This document shows positions 1 to 39,564 of a stretch of DNA of 39,564 bases, one piece after another. Position 1 is the first letter of the stretch. Each line of letters starts with the position of its first letter. The DNA comes from Planctomycetota bacterium (GTDB lineage Bacteria > Planctomycetota > Planctomycetia > JALXBF01), in contig JALXBF010000162.1 in the NCBI GenBank assembly GCA_026991575.1, forward strand, positions 1 through 39,564, in the 5' to 3' direction. The notes below the pieces were generated by a model. It did not search any database. It was not told the origin of the DNA and saw only the letters and a list, made by a program, of their open reading frames with translations. Made by a program: the position numbers and the translations under genes.

Positions 1-2
1 CG

Positions 3-452
3 CCAGGCACCGATGTGCGTGTCTATGGGGCGTTGGCGCTAGAGCACGGTACTCGGCGGTTGGTCGCGGTGTGGGGGCGGCGGAAAGATGCCGCTCTGTT
101 TCGGTCGTTGCTGGCGCGACTGGATCGGGTCTACGCGAAGAGGCGTAGGATCCACGTTGTGCTGGACAACGCTGCGATTCACAAGTCGAAGGCTGTGCGT
201 GAGTATCTCCAGCAAAAAGGCGACCGATTCAAGCTCTGGTTCCTTCCGCCGTTCTGTCCTGATGCGAATCCGGTCGAACTCGAATGGCAGGCCTTTGATG
301 CGGCAGTGACGGTCTTGCACAGCCGTGTCGACATCGACACTCTGATCGCCGACGCCAGCCGTTACCTTGCCAATCGCTCCCGATCCAACACACTACGTCA
401 CCGCGATCATCCGTGGGACTGGAAACCTACTGCTTCGCCTGTGCCCTCGTAA
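3..452 (+). mobile_element. IS630-type transposase, 3' part only
   Basis: The reading frame is open from base 3 and starts outside the window, so only the C-terminal ~149 residues are present. The segment HVVLDNAAIHKS followed about 30 residues later by FLPPFCPDANPVELEWQAF matches the second Asp and the final Glu of the DDE (RNase H-fold) catalytic core of IS630/Tc1-type transposases. The catalytic Asp appears in LDN and the Glu in NPVELEW. The first catalytic Asp would lie at or before the left edge. No terminal inverted repeat or TA duplication could be identified after the stop codon, so the right boundary of the element is unknown. Whether the missing 5' part is intact cannot be judged from this window. 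Family assignment is confident; activity is unknown. Confidence 0.85.
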
Positions 453-583
453 GCTATATGGAAAACCGTTTAGTAACCATGGCTGGGTGGCGTTCAGAAA
501 CGGCAAGAGTCGAGGTCAGAACCACGTGCACAAGAGGTAGGAGCGACCGGCGTGATGGCAGCGTTGCTCGCCGCGTCGCAGCG

Positions 584-1651
584 TTACCGTACCTCCACTT
601 GCATCTGACGAAGCGCTTCATAGACCGCATAGCGCCGTAGCTCGGCACGCTCCGCCGCCAATGCTCTGAGTTGTCTGATCAGTCCTGGTCGACCTTCATG
701 ACCAAACAGGACCGCTCGCTCCAGATCGAGTAACATCCCCTGTAGTTCCGCGGCCAATCTCCCGGCAGGATCCAACGCCCAGTGCACGGCATAGTCGATT
801 GCTATCGCCAGGAGCAGGGCAATCCAAAACCTCCAACTGCCTCGCTTGACCACGGCGGCCAACTTCCTGGACCGCGCAGCGACTCGGGACACGACGTAGA
901 ACAATGCGCGCTCCACGACTTCTGTGGCCAGCAGCACTGCCAGTTCGCGCGTCAGCGTCTCGAGCGGAACCTGGCCGAGCCTGGCAAGCATCGCGTTCCA
1001 GCACTCCCGCAGCTCGCCCTTCACGGTTTCCAGAAGCTGCTGCTTCTGGTCGGCCGAGAGCGTCGGGCTTTCCACCTGGATGTCGAGCGCCAGCTGGACA
1101 AGCAGCTCCGCTTCTGCGTCAATCTGCGCCTGAACGACGCGTTCGATCGAGCTGTGGATCAGCAAATTGAGCTCTTCGCCGGACAGCACCTGCTGCTCGA
1201 ACTTGCGTTGCAAGTCTTCGCGTCCATACCACAAGTACCGCAGCGCCGTCCACAGCGAGACCGCCTCCTCAGCAAATGCCGGCACGCTCGCTCTGGCTTC
1301 GCGGAAGAACCGGTGGATGTCGCGGCGCGCGTCGGTGATGGCTGCCTGAACAGTCCGTTCGCACTCGGCCAGGTGGCGCTCGACCGCGTCACGCCGGATA
1401 ACGAGTGTTGGCCCGGGTGGCTCAGCGACTTCGGTGCCAGTCACTGCAGCCTGTGGCGTGGCGGGCTGAAGGGGCACCACGTTGGGGCGGGCCAGCCAGA
1501 ACAGAACCCAGCCCACGATGGCCAGAATTCCCAGCAGCACGCATATCTTCGAAGCGACACGCATCTTGACGGAGCACATCTCCTGGATCTCTGCTCGCGT
1601 CTCCCTTGTGGAGTAGTTGTTGCGACGCGTGCTCTTCTGGGCCTTGGGCAT
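584..1651 (-). CDS. Two-TM membrane protein with helical middle, function unknown
   Basis: A 355-residue protein that I do not recognise. The ATG at 1651 is chosen because GAGGTGA lies about 8 bases upstream; the frame stays open to 1735 but without a better start. It has a basic N-terminus, a first hydrophobic segment at about residues 36-54 (ICVLLGILAIVGWVLFWLA), a mainly charged, helix-forming middle of ~180 residues and a second hydrophobic segment at about 274-292. A short amphipathic helical tail follows. This suggests an inner-membrane protein with a helical extracytoplasmic domain between two anchors. It runs in the same direction as the CARF nuclease gene to its right but is separated from it by ~450 bases, so co-transcription is unproven. 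No catalytic motif is visible. Confidence 0.7.
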   Translation of the reverse strand: MPKAQKSTRRNNYSTRETRAEIQEMCSVKMRVASKICVLLGILAIVGWVLFWLARPNVVPLQPATPQAAVTGTEVAEPPGPTLVIRRDAVERHLAECERTVQAAITDARRDIHRFFREARASVPAFAEEAVSLWTALRYLWYGREDLQRKFEQQVLSGEELNLLIHSSIERVVQAQIDAEAELLVQLALDIQVESPTLSADQKQQLLETVKGELRECWNAMLARLGQVPLETLTRELAVLLATEVVERALFYVVSRVAARSRKLAAVVKRGSWRFWIALLLAIAIDYAVHWALDPAGRLAAELQGMLLDLERAVLFGHEGRPGLIRQLRALAAERAELRRYAVYEALRQMQVEVR

Positions 1652-2098
1652 ACGGTTGCTCACCTCTTGACCTCGCCTGCCGGCAACCCCCGTCTTCCAG
1701 TGATACGGCCACGCGAGCGGAATCCTGACAAGCATCGCCTGACGTGCTGGCCCCCGTACGGGCTGAGCCGCTTACTCGCCGACCGCTGACCTCGTGCTCA
1801 GACGAAGCAAACGTTACGCAGGTGGCGAGCGGACGCGGGGCCGGAGGCGAGCGCCTCGGTAGATGACCGAGCCCAACCCTCCCGGCAAGACCGCCACGTG
1901 GGACGATCGGAAGACGGGCTACCTGGCATCGGTCTGCCGAAGAGCAGTCGCTGCGTGCCGGTCCCGCGGTGAGCAGGTGTCTGCAAGCGGATCAGAACGG
2001 CATTTCGGTCAGCGCGTGGTGTGTCCGACCGGTCTTCAAGCCGGCCCAACAGCAAGTGTCCGCGGTCGACTCGTGTGGCCGTGACCGCCGCCTGCGGC
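1652..2098. other. Intergenic stretch without a supported gene
   Basis: About 450 bases lie between the two-TM protein gene and the CARF nuclease gene. Short open frames exist on both strands but none has a plausible ribosome binding site plus a protein-like composition. I see no terminator with a T-run after the nuclease gene, no repeat array and no tRNA. Confidence 0.5.
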
Positions 2099-3598
2099 CT
2101 AGAAGAACTTCTCCGGCAGGCTTTCCACGAGCTGAGTTGCTTTCGATCCGCTGACGGTCACCGTTACGGTCCTGCCGCTGCCGGAGATGTAAGTCGCATA
2201 AGAGACGTCCCTGAGGCCGGCGGCGTGCCGCCTGAGCATTACCTCGACGCGTTGCCTGGCCACGTCTCTCGGCACACCGTCGGGGACAGCGGCCACGATC
2301 ACGTAATGCGTGCCCAAATCTACGATACACGTTTCCCAGCCGTTCGCACGATGCAGCTCCTGGAACCACTCAAGGATCCTCACCTTGCGGTCGCTCGACG
2401 TGTAGGGGCTCAGCTGACGGCCTGCGGTTGTCCTCGGCTGGCAAAAGCCTGGAAGAGCGTGCATCGATTGCCAGTGACGCAACGCCGCATCGACCCGCCT
2501 GGCAACGTCGGTCAGATTGGTGAGCCCCAGGAAACGGGCGAGGTTCTCGCAAAGGCAGCAAAAATCGCGGGCGTCCAGCACATCGAGGCTACGCGAGCGT
2601 AGCAGGCTCTTTTCCACGTCCGGAATCACTCGGTTTGGGCGCACGAACAGGTACTTCGCTGCCAGACCGCCCAGTTCCCGCCGCGTTGCATCCGCCTGGC
2701 GGTACTCTTCCGAAATGGGCCGCTCCTTGCTGACGAGCTTACAGTCAATGATGTGGACTCTGCCATTGCAGTTGACGACGATGTCCACCTCCTGATCCAC
2801 GCGGCCTTGCCTGGACCGCTTGACATTGGTCGCGATCTGGCTGCTGGGATTCTTCAGACCAAGCTGGCGGATGCAGGCGGCCAGGAACATCTCAAAAAGG
2901 AACCCGGGCTGCTTGGATGGACGCTGGCCAGCTTGTCGAAAAGCGACCGTCCAGATGTCTTCCTCCGGGCTTTGCAGGTCTGCTCTTGCCGGCAAGTGCC
3001 GGGCGATCTCGTCAACGGGCAGGTCCGGCACATCCTCGCCATACTCGATCACAGCGCCGTCGCCGGCCCAAAGAGCTTCGATCAACGTCCGCACGGGAAC
3101 GGAGTCGGTGATGGAGCGGGGCGGACTCCACGGCACCGCGCGGATTGCCCGGCCGTCTTCGGCTCGCTCAAGGACATACCACGTGCCACTCAGCTCACCG
3201 TAGACGGTAAAGGTGTTCGGCTCGCCTACGAAGCGCAAGATACCGGCCGTCATCAGCTTGGTGCCACCGGTTGCATTGAGCAGCCAGGTTGCGTTGGCCT
3301 GGCTCTTGAGCCATCGACCGACGCAACGCGTGACGTCGACAGGTTGCATGCCCCCTTGACGAAGCTCTGCGGTGACACCAAAGTGCTCACGTGCGATGCG
3401 TGCCAGTGCCCGCGCCGGCTGCGCCGAGCGACGTTCGTCGTCGGTGTGGTAGATGTAGACCCGTTCGAGCCAGGCATACGGCAGCTCGGTTCCGAAGAAG
3501 CACATCGAGGCAATGTTCGGCCAAAGCTGCTCGCTGGCAAGCACCACGAGCCTAACGGGGCCGCGGACGCTATGGAGGGCTTGCACAGGGGTCGTCAT
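2099..3598 (-). CDS. Card1/Can2-like CARF-domain nuclease with extra C-terminal domain
   Basis: This 499-residue protein has the layout of CRISPR type III ancillary nucleases Card1/Can2 (DUF1887-type). Residues ~15-145 form a CARF-like Rossmann domain: SEQLWPN at 22-28 and the ligand-loop signature NATGGTKLM at 108-116, the expected cyclic-oligoadenylate site. Residues ~165-225 look like the linker. Residues ~232-346 match a PD-(D/E)XK nuclease: FLFE (E236), QEVDIV (E270, D272), IIDCK (D285, K287) and a conserved-looking RRELGGLAAKYLFV. Family members usually have E-x-K where this has D-C-K. Residues ~366-499 exceed the usual ~370-400 residue length and form an unassigned alpha/beta-looking extension. 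Known members cut DNA or RNA when cA4 binds; that activity is inferred here. No cas gene or CRISPR array lies in the window. The ATG at 3598 has only a weak purine-rich upstream signal. Confidence 0.85.
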   Translation of the reverse strand: MTTPVQALHSVRGPVRLVVLASEQLWPNIASMCFFGTELPYAWLERVYIYHTDDERRSAQPARALARIAREHFGVTAELRQGGMQPVDVTRCVGRWLKSQANATWLLNATGGTKLMTAGILRFVGEPNTFTVYGELSGTWYVLERAEDGRAIRAVPWSPPRSITDSVPVRTLIEALWAGDGAVIEYGEDVPDLPVDEIARHLPARADLQSPEEDIWTVAFRQAGQRPSKQPGFLFEMFLAACIRQLGLKNPSSQIATNVKRSRQGRVDQEVDIVVNCNGRVHIIDCKLVSKERPISEEYRQADATRRELGGLAAKYLFVRPNRVIPDVEKSLLRSRSLDVLDARDFCCLCENLARFLGLTNLTDVARRVDAALRHWQSMHALPGFCQPRTTAGRQLSPYTSSDRKVRILEWFQELHRANGWETCIVDLGTHYVIVAAVPDGVPRDVARQRVEVMLRRHAAGLRDVSYATYISGSGRTVTVTVSGSKATQLVESLPEKFF

Positions 3599-3950
3599 GG
3601 ATCACTTTCCCTTCCGCTGCACACCGACGGTTGCGCACTACGCTTGGAGTTGGGTTCCGTCTGTGCGAGTTTTCGGAGCCACGGCCGCGGCCGTCGTCTA
3701 CAGGCATCCCCGTGCCGCCGGTGCCGTTGCTCTCCAGGACGCCTACCAGTCTAGCCTGTGCCGGTGGCGAACCACCAAGCCGCGCAGAGCCGAGTCGGTT
3801 CCTTTTGTGTATGCCCACCGCTGCTGCGACCGCGGGCCTGAGCGCAGGCTTTCGCCGTCCGCTGCAACAGGGGAGTAGCCGCTGGAGTCCTTAGCAAGCG
3901 TGACCGGGGCGATGCTGCGGGCGCCGCCAGGAGAACTGTGGTCTGCTAAC
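3599..3950. other. Intergenic stretch without a supported gene
   Basis: About 350 bases upstream of the CARF nuclease gene and downstream of the DUF1501 gene, both on the minus strand. It must contain the promoter of the nuclease gene, but I could not pick a convincing -35/-10 pair. There is a small GCCTG/CAGGC hairpin near 3838 with no T-run on the strand where a terminator is needed. Nothing else is visible. Confidence 0.5.
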
Positions 3951-5384
3951 CTAAGCCAGTACCTCACGCACAACCCGGCCGCCGTCGACCGTGGCGCGTT
4001 CGTCACGCCCGTTTAGCAGGAAAGTTACCTTGCGATGGTCCAGGCCGAGCAGGTACATGATCGTTGCGTGCAGGTCGTGGACGTGTACCGGGTTCTCGAC
4101 AGCGTACAGACCGATCTCGTCGGTGGCCCCCACGACGTGACCCCCGCGTACTCCACCGCCGGCGAGCCACACGGTGAAGCCGTACGGGTTATGGTCGCGG
4201 CCGTTGCCCTTTTCACTCATGGGTGTCCGACCGAATTCACCCCCCCAGATGATCAGCGTCTCCTCTAGCAGGCCGCGTCGTTCCAGGTCCGTTAGCAGTG
4301 CGGCGATCGGTCGGTCGCACGAGCGGCAGCGGGCGGAGTGGTTGGCTTCCAGGTTAGAGTGTGCATCCCACCTGCTGCCCGAGCCGCAGTACAGTTGCAC
4401 GAAGCGAACGCCCCGCTCGACCAGCCGTCGAGCCAGCAGGCAGTTGCGTCCAAACGCAGCGGTGGCCGGATTGTCGACGCCGTACAGTTCGAGCGTCTCG
4501 CGCGTCTCGCGGCTGAGGTCAACGGCCTCCGGAGCAGCCGCCTGCATCCGGTATGCTAGCTCGTAGCTACGGATCCTCGCCTCCAGCAGCGTGTCGTCGC
4601 CGCGGCGCGCGAGATGCTCCTCGTTCACCGCTCGCAGGAAATCGAGCTGCGATCGGACCCGCCGACGGCTAACGCCCGCCGGGGGATTCAAGTACAGGAT
4701 CGGTGACCCGCTCGGGCGTAGCCTCGTGCCCTGGTAGCTCGCAGGAAGGAAGCCGGCACCCCAGTTCTTGGTTCCACCGGGCGGATCGGCACCGTCCAGC
4801 AGCACGACGAACGCGGGCAGGTTCTCGTTCTCGGTACCCAGCCCATAGCTGACCCAGGCACCCAGACTGGGGCGGCCCGGCAGGACGGCGCCCGTGTTCA
4901 TCTGCGACACGCTGCCGACGTGGTTCAAGCCATTAGCCCAGCAGGAACGGATGACGCAGAGCTTGTCCGCGTGCTGCGAAAGGCACGGGAACCAGTCCGA
5001 GATCTCGATGCCGCTTTCACCACACTTGCGGAACGTGCGCCGACTGGCCATCAGCTTGTTGTTCGACACCCCCATCGGCGTGATCGGCACCTTGAAGCTG
5101 GCCGGCAGTTTCTGACCGTCCAGTTTGGCCAACGTCGGTTTCGGATCGAAGGTGTCCAGGTGACTTGGGCCGCCATCCATGAACAGCCAGATCACCGCGC
5201 GGGCCCGGGGACGCACGTGCGGTAGCCGCACGTCGGCTCCAACGTCGCGGGCTAGCAGATCGGCCAGGGCCATGGCGCCAAAGCCCGACCCGGCGCGCAG
5301 CAGAAACTCACGTCGGCTGAAAACCGGTACGCGGTGTGGCGGATGGCTCGAAGACCGGTCGGTGAACAAAGGACCGTCGCTCAT
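3951..5384 (-). CDS. DUF1501 family secreted protein (sulfatase-like fold), Tat substrate
   Basis: A 477-residue DUF1501 protein. Residues ~24-45 carry a twin-arginine signal, SRREFLLRAGSGFGAMALA, so it is probably exported folded. Family hallmarks include WLFMDGGPSHLDTFDPKP, GLNHVGSVSQMNTG, a WGGEFGRTP motif and a HDLHATIMYLLGLDH end. DUF1501 proteins have an alkaline-phosphatase/sulfatase-like fold, but their substrate is not established. The ATG at 5384 has GGAAG about 8 bases upstream. The gene lies 42 bases downstream of the PSD1 protein on the same strand, which is the usual planctomycete pairing, so the two are likely one operon with PSD1 first. Length is normal for the family. Confidence 0.93.
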   Translation of the reverse strand: MSDGPLFTDRSSSHPPHRVPVFSRREFLLRAGSGFGAMALADLLARDVGADVRLPHVRPRARAVIWLFMDGGPSHLDTFDPKPTLAKLDGQKLPASFKVPITPMGVSNNKLMASRRTFRKCGESGIEISDWFPCLSQHADKLCVIRSCWANGLNHVGSVSQMNTGAVLPGRPSLGAWVSYGLGTENENLPAFVVLLDGADPPGGTKNWGAGFLPASYQGTRLRPSGSPILYLNPPAGVSRRRVRSQLDFLRAVNEEHLARRGDDTLLEARIRSYELAYRMQAAAPEAVDLSRETRETLELYGVDNPATAAFGRNCLLARRLVERGVRFVQLYCGSGSRWDAHSNLEANHSARCRSCDRPIAALLTDLERRGLLEETLIIWGGEFGRTPMSEKGNGRDHNPYGFTVWLAGGGVRGGHVVGATDEIGLYAVENPVHVHDLHATIMYLLGLDHRKVTFLLNGRDERATVDGGRVVREVLA

Positions 5385-5426
5385 GCTAGTTGCTTCCGTC
5401 GGTACTGTTGCGACCGATGGTGGGCG

Positions 5427-7715
5427 TCAGTCAATGAACACGAACTCATTGGCGTTCAGTAACGCCAGGCAGAAATCTACCCACGCCGCGGCCGTCGCCG
5501 GCTCAATTCCGTCGATGCCCCCGTCTGGGCCAACGTACGGGACGAGTTTGCCGTTTCCATCCGCCGACTCGGCCGCGATCAATTCCCTTTGCCGCGCAAT
5601 GAACGCCAGCGCACGGCTCAGCTCTGCACGATCCGGCGGCCGGCCGAACGCCAGCCAGTAGGCTCGCTCGACGGCTGCGCCATCGCAAGAGCCTGCCGCG
5701 CGGTGCTGGAGGATCCGCCGCGCAAAATCCGCGGCGCACCGCCGTGCAAACCGGCTGTTGAGCAGATAGTGGGCCTGGGGGGGCGTGATGGTCACCGAGC
5801 GCCGCGTGCACGGTTCGTTGGCGTCCGGGAAGTCGAACGCTTCCAACAGCGGGTGGCGGAGGTTACGCCGTACCAGCAGGTAGACCGAACGACGCTGCCG
5901 CTGGGCCCTTTCAGCGGTCGGCTTCCAGGCGTACGTCTGGCTGATTCCCTCCGGCAGTTCCGGCCGCACCGCAGGGCCGAACATTTGCAGGTTCAACGTG
6001 CCGGCGACCGCAAGCATCGCATCCCGGATCGCTTCGCCAGTGAGCCGCTTGCGGTTCATCCGCCACAGGAGCCGGTTATCAGGGTCGGTCTGCCGGTTGG
6101 TCTCCGATGCCGCCTTGAGCCGTGGTATGGAGCTGCGGCGATAGGTGGCGGAGGTGACGATCAGCCGCAGGGTTCGTTTGATGTTCCAGCCGGAGTCGAT
6201 GAAGTAGTGCGCGAGCCAGTCGAGAAGCTCCGGGTGGGAAGGGGGGCTAGCTCGGCTACCGAAGTCTTCGGAGGTTTCCACCAGGCCCCGCCCGAACAGA
6301 TGCTGCCAGAGCCGGTTTACGAACACCCGGGCTGTCAGGGGATTGTCAGCGGAGGCAATCCACCGCGCCAGCGCCGTTCTGCGACCGCTGGAGCGGTAGT
6401 CTTCAAAGACCACCGGGTGGATCTCCGGCTGATGCGTGCCGCCCGCCAGTGCGCGCGGAAAAGCCGGCTCGACTGCCCGCAACGGTGCTCGCGCATTGCC
6501 GCGGGCCAGCACAAAGCAGACAGGCGGCGTGCTGACTTCGCGCACCGTCATCATCTCTGGCAGTTCGGGCGGCTTCAGGTGGGCGAATGCGTCCAGTCTT
6601 GCCTTCAACTTCTCCCACCGCTTGCGATCCTGCTTGTTCATCCGGCCTACCAAGTCGGCGGTGCTGATCTCCAGTTGGTTTCGAGCCAACGCGTACAGTT
6701 GCCGCTGCACAGGGGTGCGCTTCTCGGGTGGGGTGTCGATGGCCTTCTGAACGTCCGGGGGAAACTTGGCCCGAGCGTCCTCGAAGTGCCGCTGCCGGTA
6801 GGGCGCCTCGATGGCAGCCATCTGGCGGCGAATGGCAGCCGTGGCCGCTTCCCATGCCGCCTGCCGTGCACGATATCGCCGCAGCTCCTCGACAGACCCG
6901 ACCAACCGGTCCTCCGGCTGCACGGCGGCAAAAAAGGCTTGGAACGCATAGTAGTCCTCTTGCGTCAACGGGTCGTACTTGTGCTCATGGCACCGGGCGC
7001 ACTTCAGCGTCAACCCCAGGAACGCAGTTGCTGTCGTATCGGTAAGCTCGTTCAGAATGTCCTGCCGCCGACGCACCAGATCACGCTGGTTGTCCTCAAA
7101 CGGCCAGTGCCTCAGATACGCCGTGGCCGCGACGGCGTCACGGTCGTACGGGGCCACTTCATCGCCGGCGAGCTGCAACAGCACGAACTGGTCGTAGGGC
7201 AGGTTCGCGTTGAATGCCCGGATGACCCAGTCGCGGTAGCGGTATGCCAAAGGACGCAGCGCGTCCCGTTTGAAACCATCGCTATCGGCGTAGCGCACAA
7301 CGTCGAGCCAGTGCCGCGCCCATTTCTCGCCGAAGCGCGGCGAAGCCAGCAGACGATCCACAAGCCGTTCGTACCGATCTGGCCGACGGTCGCGCAGGAA
7401 CGCCCGCACGACCGCCGGGTCGGGGGGTAGACCGATGAGGTCAAAGTGGACGCGCCGCACGAGCACCACAGCGTCGGCTTCGCCCCATGGCTTCAGCCCG
7501 GCCAGGGCCAGCCGGTAGAGGACAAAGGCATCGACCGGGTCCGACGCAGGCAGCTCAGCTCCGACCCGCGGCGGCGGTGCGACGACAACCGGTCGGAAAG
7601 CCCAGGGCAAGTTGGCCTCAGTGGTCGGCGGGGTTCCGGAAGCGCTCCGGGAACCAACCAGCCAGACGCAGACGACGGCAACCGGGACTCGCCAGGCAGT
7701 CGCACCACAGCGCAT
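5427..7715 (-). CDS. PSD1-type protein: DUF1549 and DUF1553 domains
   Basis: A 762-residue secreted protein counted from the ATG at 7715, which gives a normal signal peptide (RVPVAVVCVWLVGSRSASG). The open frame reaches 7811, but its extra N-terminus is Arg-rich and unlike a signal. The DUF1549 part (about residues 60-290) includes PVDAFVLYRLALAGL, RVHFDLIGLPPDPA, ASPRFGEKWARHWLDVVRYADSDG and a CARCHEHKYDP motif. CxxCH could bind heme c or another metal centre. The DUF1553 part (about residues 440-745) includes NPLTARVFVNRLWQHLFGRGLV, FIDSGWNIKRTLRLIVTSATYR and PQAHYLLNSRF. The N-terminal cytochrome domain (PSCyt1) found in many relatives is absent. It precedes DUF1501 in a probable operon. 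The function of these pairs is not established; roles in polysaccharide breakdown have been proposed for the group. Confidence 0.93.
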   Translation of the reverse strand: MRCGATAWRVPVAVVCVWLVGSRSASGTPPTTEANLPWAFRPVVVAPPPRVGAELPASDPVDAFVLYRLALAGLKPWGEADAVVLVRRVHFDLIGLPPDPAVVRAFLRDRRPDRYERLVDRLLASPRFGEKWARHWLDVVRYADSDGFKRDALRPLAYRYRDWVIRAFNANLPYDQFVLLQLAGDEVAPYDRDAVAATAYLRHWPFEDNQRDLVRRRQDILNELTDTTATAFLGLTLKCARCHEHKYDPLTQEDYYAFQAFFAAVQPEDRLVGSVEELRRYRARQAAWEAATAAIRRQMAAIEAPYRQRHFEDARAKFPPDVQKAIDTPPEKRTPVQRQLYALARNQLEISTADLVGRMNKQDRKRWEKLKARLDAFAHLKPPELPEMMTVREVSTPPVCFVLARGNARAPLRAVEPAFPRALAGGTHQPEIHPVVFEDYRSSGRRTALARWIASADNPLTARVFVNRLWQHLFGRGLVETSEDFGSRASPPSHPELLDWLAHYFIDSGWNIKRTLRLIVTSATYRRSSIPRLKAASETNRQTDPDNRLLWRMNRKRLTGEAIRDAMLAVAGTLNLQMFGPAVRPELPEGISQTYAWKPTAERAQRQRRSVYLLVRRNLRHPLLEAFDFPDANEPCTRRSVTITPPQAHYLLNSRFARRCAADFARRILQHRAAGSCDGAAVERAYWLAFGRPPDRAELSRALAFIARQRELIAAESADGNGKLVPYVGPDGGIDGIEPATAAAWVDFCLALLNANEFVFID

Positions 7716-8300
7716 GATCACGTCCAAGGGCTGAGCGTTCCGTTCCGGCGTCGCGTAAGCGAGGACTCGACGAGGTCGATCACGAACGCCTGCAGCGTCG
7801 CGAAGCATCAAGCCAGCCTTATGTTAGGATCTGACCGCGATGGATGCAATTCGATTCGCACGCCCGGTCGCTGCGGGCGGTCGAGTGGTTGACGGCGGTC
7901 GTACGCCGGAGCATCTTGATCGGCCGGTTGCGTGGTCGGGAACGGTCCCGCTCCGCCCGGTCGTGCCGTCCGGCGCATTCGGCGTGGTTGCTCGGAAGGG
8001 GCCTCAGAAAGCGATTTGGCCTGGTGGTGTGGGGCATCGATGCGCGGGCCGCGCGCCAGCGTCGCGACTCGTGGTAATCGACCTGCTGTCGGCGTGGGGG
8101 TACCGCTGCAGACGGGCAGCGACTCGGCCGACGCAAAAAAAATCCCGACCGTCGGGCCGGGGGGAAACCCAAACGGTCGGGACGACCACCTGTCCCCTCC
8201 GTGGGTTCGCTACAGGACTGCTTGCTGTCAGCGCTAGCAGAGTCTCGGGTGAGGTTCGCTGAGCACTTCGGTTTTGGAGTCTGGTGTCGGTGGCTTTCCT
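7716..8300. other. Intergenic stretch, no secure gene, contains a minus-strand terminator
   Basis: This region is upstream of the PSD1 gene and contains open frames on both strands, but none has protein-like conservation features I recognise. The only clear element is the terminator at 8135-8182. The promoter of the PSD1-DUF1501 operon should lie at the left end of this stretch; I could not identify it with confidence. Confidence 0.45.
8135..8182 (-). terminator. Rho-independent terminator reading right to left
   Basis: A 10-bp perfect stem pairs 8143-8152 (TCCCGACCGT) with 8173-8182 (ACGGTCGGGA). On the minus strand the stem is followed at once by eight Ts (A-run at 8135-8142 on the plus strand). 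The loop contains a small nested GGG-GAAA-CCC stem. The polarity fits only a minus-strand transcript arriving from the right, yet the only secure gene to the right, the lipoprotein at 8721, is on the plus strand. It therefore marks an otherwise unassigned minus-strand transcript. Confidence 0.8.
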
Positions 8301-8549
8301 CTAGGTGACACCTCCGACTCGAACAAACAGCGTGCCATGGGATCCAAACGACAGCGACGAGATGGCGCAACTGGCCACTAACCAGCGTAAGCCGTGAGAC
8401 TTGAGAACAGCAACCGGCGGGCAACCGCCGGCTCCAGCATCCGCCAGCCACAGTGAACTGTTGCCCCACGGCAACAGCGCCAGGCTGCGCGGGGGCAGCG
8501 CACGTTGTGATCGGGCAACGCCAGCGGTAGCTGCGGTGGTCTGTACCAT
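8301..8549 (-). CDS. Possible small protein of 82 residues, function unknown
   Basis: An ATG-to-TAG frame of 82 codons ending ~120 bases before the minus-strand terminator at 8135-8182. The translation has a hydrophobic, Gly/Ser/Leu-rich composition (for example ALLPWGNSSLWLADAGAGG and RWLVASCAISSLSFG) that looks more like a protein core than an Arg-rich shadow frame. There is no well-spaced ribosome binding site (AGCAGG abuts the ATG), so this may be a gene remnant or part of a non-coding transcript. I do not recognise it. Confidence 0.25.
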   Translation of the reverse strand: MVQTTAATAGVARSQRALPPRSLALLPWGNSSLWLADAGAGGCPPVAVLKSHGLRWLVASCAISSLSFGSHGTLFVRVGGVT

Positions 8550-8720
8550 CCTGCTGCGGACTCTCGTTGCATTCTCCGGGCACCGCTCCTACTAGTCGTG
8601 CAATCGGCGCAATGGTTCACGCTGCACCAGCTACTTTCTCCCGTCCAGCCGCCGCGAACTGGCTCCCGATCCGTTTCGTCCTTAGATGTGTACGATGGCT
8701 CGGTCCTTCCTCGGAGAAGC

Positions 8721-10292
8721 ATGCTGATGAAGGTGCGTGGCTTATGCGGCCTTGGCTTGCTGCTTGCTGTTCTGGCAGGCTGTTCGGTCAGCGTTGACGA
8801 TGCCGTTCCCACGCAGGGCACGGCCGACAGGGCGCCGGCGGAGTCCGGTTCGCGCAGCGGGGTCAACCCTGAATCGCTGCTGGAGAGCGCCATGGAGGTG
8901 CTGCGCTCCACGCGGCCCGGCCCGGACACCTACCATCTAGCCGCGGACCGGTTGAACCACTACTTTCGCACGCGACCGGCGGCCGAGCGGGCCCAGTTCG
9001 CGTTGCCGGAGGTTGTCGAACGGGACCTGAACGCACGGCTGGTGCCGGAGCTCATGGATCGGGTCCGGAGGGCGGAATTCGATGCCGAGGATGCGATCTA
9101 CGTGGCCGGTCTGGTGATGCTGAAGGCCGTTGCGGATCGTGTGGCGGCTGACGAGCACGATGCACTAACCATCGCCACTCGCTTGTTCGACTGGGTCATC
9201 CGCAGCTTGCCCCAATCCCTGCTGGATGCCCGCCGAGAGGTTCCGATTCCTCTGTTGCATGCGCTGGTCGGTGGTCACGCGCGCGGGGGCGAACGAGCGT
9301 GGGCGTTCATCGAACTCCTGCACCAGCAGTACATCGATGCGTGCGTGTTGGCCGTGGAGGTCAAGGGGCAGGAAGGGCAGAGCCGGTGGGTGCCGTGGTG
9401 CGTCGGGGTGGTTGTCGACGAGTCGCTGTACCTGTTCGATCCATGGCGGCTGACTGTGCTGGCCGACCGCGATGGCAGACCGCTGACGCTGGAAGCGGTC
9501 CGCAAAGACCCTGCGGTGCTGGAGCGGCTGTCGGAGGCGATGGGCGGAAACTATCCGGCAACCACTGGCAACATCCAGCGAGTGCTGGCCTGGGTCGGAG
9601 GGCGACCTGAATGCTGGGCACCACGCATGAGACACCTGGAATCGCGGCTAGCGGGCCAGTACCAGGTGGTCCTCACAATGGATCTGCCCAAACTCGTCAG
9701 CAAGATCCGTGCGGCAGGAGGAGAGGCGATCGGCCAGATTGAGCTTTGGCCGCTGCCGAACGACGCTGTGGTCGCAGCACGCACTCGCGAAGGTCAACGA
9801 CTGATCGCACGGCTGCTCGGCCCGCTGGCACTGCCGGCCGTGCAGGAGGCCAGGCTTCTGCACTTGTACGGTGAGCTGGCTCGGGCCCGCGACCTCTACC
9901 TGGAGCTTCGCGAGCCGAAGGTTCGGTTGCCGGAGCTGCCGCCGGAGGCCGAGGCTTTGAGGCAGACAGTGCGCGAGTATGCGACATTCTTTATGGGACA
10001 GCTTAAAGCGGACGAAGGTGACTGGAAGGTCGCGCACAGTTGGTTCACGCGATCGTACCTGAAAAAGTACGGCGATGGCGGCATCTGGTCTGGGGCTGCG
10101 TACCTGGCAGCCGGCCTGTGTCTGGAGCACCTGGACCGACTGGACGAAGCCGTTCAGTGGTACGAGCAGCCGCAGGTGCGCAAGCTCGTGCCAGAGCTCG
10201 CCGCGCGCGCGGCGATATTGAAGGCCCGCCAGGAGTCGGCGCGACAGCCGTCAGATGACGAGACGAAGGCGAACAGACCCTCAAGCGATTGA
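8721..10292 (+). CDS. Lipoprotein with transglutaminase-like core and TPR-like C-terminus
   Basis: A 523-residue protein starting at ATG 8721 (a second ATG at 8727 is equally possible; GGAGA lies just upstream). It begins with a lipoprotein signal, GLGLLLAVLAGC, with the lipidated cysteine at about residue 21. Residues ~150-245 resemble a transglutaminase-like papain fold: PIPLLHALVGGHARGGERAWAFIELL, then VPWCVGVVVDESLYLFDPW. The normal catalytic Cys at the start of the long helix is not seen, and the His position is occupied in WCVGVVV by a non-His residue. It may therefore be a non-catalytic relative. Residues ~400-500 contain helical repeats of TPR character (GDWKVAHSWFTRSYL, AAGLCLEHLDRLDEAVQWYEQ). 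It is probably a periplasm-facing, membrane-anchored scaffold. The fold is inferred from pattern only. Confidence 0.75.
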   Translation: MLMKVRGLCGLGLLLAVLAGCSVSVDDAVPTQGTADRAPAESGSRSGVNPESLLESAMEVLRSTRPGPDTYHLAADRLNHYFRTRPAAERAQFALPEVVERDLNARLVPELMDRVRRAEFDAEDAIYVAGLVMLKAVADRVAADEHDALTIATRLFDWVIRSLPQSLLDARREVPIPLLHALVGGHARGGERAWAFIELLHQQYIDACVLAVEVKGQEGQSRWVPWCVGVVVDESLYLFDPWRLTVLADRDGRPLTLEAVRKDPAVLERLSEAMGGNYPATTGNIQRVLAWVGGRPECWAPRMRHLESRLAGQYQVVLTMDLPKLVSKIRAAGGEAIGQIELWPLPNDAVVAARTREGQRLIARLLGPLALPAVQEARLLHLYGELARARDLYLELREPKVRLPELPPEAEALRQTVREYATFFMGQLKADEGDWKVAHSWFTRSYLKKYGDGGIWSGAAYLAAGLCLEHLDRLDEAVQWYEQPQVRKLVPELAARAAILKARQESARQPSDDETKANRPSSD

Positions 10293-10371
10293 GTCGCGGG
10301 GCTGGCCGTCTGAGGGGGAACCGGCGACCCGACTCGGATGGCTCGTCTCGAACTCCGCTCCAGGCGCGCGT

Positions 10372-11247
10372 TCAGCAACGTGTCATCGGTGCAACCTCAC
10401 CTGCCGCTCGGCCACGCTCGTCTACCGCGGCGCGAACGCGTAAGAGCTCGCGCACGAGTCCGGGCAATTCCGCCAGCGGTACCATGTTCGGGCCGTCGCT
10501 AAGGGCGCGGTCCGGGTCCGGGTGAGTTTCCAGGAAGATGGCGTCGCAGCCGACCGCGACAGCAGCTCGGGCCAGTGGGCGTACGAAGCGGCGTTCACCG
10601 CCGGACCGATCACCGCTGGCACCCGGCAACTGCACGCTGTGCGTCGCGTCGAAGACGACAGGGGTGCCCAGTTCGGCCATCCAGATCAGCGCACGGAAGT
10701 CGTTGACCAACCGTCCATAGCCGAAGAACGTGCCCCGTTCGGTAACCAGGATCCGGTTGTTGCCAGTTTCCAGGGCCTTGTTCACGGCGTTGGCCATTTC
10801 CCAGGGTGCCATGAACTGGCCCTTTTTCAGGTTCAGCGGCTTGCCCGTCTCGGCTGCAGCAACAATCAGGTCGGTCTGCCGCACCAGGAAGGCGGGAATC
10901 TGCAGTAAGTCAACGGCCGCGGCGGCTGGGGCGGCTTGCTCGGGGAGGTGAATGTCGGTTGTGACCGGTAGTCCGGTGCGTTCGCGTGCACGGGCCAGCA
11001 GCTCAAGGCCTCGCTCCAGGCCCGGGCCGCGGTAGGACCGGATCGACGAGCGGTTTGCCTTGTCGAAGGAAGCTTTGAGCACCGCGGGTACGCCGAGCGA
11101 GTCCCGGATGGCCAGCAGCACGTCGGCCACCCGGGCCAGGAGTTCCTCTGATTCGATCACGCACGGACCGGCAATCAAGGCCAGCGGACGGCCGTGCCCA
11201 ATCGCGACTCCTTCGCCAATGCTCACAGGGTTGGCCGGTGTACTCAT
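10372..11247 (-). CDS. kdsA: 3-deoxy-8-phosphooctulonate (KDO-8-P) synthase
   Basis: A 291-residue cytoplasmic enzyme that condenses phosphoenolpyruvate with arabinose 5-phosphate to KDO-8-phosphate, a precursor of the lipopolysaccharide core. The N-terminal motif IAGPCVIES places Cys29 where metal-dependent (Aquifex-type) enzymes have their metal-ligand cysteine; metal-independent E. coli-type enzymes have Asn there. The other expected ligands are visible: H203 in DATHSVQ, E240 in FLETHPDP and D251 in [18 protein letters not shown] and [11 protein letters not shown] are further family motifs. The ATG at 11247 is preferred over an upstream TTG at 11295. It shares its 273-base upstream region with the divergent porin gene. 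No other KDO gene lies in the window. It is an intact, normal-length enzyme with ~15 extra C-terminal residues. Confidence 0.96.
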
Positions 11248-11520
11248 ACGTGGACGCTCACTGGGCCGATCGAGCTGATTCTCCGCGCTCGCCAAGGCTG
11301 TTCAGGGTCCTCTCTTCGTCCTAGCGGTTCTTGTGGTTCGGGGGAAGGGCAGTTTGTGGCGTGCTCGCTGGATGCGTTCTGGCTTCGAGTGAACGCGGTG
11401 TTCCGATTTTGCCGATAGTGCGGATAAGAGAGGATCGTTCGGCTGTAGGGATTGTGGGGCACACCCGGAGACAGTGCCGGAGCATGTCTTAAGGAGACCC
11501 GTGCGACAGGAGGTCTATTG

Positions 11521-13032
11521 ATGCGAGTGGTACGCATAGCCGTGGGAGCGTTGGCTGTCGCCTGCTTCTCAGCGTCGCCACTGCCGGCACAGCAGTCAGG
11601 GCAGCCGGCAAAGGTCGACGAGGCCGTAAGTGCAAGCCCCGACGTGCAAGCCCTGATCGAGCGACTGGAGAAGGCTGAGGCCGAGATTGCTCGACTCAAG
11701 CAGCAGCTGAAAGAAAAGGAGACGGCTGGCTCGGAGGCCGGTCCAGCCACCTTGTACGGCCCGTCTGCCGTGCAGCAGGCAAGCATGCCGACGATGGCCG
11801 GGGTACAAGAGCGGTTGCGGATTCTGGAGGAGAAGTGGCGGGCGTTTGAGGCGAGCCATACGGCGGCAGGCTCTTCGTCGTCATCGTCGCGGCCGAGCGT
11901 GAAGGTAGGTGGCCGCATCATGATCGACGCGGCGCTCTTTCATCAGGACTCCGTGAACCGACTCACGGTCGGAGACATCGAGGACGGTGCTGATTTCCGC
12001 CGCGTGCGTATGAAGGTTGAGGGGGACCTGCTCGAGACGACCAGCTACCGCGTCGAGATGGATTTTGCCGGCAGCGGTCGGCCCTCGTTCACCGACGTCT
12101 GGATCGGCTGGCGCGACGTCCCGTTGCTCGGGCATGTCAAGGTTGGTCATTTCAAGGAACCGTTCAGCTTGGAGGAGTTGACCAGCAGCCGGTTCATCAC
12201 GTTCATGGAGCGGTCGCTGCCGAACGCGTTTGCCCCGGCGCGTAACATCGGCATCATGGCGTACGACTACACGCCTGACCTGTGCTGGACGTACGCGATC
12301 GGCTGGTTCCGCACCGCCAGTGATGCGTGGGGGGACGATGTTGGTGACGATGGTGAGCAGTCGGTGACCGCTCGCGTCACTTACAACCCGGTTTACGGCG
12401 ACGATGGCCGGTACGTGGTCCACGTCGGTGCTGCATACAGCTACCGCAATGCGGACGAGGGCGCGTTCCGCTGGCGTCAGCGGCCCGAAGTTCGGATGGC
12501 TGCGGCGGGCGAAGGTGCCGTGCCACGATTCGTAGACACCGGCGTGATCCCATCGATCGAGGCACACCTGATCGGGCTTGAGGCGGCCATCGTCTATGGG
12601 CCGTTTTCGGTTCAGAGCGAGTTGATGTATGTGCCGACCAATCAGATCGGCACCGGCGCCGATCCGGTATTCACCGGCATGTACGTGTACGCGAGTTACT
12701 TCCTCACGGGCGAGAGTCGCACGTACGATCGCAAGCATGGTTACTTCGGCCGCGTGCGCCCGAATCAGGACTTCCTGGTGGTGACCCGTGATGGCTGCAC
12801 GGCTTGGGAAGGGCTCGGCGCATGGGAAGTGGCTCTGCGATGGAGCTACCTCGATCTGAACGATGAGGCGATCCTAGGTGGCCGGCTTCACGATGTGACC
12901 TTCGGCGTGAACTGGTACCTGAACGCTTACACCCGGATCATGTTCAACTACATCCACGCGTTCCTGGACGATCCGGTCTTTGACGACAGCGACGCGGATA
13001 TCTTCGCGATGCGTGCTCAGATTGACTTCTAG
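11521..13032 (+). CDS. Phosphate-selective porin O/P family outer-membrane porin
   Basis: A 503-residue protein of the OprO/OprP type. ATG 11521 is preceded by a strong AGGAGGT 6-7 bases upstream. A signal peptide (residues 1 to ~22, ending LPAQQ) is followed by a coiled-coil segment at about 43-70 (LIERLEKAEAEIARLKQQLK), which in planctomycete porins may reach towards the cell wall. The beta-barrel starts near residue 125 with VKVGGRIMIDAALF and contains typical strands such as DFRRVRMKVEGDLLETTSYRVEMDF and VKVGHFKEPFSLEEL. It ends in an aromatic residue (AMRAQIDF), as outer-membrane barrels do. Anion or phosphate uptake is the family role; the actual solute here is unknown, and no phosphate-transport genes are next to it. 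A strong terminator follows. Confidence 0.92.
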   Translation: MRVVRIAVGALAVACFSASPLPAQQSGQPAKVDEAVSASPDVQALIERLEKAEAEIARLKQQLKEKETAGSEAGPATLYGPSAVQQASMPTMAGVQERLRILEEKWRAFEASHTAAGSSSSSSRPSVKVGGRIMIDAALFHQDSVNRLTVGDIEDGADFRRVRMKVEGDLLETTSYRVEMDFAGSGRPSFTDVWIGWRDVPLLGHVKVGHFKEPFSLEELTSSRFITFMERSLPNAFAPARNIGIMAYDYTPDLCWTYAIGWFRTASDAWGDDVGDDGEQSVTARVTYNPVYGDDGRYVVHVGAAYSYRNADEGAFRWRQRPEVRMAAAGEGAVPRFVDTGVIPSIEAHLIGLEAAIVYGPFSVQSELMYVPTNQIGTGADPVFTGMYVYASYFLTGESRTYDRKHGYFGRVRPNQDFLVVTRDGCTAWEGLGAWEVALRWSYLDLNDEAILGGRLHDVTFGVNWYLNAYTRIMFNYIHAFLDDPVFDDSDADIFAMRAQIDF

Positions 13033-13060
13033 CTCTGCCCTACAGCCCGACGCCCTGATG

Positions 13061-13094
13061 ACGCCCCGGTCAGCCCCACCGGGGCGTCTTCTCA
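13061..13094 (+). terminator. Rho-independent terminator after the porin gene
   Basis: A perfect 10-bp stem, ACGCCCCGGT (13061-13070) with ACCGGGGCGT (13078-13087), a 7-base loop and a short pyrimidine tail CTTCTC. It lies 28 bases after the porin stop codon. Confidence 0.75.
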
Positions 13095-13298
13095 CAGGCG
13101 CTGCGGCGCCGGCACACGCGTGCCGCGTCCGCGGGACCCTACGGCGCCATTGCCGAGAACCGCGCCACCGGGACGCGCGCAGGCGGTGGAACAACCCTCA
13201 TCCGTAATTCGGCCTTGCAGGCCGCAGGGCAGGCTGGCAACATGACGCGCAACAGCAGTCACGTCCCGGCGACGATTGATCGCGGAGAAGCACGCTCA

Positions 13299-13874
13299 AT
13301 GCACCCGGGTAAACGATCCCTGCTGCTTACCCTGGCCTGCTGCCTTGCAGCCGGTTGCGTGTCGGCCCCACCGGTTGCGGTGCCGAACCCGATCACCGTA
13401 CGCGCTCGGTCCTTCGAGCAGGTCTGGAACACGACGGTCCAGGTGCTGGACGAGTACTTCGACATTGCCAAGGAAGACCGCGTGACCGGCCGCATCGAGA
13501 CCAAGCCTCAAGTGGCGGCGACCCTGCTGGAGCCATGGCGGCGTGACAGCCTGGACTGGCACGATCGGCTGGAGGCGACGCTCCAGAGCGAGCGGCGCCG
13601 GGCGATCGCCACCGTGCGTGAAGTGGCACCGGGACAGTACGCTGTGACGATCGAAGTGTACAAGGAGCTCGAGGACCTGCCCGTGCCGGTCCGAAGTCCA
13701 ACGGGCCATGCACTCTTTCGCAGTGAGCCGACGCTGCACCGCGAGTATGCCGTGGTGACGGGAGAGCCCGTTTCGTCCAACTGGGTCAACCTCGGTCGCG
13801 ATTGGAAGCTCGAAGCCCAGATCCTCGCCGACCTCAGTATGCGCCTGGGCCACACGCCGCCCCCCTCTCCGTAG
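13299..13874 (+). CDS. Small lipoprotein, function unknown
   Basis: A 191-residue protein with a clear lipoprotein signal, LLLTLACCLAAGC, lipidation at about Cys20. The ATG at 13299 is chosen because it sits directly before the signal and has GGAGA about 10 bases upstream; the frame is open further upstream but without signal character. The mature part begins with VPNPITVRARSFEQVWNTTVQVLDEYFDIAKEDRVTGRIETKPQ, written here in pieces: a Pro-rich linker, then an alpha/beta domain that looks like the outer-membrane-associated lipoproteins common in planctomycetes. No catalytic residues stand out. It is followed 176 bases later by the SMP-30 gene on the same strand. I do not recognise a specific function. 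Confidence 0.75.
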   Translation: MHPGKRSLLLTLACCLAAGCVSAPPVAVPNPITVRARSFEQVWNTTVQVLDEYFDIAKEDRVTGRIETKPQVAATLLEPWRRDSLDWHDRLEATLQSERRRAIATVREVAPGQYAVTIEVYKELEDLPVPVRSPTGHALFRSEPTLHREYAVVTGEPVSSNWVNLGRDWKLEAQILADLSMRLGHTPPPSP

Positions 13875-14050
13875 TCGTCCTCTGGCGGTCACACATCCGG
13901 GCTGCGCGAAGACTCGGTCCATCGTGCGCCAGAAGGCCCCCCGCCATCCAGCCCGCGCGCACGTCACCCAGCTGTGTGCCGGACCACCATGCCGTCGCCC
14001 GTGTTAAACTAGGGAAGTTGGGGGTAATGCAGCGTGACGGAGGCAACGCA

Positions 14051-15103
14051 ATGAGGCAGCTGACCCGTAGAGGCTTCCTGACAGCGGTGGCAGCGGCCGG
14101 CGGCGCAACGGCGCTTGCCCAACAGGTCGGCAGGCGGTACGGTCCCGGCGCCGAACCAGTCCGGTACCCGGATCCGGATATCGTCGTGCTGGACAAGCGG
14201 TTCGCTCGGTACAAGATCGGCAACACGCCGATCCGACGGCTCCATACGGGCATGCTCTGGGCGGAAGGGCCGGCGTGGAACGGGGTGGGTCGGTACCTGG
14301 TGTGGAGCGACATCCCTAACGACCGACAGTTGCGATGGCTTGAAGAGGACGGCCACGTTAGCGTGTTCCGGCAGCCGGCGGGCAATTCCAACGGGAACAC
14401 GTTTGACCTGCAGGGGCGACAGATCTCCTGTGAACACCTCAACCGCCGTGTCGTTCGCTACGAGTACGACGGGACGGTTACCGTGCTGGCCGACTCCTGG
14501 CAGGGCAAGCCGCTGAATGCCCCCAACGACGTCGTTGTCCACCCGGATGGGTCGATCTGGTTCACGGACCCGGGCTACGGCAGTTTGGGCGACTACGAAG
14601 GGAAACGCCGGCCGCTAGAACTGAAGGAGGCCGTCTACCGAATCGATCCGCGCCAGGGCAAGATGGAGCTGGTAACCGATGAGATCTACAAGCCGAACGG
14701 CCTGTGCTTTTCGCCCGACTACAAGAAGCTCTACGTTGCGGACACCGGCGCGTCGCACTATCCGGAGGCCGAGAAGATCATTAAGGTCTGGGACGTAGTG
14801 GACGGCAGGTTGCGCAACGGTCGCGTCTTCACGTCGATGGAGTACGAAGGCAAGGCGGGCCTGGCGGATGGCATCCGCTGTGACATCGACGGGAATCTCT
14901 GGGCCTCGGCCGGTTGGGTCGGTCCGGGCTACGACGGCGTGCACGTGTTCGCGCCAAACGGCGACCGGATCGGCATGATCCTGTTACCGGAAATCTGCTC
15001 GAACGTCTGTTTTGGCGGTCGCAAGCGCAACCGTCTGTTCATGACGGCGAGCCAGTCGCTGTATGCCGTGTACGTTGAGACCAAAGGGGCTCATTTCTGC
15101 TGA
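14051..15103 (+). CDS. SMP-30/gluconolactonase-like six-bladed propeller, Tat substrate
   Basis: A 350-residue protein of the SMP-30/gluconolactonase/LRE-like family. ATG 14051 has GGAGGC 7 bases upstream and begins with a Tat signal, MRQLTRRGFLTAVAAAGG. Family motifs for metal ligands are present: LWAEGPAWNG (Glu), GKPLNAPNDVVVHPDGSIWFTDPGYG (Asn and Asp) and LADGIRCDIDGNLW (Asp). Members hydrolyse sugar lactones or related esters using one divalent metal. Here the enzyme should act in the periplasm. Its last 13 bases overlap the convergent gene at 15091-16575. The exact substrate cannot be told from sequence. Confidence 0.9.
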   Translation: MRQLTRRGFLTAVAAAGGATALAQQVGRRYGPGAEPVRYPDPDIVVLDKRFARYKIGNTPIRRLHTGMLWAEGPAWNGVGRYLVWSDIPNDRQLRWLEEDGHVSVFRQPAGNSNGNTFDLQGRQISCEHLNRRVVRYEYDGTVTVLADSWQGKPLNAPNDVVVHPDGSIWFTDPGYGSLGDYEGKRRPLELKEAVYRIDPRQGKMELVTDEIYKPNGLCFSPDYKKLYVADTGASHYPEAEKIIKVWDVVDGRLRNGRVFTSMEYEGKAGLADGIRCDIDGNLWASAGWVGPGYDGVHVFAPNGDRIGMILLPEICSNVCFGGRKRNRLFMTASQSLYAVYVETKGAHFC

Positions 15104-16575
15104 GCGTCCCGTGTGGGCCGAGGCGGCAGTGGCCAGAGCTGATTGCCTTCGCCGTCGAGCAAAACGGTGGCCTTGCCGCAGACTGCTCGCCGGGCGAGGT
15201 GTTCCAGGTAAAACAGCGTAGGCTCGACAATGTGCTGGTTGTTCAACAGCGGCTCGGTGTATCGAATCGCACCGTAGCGTGCCCGGTTGATGTGGTGCTG
15301 CTGACCGACGTGGTTGTTCCAGTCGACGCCTTCGGTCAGGAAGCCGTAGGGGCCGTAGTGGTGTAAGGCACAAGCACGGAGGATGGTCAGGCCGTCGAGC
15401 TCGTAGGTGAACGCCTCTCGTGGACGCCCTCGCCGGCTGAGATCATGGGCTGCTTCGAAGTACGCCAGAGCCGCCTCGGCGTTCTCCCATAGGTAGGCTG
15501 TGTCCCAGCTCCGCTCCATAAACAGCAGCCCGCGCGTCTGGACGCCGTTGCGGTTCTCGCACATCTTGAACCCGTCCAGCGGACGCAGGCAGTACTCGTA
15601 GGCGTAACGCCGCAGCTCTCCACCCCCCAGAAGCTCAGCAGCACGCAGGATCGTACGGAATGCCACCGCGTAAGCGACGTTCTCGTGCGCGTCGTACGTG
15701 TCATGGTTGATGCTGCCGAAGAAGCCGCCGTTGGCAACGAAGGTCTTAAGCTTGGTTTCGATCAAGCCGCGGTAGTCGGCCAGACCACGACGGGTAAGCT
15801 CAACGTTCAGTAGCACGATGAACAGCCCGTCGGCTGACGTTTGCCAGAACGGGTCCGGGCCGCCAGTGGGCGACTGCCTGTAGACTGCGCCGTCCGGCGT
15901 ACAACGCCGCGGATACCAGCCGTTCGGCGTGCTCTGCAGCTTTTCGTTAAGCCAGCGACCACAGCGCACGGCGGCCTCAATCAACCGCTGGCGCCTCGGG
16001 CTGGCCTGCGGCAGGTCATCGGCAAATTGCAGCATTTGCACGGCAACCCGGGCCATGGATCCGGGACAGAACCAGTCGGAGTTGTGCTTGTAGTTCAGGC
16101 AGAACTGACCCGTGCGCAGGTCATGGTAGGGGAGGATCAGGCCGTTGGGCTTGATGAAACCGTGGTTGAGAACGTGGTCAAGCAAACGGAGTGCTTTTTG
16201 TTCCCAGTCCTGCCGCCCAACCCAGCGGCCCAACCGGTAGATCTCCCACGCGCCGCCTACGGCGTTGGCCGCCCAGCCAGGCCCCTCGAGCGTACCGAAA
16301 TCATGCCAGTCCATTGGGCGGCCCGTGGGGTCGACGAAGCTGGAGTTGGCGCGCAGACCGCCGCATGAGCACGGCACCAGGCAACGCTCCACCGTGAAGC
16401 GCACCGAATCGATAGCCGAGTGTACGATGGTGTAGGGTGCGGCTTCACGGTAGAAAGCGTCTGGCAATCCCGGTGGCGGCTCCGGCGGAGCAGAGCTCCG
16501 GTCCGACGCAACTAGCGCGGGCGCAAGCAGTGCAAGGACGACAAACGGCAGGGCCATCCGGGATCGTCGAGCCAT
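15091..16575 (-). CDS. Secreted alpha/alpha-toroid protein, possible glycosidase or epimerase type
   Basis: A 494-residue protein with a signal peptide at residues 1 to ~24 (MALPFVVLALLAPALVAS core). The mature part is helical with repeated aromatic-rich motifs such as RPMDWHDFGTLEGPGWAANAVGG, NHGFIKPNGLILPYHD, PFWQTSADGLFIVLL and MERSWDTAYLWENAEAALAYFE. These are typical of (alpha/alpha)6-barrel proteins that include glycoside hydrolases, unsaturated-glucuronyl hydrolases and sugar epimerases. I could not place it in a named family and no catalytic acids can be assigned with confidence. A Cys-rich patch (RCLVPCSCGGL) lies at about residues 64-74. Its 3' end overlaps the SMP-30-like gene by 13 bases. 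Confidence 0.75.
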   Translation of the reverse strand: MARRSRMALPFVVLALLAPALVASDRSSAPPEPPPGLPDAFYREAAPYTIVHSAIDSVRFTVERCLVPCSCGGLRANSSFVDPTGRPMDWHDFGTLEGPGWAANAVGGAWEIYRLGRWVGRQDWEQKALRLLDHVLNHGFIKPNGLILPYHDLRTGQFCLNYKHNSDWFCPGSMARVAVQMLQFADDLPQASPRRQRLIEAAVRCGRWLNEKLQSTPNGWYPRRCTPDGAVYRQSPTGGPDPFWQTSADGLFIVLLNVELTRRGLADYRGLIETKLKTFVANGGFFGSINHDTYDAHENVAYAVAFRTILRAAELLGGGELRRYAYEYCLRPLDGFKMCENRNGVQTRGLLFMERSWDTAYLWENAEAALAYFEAAHDLSRRGRPREAFTYELDGLTILRACALHHYGPYGFLTEGVDWNNHVGQQHHINRARYGAIRYTEPLLNNQHIVEPTLFYLEHLARRAVCGKATVLLDGEGNQLWPLPPRPTRDAQQK

Positions 16576-16660
16576 GGCCTGGTCCTAAGCATCAAGCGAG
16601 CTGGTTCGCGCGGCCGATATCAGTAACGGATTCTCTTCCTGGCGTGAGGGCCGTATTCCG

Positions 16661-16687
16661 TTGGCACGTCACGGTCGTCCCTATCTT
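16661..16687 (+). promoter_or_regulatory. Possible promoter of the histidine kinase gene
   Basis: TTGGCA at 16661-16666 and TATCTT at 16682-16687 are 15 bases apart (16 if ATCTTA is used). The spacing is short of the ideal 17, and the start site would fall just before the ribosome binding site. Confidence 0.25.
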
Positions 16688-16704
16688 ACCAGCCTGGAGG
16701 AAGC

Positions 16705-17466
16705 ATGGACGCAGCAACGCAGACGGTCGTGGAGGAAGGCGGTAACGCAGCTCTCTTGCAGCTCCAGCGGTTGGCCTCACTTGGCCTACTCAGCAGCTCA
16801 CTGGCACACGAGTTCAACAATTTCTTTACCACGATCATCAACACAGCTCAGTTGTTGGCGGCCGACGAGCCGGACGAGCGTCGACGCCGCTCACTGGAGC
16901 GAATCCTCCGATCAGCGAGGCGAGCGGCGGAGTTGTCCAAGGCGATTCTCGGCTACGCCCGCGGCGACGGCCATGATGCGGAACACAGCTGCGATGCGGC
17001 TGCGGTGCTCGATGACGTGATGCTGCTGGTTCGCAAGGAGCTGCAGAAACACGGCGTTCGCGCCGAAGTGGACGTCGCGCCGTGCCCGCCGGTGTCAGCC
17101 AGCGCGGCCGCTCTCCAGCAGATCCTGCTCAACCTCGTCCTGAACGCGTGCCAGGCGATGCCCGACGGCGGGACGGTGCGCGTTGCGGTGCGACCGCTGC
17201 GCGGCCGGCGTACCGTCGAGCTGGTGGTGGAGGACACTGGGGTCGGGATCCCGAAGGAGAAGCTGCGCCGCGTGTTCGATCCGTTCTTCTCGACCAAGAC
17301 CGGCTCGACGAGCGGCCGATCTGGCACCGGGCTGGGGCTGGCCGTTTGCCGCGAACTGGTGCTGGCGGCAGGGGGGCGGATCCGGGTGGAGAGCAAGCTC
17401 GGCGTGGGCACGCGGTTCATCATCCGCTTACCCGCGCTGCCGAACGGCGAGCGCCGCGTGGCATGA
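16705..17466 (+). CDS. Compact soluble histidine kinase, NtrB-like core without sensor domain
   Basis: A 253-residue protein. ATG 16705 follows GGAGG 4-5 bases upstream. The HisKA dimerisation helix carries SSLAHEFNNFFTTI with the phospho-accepting His at residue 35. The ATP-binding domain has the N box (ILLNLVLNACQAM, N147), the G1 box (VVEDTGVGIP, D177), the F box (FDPFFSTK, 191-198) and the G2 box (GTGLGL, 207-212). All key residues are present, so it should be an active kinase. Only ~25 residues precede the HisKA helix, so there is no PAS, GAF or TM input domain. No response regulator is encoded in the window. It is probably cytoplasmic and gets its signal through a partner protein. Confidence 0.93.
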   Translation: MDAATQTVVEEGGNAALLQLQRLASLGLLSSSLAHEFNNFFTTIINTAQLLAADEPDERRRRSLERILRSARRAAELSKAILGYARGDGHDAEHSCDAAAVLDDVMLLVRKELQKHGVRAEVDVAPCPPVSASAAALQQILLNLVLNACQAMPDGGTVRVAVRPLRGRRTVELVVEDTGVGIPKEKLRRVFDPFFSTKTGSTSGRSGTGLGLAVCRELVLAAGGRIRVESKLGVGTRFIIRLPALPNGERRVA

Positions 17467-17665
17467 TTACCCCCTCGCACACGGACGCGACACACGCGTG
17501 ATCGCCTCGATCAGGCGACCGGCCGCTTGGCACGGTCGACCGCACGATCCCGCGGCAGGCGATCGCGAGATAGTCCCAGCCGCGCTGATGGTGGCGATCC
17601 CGTGTCGAGCCGCCGGGGGGAGCGATCGGCAGTAGCGCTTAGTCGCGTCCCAGAGCCCTGGCTGG

Positions 17666-17694
17666 TTGCCGTTAACACTGGCAGTCCATAGAAT
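17666..17694 (+). promoter_or_regulatory. Sigma70-type promoter of tRNA-Pro
   Basis: TTGCCG (17666-17671), a 17-base spacer and TAGAAT (17689-17694) lie 17 bases before the tRNA 5' end. Spacing is ideal and both hexamers are close to consensus. Confidence 0.7.
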
Positions 17695-17711
17695 CAGGTG
17701 GCTTCTTCGCT

Positions 17712-17786
17712 CGGGGCGTAGCGCAGTCTGGTTAGCGCGCTAGAATGGGGTTCTAGAGGTCCCGGGTTCGAATCCCGGCGCCCCGA
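17712..17786 (+). tRNA. tRNA-Pro, anticodon GGG
   Basis: A complete cloverleaf: acceptor CGGGGCG/CGCCCCG, D arm GCGC/GCGC, anticodon stem CTAGA/TCTAG with loop ATGGGGT (anticodon GGG at 17747-17749) and T arm CCGGG-TTCGAAT-CCCGG. The discriminator base is A and the CCA end is not encoded. It reads CCC/CCU proline codons. Confidence 0.97.
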
Positions 17787-17919
17787 CTCCTTACCCTGTC
17801 GCGGCCGTCGTCTGGACGCGGCGCTGGCGTGTGCGGAGCATCGCGCGCCGCGCTGGTCCGGCCGACGGCGCCGCTGCCATCGGTTCGCGAGCCACTCGGC
17901 CTTCTTCGCTGTCCGTTCC

Positions 17920-18621
17920 TCATCTGCCGTGCCGGCTGTTCCGACGCCAGACCTGGAACAGACGATGCCGGTAGTTGCCGATCGGTTCCAGATCGTGGAC
18001 TTCGGCCGCCAGTCCGTGCTGGCGCAGCTCGTCAGGGAACCGGTCTGCGGTGAACCGGCACGGGTCGACCAGATAGGCAACGCCCGACTCGGTCAGTAGG
18101 CGATCCAGGCAGGAAGCCACAAGCTGTGGGTAGTGGGGCTCATAGAGCACGTCGGCAGCGAGCACCACGGGAAACTGCGGCTCCTGGGGCGGGCGTCGCC
18201 AGTCGAAGCATAGCGCTCGGACGCGCAGCCCATTGCGACGTGCACTGGCCGAGACGGCTGCCAGGGCGGCACGACTGTGATCGTTCACGGTGACGCGGGC
18301 TCCCAGTGCGGCTGCCACAAGCCCAACCAGGCCCAGTCCACAGCCTAGCTCCAGGACCCGGTGCCCGCGGACGAGCTCGGGCCGGGCCACCAGCCACCGC
18401 GCCAGCGCCTCAGACGACGACCAGCTATAAGCCCAGTAGGGCATGTAGTCCGCCTCGTCACTGGCGCGCAGTGTGCCGGGGTCGCCCAGGAGCCGATCCG
18501 GGTCTGACGGGGCCACCAGCCACAGCTCTAGCAGACCGACCTGCGCACGGTGCCAGGTCCACTGGGCCGGCGCAAGCTCCGGCGGTTTGAGCTCTTCTTC
18601 AATCCAGTGTTCCTCCAGCAT
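17920..18621 (-). CDS. SAM-dependent methyltransferase of the METTL21/Methyltransf_16 type
   Basis: A 233-residue protein counted from ATG 18621 (a TTG start at 18672 is possible). Motif I for S-adenosylmethionine binding is RVLELGCGLGLVGLVAAALG at about residues 88-107, followed by VTVNDHSRAAL (acidic loop, residue Asp) and VVLAADVLYEPHYPQL, the post-motif that in this family contributes to lysine methyltransferases. The N-terminal PYWAYSWSSSEALARWL resembles the family's pre-motif-I helix. Bacterial members may methylate protein lysines or other targets; the substrate is unknown. It is divergent from the vWA gene and follows the tRNA convergently. Confidence 0.85.
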   Translation of the reverse strand: MLEEHWIEEELKPPELAPAQWTWHRAQVGLLELWLVAPSDPDRLLGDPGTLRASDEADYMPYWAYSWSSSEALARWLVARPELVRGHRVLELGCGLGLVGLVAAALGARVTVNDHSRAALAAVSASARRNGLRVRALCFDWRRPPQEPQFPVVLAADVLYEPHYPQLVASCLDRLLTESGVAYLVDPCRFTADRFPDELRQHGLAAEVHDLEPIGNYRHRLFQVWRRNSRHGR

Positions 18622-18857
18622 TGCGTGGCATCGCTCCCGGAGCTGGATCGCTGGGGGCCTGCAGCGCAACACGCTATTGTCATTCTTGGCCGGGGACCCA
18701 GCGGCAAGGCGCGTGTGCGGCGGCTGGTGCCGAGACGGCGGTTGTGTCCGCGGGCGTTCCGGGGGCAGCCCGTCACGGGGACGCGGTCTGAAACGACCTT
18801 ACAGCTTGGGGTGTGCCCATCGGAAAAGTTCAAGGCTCGGCCGACGCATCCTCGGAT

Positions 18858-18863
18858 TACAAT
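18858..18863 (+). promoter_or_regulatory. Possible -10 element upstream of the vWA pair
   Basis: TACAAT at 18858-18863, about 80 bases before the start codon at 18943. No good -35 lies at the proper distance, so this is tentative. Confidence 0.25.
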
Positions 18864-18942
18864 TAGTGGATGCAACGGCGTCGCCGGGTGTCGCGCGGAC
18901 GTAAGGGCGTGCTGCTTGGCTACCTGCGCAGGAGTCCTGTCT

Positions 18943-20892
18943 ATGGCCAGCGTAATCGACGAGGTGCTAGCCATTCCGGCGACCGACCCGGATCGTACGG
19001 GTCACGTCTCCAGGAGGACACAGAGGCGGCGGCCCGACGCAGAGAAGCGTCGCTCGTACCTGTCAGCAGCCGTTGTCAGTCTGGCCGTGCACCTGGTGCT
19101 GATGGCGCTGTTGCTGCTAGTGCCCGGTCTGGTGCCGCGTCGGACAGATGCGGTCGTCGTGCGTACGGAGCTGACCGAGCTGGATGAGGACTTGCAGTTT
19201 GCGTACGTCATCGACCTGGACTATGAGCAGACCGGCAACAGTCCGCTTACGGCAAACAATCCATCGGCTACGGCGAGTCCGGCCGGTGAGCTGGCTGAGG
19301 AGGATCCGGCCGAAGAGTTGCCGGAGGAGTTGTTGCCCGATCCGGAGCTGCCTACCGTGGCTCGGGTCGAGTTGCTGCGTTCCGAAGAGCTGACCGCCGT
19401 GGTGAATGTCGAGGGGGTTACGGGCGAGTACGTAGGGGGTGTCGAAGGAGCCGTTGATCGGATCACGATCGAGATCCTGCGCAGCCTGGAGCGGAACAAG
19501 ACCCTGGTGATCTGGATCTTCGATTCCACGGAGAGCTTGCGTGATGAGCGCGAGGCGATCGCGCGGCGGTTTGAGCGGGTATACCGTGAGCTTGGGTTGC
19601 TTGGACAGACCGATGCCGAGGTGCTGCTGACAGCGATCGTTGCCTTTGGCAAGACTACTCGGTTCATGACCGACAAGCCCATCGCTGACGTAGCCAGGCT
19701 GCGGGAGGCCGTTCGGCAGATTCCGGCTGACGAGACTGGTGAAGAGCATGTGTTTACAGCTGTGGCCGAGGCCGCGCAGAAATACGCCAGCTACCGGACC
19801 CGCGGCAAGCGAGACATCATGATGATCGTGGTCACGGACGAAGCTGGCGATGATGAAGGCCGTGTTGATGATGTCCTGCCGCTATTGCTGAAGCTTAAAG
19901 CCCGGGTCTACGTGCTGGGGGCGGAGGCTGTCTTCGGGCGGCGGACGATCACGGTCCCATACCGTGATGAGACAGGCAAGGTGCTGGGATATCCGGAGGT
20001 GACACGCGGTCCTGAATCGGCCGCGATCGAGATCGGCTCGCTCCCGTACTGGTTCGGCGGCAGCCCTCCGCTGCTCCGCTCCGGGTTTGGCACCTGGGGG
20101 CTGACCCGATTGTGTCGCGAGACCGGGGGGATCTACTTTCTGGTCGATTACGGCGACGTCAGTGGGCCTCGGTTTGATCCGTTCCAGCTGCAGCCGTTCA
20201 TGCCCGAGTACGTGTCGCGTCGCGAGTACATGGCGCGCGTGTCGCGGAGTCGCTTCCGGTCGACGGTGCTCCAGGTGGCCAAGATGCTGAAAGTCCGCAC
20301 GCGTGCGCCACGACTTGTGTTCCCCGCCTATAACCGCGACGTGATGAGCAACGCCATGAAGCAGGCTCAGGGAACGGCAGCGATCTTAAAGGCTCAGGTT
20401 GATCCGATCGTGTCGCTGCTGGCTTCGGTGGAAAGCGAGCGGGCCAAGGAGACGTCACTGCGGTGGCGGGCCCATTACGACCTGCTGTTCGGCCGCGCGC
20501 TTGCCACGAAGGTGCGGGCGTACACCTACAACGCGCTGCTTGCTCAAATGAGGGTGAAACCGAGGAAATTCGCCAACCCGCAGAACAACACCTGGCGGCT
20601 GGTGCCCGACGAGTCGATCCCTGAGGACACGCCGGCCGGCTACGCGCTGGTGGAAGCGGCCAAGAAGGCGCGCGAGTACTTGGAGCGGTGCGTAGAGCAG
20701 TATCGCGGCACGCCGTGGGCTGTGCTTGCCGAGCGGGAGCTGCAGCAGCCGCTCGGTTTCCGCTGGGAGGAGACCTTCACGCCGCCGCCCGCGGCACGCC
20801 GCGCGCGTCCGAACCGCCCGAACCGCAACCGTCCGAACCAGAACCGACCGGAGAACCGGCCGCGTCCGAAGCCGGTCCCCAAGAAGATCTAA
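18943..20892 (+). CDS. Membrane-anchored von Willebrand factor A-domain protein, first of a tandem pair
   Basis: A 649-residue protein. ATG 18943 has AGGAG 8 bases upstream; the frame is open from 18550 but overlaps the divergent methyltransferase. A basic cytoplasmic N-terminus precedes one TM helix at about 40-63. An acidic Glu/Pro-rich linker (about 115-138) follows, then the vWA domain from about 187 (TLVIWIFDSTESLRDERE). The metal-site motif is D194-x-T196-x-S198, which differs from the usual DxSxS by Ser to Thr. A conserved DIMMIVVTDEAGDDEG lies at 291-306. The C-terminus is helical and ends in an Asn/Pro/Arg-rich tail (about 621-648). The bulk is probably periplasmic. It is 49 bases upstream of a paralogue with the same plan. 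Function unknown. Confidence 0.85.
   Translation: MASVIDEVLAIPATDPDRTGHVSRRTQRRRPDAEKRRSYLSAAVVSLAVHLVLMALLLLVPGLVPRRTDAVVVRTELTELDEDLQFAYVIDLDYEQTGNSPLTANNPSATASPAGELAEEDPAEELPEELLPDPELPTVARVELLRSEELTAVVNVEGVTGEYVGGVEGAVDRITIEILRSLERNKTLVIWIFDSTESLRDEREAIARRFERVYRELGLLGQTDAEVLLTAIVAFGKTTRFMTDKPIADVARLREAVRQIPADETGEEHVFTAVAEAAQKYASYRTRGKRDIMMIVVTDEAGDDEGRVDDVLPLLLKLKARVYVLGAEAVFGRRTITVPYRDETGKVLGYPEVTRGPESAAIEIGSLPYWFGGSPPLLRSGFGTWGLTRLCRETGGIYFLVDYGDVSGPRFDPFQLQPFMPEYVSRREYMARVSRSRFRSTVLQVAKMLKVRTRAPRLVFPAYNRDVMSNAMKQAQGTAAILKAQVDPIVSLLASVESERAKETSLRWRAHYDLLFGRALATKVRAYTYNALLAQMRVKPRKFANPQNNTWRLVPDESIPEDTPAGYALVEAAKKAREYLERCVEQYRGTPWAVLAERELQQPLGFRWEETFTPPPAARRARPNRPNRNRPNQNRPENRPRPKPVPKKI
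20808..20882 (+). repeat. Degenerate Pro/Asn/Arg-coding micro-repeats
   Basis: The 3' end of the first vWA gene has imperfect copies of CCGAACCG-like units that encode an Arg-Pro-Asn rich tail (RPNRPNRNRPNQNRP in part). It is a low-complexity basic tail, possibly for wall or nucleic-acid contact. Confidence 0.6.
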
Positions 20893-20941
20893 GAAAAGAA
20901 GATCTAACGGGCGCTCTGGTCCTTAGCAGGCGGACTCAGTC

Positions 20942-22882
20942 ATGGGCGGTGCAAGACGCCCAGGCTACGATGCTGCTGAAACCGTGAACGCAACCGGGCA
21001 CGGCGACGGGAGAAGGCGGGGCCTGCGCCGCCGGTTACGACGCTGGTTGCAGACAGCGCCTGCGTGGCTGACCAGCTCTGCGGTCCATCTCGCCGTCTTC
21101 GGCGTGCTGATGCTGATTCCTTACCGCATCCCCACTTCGCTACGCGCGATCGTCGTCGAGACGCGGTTGACCGAGGAGACTCCCCCTCCGGACTTTGCCC
21201 GGCTGTTGGAGTCGGACTACGATCCGGACACCGCCTTCTTCGACGCAGCCGGCCGGCCGCAAGCCCATGCACCCAACGCCGGGACGGATGCTGCGCTGAG
21301 TGCGGCTCCCGAACCGAAGCAATCGGAACTGCCTCCGGCAGTCGGCCTGGTCCGCCTGGGCGATGCCGATCTGAGCGTGCGCCTGCCACCGCCGCAACGG
21401 CTGGATGTGGCAGTGACCGTTCGAGGCGAGGAACTGGCGATCGTGGCCGGTCAGGGCGAAGCGATGGACCAGATCACCAGGGAGATCCTCGTGCGGTTGC
21501 GGAAGCGGCCGGTACTGGTGATCTGGATGTTCGACGAGTCACGCAGCATGTTCGACGAGCGGCAGGACATCAAACGCCGGTTCGTGAAGGTGTACGAGGA
21601 GCTGGCGGCACATCCGGAAACGGGCAACCGAGCCTTACTGAGTGCGGTGGTCGGCTTTGGCAAGGATGTCCACTTCCTCTCGCCCCGTCCCACCGACGAC
21701 ACTGAGTTGCTAAGGGAACAGATCGACCGCGTGCCGGTGGACCCGAGCGGCCAGGAGTGGCCGTGCAAACACCTCATCGCAGTTGCTCAACGCTACGCCG
21801 GCTTCAGCCGTCGGGGTGGTCGCGACGTGATGATCGTGTTGCTAACCGACGAGTCTGGCCAACGTTCCCCCGACGGCCTCACGCCACTGGACGGGGCACT
21901 GGTTGAAGAAGCGATTCACGCGCTGCAAGAGGCGCGGATGGCTGTCTATGTCATCGGTCGTCAGGCGGCCTTTGGCTTTCCGTTCGTGCCTGTCTTGTAT
22001 CGTGATCCTGAGACCGGCAGCACGCGGTGGGTGCGAATCACACGCGGGCCGGAGACGCCCGGCATTGAGTGCCTGCAGACCAATGGCTTGAGCCACAGCA
22101 GGCCAGCGATCGCATCCGGTTTCGGCCCATGGGAGCTGGTGCGAATCACGCGCGAGACCGGTGGCATCTACTTCCTGATCCCCGCCGAAGAGTCCGGCCG
22201 GCAGCGTGATTACCAGTACGATCCGTTTGTCATGAAGAACTACCTGCCGCACTACGGTCCGCGGCTACAGTATGCGGAGGCAGTCGCCAAGAGTCCGTTG
22301 CGGCGGCGGTTGGTTGAGGTGTTTCGCAGCACGGCCGACGTAGCCGTCCCGCTTTCCTTTGCCGGTCATCCGGAACGCTTCCGTCAGCAGGCGGTTGCCG
22401 CCGCGGCGGCGGCACGCCGGCAACGTGCGCGGCTGCGGCAGGCTTACGAGGCACTGCGGGCCGTGGCGGACGACTACGCAGCCGAGACGTCACTTCGGTG
22501 GCGTGCGGCCTTTGACCTGGCCGTGGCCCAGCTGTTCAGCTATCAGATCCGACTCTACCAGTACGAGCGGATGCTGGCGGAGCTTGCTAGCGATCCGCCA
22601 CGCCCTGACAGAACGGTGACGCTACGGCCTGGTGAGTCGCTTCACTGGCGGGTGCGTATCTGTCGGGCCAGTGAAAAGAGCTGGGTGTCGCGCGAAGAGT
22701 TGGAGCCCGTGCAGCAGATGGCCAAGGAGCTGTACGCTAGCGTGCAACGCCGCCATCAGGGCACCCCCTGGGCAAAGCTTGCCGAGATCGAACTGGAACA
22801 AGGCTTCAGCACACGGCTGGTGCCCGTGGTCTCGCGTCCAAGCACCGCTTCCGGTCGCTCTGAGCCTGTGCCCGAGCTGTAA
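20942..22882 (+). CDS. Membrane-anchored vWA-domain protein, second of a tandem pair
   Basis: A 646-residue paralogue of the preceding gene. A very basic N-terminus (RRRGLRRRLRRWL) precedes one TM helix at about 43-60, then a Pro/Ala-rich acidic stretch and a vWA domain whose metal site is canonical: PVLVIWMFDESRSMFDER with D198-x-S200-x-S202. Both proteins share the ITxEIL-(L/R)-x-R region before the vWA, a VTDE/LTDE strand and a VYVxG strand. They also share an EIETGGIYFL-like segment (here RITRETGGIYFL) and a GTPWAKLAEIELEQGF-like segment near the C-terminus (GTPWAVLAERELQQPLGF in the first). It lacks the Asn/Pro/Arg tail. ATG 20942 has a weak AGGCGG signal. The pair is probably co-transcribed and may act as a heterodimer. 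Function unknown. Confidence 0.85.
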   Translation: MGGARRPGYDAAETVNATGHGDGRRRGLRRRLRRWLQTAPAWLTSSAVHLAVFGVLMLIPYRIPTSLRAIVVETRLTEETPPPDFARLLESDYDPDTAFFDAAGRPQAHAPNAGTDAALSAAPEPKQSELPPAVGLVRLGDADLSVRLPPPQRLDVAVTVRGEELAIVAGQGEAMDQITREILVRLRKRPVLVIWMFDESRSMFDERQDIKRRFVKVYEELAAHPETGNRALLSAVVGFGKDVHFLSPRPTDDTELLREQIDRVPVDPSGQEWPCKHLIAVAQRYAGFSRRGGRDVMIVLLTDESGQRSPDGLTPLDGALVEEAIHALQEARMAVYVIGRQAAFGFPFVPVLYRDPETGSTRWVRITRGPETPGIECLQTNGLSHSRPAIASGFGPWELVRITRETGGIYFLIPAEESGRQRDYQYDPFVMKNYLPHYGPRLQYAEAVAKSPLRRRLVEVFRSTADVAVPLSFAGHPERFRQQAVAAAAAARRQRARLRQAYEALRAVADDYAAETSLRWRAAFDLAVAQLFSYQIRLYQYERMLAELASDPPRPDRTVTLRPGESLHWRVRICRASEKSWVSREELEPVQQMAKELYASVQRRHQGTPWAKLAEIELEQGFSTRLVPVVSRPSTASGRSEPVPEL

Positions 22883-22942
22883 GCTCGTCTCTGCGATACC
22901 ACGACTCCGCGACCACGCTCACCGGCCCCGTTCGTGTGCGCG

Positions 22943-24268
22943 CTAATTGGCGACAAGTGGCAACGGCAGGCTCTTGAACCGTACCGTCACCGGAACCCAC
23001 ACCGGCTCTGATGGCACCTCCAGCACCAGGTCGTAGTCGGCCAGTTTGCCCGGCGCGTCGACGAAGAGGTACTCGATGGCAAACGAGCGCTCGCCGGTGG
23101 CCAACAAGTTGTAGCCACCGTTAAGTTCGAACCGCTCTCCGGTCCGGCGGTTCTGCAAGTACGCCGTCGTTTGCAAGAACCAGTCTTCGTAGCTTTCCGT
23201 GAGCGCCTCAGCCGTCAGCTCCTGCTCTCCAATGTACTCGACTCTCGTCTGAATCCGCCATACGCCTGCTTCGTCAGTCACGCGGAGCACGTCCAGACGC
23301 AACTCTGCGGTCTGCTGTTTGGCGGTCAGCCCGGAGCGGAGCGGCCCGATGCGGACGACGCGTGTCGAGGCGGAGACAAGCAGTCGGATGATCGCCTCAA
23401 CGTGCTCGATCTCGGACGCGCCCAGTCTAGGGGGGGCGATCGGCAGCGTTACCGAGACCGCGAACTGACCGGTCTCGGGTCGCACCAGAACCGTTCCCCC
23501 TGCCGCTCCGTTCACGATCAGCGGTCGGCCGGTGTCGTCTACAAGGGTTAGTTCATCCAGGTTCAGGACGACACGTACCACTCGGATCTTCGGCTCCCAG
23601 GCCAGCAGCAAGTCCAGTGAGCCGACGGGACGGCCAATGTGGTAGTCCATCGTGAGCGTCAGCCGCTCGGCAGCCAGCAGGAGCCCCCCCTGAACCGTGT
23701 GCGGTCCCTTTAGCGGCGGACCTGCGATCAGACCGACGGCCTCGCGCGCGTCATAGAACTCGGGCCTCAAGTTCACCTTCCGACACAGCTCCAACAGCGC
23801 ATCCCAGAAGAGCTGCTCGTGCCACGCGACCGTCAGCTCTGGATCGTCAACCGGCTGGCCCAGCTCGGCGCGCCGATCCACAATCCGGTTACCCGTCTGC
23901 TCGTGCAGCAACGCCAGCAGCTGGCTAAGCCGATAACGCCCTTTGACCGTCACGCGGCTACCGGCAAGCTGTTGCTTGGCCTGGCCCAACCGAAGCTTTC
24001 TAATGATCCGCTGCAGTCGGAGCCGCTGCTCCTGACTGAGGTCGGAGTCGTCCAGCGCAGGCAGTAGAGGCAGCACGGCCGGTCCCAACTCGACCAGCCT
24101 CCGCTCTGCCTCGTCACGCTCAGCCGCCCGGTCCGCATCGAGCTGTTCCACAAGGCGTTCGACCTCGCGCCGCTCGATCTGACCGCGATCGTCGGCCGAC
24201 CGGGCAGGCGTGGCGCACAGAAGAACCAGCACGATCATGCAGCAAGCCCGGTGAAGCCCATGTTTCAT
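22943..24268 (-). CDS. Secreted protein with N-terminal HEAT-like helices, function unknown
   Basis: A 441-residue protein from ATG 24268, which has GGAGGG about 8 bases upstream and gives a signal peptide (CCMIVLVLLCATPARSA). The mature N-terminus resembles a HEAT-like helical pair (LVEQLDADRAAERDEAERRLVELGPAVLPLLPALDD), a common planctomycete secreted-protein start. A longer beta-rich part follows without motifs I recognise. The gene is 52 bases downstream of the cytochrome fusion gene on the same strand and is probably its second operon member. It ends 60 bases from the convergent vWA gene. Function unknown. Confidence 0.75.
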   Translation of the reverse strand: MKHGLHRACCMIVLVLLCATPARSADDRGQIERREVERLVEQLDADRAAERDEAERRLVELGPAVLPLLPALDDSDLSQEQRLRLQRIIRKLRLGQAKQQLAGSRVTVKGRYRLSQLLALLHEQTGNRIVDRRAELGQPVDDPELTVAWHEQLFWDALLELCRKVNLRPEFYDAREAVGLIAGPPLKGPHTVQGGLLLAAERLTLTMDYHIGRPVGSLDLLLAWEPKIRVVRVVLNLDELTLVDDTGRPLIVNGAAGGTVLVRPETGQFAVSVTLPIAPPRLGASEIEHVEAIIRLLVSASTRVVRIGPLRSGLTAKQQTAELRLDVLRVTDEAGVWRIQTRVEYIGEQELTAEALTESYEDWFLQTTAYLQNRRTGERFELNGGYNLLATGERSFAIEYLFVDAPGKLADYDLVLEVPSEPVWVPVTVRFKSLPLPLVAN

Positions 24269-24320
24269 CCGCGTCCCTCCCGACCATATGCGCAATCGGA
24301 CCGGGCCGGAAGCCGGAACG

Positions 24321-26129
24321 TCATGGCGCTGCGGCTGCCGGGCGGTCATATGGCAGTGATTTCAGGAAAGCGACCAGAGCAGCCAGTTCGTCGCGGCTTA
24401 GGTGACTGGTCCGGCCGTGACGGTCCTCGGGATTGAAGGTGGTCAGCACATCAAGCAAGGTAGCTGCTTTGCCGTGGTGCAGGTAGGGGGCAGTGCGATA
24501 GACGCCTAACAGTGTCGGCGTGTCGTAGGCGGGGCCGAGCCGCTCGGTGGGGTCGTCCTGGCCGGTACCGACGTCGTGGAGCTTACGGTCGGTGAAGTAC
24601 GGCCCGGTGTGGCAACGTGCGCAGCCGACGTCTTCTCGGAAAAAGATGCGCCGTCCCCGTTCGGCAAGCTCTGTCAGCTTCCCGTCCGGAGCAAACGGGC
24701 TCGGGCTGAAGTCGAACGAGTTGCAGTACGCGGCCAGGGCGTCGAGATCGGCGGAGCGGCCTGCGTTCGGGGGGCCAAGCGACGGATACGGCTTGCCCCG
24801 CAGCAAGCCTCTGCCGCGCATCAAGGGGCCGCGTATCGTGTGCTCAAAATCCTGCACCTCGTCCCGATCTGCCGACCAGTGCAGCGGCGTGGTGTAGCGG
24901 ATGCCGGCCAGGCTTGGTGTGTTCCGCAGCCCTTCGGGCATCTGCCAGGTGCGACCGTCGGGTTGGCCGTCCGGATGGCAGACCGCACAGCTTACCCAAC
25001 GACGCCCGGCCATCGGCTGAAGCGCCGAGTTGAACAGCACCTTGCCCCGCCAGATCTGCTGAGAGTAGGGCGGGTCGGTCACACGTACGCGTCGAGCGAT
25101 GCGCAGACCGTTCAGGTCGACGATGGCGATCTCGAAGTCCAACGTGCAGTACACGTACGCTTCCGGCCGGTCCGGGTGGGCTACCACGGCCCGCGGGTTG
25201 CGACCGACCCGGAACGCCGGACGCAGAAGCTCGATCTCGTAGTAGTCGTCGTCCAGCACCCGGCTCACGTGCATGTCATCGCTACCGGCGTAGACGGTCA
25301 GTAGAAGGCGACCGTCGGCGGTCAGAGCTGCATCCCAGGGCATCGCTACGGCGCGGAACCCGTTGTAGGTGTCCAAGGCGATCGGTTTCCGCTGGCCATG
25401 ATCACCGCGGCCGCGTTTGACCACCGACAGGATCGGGAAGATGGAGCCCTCTTGCCTGGCAACCGACGTTCTCGACCGCGTGTGGGGCAGGAACGCGCGG
25501 CTACCGTCCGGCAGCACGGCCACCGCACGGCAGAGGTTATACTCGCTGTTTGCATCCCAGCGACGACGCACTTCACCGGTCGAGGTGTCGATTTCCAGCA
25601 AGCGGGCGGTGTAGAACTCGGTAGCGAACAGCGTGCTGCCGTCAGGACTGAGTGCTAGGCCGCGCACGAACCGACCCACCCGATGAGTTGCCGCGACTTG
25701 TCCCGCAGGCAGCTCGATCACCGAGATCGCACCGGGAAAATCGTGGCTCACATACGCCCGCTTTCCCGAGCGGTCCACCACGACCCCGTATGGTTCGTCA
25801 GCAACGGCGATCTTCTTGACCAGGCGCCCCCGCGCCCAGTCCACGATGACCACAAGGTCGTCGCGGTACGCCGTGACCAGAGCCAGCGATGTTCCTGGTA
25901 CGACGGCGACCGCTTGAGGCTCACGACCGACGGCGATCTCGGCCACGGTTCGCAACCGGTCCAGGTCTACGACGCTCAGCGTCCCGCTGTCGGTGTTGGC
26001 CACGAGCAATTTCGTGCCGTCGTCGGTCGTGGCAATCAGCCGACTGGACGACCAGGGAGCGGCAACGGCGGCTGAACAGTTGGCCAGCCAGAGGAGAAGC
26101 AGGAGAACGTTCACGACGGTCGTATGCAC
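24321..26129 (-). CDS. YVTN beta-propeller fused to di-heme c-type cytochrome
   Basis: A 602-residue secreted protein. The start is GTG at 26129, with GGGAGG about 5 bases upstream, followed by a signal peptide (VVNVLLLLLWLANCSAAVAA). Residues ~30-370 contain repeated YVTN-type propeller blades such as LLVANTDSGTLSVVDLDRLRTVAEIAVGREPQAVAVVPG (written in part), ALSPDGSTLFATEF and AIVDLNGLRIARRVRV. Residues ~375-595 carry two CxxCH heme sites: CAVCH at 381-385 and CARCH at 503-507. This is the layout of MauG/cytochrome-c-peroxidase-like domains (also TPYLHHGKAATLLDVLTTFNP). It should work in the periplasm in electron transfer or peroxide reduction. A MauG-like oxidising role is possible. Its operon partner downstream is the HEAT-like protein. 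Confidence 0.85.
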   Translation of the reverse strand: MHTTVVNVLLLLLWLANCSAAVAAPWSSSRLIATTDDGTKLLVANTDSGTLSVVDLDRLRTVAEIAVGREPQAVAVVPGTSLALVTAYRDDLVVIVDWARGRLVKKIAVADEPYGVVVDRSGKRAYVSHDFPGAISVIELPAGQVAATHRVGRFVRGLALSPDGSTLFATEFYTARLLEIDTSTGEVRRRWDANSEYNLCRAVAVLPDGSRAFLPHTRSRTSVARQEGSIFPILSVVKRGRGDHGQRKPIALDTYNGFRAVAMPWDAALTADGRLLLTVYAGSDDMHVSRVLDDDYYEIELLRPAFRVGRNPRAVVAHPDRPEAYVYCTLDFEIAIVDLNGLRIARRVRVTDPPYSQQIWRGKVLFNSALQPMAGRRWVSCAVCHPDGQPDGRTWQMPEGLRNTPSLAGIRYTTPLHWSADRDEVQDFEHTIRGPLMRGRGLLRGKPYPSLGPPNAGRSADLDALAAYCNSFDFSPSPFAPDGKLTELAERGRRIFFREDVGCARCHTGPYFTDRKLHDVGTGQDDPTERLGPAYDTPTLLGVYRTAPYLHHGKAATLLDVLTTFNPEDRHGRTSHLSRDELAALVAFLKSLPYDRPAAAAP

Positions 26130-26347
26130 TGCATCCTCCCATCAAGCAGGCGATCGGGCGGGTTGCTATCCCGAACCGCGTTCATGGAAGGATATCCGGG
26201 GAGAACGCGACAGGCAGGCCGGCACGAGGCAGCTGCGACGAAGCCGCCCGCCAGGCGTGCTTGCCGTCGGCTGCCACCGGCGCTCCGGGGCAGCTGGGGG
26301 CACCGCGTGGGGGCGAGCGTGCCGCCGCCGGTGGCGCCGTAAGCCGC

Positions 26348-26836
26348 TCACGCGCGACGGAAGATCACATACAGGTCGGTGCCGTGGTGCACGGCGTATA
26401 CGAACTGCCAGCCTTCGGCGGCGTACTTGTTGAGCGTATCCTCAAGGTTCGCATGGGCCATGCGGCCGCCCATGTGGACCTTGGCGACCATGTAGCCATT
26501 GGTCGCCTTGTCCTGTTGCTCCGCCGCTTGCTCCGGACCGGTTACCGTCGAAATCATGCTGCTACTGCCAGTGCCGACGGTCGTGGACGGAGCGGGTTCG
26601 GGCTGGCTTTGTTCCGCCGGCGCACCGCGTTTGAGGTCGGCCAGTTCGTCGTCGATCGGGATCTTCTCCTCTTCTTCGTCGGCCAGCTGCACGCCGCCGC
26701 CGGCCTGTGGGGGTTTGACAACGAAGTGAGCCTTGCAGTGTATGCACTCGACTTTCAGTCCCAAGTACTTGCTGGGAATCTTCAGCATCTTGCCGCACTT
26801 GGGACAGGTCCGCTTCAGCGTCGTCTCGGTGGACAT
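26348..26836 (-). CDS. Zinc-ribbon protein with DUF4177-like C-terminus
   Basis: A 162-residue protein. ATG 26836 has GGAGGT 7 bases upstream. The N-terminus is a zinc ribbon with four cysteines: CPKC (C11, C14) and CIHC (C31, C34) in a MJ0042-like finger. A Pro/Gln-rich and acidic linker follows. Residues ~115-162 (YMVAKVHMGGRMAHANLEDTLNKYAAEGWQFV, shown in part) match the DUF4177 pattern, including the AAEGW motif. No signal peptide is visible, so it is cytoplasmic or bound to a partner. The intergenic regions on both sides (218 and 250 bases) separate it from neighbours. Function unknown. Confidence 0.8.
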   Translation of the reverse strand: MSTETTLKRTCPKCGKMLKIPSKYLGLKVECIHCKAHFVVKPPQAGGGVQLADEEEEKIPIDDELADLKRGAPAEQSQPEPAPSTTVGTGSSSMISTVTGPEQAAEQQDKATNGYMVAKVHMGGRMAHANLEDTLNKYAAEGWQFVYAVHHGTDLYVIFRRA

Positions 26837-27087
26837 GACCAGACCTCCGCTATAGGCAGACAACGAGGCCCCTGACTAAGTTCCATCCTACCAGAGCAAA
26901 AGGGCCTTGCAACCGGTTTCGGTGCCTCATTGAGGCCGCTGCGGCCCGGGCTGCGTCACCGCCGCCAGCTGCCGCTTTCCCGGGGTGGTGCCCCCGGGCT
27001 TGAAGACCCGCTGTTCGTTCCGGTACGCTCTAGCCCACGCGGTGTCGGTGTCCCTGAGGCAGAGAGCCCACCAGTTGAGGAGCAACG

Positions 27088-29475
27088 ATGAGCACGAGCC
27101 GACGTGGTTTCTTCCGGCGTATGTTCACGGCTCTGGGAGCCGCACTGTTCCCCGGACGTGCTGCCAAGTCGGACCCGGCGGAGGCGACCGAAGCGATTCC
27201 CGGAGCCGAGGCGGACTTCGTCCCGGAGCCAGCACGGCCGCGCTGGCAATCGCTGGAGTTTGACGTCGTGGTGGTTGGAGGAGGGATCGCTGGCACGTGC
27301 TGTGCCATCGCGGCGGCTCGGCACGGAGCCCGCGTTGCACTGGTTCATAACCGTCCCATGCTCGGCGGCAACTCCTCCAGCGAAGTGAAGCTGTACCCGG
27401 AAAACAACAGCGCGCACCAGCCGTGGATCAAGGAGGGCGGGATCCATGAGGAGTTTCACACCGAAGAGCGCGTCCGTAACCATCAGCCCTACATTGAAGG
27501 ATTGATGAACTGCCACTGGGATCTGGTCCTGTACGAATGGGCCATCCGTGAGCCGAACCTGACACTGTTCCTCAATACGCATGTCTATGAGGCGCTGAAG
27601 AGTCAGCCGGATCGAATTCGTGCCGTGCGCGGTCTGCAACTGGGTACCGAGAAGTTCTACGAGTTCACCGGTTCAATCTTCGTGGACTGCACCGGCGATG
27701 GCTACCTGGGACACCTGGCCGGAGCCGTGTACCGCTGGGGAAGGGAGGGTCGCGACGAATTCCAGGAGCCGCTGGCACCACCAAGAGCCGATGAAAAAGT
27801 CATGGGCAACACGCTCTTCTTCCGCGCGTTGAAGATGCCCTACCCGGTGCCGTTCAAACGACCCGACTGGGCCGCTGAATTCCCCACCGAGGAGGATCTG
27901 ACCCACCGGTACCACGGGTTCGTTGAGGGGGGTTACTGGTGGATCGAGGTTGGTGCTCCATACCACCCGATCCAGGACAACGACAAGATCACCCACGAGC
28001 TATTGCGCCAGCTGCTCGGGGTATGGGATCACATCAAGAACAAAGGCGACCACGGCGCGGAGAACTATGGCCTGGAGTTCGTTGGGTTCTGGCCATACAA
28101 GCGGGAATGCCGCCGGATCCGCGGTGACTACATCCTGACGCAACATCACGTACAGGATCCGCCTGAGCTCCCGGACGCAGTCGCCTACGGGTGCTGGGGG
28201 ATCGACATCCATGTCCAGGGCGGGATCCTTGCACGGCGCAAGCGACCGTATCCGCCCCCCCGCCTGAACGAGAACTGGGAGACCTACGGCACGCTAGTCT
28301 ACCCGATCCCGCTGCGGGCCCTCTACTCACGAAACATCGTCAACCTTATGATGGCCGGCCGTCCGATCAGCTGTACGTACATTGCCTTTGCTTCCAGCCG
28401 AGTGCTCTCCACCGGCGCGATCGTTGGCCAGGCCGTCGGTACGGCGGCCGCTGTTGCAGTCCGTCGCGGGGTTGCGCCGCGGGAAGTAGCCCGGCGGCAC
28501 ATCCGCGAAGTGCAACAGATCTTGCTGCGCGACGACTGCTACATCCCCGGCGTTGCGAACGAAGACCCTAACGACCTGGCACGCATGGCCAAAGTCACGG
28601 CCAGCAGTGACTGGCCACTGACGTTCCCCGAGAAGGAACTGGGGGCGTGGAGCCTGGCCCGGCCGTTGGCGCAGATTTTCCCCGTCAGCGAACCGCGTCT
28701 GGAACGGGTGTGGCTGAAGCTCATCTCGACACGCTCCGAACCGACACCAGTCAAACTGGGCCTCCGTCCGGCACCGTACGTCTGGGACTTCCGTGCAGAC
28801 GTCGACCTCGCACAAGCCACGGCCGTTGTACCCCCTAAGCGGGCGGCGTGGGTGAGCTTCGACCTAGGCGTCGAGCTTCAGCCCCGCCGACTCTACTACG
28901 TGCACCTGGCGGCGCAACCGGGCATTCGGTGGGCAGCCCATCGGGACAAGCCCGGTGAACCGAGCCTGGTACCGCCGGGCGTGACCCCAGCGGACTTACC
29001 GGGCAAGAAGCGCTGGCGGCCGGCCGTCGGCGGGCGGGCATTCCTGATGAGGGTTGAGCCGGAGTGCCGGCCATACGGCCCGGAGAATGTCAACCGCGGT
29101 ACAAATCGGCCCGATCGCTGGACCAACATCTGGATCTCCGATCCGACCAGAGGTTTGCCGGCCTGGCTCGAGCTGCGCTGGGATGAGCCGGTGGAATTCG
29201 ACACCGTGCAACTGACCTTCGACACCGACGCCCTCAAACGGGTGACCCTGCCGTTGTTCCGGTATCCGGAGTGTGTGCGGGCATACCGGCTGATGGTAGA
29301 GACCGGTGGGGGATGGCAGGAGATCGTACGCGAGGCGGACAACTACGTACGCCGCCGCGTTCACCGATTTGATCCGGTGAGAACCCGCGCGCTGCGGATC
29401 GTCGTCGAGGCCACCAACGGCGCACCGTCTGCGCGGATTTACGAGGTGCGTGTCTATCGGGAGCAAACCGGCTAG
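27088..29475 (+). CDS. Tat-exported FAD-dependent oxidoreductase (FAD_oxidored type)
   Basis: A 795-residue protein. ATG 27088 follows GAGGAG 5-6 bases upstream. The N-terminus MSTSRRGFFRRMFTALGAALF is a Tat-type signal. Residues ~58-100 form the FAD-binding dinucleotide fold VVVVGGGIAGTCCAIAAARHG (GxGxxG at 64-69) and a nearby GGNSSSEVK motif characteristic of the FAD_oxidored family. The middle contains the family's metal- and substrate-side loops, such as IFVDCTGDGYLGHLAGA and PISCTYIAFASSRVLSTGAIVGQAVG. The C-terminal ~200 residues look beta-rich and F5/8 (discoidin)-like, with LSTSRSEPTPV and a final GAPSARIYEVRVYRE. This layout suggests a carbohydrate-directed secreted oxidoreductase. 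The substrate is unknown. Confidence 0.85.
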   Translation: MSTSRRGFFRRMFTALGAALFPGRAAKSDPAEATEAIPGAEADFVPEPARPRWQSLEFDVVVVGGGIAGTCCAIAAARHGARVALVHNRPMLGGNSSSEVKLYPENNSAHQPWIKEGGIHEEFHTEERVRNHQPYIEGLMNCHWDLVLYEWAIREPNLTLFLNTHVYEALKSQPDRIRAVRGLQLGTEKFYEFTGSIFVDCTGDGYLGHLAGAVYRWGREGRDEFQEPLAPPRADEKVMGNTLFFRALKMPYPVPFKRPDWAAEFPTEEDLTHRYHGFVEGGYWWIEVGAPYHPIQDNDKITHELLRQLLGVWDHIKNKGDHGAENYGLEFVGFWPYKRECRRIRGDYILTQHHVQDPPELPDAVAYGCWGIDIHVQGGILARRKRPYPPPRLNENWETYGTLVYPIPLRALYSRNIVNLMMAGRPISCTYIAFASSRVLSTGAIVGQAVGTAAAVAVRRGVAPREVARRHIREVQQILLRDDCYIPGVANEDPNDLARMAKVTASSDWPLTFPEKELGAWSLARPLAQIFPVSEPRLERVWLKLISTRSEPTPVKLGLRPAPYVWDFRADVDLAQATAVVPPKRAAWVSFDLGVELQPRRLYYVHLAAQPGIRWAAHRDKPGEPSLVPPGVTPADLPGKKRWRPAVGGRAFLMRVEPECRPYGPENVNRGTNRPDRWTNIWISDPTRGLPAWLELRWDEPVEFDTVQLTFDTDALKRVTLPLFRYPECVRAYRLMVETGGGWQEIVREADNYVRRRVHRFDPVRTRALRIVVEATNGAPSARIYEVRVYREQTG

Positions 29476-29591
29476 GGAAGCGGGCGACGGAAACCGCTCG
29501 CCGCCACGCCGGCCCACGGTGCGCAGCGGGTGTCTGCGGGCACGGTTCCCACCGCCGTTGCGGCCAAGGACCGGTCAGTCAGCGAGCGCGA

Positions 29592-29605
29592 CCTTCTGCA
29601 GAAGG
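29592..29605. promoter_or_regulatory. 14-bp perfect palindrome upstream of zwf
   Basis: CCTTCTGCAGAAGG reads the same on both strands and lies ~35 bases before the zwf start codon. It has the size and symmetry of an operator for a dimeric regulator, but it could occur by chance. Confidence 0.3.
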
Positions 29606-29640
29606 CGTGGTATTTCACTGCGCGCCTAGAGGAGTAGGAA

Positions 29641-31218
29641 ATGGCAGTGAGCCCGGGTGAAATCGGCGATCGGGATCGGCCGTGCGGCGCGGCTATGGGT
29701 GAGCCGACCAGGTCTGAAGCGACGGTGAACCCGGCGATCCTGGTGGTGTTCGGCGCAACGGGCGACCTGATGCGTCGCAAGCTCATGCCCGCGCTCTACA
29801 ACCTCGCGCTGGACGGTCTGCTGCCGGAGGGGACCGTGGTCGTGGGAGTGGGACGCAGGGAGCAGGCCGATGAAGCGTTCCGTGGTGCGATGCGCGAGGC
29901 CGTCGCGCGACACTCGCGCCGCGGCCTCCCCGATGAGACGCTCTGGCAAGACCTGAGCCGGCGACTCTACTACGTGCGCTGCGCATTCACCACGGCCGAG
30001 GGCCAGCGGCAGCTCCGCGAGCGGCTGGAAGCACTCGACGCCAGACATGGCACCGGGGGCCGCCGGCTGTTCTACCTGGCCGTGCCGCCGGAGCTGTTCG
30101 AGCCGACGATTCGGGCCCTGCGAGAGTCCGGCCAGGGGGACCTGCGCGCCCACGTGGCACCCGACTGGCGCCGTATCGTGGTTGAGAAACCGTTCGGTTC
30201 AGATCTCGCTTCGGCCTGCCGTCTTAACGACGAACTGAGCCGAACGTTTCGCGAACGGCACGTGTTCCGCATCGACCACTACCTCGGCAAGTTCACCGTC
30301 CAGAACCTGCTGGTCTTCCGCTTTGCAAACACGCTGTGGGAACCGGTCTGGAACCGCAGCCACATCGACCACGTGCAGATCACGGTGGCCGAGCAGATCG
30401 GCGTCGAGGACCGCGGCGAGTACTACGAACAGACTGGCGCGCTGCGCGATATGGTGCAAAACCACCTGCTGCAGCTTCTCTGCTTGACGGCAATGGAGCC
30501 GCCGGCAACGCTCGACGCCGATGCGATCCGGGACGAGAAGGTCAAGGTGCTGCGCGCGGTCCAACCCATCCCCACCGGGGCAGTCGCCCCAGCAGTCGTG
30601 CGCGGCCAGTATGGGCCAGGCCAAGTTGATGGCGAGCCGGTGCCGGGCTACCGCCAGGAGCCGGAAGTTGCCCCTGATTCCACAGTCGAAACGTACGTCG
30701 CCTTGAAACTGGCCATCGAGAACTGGCGGTGGGCCGGCGTGCCCTTCTACCTGCGCACCGGCAAACGGCTTGCAAAGCGAGTAACACAGATCGTCATCGA
30801 GTTCCAGCAGCCGCCATCGGTGCTGTTCCGCAAGTTATTCCCGCAGAGCATTCAGAGCAACACGCTCGTGATCGAAGTGCAGCCGGACGAGGGCATCTCG
30901 CTGGAGTTCAACGCGAAGGTGCCCGGTACATTGACCCGGATCCGCACGGTCGAGATGGACTTTAACTTTGACGAGAGCTTCGGGTCGTACTCGCCAGAGG
31001 CGTACGAACGCTTGCTCCTCGACGCACTGCTCGGCGACGCGACGCTCTTTACCCGACGCGACGAAGTCGAGGCGGCCTGGTCAATCGTCGACCCGATCCG
31101 GCAGTGGTTCGACCGGCTGCCGCCTCCGGAGCTGTACCCAGCCGGAACATGGGGACCGGCCGCCGCAGATCGGTTGATTGCCCAGGACGGTCGCTATTGG
31201 CGGAACCCTAAGGGCTAG
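29641..31218 (+). CDS. zwf: Glucose-6-phosphate 1-dehydrogenase
   Basis: A 525-residue cytoplasmic enzyme that oxidises glucose 6-phosphate to 6-phosphogluconolactone with NAD(P)+, feeding the oxidative pentose-phosphate or Entner-Doudoroff route. ATG 29641 has GGAG 6-7 bases upstream; ATG 29695 would give a more typical length. The nucleotide-binding motif is VVFGATGDLMRRKL (38-48), and EKPFGSDL is at 182-189. The substrate loop is RIDHYLGKFTVQN: D212, H213 and K217 are present, but the residue after Lys is Phe218, where the family pattern DHYLGK-[EQK] has Glu, Gln or Lys. Other family blocks (NLLVFRFANTLWEPVWNR, QNHLLQLLCLTAMEPP, PFYLRTGKRL) are intact. A 14-bp palindrome lies just upstream. 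No other pathway gene is adjacent. Confidence 0.95.
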   Translation: MAVSPGEIGDRDRPCGAAMGEPTRSEATVNPAILVVFGATGDLMRRKLMPALYNLALDGLLPEGTVVVGVGRREQADEAFRGAMREAVARHSRRGLPDETLWQDLSRRLYYVRCAFTTAEGQRQLRERLEALDARHGTGGRRLFYLAVPPELFEPTIRALRESGQGDLRAHVAPDWRRIVVEKPFGSDLASACRLNDELSRTFRERHVFRIDHYLGKFTVQNLLVFRFANTLWEPVWNRSHIDHVQITVAEQIGVEDRGEYYEQTGALRDMVQNHLLQLLCLTAMEPPATLDADAIRDEKVKVLRAVQPIPTGAVAPAVVRGQYGPGQVDGEPVPGYRQEPEVAPDSTVETYVALKLAIENWRWAGVPFYLRTGKRLAKRVTQIVIEFQQPPSVLFRKLFPQSIQSNTLVIEVQPDEGISLEFNAKVPGTLTRIRTVEMDFNFDESFGSYSPEAYERLLLDALLGDATLFTRRDEVEAAWSIVDPIRQWFDRLPPPELYPAGTWGPAAADRLIAQDGRYWRNPKG

Positions 31219-31406
31219 CCCGTGCGGGCGCGGTTGTTTCGTCGCAGCACTGCGACAAGCTGTCGCCGCCGGCAGAAGCGGCACAGGTAACGAGGCCGAT
31301 GCAGGGGCGTTTCCAGCACGTGTTGCCCGGCACGTTGGTTGCAATGCATGTCCGTCGGTCGACGGCTCCGGGTGCGGCGTCATCGCGGTTGAACGGAGGG
31401 ACAGCC

Positions 31407-32342
31407 ATGGCTCGGAAAAAGGCGGTTGCTGAAGTCGGCACCAGGGGGCTGAAGCCGGCGGAGGTTCCTGTCCAACTGCCTCCTGAGCTGGTAGGACTGG
31501 CGGCGCAGATCGAGCAGGATGGTGGCCGCGTACTGTGTGCCTATCGCGATCCGTGGGGGGGACACATGCAGCTGCTCGCTGCGCTGCCGTTGGATCGAGT
31601 GGATCCGACGCCGTTCCAGCGTGACTTGTCGTCCGCCCACGTTAGCCGCCTTGCGCTGGTCATCGAAAAGCTTGACCGATTCCTCGATCCGATCATCGCG
31701 GTGCGCACGGACGACGGGCGCTATTGGACACCGAACGGTTACCACCGCACGGCTGCGATGAAGCAGCTGGGGGCCAGCTCGATCGTTGCCATCGTGCTGC
31801 CGGAGCGGGACATCGCGTACCAGATCCTGGCGTTGAACACGGAGAAGGCGCACAATCTGAAGGAGAAGTCGCTGGAAGTCATTCGCATGGCACGCGATCT
31901 GGCCCACCTGGACCCACGGCCGGAGATCGAATTCTCGCTGCAATTCGAAGAGGCCCCGTTCTTGACGCTGGGCATCTGCTACGAGCAGCACGCTCGGTTC
32001 TCAGGCGGTGCGTACCACAGCCTGCTGAAGCGGATCGACCAGTTCCTGGAGTTGCCGCTGCCTGAGGCGCTGGAGCTGCGTGAGCGGCGTGCCGAGAAGC
32101 TGCTGAAGCTGGACGAGAAGGTCAGCGAGATCGTCCAAGCGTTGCGGGACCAGGGCATCGAAAGCCCTTACCTGAAGACTTACGTCGTGGCTCGGCTAAG
32201 CCCGCTGCCGGCCAGACGTCGCACCACGGCCGACTACGACGAGACGATCGATGCCATGCTGAAGGCTGCCGCTCAGTTCGACCCAGCGCACGTGCGACTG
32301 GAGGACCTGGTCGGCCTGGCCGCGGGCGGTAGCGAGGAGTAA
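31407..32342 (+). CDS. Lone ParB/sulfiredoxin-fold domain protein
   Basis: A 311-residue protein. ATG 31407 has GGAGG 7 bases upstream. Residues ~55-130 match a ParB N-terminal/sulfiredoxin-like fold: PLDRVDPTPFQRDLSSAHVSRLALVIEKL, DPIIAVRTDDGRYWTPNGYHRTAAM with the GxHR box at residues 111-114, and LGASSIVAIVLPE. In ParB, GERR-type boxes bind CTP, and in other members the domain has nuclease or kinase activity. The rest (~130-311) is helical, with no clear DNA-binding ParB helix-turn-helix signature I can point to, and no parA lies nearby. It may be a chromosome- or plasmid-unrelated ParB-like protein. It is convergent with the small Sm-like gene, separated by only 10 bases. Confidence 0.75.
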   Translation: MARKKAVAEVGTRGLKPAEVPVQLPPELVGLAAQIEQDGGRVLCAYRDPWGGHMQLLAALPLDRVDPTPFQRDLSSAHVSRLALVIEKLDRFLDPIIAVRTDDGRYWTPNGYHRTAAMKQLGASSIVAIVLPERDIAYQILALNTEKAHNLKEKSLEVIRMARDLAHLDPRPEIEFSLQFEEAPFLTLGICYEQHARFSGGAYHSLLKRIDQFLELPLPEALELRERRAEKLLKLDEKVSEIVQALRDQGIESPYLKTYVVARLSPLPARRRTTADYDETIDAMLKAAAQFDPAHVRLEDLVGLAAGGSEE

Positions 32343-32352
32343 GCTATGCGGA

Positions 32353-32634
32353 TCAGTGGTCGGTGACGTCCTCCAGCAACGAGATGCTCACGATCTTCTC
32401 GGCGCGGATGTGAACCAGATGGCGGTTGCGGCGAACGCCGTACTGGGAGCTTTCCAACACGTAGAGCTCGCGCGTCGCGTCGGAATCGCGTAGGTCGTGG
32501 ACGTCGGCGTCGCGCAGCTCGACGAAGTCACCAGCGTACCGGGTCAGCGTTCCGATGTAGACGTACGGGGCGTCGACGTCCACGACGACCACCTTCCCTA
32601 CGTACCGTGCCAGCGGTTTGGCGTCGTCGCTCAT
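32353..32634 (-). CDS. Small Sm-like beta-barrel protein, function unknown
   Basis: A 93-residue protein; ATG 32634 is favoured (ATG 32643 or TTG 32655 are alternatives). The pattern ARYVGKVVVVDVDAPYVYIG, TLTRYAGDFVELRDADVHDL and HLVHIRAEKIVSISLLE suggests a small Sm/LSm- or SH3-like beta barrel. It starts 24 bases after the stop codon of the kinase gene, in the same direction. That implies one transcript and perhaps translational coupling. I do not know its function. Confidence 0.65.
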   Translation of the reverse strand: MSDDAKPLARYVGKVVVVDVDAPYVYIGTLTRYAGDFVELRDADVHDLRDSDATRELYVLESSQYGVRRNRHLVHIRAEKIVSISLLEDVTDH

Positions 32635-32658
32635 GGCTGCCATTCCGGTGCGCAATGG

Positions 32659-34446
32659 CTACGGCTGGTCCGTTCCGATCTGCTCCGAGGGCCGTTCCGG
32701 CTGCGAACTGCCCGTTCCGGAGGGCGCGTCGTCAGATTGCTGCGACGGCTGCGGGGCGTGCTGCGGTTGAGCTGAGCCGTCCCCGTGGGGCTCGCCCTCC
32801 GGAGGGTGCTCTCCGCTGAGTCGATCCAGAGCCACCTGCACATAGGGCTTCATGTCGCGCAGGCGACCGTAGAGGTTGACGATCGAGTGCCATATCTTCT
32901 GGGCCTCAATGATCCGCCCGTTCCGGTACAGTTCGTCGGCCTGCGCAAGCTTGCGCAGCACGAGCGCCACGCGGTCCGTCTTGCCAGCGGTCTCCTCCAG
33001 CTGCCTGATGCGACGTCGGGCCAGGTTAACGAAGGGACGCGCGTCCTGTTCGTCCTTCAGCAGCTCCACCATGGCCCGATACCGTTCAAGAGCCGTGACC
33101 GGGTCACCAAACTGCTCGTAGTTCCAGGCTTCGCGGTACAGCCGCTCGGCTTCTGAGCGGGGCTCACGGCCCAGCCGGACGTTGCGCAGGAAGCGGTTCT
33201 CGGCCTTGATCATCTCGACCTGGTCGATCCAGGCCCGGATCTCGTCAATGTGCTCGCCGTCGGGGAAGCGCTCGACATAGGGCAGCATATAGTCTTCCAG
33301 GGCCTCGTACATCTGATACTCGTCCTTGGAGGCCATGGCAACCCGAGCCCGCTCGTAGAGCTCATGCTCCGACGGCGGCTGCATCATCCAGACCACAAAG
33401 GTTACCAGCAGCGCCAGGGCGCCGACCAGGACGGCCGGCCGCTCCCACAGCGACCGATCTTCCGTTCTCTTTCGCTTCTTCTTTTTCTTTGTTCGCGCCG
33501 GCAGCGGGCCAGCGGTCGCCTGGGCCCGTGAGGCCGGCACGGCTGTGGCTCCTGCGGCAGCCGGAACTGCTGCCGACAGCGGCCGGCCCTCTGTAACGGC
33601 GGTGGCGGCAGTGCGCTCCAGGGCCTTTTCGCGCGCCTGAAGCAAGGCCTGCTCGACCATGACCGCATCCAGCGGGCGAGCGGCCGGATCCTTCTGCAGC
33701 AAGTGCATTACGATAGCGTCCAGCCAGATCGGGCAGTCGACGGCTCGCTGGATCGGCGGCACCGGACGCTCTTGGATGTGCTTGTACAGCACCTCGGCCG
33801 CCGAGTCAGACACAAACGGTGGCTCGCCCACAAGCATCTCGTACAGGACACAGCCCAGGGCATACAAGTCGGTCTTGGCCGAAAGGCTGTGCTTGCCAGT
33901 GATCTGCTCCGGGGCCATGTACGCGTACGTGCCGACCGTCTTGCCCGGCTGAGTCAACATGGTCGCGTCCTGGCCCTTGGCCAGGCCGAAGTCGCTCAGC
34001 TTCAGCTGCCCCTTGTCGGTCAGCAGCAGGTTGCTCGGCTTCAGGTCGCGATGCACCACACCGTGGCGGTGAGCACAGTCAAGGGCCCGGCAGATCTGCA
34101 CCCCGAAATGGATCACCTCCTCCCACGGCAACCTGCCCTTGCGCCGGATCAAGCCGGCCAGCGTACCACCCGTGACATACTCCATCGCGAAGTAGGGCTG
34201 CGGCGGTTTCGGACTGCCACCATAGCAGCGGACGATGTTCGGGTGACGAAGCTGCCGCAGCACCTTCATCTCGCGGCGAAAGCGGGCAACCAGCGCCTCG
34301 TTCTCTAACATCGATGGGGGAAACAGCTTCACCGCGACGATCTTGCCCGTCGGCACGTGGCGCGCGCGGAATACGACCCCCATGGCGCCGGCACCAAGCC
34401 GCTTCTCCAGGATGAACGGGCCAACTTTTTTCGGCGTTGTCGTCAT
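32659..34446 (-). CDS. PknB-type Ser/Thr protein kinase with C-terminal TM and helical domain
   Basis: A 595-residue membrane kinase. The N-terminal kinase domain has the glycine loop (LGAGAMGVVF), the ATP-binding Lys40 (VAVK), HRDLKPSN (catalytic D134), DFG (D152) and APE (178-180), so it should be active. An Ala/Pro-rich linker and a Lys-rich patch (about 320-328) precede a TM helix at ~337-355 (RPAVLVGALALLVTFVVWMM). The C-terminal ~230 residues are helical and TPR-like (LYREAWNYEQFGDPVTALERYRAMVE), probably facing the periplasm as a sensor. It ends in a Pro/Gln/Ser-rich tail. ATG 34446 is used. The Sm-like gene follows immediately. Substrates are unknown. Confidence 0.95.
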   Translation of the reverse strand: MTTTPKKVGPFILEKRLGAGAMGVVFRARHVPTGKIVAVKLFPPSMLENEALVARFRREMKVLRQLRHPNIVRCYGGSPKPPQPYFAMEYVTGGTLAGLIRRKGRLPWEEVIHFGVQICRALDCAHRHGVVHRDLKPSNLLLTDKGQLKLSDFGLAKGQDATMLTQPGKTVGTYAYMAPEQITGKHSLSAKTDLYALGCVLYEMLVGEPPFVSDSAAEVLYKHIQERPVPPIQRAVDCPIWLDAIVMHLLQKDPAARPLDAVMVEQALLQAREKALERTAATAVTEGRPLSAAVPAAAGATAVPASRAQATAGPLPARTKKKKKRKRTEDRSLWERPAVLVGALALLVTFVVWMMQPPSEHELYERARVAMASKDEYQMYEALEDYMLPYVERFPDGEHIDEIRAWIDQVEMIKAENRFLRNVRLGREPRSEAERLYREAWNYEQFGDPVTALERYRAMVELLKDEQDARPFVNLARRRIRQLEETAGKTDRVALVLRKLAQADELYRNGRIIEAQKIWHSIVNLYGRLRDMKPYVQVALDRLSGEHPPEGEPHGDGSAQPQHAPQPSQQSDDAPSGTGSSQPERPSEQIGTDQP

Positions 34447-34848
34447 CGGCGCTCGAACGTGCGCGGCACCGCGTACCTCGCTGACGAAATCTTAGCCACC
34501 CGACTCCGGCCGTGATAGCCCAAACCAGCGAGCACGTGGGACTGAGCTCCTGCATCGAGACCGTCCGAGCGTCCTGCCGGTTTCAATTGCTCCGAGCCGG
34601 GCCGCTGGGCAATCGGTGCAACGGCCGGTGTAAACGACCGTCCAGACCAACTTGCATCCGATCGTTCCGATTGTCGCCCGTGAAACAAGTGAGCTGTACC
34701 CCGTGGATCGAGACAACCGGTCTGACCGACGTGCCTGGCCCCGGGCGTCGCGCCAATGGAATTCGGCTGTGCGCTACGGCGGTCCGCAGTCGTCCAACCG
34801 ATGCAAGCGGTTGCCATGGCCGTCTGCCCGTGAGGACCCGGCCGGCGG
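34447..34848. other. Intergenic stretch without a supported gene
   Basis: About 400 bases between the giant heme protein gene (ends 34849) and the kinase gene (starts 34446), both on the minus strand. It should hold the kinase promoter, but no clear hexamer pair or terminator was found. Short frames on both strands are Arg/Ser-rich and unconvincing. Confidence 0.5.
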
Positions 34849-37800
34849 CTATTGCGACAGTTCTATCGTCACGGCCATCACAATGGGGGCCGTGTTGTCG
34901 TTTCCCTTCGCGAATTCGATCGCTCGAATGATCGCTGTCCGCTTCGGTTCGAGCTTGAGGTACCGGATCTGTTGGCCTCCTTCGAACTTGAACGCCAGCT
35001 CGGAGCCCGGCACGTCCACGACTCGGATGTAGTCGGCCATGTGTACGCCGTTGATCAACTTGTGCTCTTCCACCTGCCCGTCGGCATAATGCAGGCGCAC
35101 GACCATGGAGACCGATCCGGCAGGGGACGCCGGATAGCCCCAGCCCGCGACACCGCTGAGCAAATGGATCGCCCGGGCGGGCAGGTTGCACGGCAACGCC
35201 ACCGACCGGGGCATCGTCCGTGAGACAGCCCCAATGGGGCTATGGAGTAACACCACGTTCGGCACCGTTCCACTACGTGGATCCACCAGGTGGAACGGGA
35301 TGCCCCGGTACCGCTTCGGACCCCAGTCGCGGAAAACCAGCCGCTCCCTCTGAGCATCCCTGCTGTAGAACATCCCACGTACGCTGGTGATTGTCGCCAC
35401 GGCGCGGAGTGAAAGCGGGACGAAACGTCGCCGTGCGGTCAAGAAGCTGAGCAGATCGACCAACTCCTGCTCGGACAACTGTTCTTCGAAGCCTTCAGGC
35501 ATCAACGACTTGCCCGAGTTACGGATCGCCTCGATCTCCTCGCGCAGCACGACATGCCGCTGGCCTTCGTTGTCGATCAACTCCACTGCAGCCCGCGATT
35601 CGGCCGCTAACAGGCCGGTCAGCACGCGACCGTCGGTGGTCAGGACCAGATACTGGGTGAAGTTGCCCTCGACCGAGCGGTTCGGATCCAGGATGTCGGC
35701 CAGAATCTCGTGTTTGCTCCGTGCTGCCAGTCCGCTGAGATCAGGTCCGACCGCGTTGCCGATTTCTCCGAACCGGTGGCACTTGGCACAGTTCTTCTCG
35801 AACACCTGCTGGCCACGCGCCGGATCGCCGTCACGCTCTGCCAGCGGCAAGAGGCGGTTCAAGACGTCGGAGCGGCTACTGCTGGCTGCCGAAGACTTCA
35901 GCAGCTTTGCCGCTCGCTCAGCAATAGCCTGATCGGGATGTTGCATGAGTGCCTGCCGCTGGTCCAACGTCAAATCGCGCACGCTGATCTGCCCTTCGGC
36001 CAGCGCATCCAACAGGGCACGCGACCAGGACGGTCGGCGCAGGCAGAGCGCAACGACCGCGCGGCGCAGGGTGGGCGTCAAGGTGGCCCAGCGGCTGAGC
36101 AGCTCGGTCGCCACGGCATCAGCCGACAGTTCGCTCAACCGCTGCAGCACGCGCTCGTTGAAGGCGGGCGGTTCGCTGACGCGAATCTGCGCCACGACGG
36201 CCCGAACGGTCTCCTCGTCCGGATCCAGCAGCAGAAGGCGATCGATCGTGGCCAGTCGCTGGTCCGGTGAAAGCTCTGGCGACGCAAGCTGAGCGAGCAG
36301 CCTCTTGCGCAGCTCCGCTACGAGCGATTCCGCGAGTTCCTGCAGACCGGCCCGGCGGTACAGCAGGATGAGGTTGGCCTGTGCCGGGCCACGCAGCTTG
36401 CGCAACACGTGAGCCAGCTGGCGGCGTTGGACCTCGTTGGGTGATATCTTCTGGCCCTCCGGCCAACCGGCGAGCAGCCCTTTCGTGACCGCCGTGGCCA
36501 CGTCGGCCGGAGCCGCCCCGATCCGCTGGATCAGCGCAACGGCCAACGCGGTGTCGATTCCTGCGCGAGCAACGTGTTCGGCCACTACCTGACAGGCCTC
36601 CAGGAGCGGTCGCGAGTCCTTGGAACTCGCAAGCGCTTCGGTTAGGAACAGTGCGCCGTGGTTGGCGGCTGCGATCGTTGCCGCCAGGGGCAGCCAGCGA
36701 TCCTGTCCCAGTTGCGGGTCAGCAAACTGATCCACGAGCAGCGCAGCGACCGGTCGTGATGGCGGTGCTTCGCTCAACGCCAGCAGGGCAGCCAACCGCA
36801 CGCGGCCGTCGGGATCAGCCAGCAGCTCACTTTCCAGCACGACGCGAGGCAACTCGGCCGTGCGTGGGAAGACTTGCACGGCAGCGCGCCGGACCGCGGC
36901 GTTCCGCGCGCGCATCGCGTGGCGGAGAGCCTCGACCACTTCCGGCCGTTCTACGACGCCTAGCCCTTCCAGGGTCCAGATCGCGTGCAGTGCCGCCAGT
37001 GAGTCGGCATGATCCTGGACGATCCTGACCAACACGGGGATCTGGTCTAGCGCACGCCGAGTCACCAGCTCCCACTGCGCACGCATCCGCCACCACTGAC
37101 TGGGATGGTGCAGTTGTTCCACCAGCCTGGCTGGTTGCATCCGGTCGAACGCGGGAAGCGGCCACCGCGTGCCCAGGGGGGAGACGATCCGGTAGATGCG
37201 GCCGTGAGTCTTGTCTCTCAAAGGTGTCACATATGCGTTGCCCTTGCCGGTTTCGAAACCGGGTGGCGTCGGATTGTGTTGCACGATGAAGTTGTACCAG
37301 TCCAGGAACCAGATCGCACCGTCCGGACCCGCGGCTGCGGCAATCGGCGCTGCCCACTCGTCGTCGCTGGCCAGCAGGTTGTAACCGTTCCGCGCAAGAA
37401 AGTGGCTGCCGTGCCGCTGTGGCAGGCAGAGGTGGATCAGGTGACCGGTCGGTTCACAGACGAACGCACCGCGGCGCACCGGCTCGGGGAACAACTCGTC
37501 ACCGTAGAAGTTGTAGCCGCTGGCTGCCGTGAACGCCCCGAAGTAGTCCACTTGCCGGTACGGCCCGATCGGATGGTACTTCTTGTGCTCATCGATCGGA
37601 GCGATCCCCAACTCGTACCAGCCACGGACCTGCTCGAAGTAACGATTCGGAATGGCCAGGTAGAAAGCATGCTGGTTGTTGGCCGTTGAGACGAACACGT
37701 CTCCTTCGGGACTGATGCCCAGGCCCCAGGTGTTGTTCGTCGTAGGTGCGACAAACTCGAACTCGCTTCCGTCCGGACGAAAGCGAAACACCCCCTGACG

Positions 37801-39054
37801 GAAGCGTATTTCCCGACCGCCGACGCGCACCGTTCCACCCGAGTACCCGACCGTCGCCCAGATCCAGTTGTCCAGTCCCAGATGAAGGTTAGCGTGAACC
37901 GCGTGCGTGTCCGCACGCCCGAAGCCGGTGAAGAGGATCGTCCGTTCGTCCGCGCGGTCGTCGCCATCGGTATCGCGAAGAACCAGAATGTGCGGGGCGC
38001 ACGCAACGATGAGCGCATCACCGGTGTGCACAAGTCCGGTAGGAATGTTGAGCTTATCGGCAAAGACGGTGAACCGATCCGCTTTGCCGTCCCCGTCGGC
38101 GTCCTCGCAAATGACGATGCGGTCGCTGCCGTTGCGTTCGGGGTGATCGAGAACGCGGTTTGGGTAGTCGGTGCTTTCGATGATCCACAGCCGGCCGCGT
38201 GGCCCGAAGGTCATCGCCAGTGGCTTCTTGATCTGGGGCTCCGATGCAAAGAGCTCGACCCGAAACCGATCCATCGTCGTGTACCGCCTGGCCGAGGCGA
38301 CCGGGGCAAGCGGCTCCTGCATTCGGGTCTGACGCGTCACCTTCCGCCCGGGACCGTACACCGGCACACGGTCCACCTGGCGGTAGCGGAACGGCTTCGG
38401 ATCGTCCAGCCTGCGCGCTGCCCACTGCACCGCGCGGCGCAGGACCGATCGGACGGGTTCGTGCTTCCACGCGGCCGGTGGCAGCAGCAGCACGACGAGC
38501 CGACCGCGGCCCTGGGGCCGGACCCACACGTAGGGCTGGATCGCCCCGTCTTGGTCAGCACCGAGCAGAGGACGGCAGTCGCTGGGCAGCTCACCACTAT
38601 TGATGGCCGGTAGCTCCAGCTCCATTGCCGTCGACTCTGCGGTGATCGGATGCCGGTTGTCGAGCACGAGCAAGTGCAAGCGGCAGGCATCGTGAACGGT
38701 CGGCACAACGCCGAGCAGTTCACCGAGGGCCGCAGGAACCTCGGATGGGATGCCGAGGATGACCAGGCCCCGGCCGTTGGCGAGTCCCTGGCGGGCACGG
38801 GCCAGTATGGACAGATCCGAGTCCTGTGACAGGCCGGTCACGTTCAGGAGGAGAACGTCAGGTTGCTCGCTGGTGACAACCACCTCGTCGCCATGCTCGC
38901 CGTTCAGGCTAGCCACGACGGCAGGGCGTGTCTGCGGATCACCAAGGTACATCACCTTGATTGTCTGGCCCTCTTGCATCGCACTCAGGGCCCAGGGCAT
39001 GCTCGCGAAGGCGGTAGCCACCATGAGCACGGCTGGCCCAAGTCGGCAAGACAT
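34849..39054 (-). CDS. Giant secreted ThuA-like/propeller/HEAT/heme protein (Piru_Ver type)
   Basis: A 1401-residue protein. ATG 39054 is preferred: AAGGAGGTGATT, an almost full complement of the 16S 3' end, is just upstream, while an in-frame GTG at 39066 sits inside it. A signal peptide ends near AMQEG. Residues ~25-230 resemble a ThuA-like/glutamine-amidotransferase fold (VMYLGDP, HPITAESTAMEL, RGRLVVLLLPPAAW). Residues ~275-660 form a propeller of the PVC membrane-bound dehydrogenase type (PLAMTFGPRGRLWIIESTDYPN, DADGDGKADRFTVFAD, AAAGPDGAIWFLDWYN). Residues ~690-1060 are HEAT-like repeats. A heme site CAKCH lies at residues 1089-1093, followed by GPDLSGLAAR and ILDPNRSVEGNFTQY of the PVC heme-binding family. 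The last ~200 residues are a beta-rich NPCBM-like domain. It probably works in the periplasm in sugar oxidation; the substrate is unknown. Confidence 0.9.
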   Translation of the reverse strand: MSCRLGPAVLMVATAFASMPWALSAMQEGQTIKVMYLGDPQTRPAVVASLNGEHGDEVVVTSEQPDVLLLNVTGLSQDSDLSILARARQGLANGRGLVILGIPSEVPAALGELLGVVPTVHDACRLHLLVLDNRHPITAESTAMELELPAINSGELPSDCRPLLGADQDGAIQPYVWVRPQGRGRLVVLLLPPAAWKHEPVRSVLRRAVQWAARRLDDPKPFRYRQVDRVPVYGPGRKVTRQTRMQEPLAPVASARRYTTMDRFRVELFASEPQIKKPLAMTFGPRGRLWIIESTDYPNRVLDHPERNGSDRIVICEDADGDGKADRFTVFADKLNIPTGLVHTGDALIVACAPHILVLRDTDGDDRADERTILFTGFGRADTHAVHANLHLGLDNWIWATVGYSGGTVRVGGREIRFRQGVFRFRPDGSEFEFVAPTTNNTWGLGISPEGDVFVSTANNQHAFYLAIPNRYFEQVRGWYELGIAPIDEHKKYHPIGPYRQVDYFGAFTAASGYNFYGDELFPEPVRRGAFVCEPTGHLIHLCLPQRHGSHFLARNGYNLLASDDEWAAPIAAAAGPDGAIWFLDWYNFIVQHNPTPPGFETGKGNAYVTPLRDKTHGRIYRIVSPLGTRWPLPAFDRMQPARLVEQLHHPSQWWRMRAQWELVTRRALDQIPVLVRIVQDHADSLAALHAIWTLEGLGVVERPEVVEALRHAMRARNAAVRRAAVQVFPRTAELPRVVLESELLADPDGRVRLAALLALSEAPPSRPVAALLVDQFADPQLGQDRWLPLAATIAAANHGALFLTEALASSKDSRPLLEACQVVAEHVARAGIDTALAVALIQRIGAAPADVATAVTKGLLAGWPEGQKISPNEVQRRQLAHVLRKLRGPAQANLILLYRRAGLQELAESLVAELRKRLLAQLASPELSPDQRLATIDRLLLLDPDEETVRAVVAQIRVSEPPAFNERVLQRLSELSADAVATELLSRWATLTPTLRRAVVALCLRRPSWSRALLDALAEGQISVRDLTLDQRQALMQHPDQAIAERAAKLLKSSAASSSRSDVLNRLLPLAERDGDPARGQQVFEKNCAKCHRFGEIGNAVGPDLSGLAARSKHEILADILDPNRSVEGNFTQYLVLTTDGRVLTGLLAAESRAAVELIDNEGQRHVVLREEIEAIRNSGKSLMPEGFEEQLSEQELVDLLSFLTARRRFVPLSLRAVATITSVRGMFYSRDAQRERLVFRDWGPKRYRGIPFHLVDPRSGTVPNVVLLHSPIGAVSRTMPRSVALPCNLPARAIHLLSGVAGWGYPASPAGSVSMVVRLHYADGQVEEHKLINGVHMADYIRVVDVPGSELAFKFEGGQQIRYLKLEPKRTAIIRAIEFAKGNDNTAPIVMAVTIELSQ

Positions 39055-39324
39055 CGACAGAATCACCTCCTTTCGGGGAAGCGTTCAGGTAGAGCCTGGC
39101 CTGAGTTGCTCACCGTTCGTCCTAAATCATAGTGAGTCGTTCATTGGCCTCCGTTCGGGTAGCTGCATTCGGCGGGCCATTCGAGCGCCCCGCGCTGTCT
39201 ATGCAGGCCAGGAAGGACTCGATTGAGCGGAACGAGTGTGATCGAAGTCGTTTGTTGGTTTGTGCCGTTCGATCGGACCGGCTTGCGTTGTTCAACCGCT
39301 GCTCTGACGCGAACGCCTCCGCGC

Positions 39325-39421
39325 GGGTTTCGCTTCGCCTCCGTTTGGGCGATGGTCTCGCCCGCGTTGACGGGTTGGTTTCGGCGGCGTTGGGAGCTGG
39401 TTTCGCCTGCGTCGGAGGACC
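39325..39421. repeat. Degenerate ~23-bp tandem repeats
   Basis: Units starting GGTYTCGSC: 39354-39376, 39377-39398 and 39399-39421, each about 22-23 bases, with a looser 29-base copy at 39325-39353. Each unit has a GGTTTCG-like start and a GCGT core. Divergence is considerable. Confidence 0.5.
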
Positions 39422-39448
39422 GTTCAACTCGCCAGCTACCGTGAACTC

Positions 39449-39479
39449 GCGGGAGGGGGGCTTTACGTCCCCCTCCCGC
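39449..39479. other. Perfect 11-bp GC-rich hairpin
   Basis: GCGGGAGGGGG (39449-39459) pairs with CCCCCTCCCGC (39469-39479), with a 9-base loop. A T-run on the plus strand begins ~35 bases later, too far for a classic terminator. It could be a terminator, an RNA structure in a leader or an element remnant. Confidence 0.55.
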
Positions 39480-39564
39480 TGTGTTGATGGGTAGCGCGGG
39501 CAATACCAGTTTTGTTTTTTTCTCCCTCCCATTTGAAGAATCCCCCGACGCCGCCGACCTCGTC

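What the first reader, a model, noticed from the sequence alone, without database searches (positions are those of the whole stretch)
2099..3598. Orphan Card1/Can2-like CARF nuclease without CRISPR neighbours
The protein has the NATGGTKLM CARF signature and a PD-(D/E)XK nuclease layout of CRISPR type III ancillary effectors, but no cas10, no other cas gene and no CRISPR repeats are visible within 39.6 kb. It sits next to a transposase remnant in the most accessory-looking part of the window. It may answer to a remote type III system, or to a different cyclic-nucleotide signalling system.
Basis: partly seen in the sequence, partly recalled or inferred. Interest (0 to 1): 0.75.

Follow-up and report, generated by a model that had tools for sequence, protein, structure and literature searches.

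The report
Stand-alone CRISPR signal-activated nuclease, planctomycete
This gene most likely encodes a DNA/RNA-cutting enzyme switched on by the alarm molecule of CRISPR type III immune systems; it sits alone in the chromosome, but the same genome carries three such CRISPR systems with no effector found beside them, so it is probably their shared remote weapon rather than something unrelated to CRISPR.

Summary
In detail: window 2099-3598, MINUS strand, is a 499-aa CARF + PD-(D/E)XK protein. AlphaFold/Foldseek matches Card1, Can2, Cdn1 and VC1899 (best E 2.5e-18). The four residues that contact cA4 in Can2 and the nuclease residues are all kept. There is no cas gene or CRISPR array in the window. 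However, the window is one whole contig, and the gene lies 2.1 kb from an end that breaks inside a multi-copy IS630.

The genome is not CRISPR-free. It has three type III loci (III-B, III-D and an unusual third), each with a GGDD Cas10 and no local CARF effector found, plus at least four CRISPR arrays. Homologues in related planctomycetes often sit next to type III-B loci homologous to this genome's own. Family members occur almost only in Cas10-bearing genomes (11/12 versus 60/386). The one homologue in a Cas10-less genome has lost sensor and catalytic residues.

Best reading: a cA4-activated ancillary nuclease working in trans. It belongs to a mainly planctomycete Card1/Can2 subfamily with an extra C-terminal alpha/beta domain that matches nothing solved. 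New variant of a known kind, moderate interest; no biochemistry was tested.

The parts
2099..3598 (-). CARF + PD-(D/E)XK nuclease gene, Card1/Can2-like, 499 aa
   Evidence: ORF; Pfam, PADLOC, PDB and Foldseek matches
3128..3556 (-). CARF sensor domain, about aa 15-157
   Evidence: Pfam CARF_Card1 aa 17-133; model secondary structure
3251..3277 (-). NATGGTKLM sensor motif, aa 108-116; K114 aligns with cA4-contacting Lys99 of Can2
   Evidence: Alignments; Can2 residue roles from PMC7969007
2528..2956 (-). PD-(D/E)XK nuclease domain, about aa 215-357
   Evidence: Pfam Card1_endonuc aa 236-320; model
2738..2791 (-). Catalytic core E270-V-D272 ... D285-C-K287
   Evidence: Aligned with Can2 Glu276/Asp278; invariant in A2
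2102..2407 (-). C-terminal alpha/beta domain, aa 398-499, absent from Card1/Can2 as solved
   Evidence: Model pLDDT 85; no significant PDB match; domain profile found in members outside the training set
584..1735 (-). Neighbouring gene, 383 aa, predicted membrane-anchored helical protein of unknown function; doubtful part
   Evidence: No Pfam, NCBIfam or PADLOC family; 51% identical paralogue beside the III-D cas10 on C27
3..452 (+). IS630-type transposase gene cut by the contig end
   Evidence: DDE_3 5.7e-21, transpos_IS630 2.1e-24; 95% identical copy on C179

Best explanation
The protein is an ancillary effector of type III CRISPR immunity encoded away from its Cas10 loci. Proposed steps: (1) a type III complex (most likely the Cmr/III-B complex on contig C183, possibly also those on C32 and C27) binds invader RNA through a CRISPR RNA [loci and arrays shown; activity inferred]; (2) the GGDD cyclase of Cas10 makes cyclic oligoadenylate, most likely cA4 [motif shown; product inferred]; (3) cA4 binds between the CARF domains of a dimer of this protein [the four cA4-contact residues align and are kept; binding inferred]; (4) the paired PD-(D/E)XK domains open and cut DNA and/or RNA unspecifically, slowing the invader or the cell [catalytic residues kept; activity inferred from Card1/Can2]; (5) the C-terminal domain tunes substrate, dimerisation or localisation [pure inference].
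For: Fold and motifs. Three Cas10 loci with GGDD in the same genome and CRISPR arrays. No CARF protein found beside those loci: a broad CARF profile rings only twice in the genome, here and at a Lon-CARF gene on C115. In G167 the homologue directly follows a III-B locus whose Cas10, Cmr4 and Cmr6-Cmr1 fusion are 35-50% identical to C183; six other homologues are also in III-B loci and one follows a C32-like RAMP cluster. Family and Cas10 co-occur: 11 of 12 versus 60 of 386, Fisher p = 3e-8. The homologue in the one Cas10-less genome has lost sensor and catalytic residues. Published precedent for effector-lacking, cyclase-positive loci in genomes with several type III loci (PMC11229360).
Against: No biochemistry. 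Pfam scores fall below the curated cut-offs. The co-occurrence test ignores relatedness of the genomes. The left flank of the contig is unknown, so the gene may not be separate from cas genes at all. CARF families remote from the profiles used could lie beside the Cas10 loci unnoticed.
Confidence: 0.75

Rival explanations
1. It is an ordinary cis ancillary gene: the left side of the contig, beyond the IS630, carries a type III locus that the assembly did not join, so 'orphan' is an assembly artefact.
For: The gene is 2.1 kb from the contig end, which lies in a multi-copy IS. The next gene has a paralogue directly beside the III-D cas10 on C27. Several homologues are in cis with III-B.
Against: The IS630 search showed no matching element at an end of the Cas10-bearing contigs C183 or C32. 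Other homologues also have no cas genes in the flanks held, among them G298 with about 9 kb on each side. Same mechanism in any case.
Confidence: 0.15
2. It is a VC1899-like relic: a Card1/Can2 relative that no longer answers to cyclic oligoadenylate and has another or no function.
For: Stand-alone location; VC1899 is an orphan with weak, cA4-independent activity (PMC7969007). A degenerate relative exists in G472.
Against: All four cA4-contact positions and the catalytic residues are kept here, unlike VC1899 and G472, and the genome has three Cas10s.
Confidence: 0.07
3. It answers to a different cyclic-nucleotide system, such as a CBASS-type cyclase, rather than to Cas10.
For: Only its separation from cas genes in the window.
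Against: No SMODS synthase at E<=1 in the genome (Pfam SMODS covers only part of the CD-NTases). Strong co-occurrence with Cas10. cA4-contact residues kept.
Confidence: 0.03

Closest known systems
Card1 (PDB 6WXW, 6XL1)
   Same: N-terminal CARF and C-terminal PD-(D/E)XK nuclease; SEQ..PN and N-x-TGGTK-x-M motifs; best Foldseek match, E 2.5e-18
   Different: About 15% identity in the structural alignment; 499 aa instead of about 380, with an added C-terminal domain; DCK instead of ECK; not beside cas genes in the window
Can2 (7BDV, 8Q3Z; PMC7969007)
   Same: Same two domains; Glu276/Asp278 and Lys99/Tyr118 have counterparts E270/D272 and K114/Y133
   Different: Low identity, extra C-terminal domain, stand-alone location
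Cdn1, CARF-domain dual-activated nuclease (8Z4I, 9U49)
   Same: CARF-nuclease fold, Foldseek E 4.3e-15
   Different: Lower-ranked match; whether the window protein answers to more than one cyclic oligoadenylate is unknown
VC1899 (1XMX)
   Same: CARF + PD-(D/E)XK and encoded apart from type III loci
   Different: VC1899 has lost the cA4-contact residues (Asp9, Asp34, Arg96, Val115); the window protein keeps S22, T52, K114, Y133
Inter-locus type III signalling (PMC11229360)
   Same: Cyclase-positive type III loci without local effectors, in a genome with several type III loci
   Different: Here two effectors (this one and a Lon-CARF) are encoded away from every Cas10 locus found, rather than in another type III locus

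Membership tests
Card1/Can2 (Can1-2 effector class) | N-terminal CARF domain | tested here: met
   Pfam CARF_Card1 22.4 bits, below the 24.6 cut-off; profile to Card1 2e-7; fold
Card1/Can2 (Can1-2 effector class) | PD-(D/E)XK nuclease domain with intact active site | tested here: met
   E270, D272, D285, K287; aligned with Can2, invariant in A2
Card1/Can2 (Can1-2 effector class) | cA4-contact residues (Can2 Ser19, Thr42, Lys99, Tyr118) | tested here: met
   K114 and Y133 by direct alignment with Can2; S22 and T52 through Card1; residue roles from PMC7969007
Card1/Can2 (Can1-2 effector class) | Activation by cA4; DNA and/or RNA cleavage | not testable with these tools
   Needs purified protein
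Card1/Can2 (Can1-2 effector class) | Homodimer through CARF domains | not tested
   Only the monomer was predicted
Card1/Can2 (Can1-2 effector class) | Encoded in a type III CRISPR locus (typical, not strictly defining) | tested here: inconclusive
   None in the window, left flank cut by the contig end; three Cas10 loci elsewhere in the genome; homologues in cis with III-B
VC1899-like orphan | Loss of cA4-contact residues | tested here: not met
   All four kept
CBASS effector | CD-NTase (SMODS) partner in the genome | tested here: not met
   No SMODS match at E<=1; other CD-NTase families not searched

The most novel reading that the evidence does not exclude
Type III immunity in this planctomycete is organised as several Cas10 sensors of different subtypes (III-B, III-D and an unusual third) feeding one pool of cyclic oligoadenylate that drives a small set of physically separate effectors (this nuclease and a Lon-CARF). 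The planctomycete Card1/Can2 subfamily would carry a new C-terminal module that changes substrate choice or control.
Probability: 0.3. Interest if true: 0.6.

Novelty: new variant of a known kind. Interest (0 to 1): 0.42.

Why it matters
It is a clean natural example for an open question raised in PMC11229360: do cyclase-positive type III loci without effectors signal to effectors encoded elsewhere? Three GGDD Cas10 loci without a detected effector and two stand-alone CARF effectors in one genome make that directly testable. It also defines a Card1/Can2 subfamily with an unexplained extra domain, and the degenerate homologue in a Cas10-less genome is a ready-made negative control.

Tried and rejected
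The single-sequence scans of viral and genome collections found nothing; the two-sequence alignment then found nine genome loci. No homologue was found in plasmid, phage or IMG/VR collections, so there is no sign of a mobile-element carrier. Neighbourhoods of unlinked homologues share no consistent partner, mainly DUF1501-type genes common in planctomycetes. The neighbour gene 584-1735 was considered as a partner because of its paralogue beside the III-D cas10, but its distant relatives occur in genomes without Cas10, so it was not adopted. Foldseek gave no significant match for the C-terminal domain. No promoter-like site, and terminator-like sites at the shuffle level; nothing was built on them. 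GC content at the gene is close to the rest of the contig, so no compositional case for recent transfer. The tree of 13 homologues is too poorly resolved to say whether unlinked copies form one clade.

Full report
What is there. The gene occupies window 2099-3598 on the minus strand and encodes 499 aa. Pfam finds Card1's CARF and endonuclease domains just below the curated cut-offs, and PADLOC finds CARF_PDDEXK at 8.9e-14. Phmmer finds Can2 (7BDV) at 3.5e-4, and a nine-member profile finds Card1 and Can2 at about 2e-7. An AlphaFold model from the window protein and eight homologues has mean pLDDT 84. Its top 22 PDB matches are all CARF-nucleases of the Card1/Can2/Cdn1/VC1899 kind (E 2.5e-18 to 6.9e-11). 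The TM-scores of about 0.45-0.5 with rmsd near 7 A are consistent with the same domains in a different relative orientation plus an extra domain.

Sensor and active site. In Can2 the contacts to cA4 shared with Can1 are Ser19, Thr42, Lys99 and Tyr118, and VC1899, an orphan relative that does not respond to cA4, has lost them (PMC7969007). In the window protein K114 and Y133 align directly with Lys99 and Tyr118. S22 and T52 align with the corresponding Card1 positions. Catalytic E270 and D272 align with Can2 Glu276 and Asp278, followed by D285-x-K287. Binding and catalysis themselves are inferred, not shown.

Extra domain. Residues 398-499 fold confidently on their own (pLDDT 85, helix-two strands-helix-two strands-helix). 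They have no significant PDB match, and the window copy has no Pfam match. A profile of the domain recovers it in members not used to build it (G548 at 3.8e-25, G298 at 1.3e-7). It is therefore a real family feature and not an annotation error. Its function is unknown; a role in substrate choice, dimerisation or localisation is a guess.

Surroundings. The window is a whole contig, C162 of 191, and the gene lies 2.1 kb from its left end, which breaks inside an IS630-type element present elsewhere in the genome. On the other side, 36 kb carry no cas gene detectable with this genome's cas proteins and no short direct repeats. So the lack of cas neighbours is well supported on one side only.

The rest of the genome. 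Three loci carry Cas10 with an intact GGDD motif: C183 (type III-B: Cas10, Cmr3, Cmr4 and a Cmr6-Cmr1 fusion), C27 (type III-D, with Csx19 and Cas5/Cas7 of III-D) and C32 (Cas10 with several RAMP proteins between two large helicase-like proteins). CRISPR arrays with closely similar repeats lie on C182, C187, C96 and C47. A whole-genome search with a broad CARF profile rings only at this gene and at a Lon-CARF protein on C115. A local CARF profile finds none in the fetched stretches around the three loci. Both searches could miss CARF families far from Card1. No SMODS cyclase was found.

Relatives. In G167 the homologue directly follows a III-B locus homologous to C183 (Cas10 38%, Cmr4 50%, Cmr6-Cmr1 35% identity). 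Overall, seven homologues are in III-B loci and one (G447) directly follows RAMP genes of the C32 kind. Six, including the window's, had no cas genes detected in the flanks held, several of which are cut by contig ends; two further copies are too truncated to judge. In a sample of 398 genomes of the class, 11 of the 12 with the family have a Cas10 over the cut-off, against 60 of 386 without it (p = 3e-8, not corrected for relatedness). The exception, G472, has an intact ORF but has lost the sensor motif and catalytic residues (S22F, N108L, K114A, Y133S, D272L, K287N) and the C-terminal domain. That genome is about 90% complete, so its lack of Cas10 is likely but not certain. The same residues are kept in the other 12 proteins compared, the window's included, so the family stays intact where Cas10 is present.

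Interpretation. The evidence favours an ordinary kind of molecule in an unusual place: a cyclic-oligoadenylate-activated nuclease acting in trans for Cas10 loci without local effectors. This fits the inter-locus signalling suggested statistically in PMC11229360. Which of the three Cas10s supplies the signal is open; C183 is favoured because its homologues are the ones most often beside this family, and C32 is possible because of G447. The main rival is a hidden cis locus beyond the contig end.

Novelty. The protein class and the idea of in-trans effectors are known. The subfamily architecture and the arrangement of three Cas10 loci with two separate effectors did not appear in my searches of the held literature, but those cover open-licence papers only and I read only parts of three papers (PMC7969007, PMC11229360, PMC12669027).

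Noticed in passing
L063:8152-9540 (G000:C115:18152-19540, minus): A second stand-alone CARF protein in the same genome: Lon-like domain plus CARF (PADLOC CARF_m2--CARF_LON 2.3e-81), not on a contig with a Cas10.
   Followed up: partly
L051:8835-10280 (G472, minus): An intact but degenerate homologue that has lost sensor and catalytic residues and the C-terminal domain, in the only genome of the set without a detected Cas10. Possibly a CARF protein recruited to another role.
   Followed up: partly
L015:82-19182 (G000:C32): An unusual type III locus: GGDD Cas10 and several RAMP proteins between a UvrD-like 1573-aa protein and an AAA_11/AAA_12 helicase of 1366 aa; G447 has similar RAMP genes followed directly by a Card1-like gene.
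   Followed up: partly
window:584-1735 and L018:11673-12773 (G000:C27): The neighbouring unknown membrane-type gene has a 51% identical paralogue just upstream of the III-D cas10, but distant relatives occur in genomes without Cas10 over the cut-off, so the link may be chance.
   Followed up: partly
L067:9598-13787 (G000:C96): A CRISPR array of 8 repeats with a reverse transcriptase gene (RVT_1 6.9e-26) about 2 kb away.
   Followed up: no
L065:8682-8830 (G000:C187): Array with a gap where one repeat is missing from the regular spacing, probably a degenerate repeat; two adjacent spacers differ by a single base.
   Followed up: no
L049:9102-10372 (G333:C122) and L050:496-1277 (G333:C33): G333 carries two copies of the Card1-like gene, each split across reading frames: one beside a III-B locus, one near a contig end. 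Frameshifts or assembly errors.
   Followed up: no
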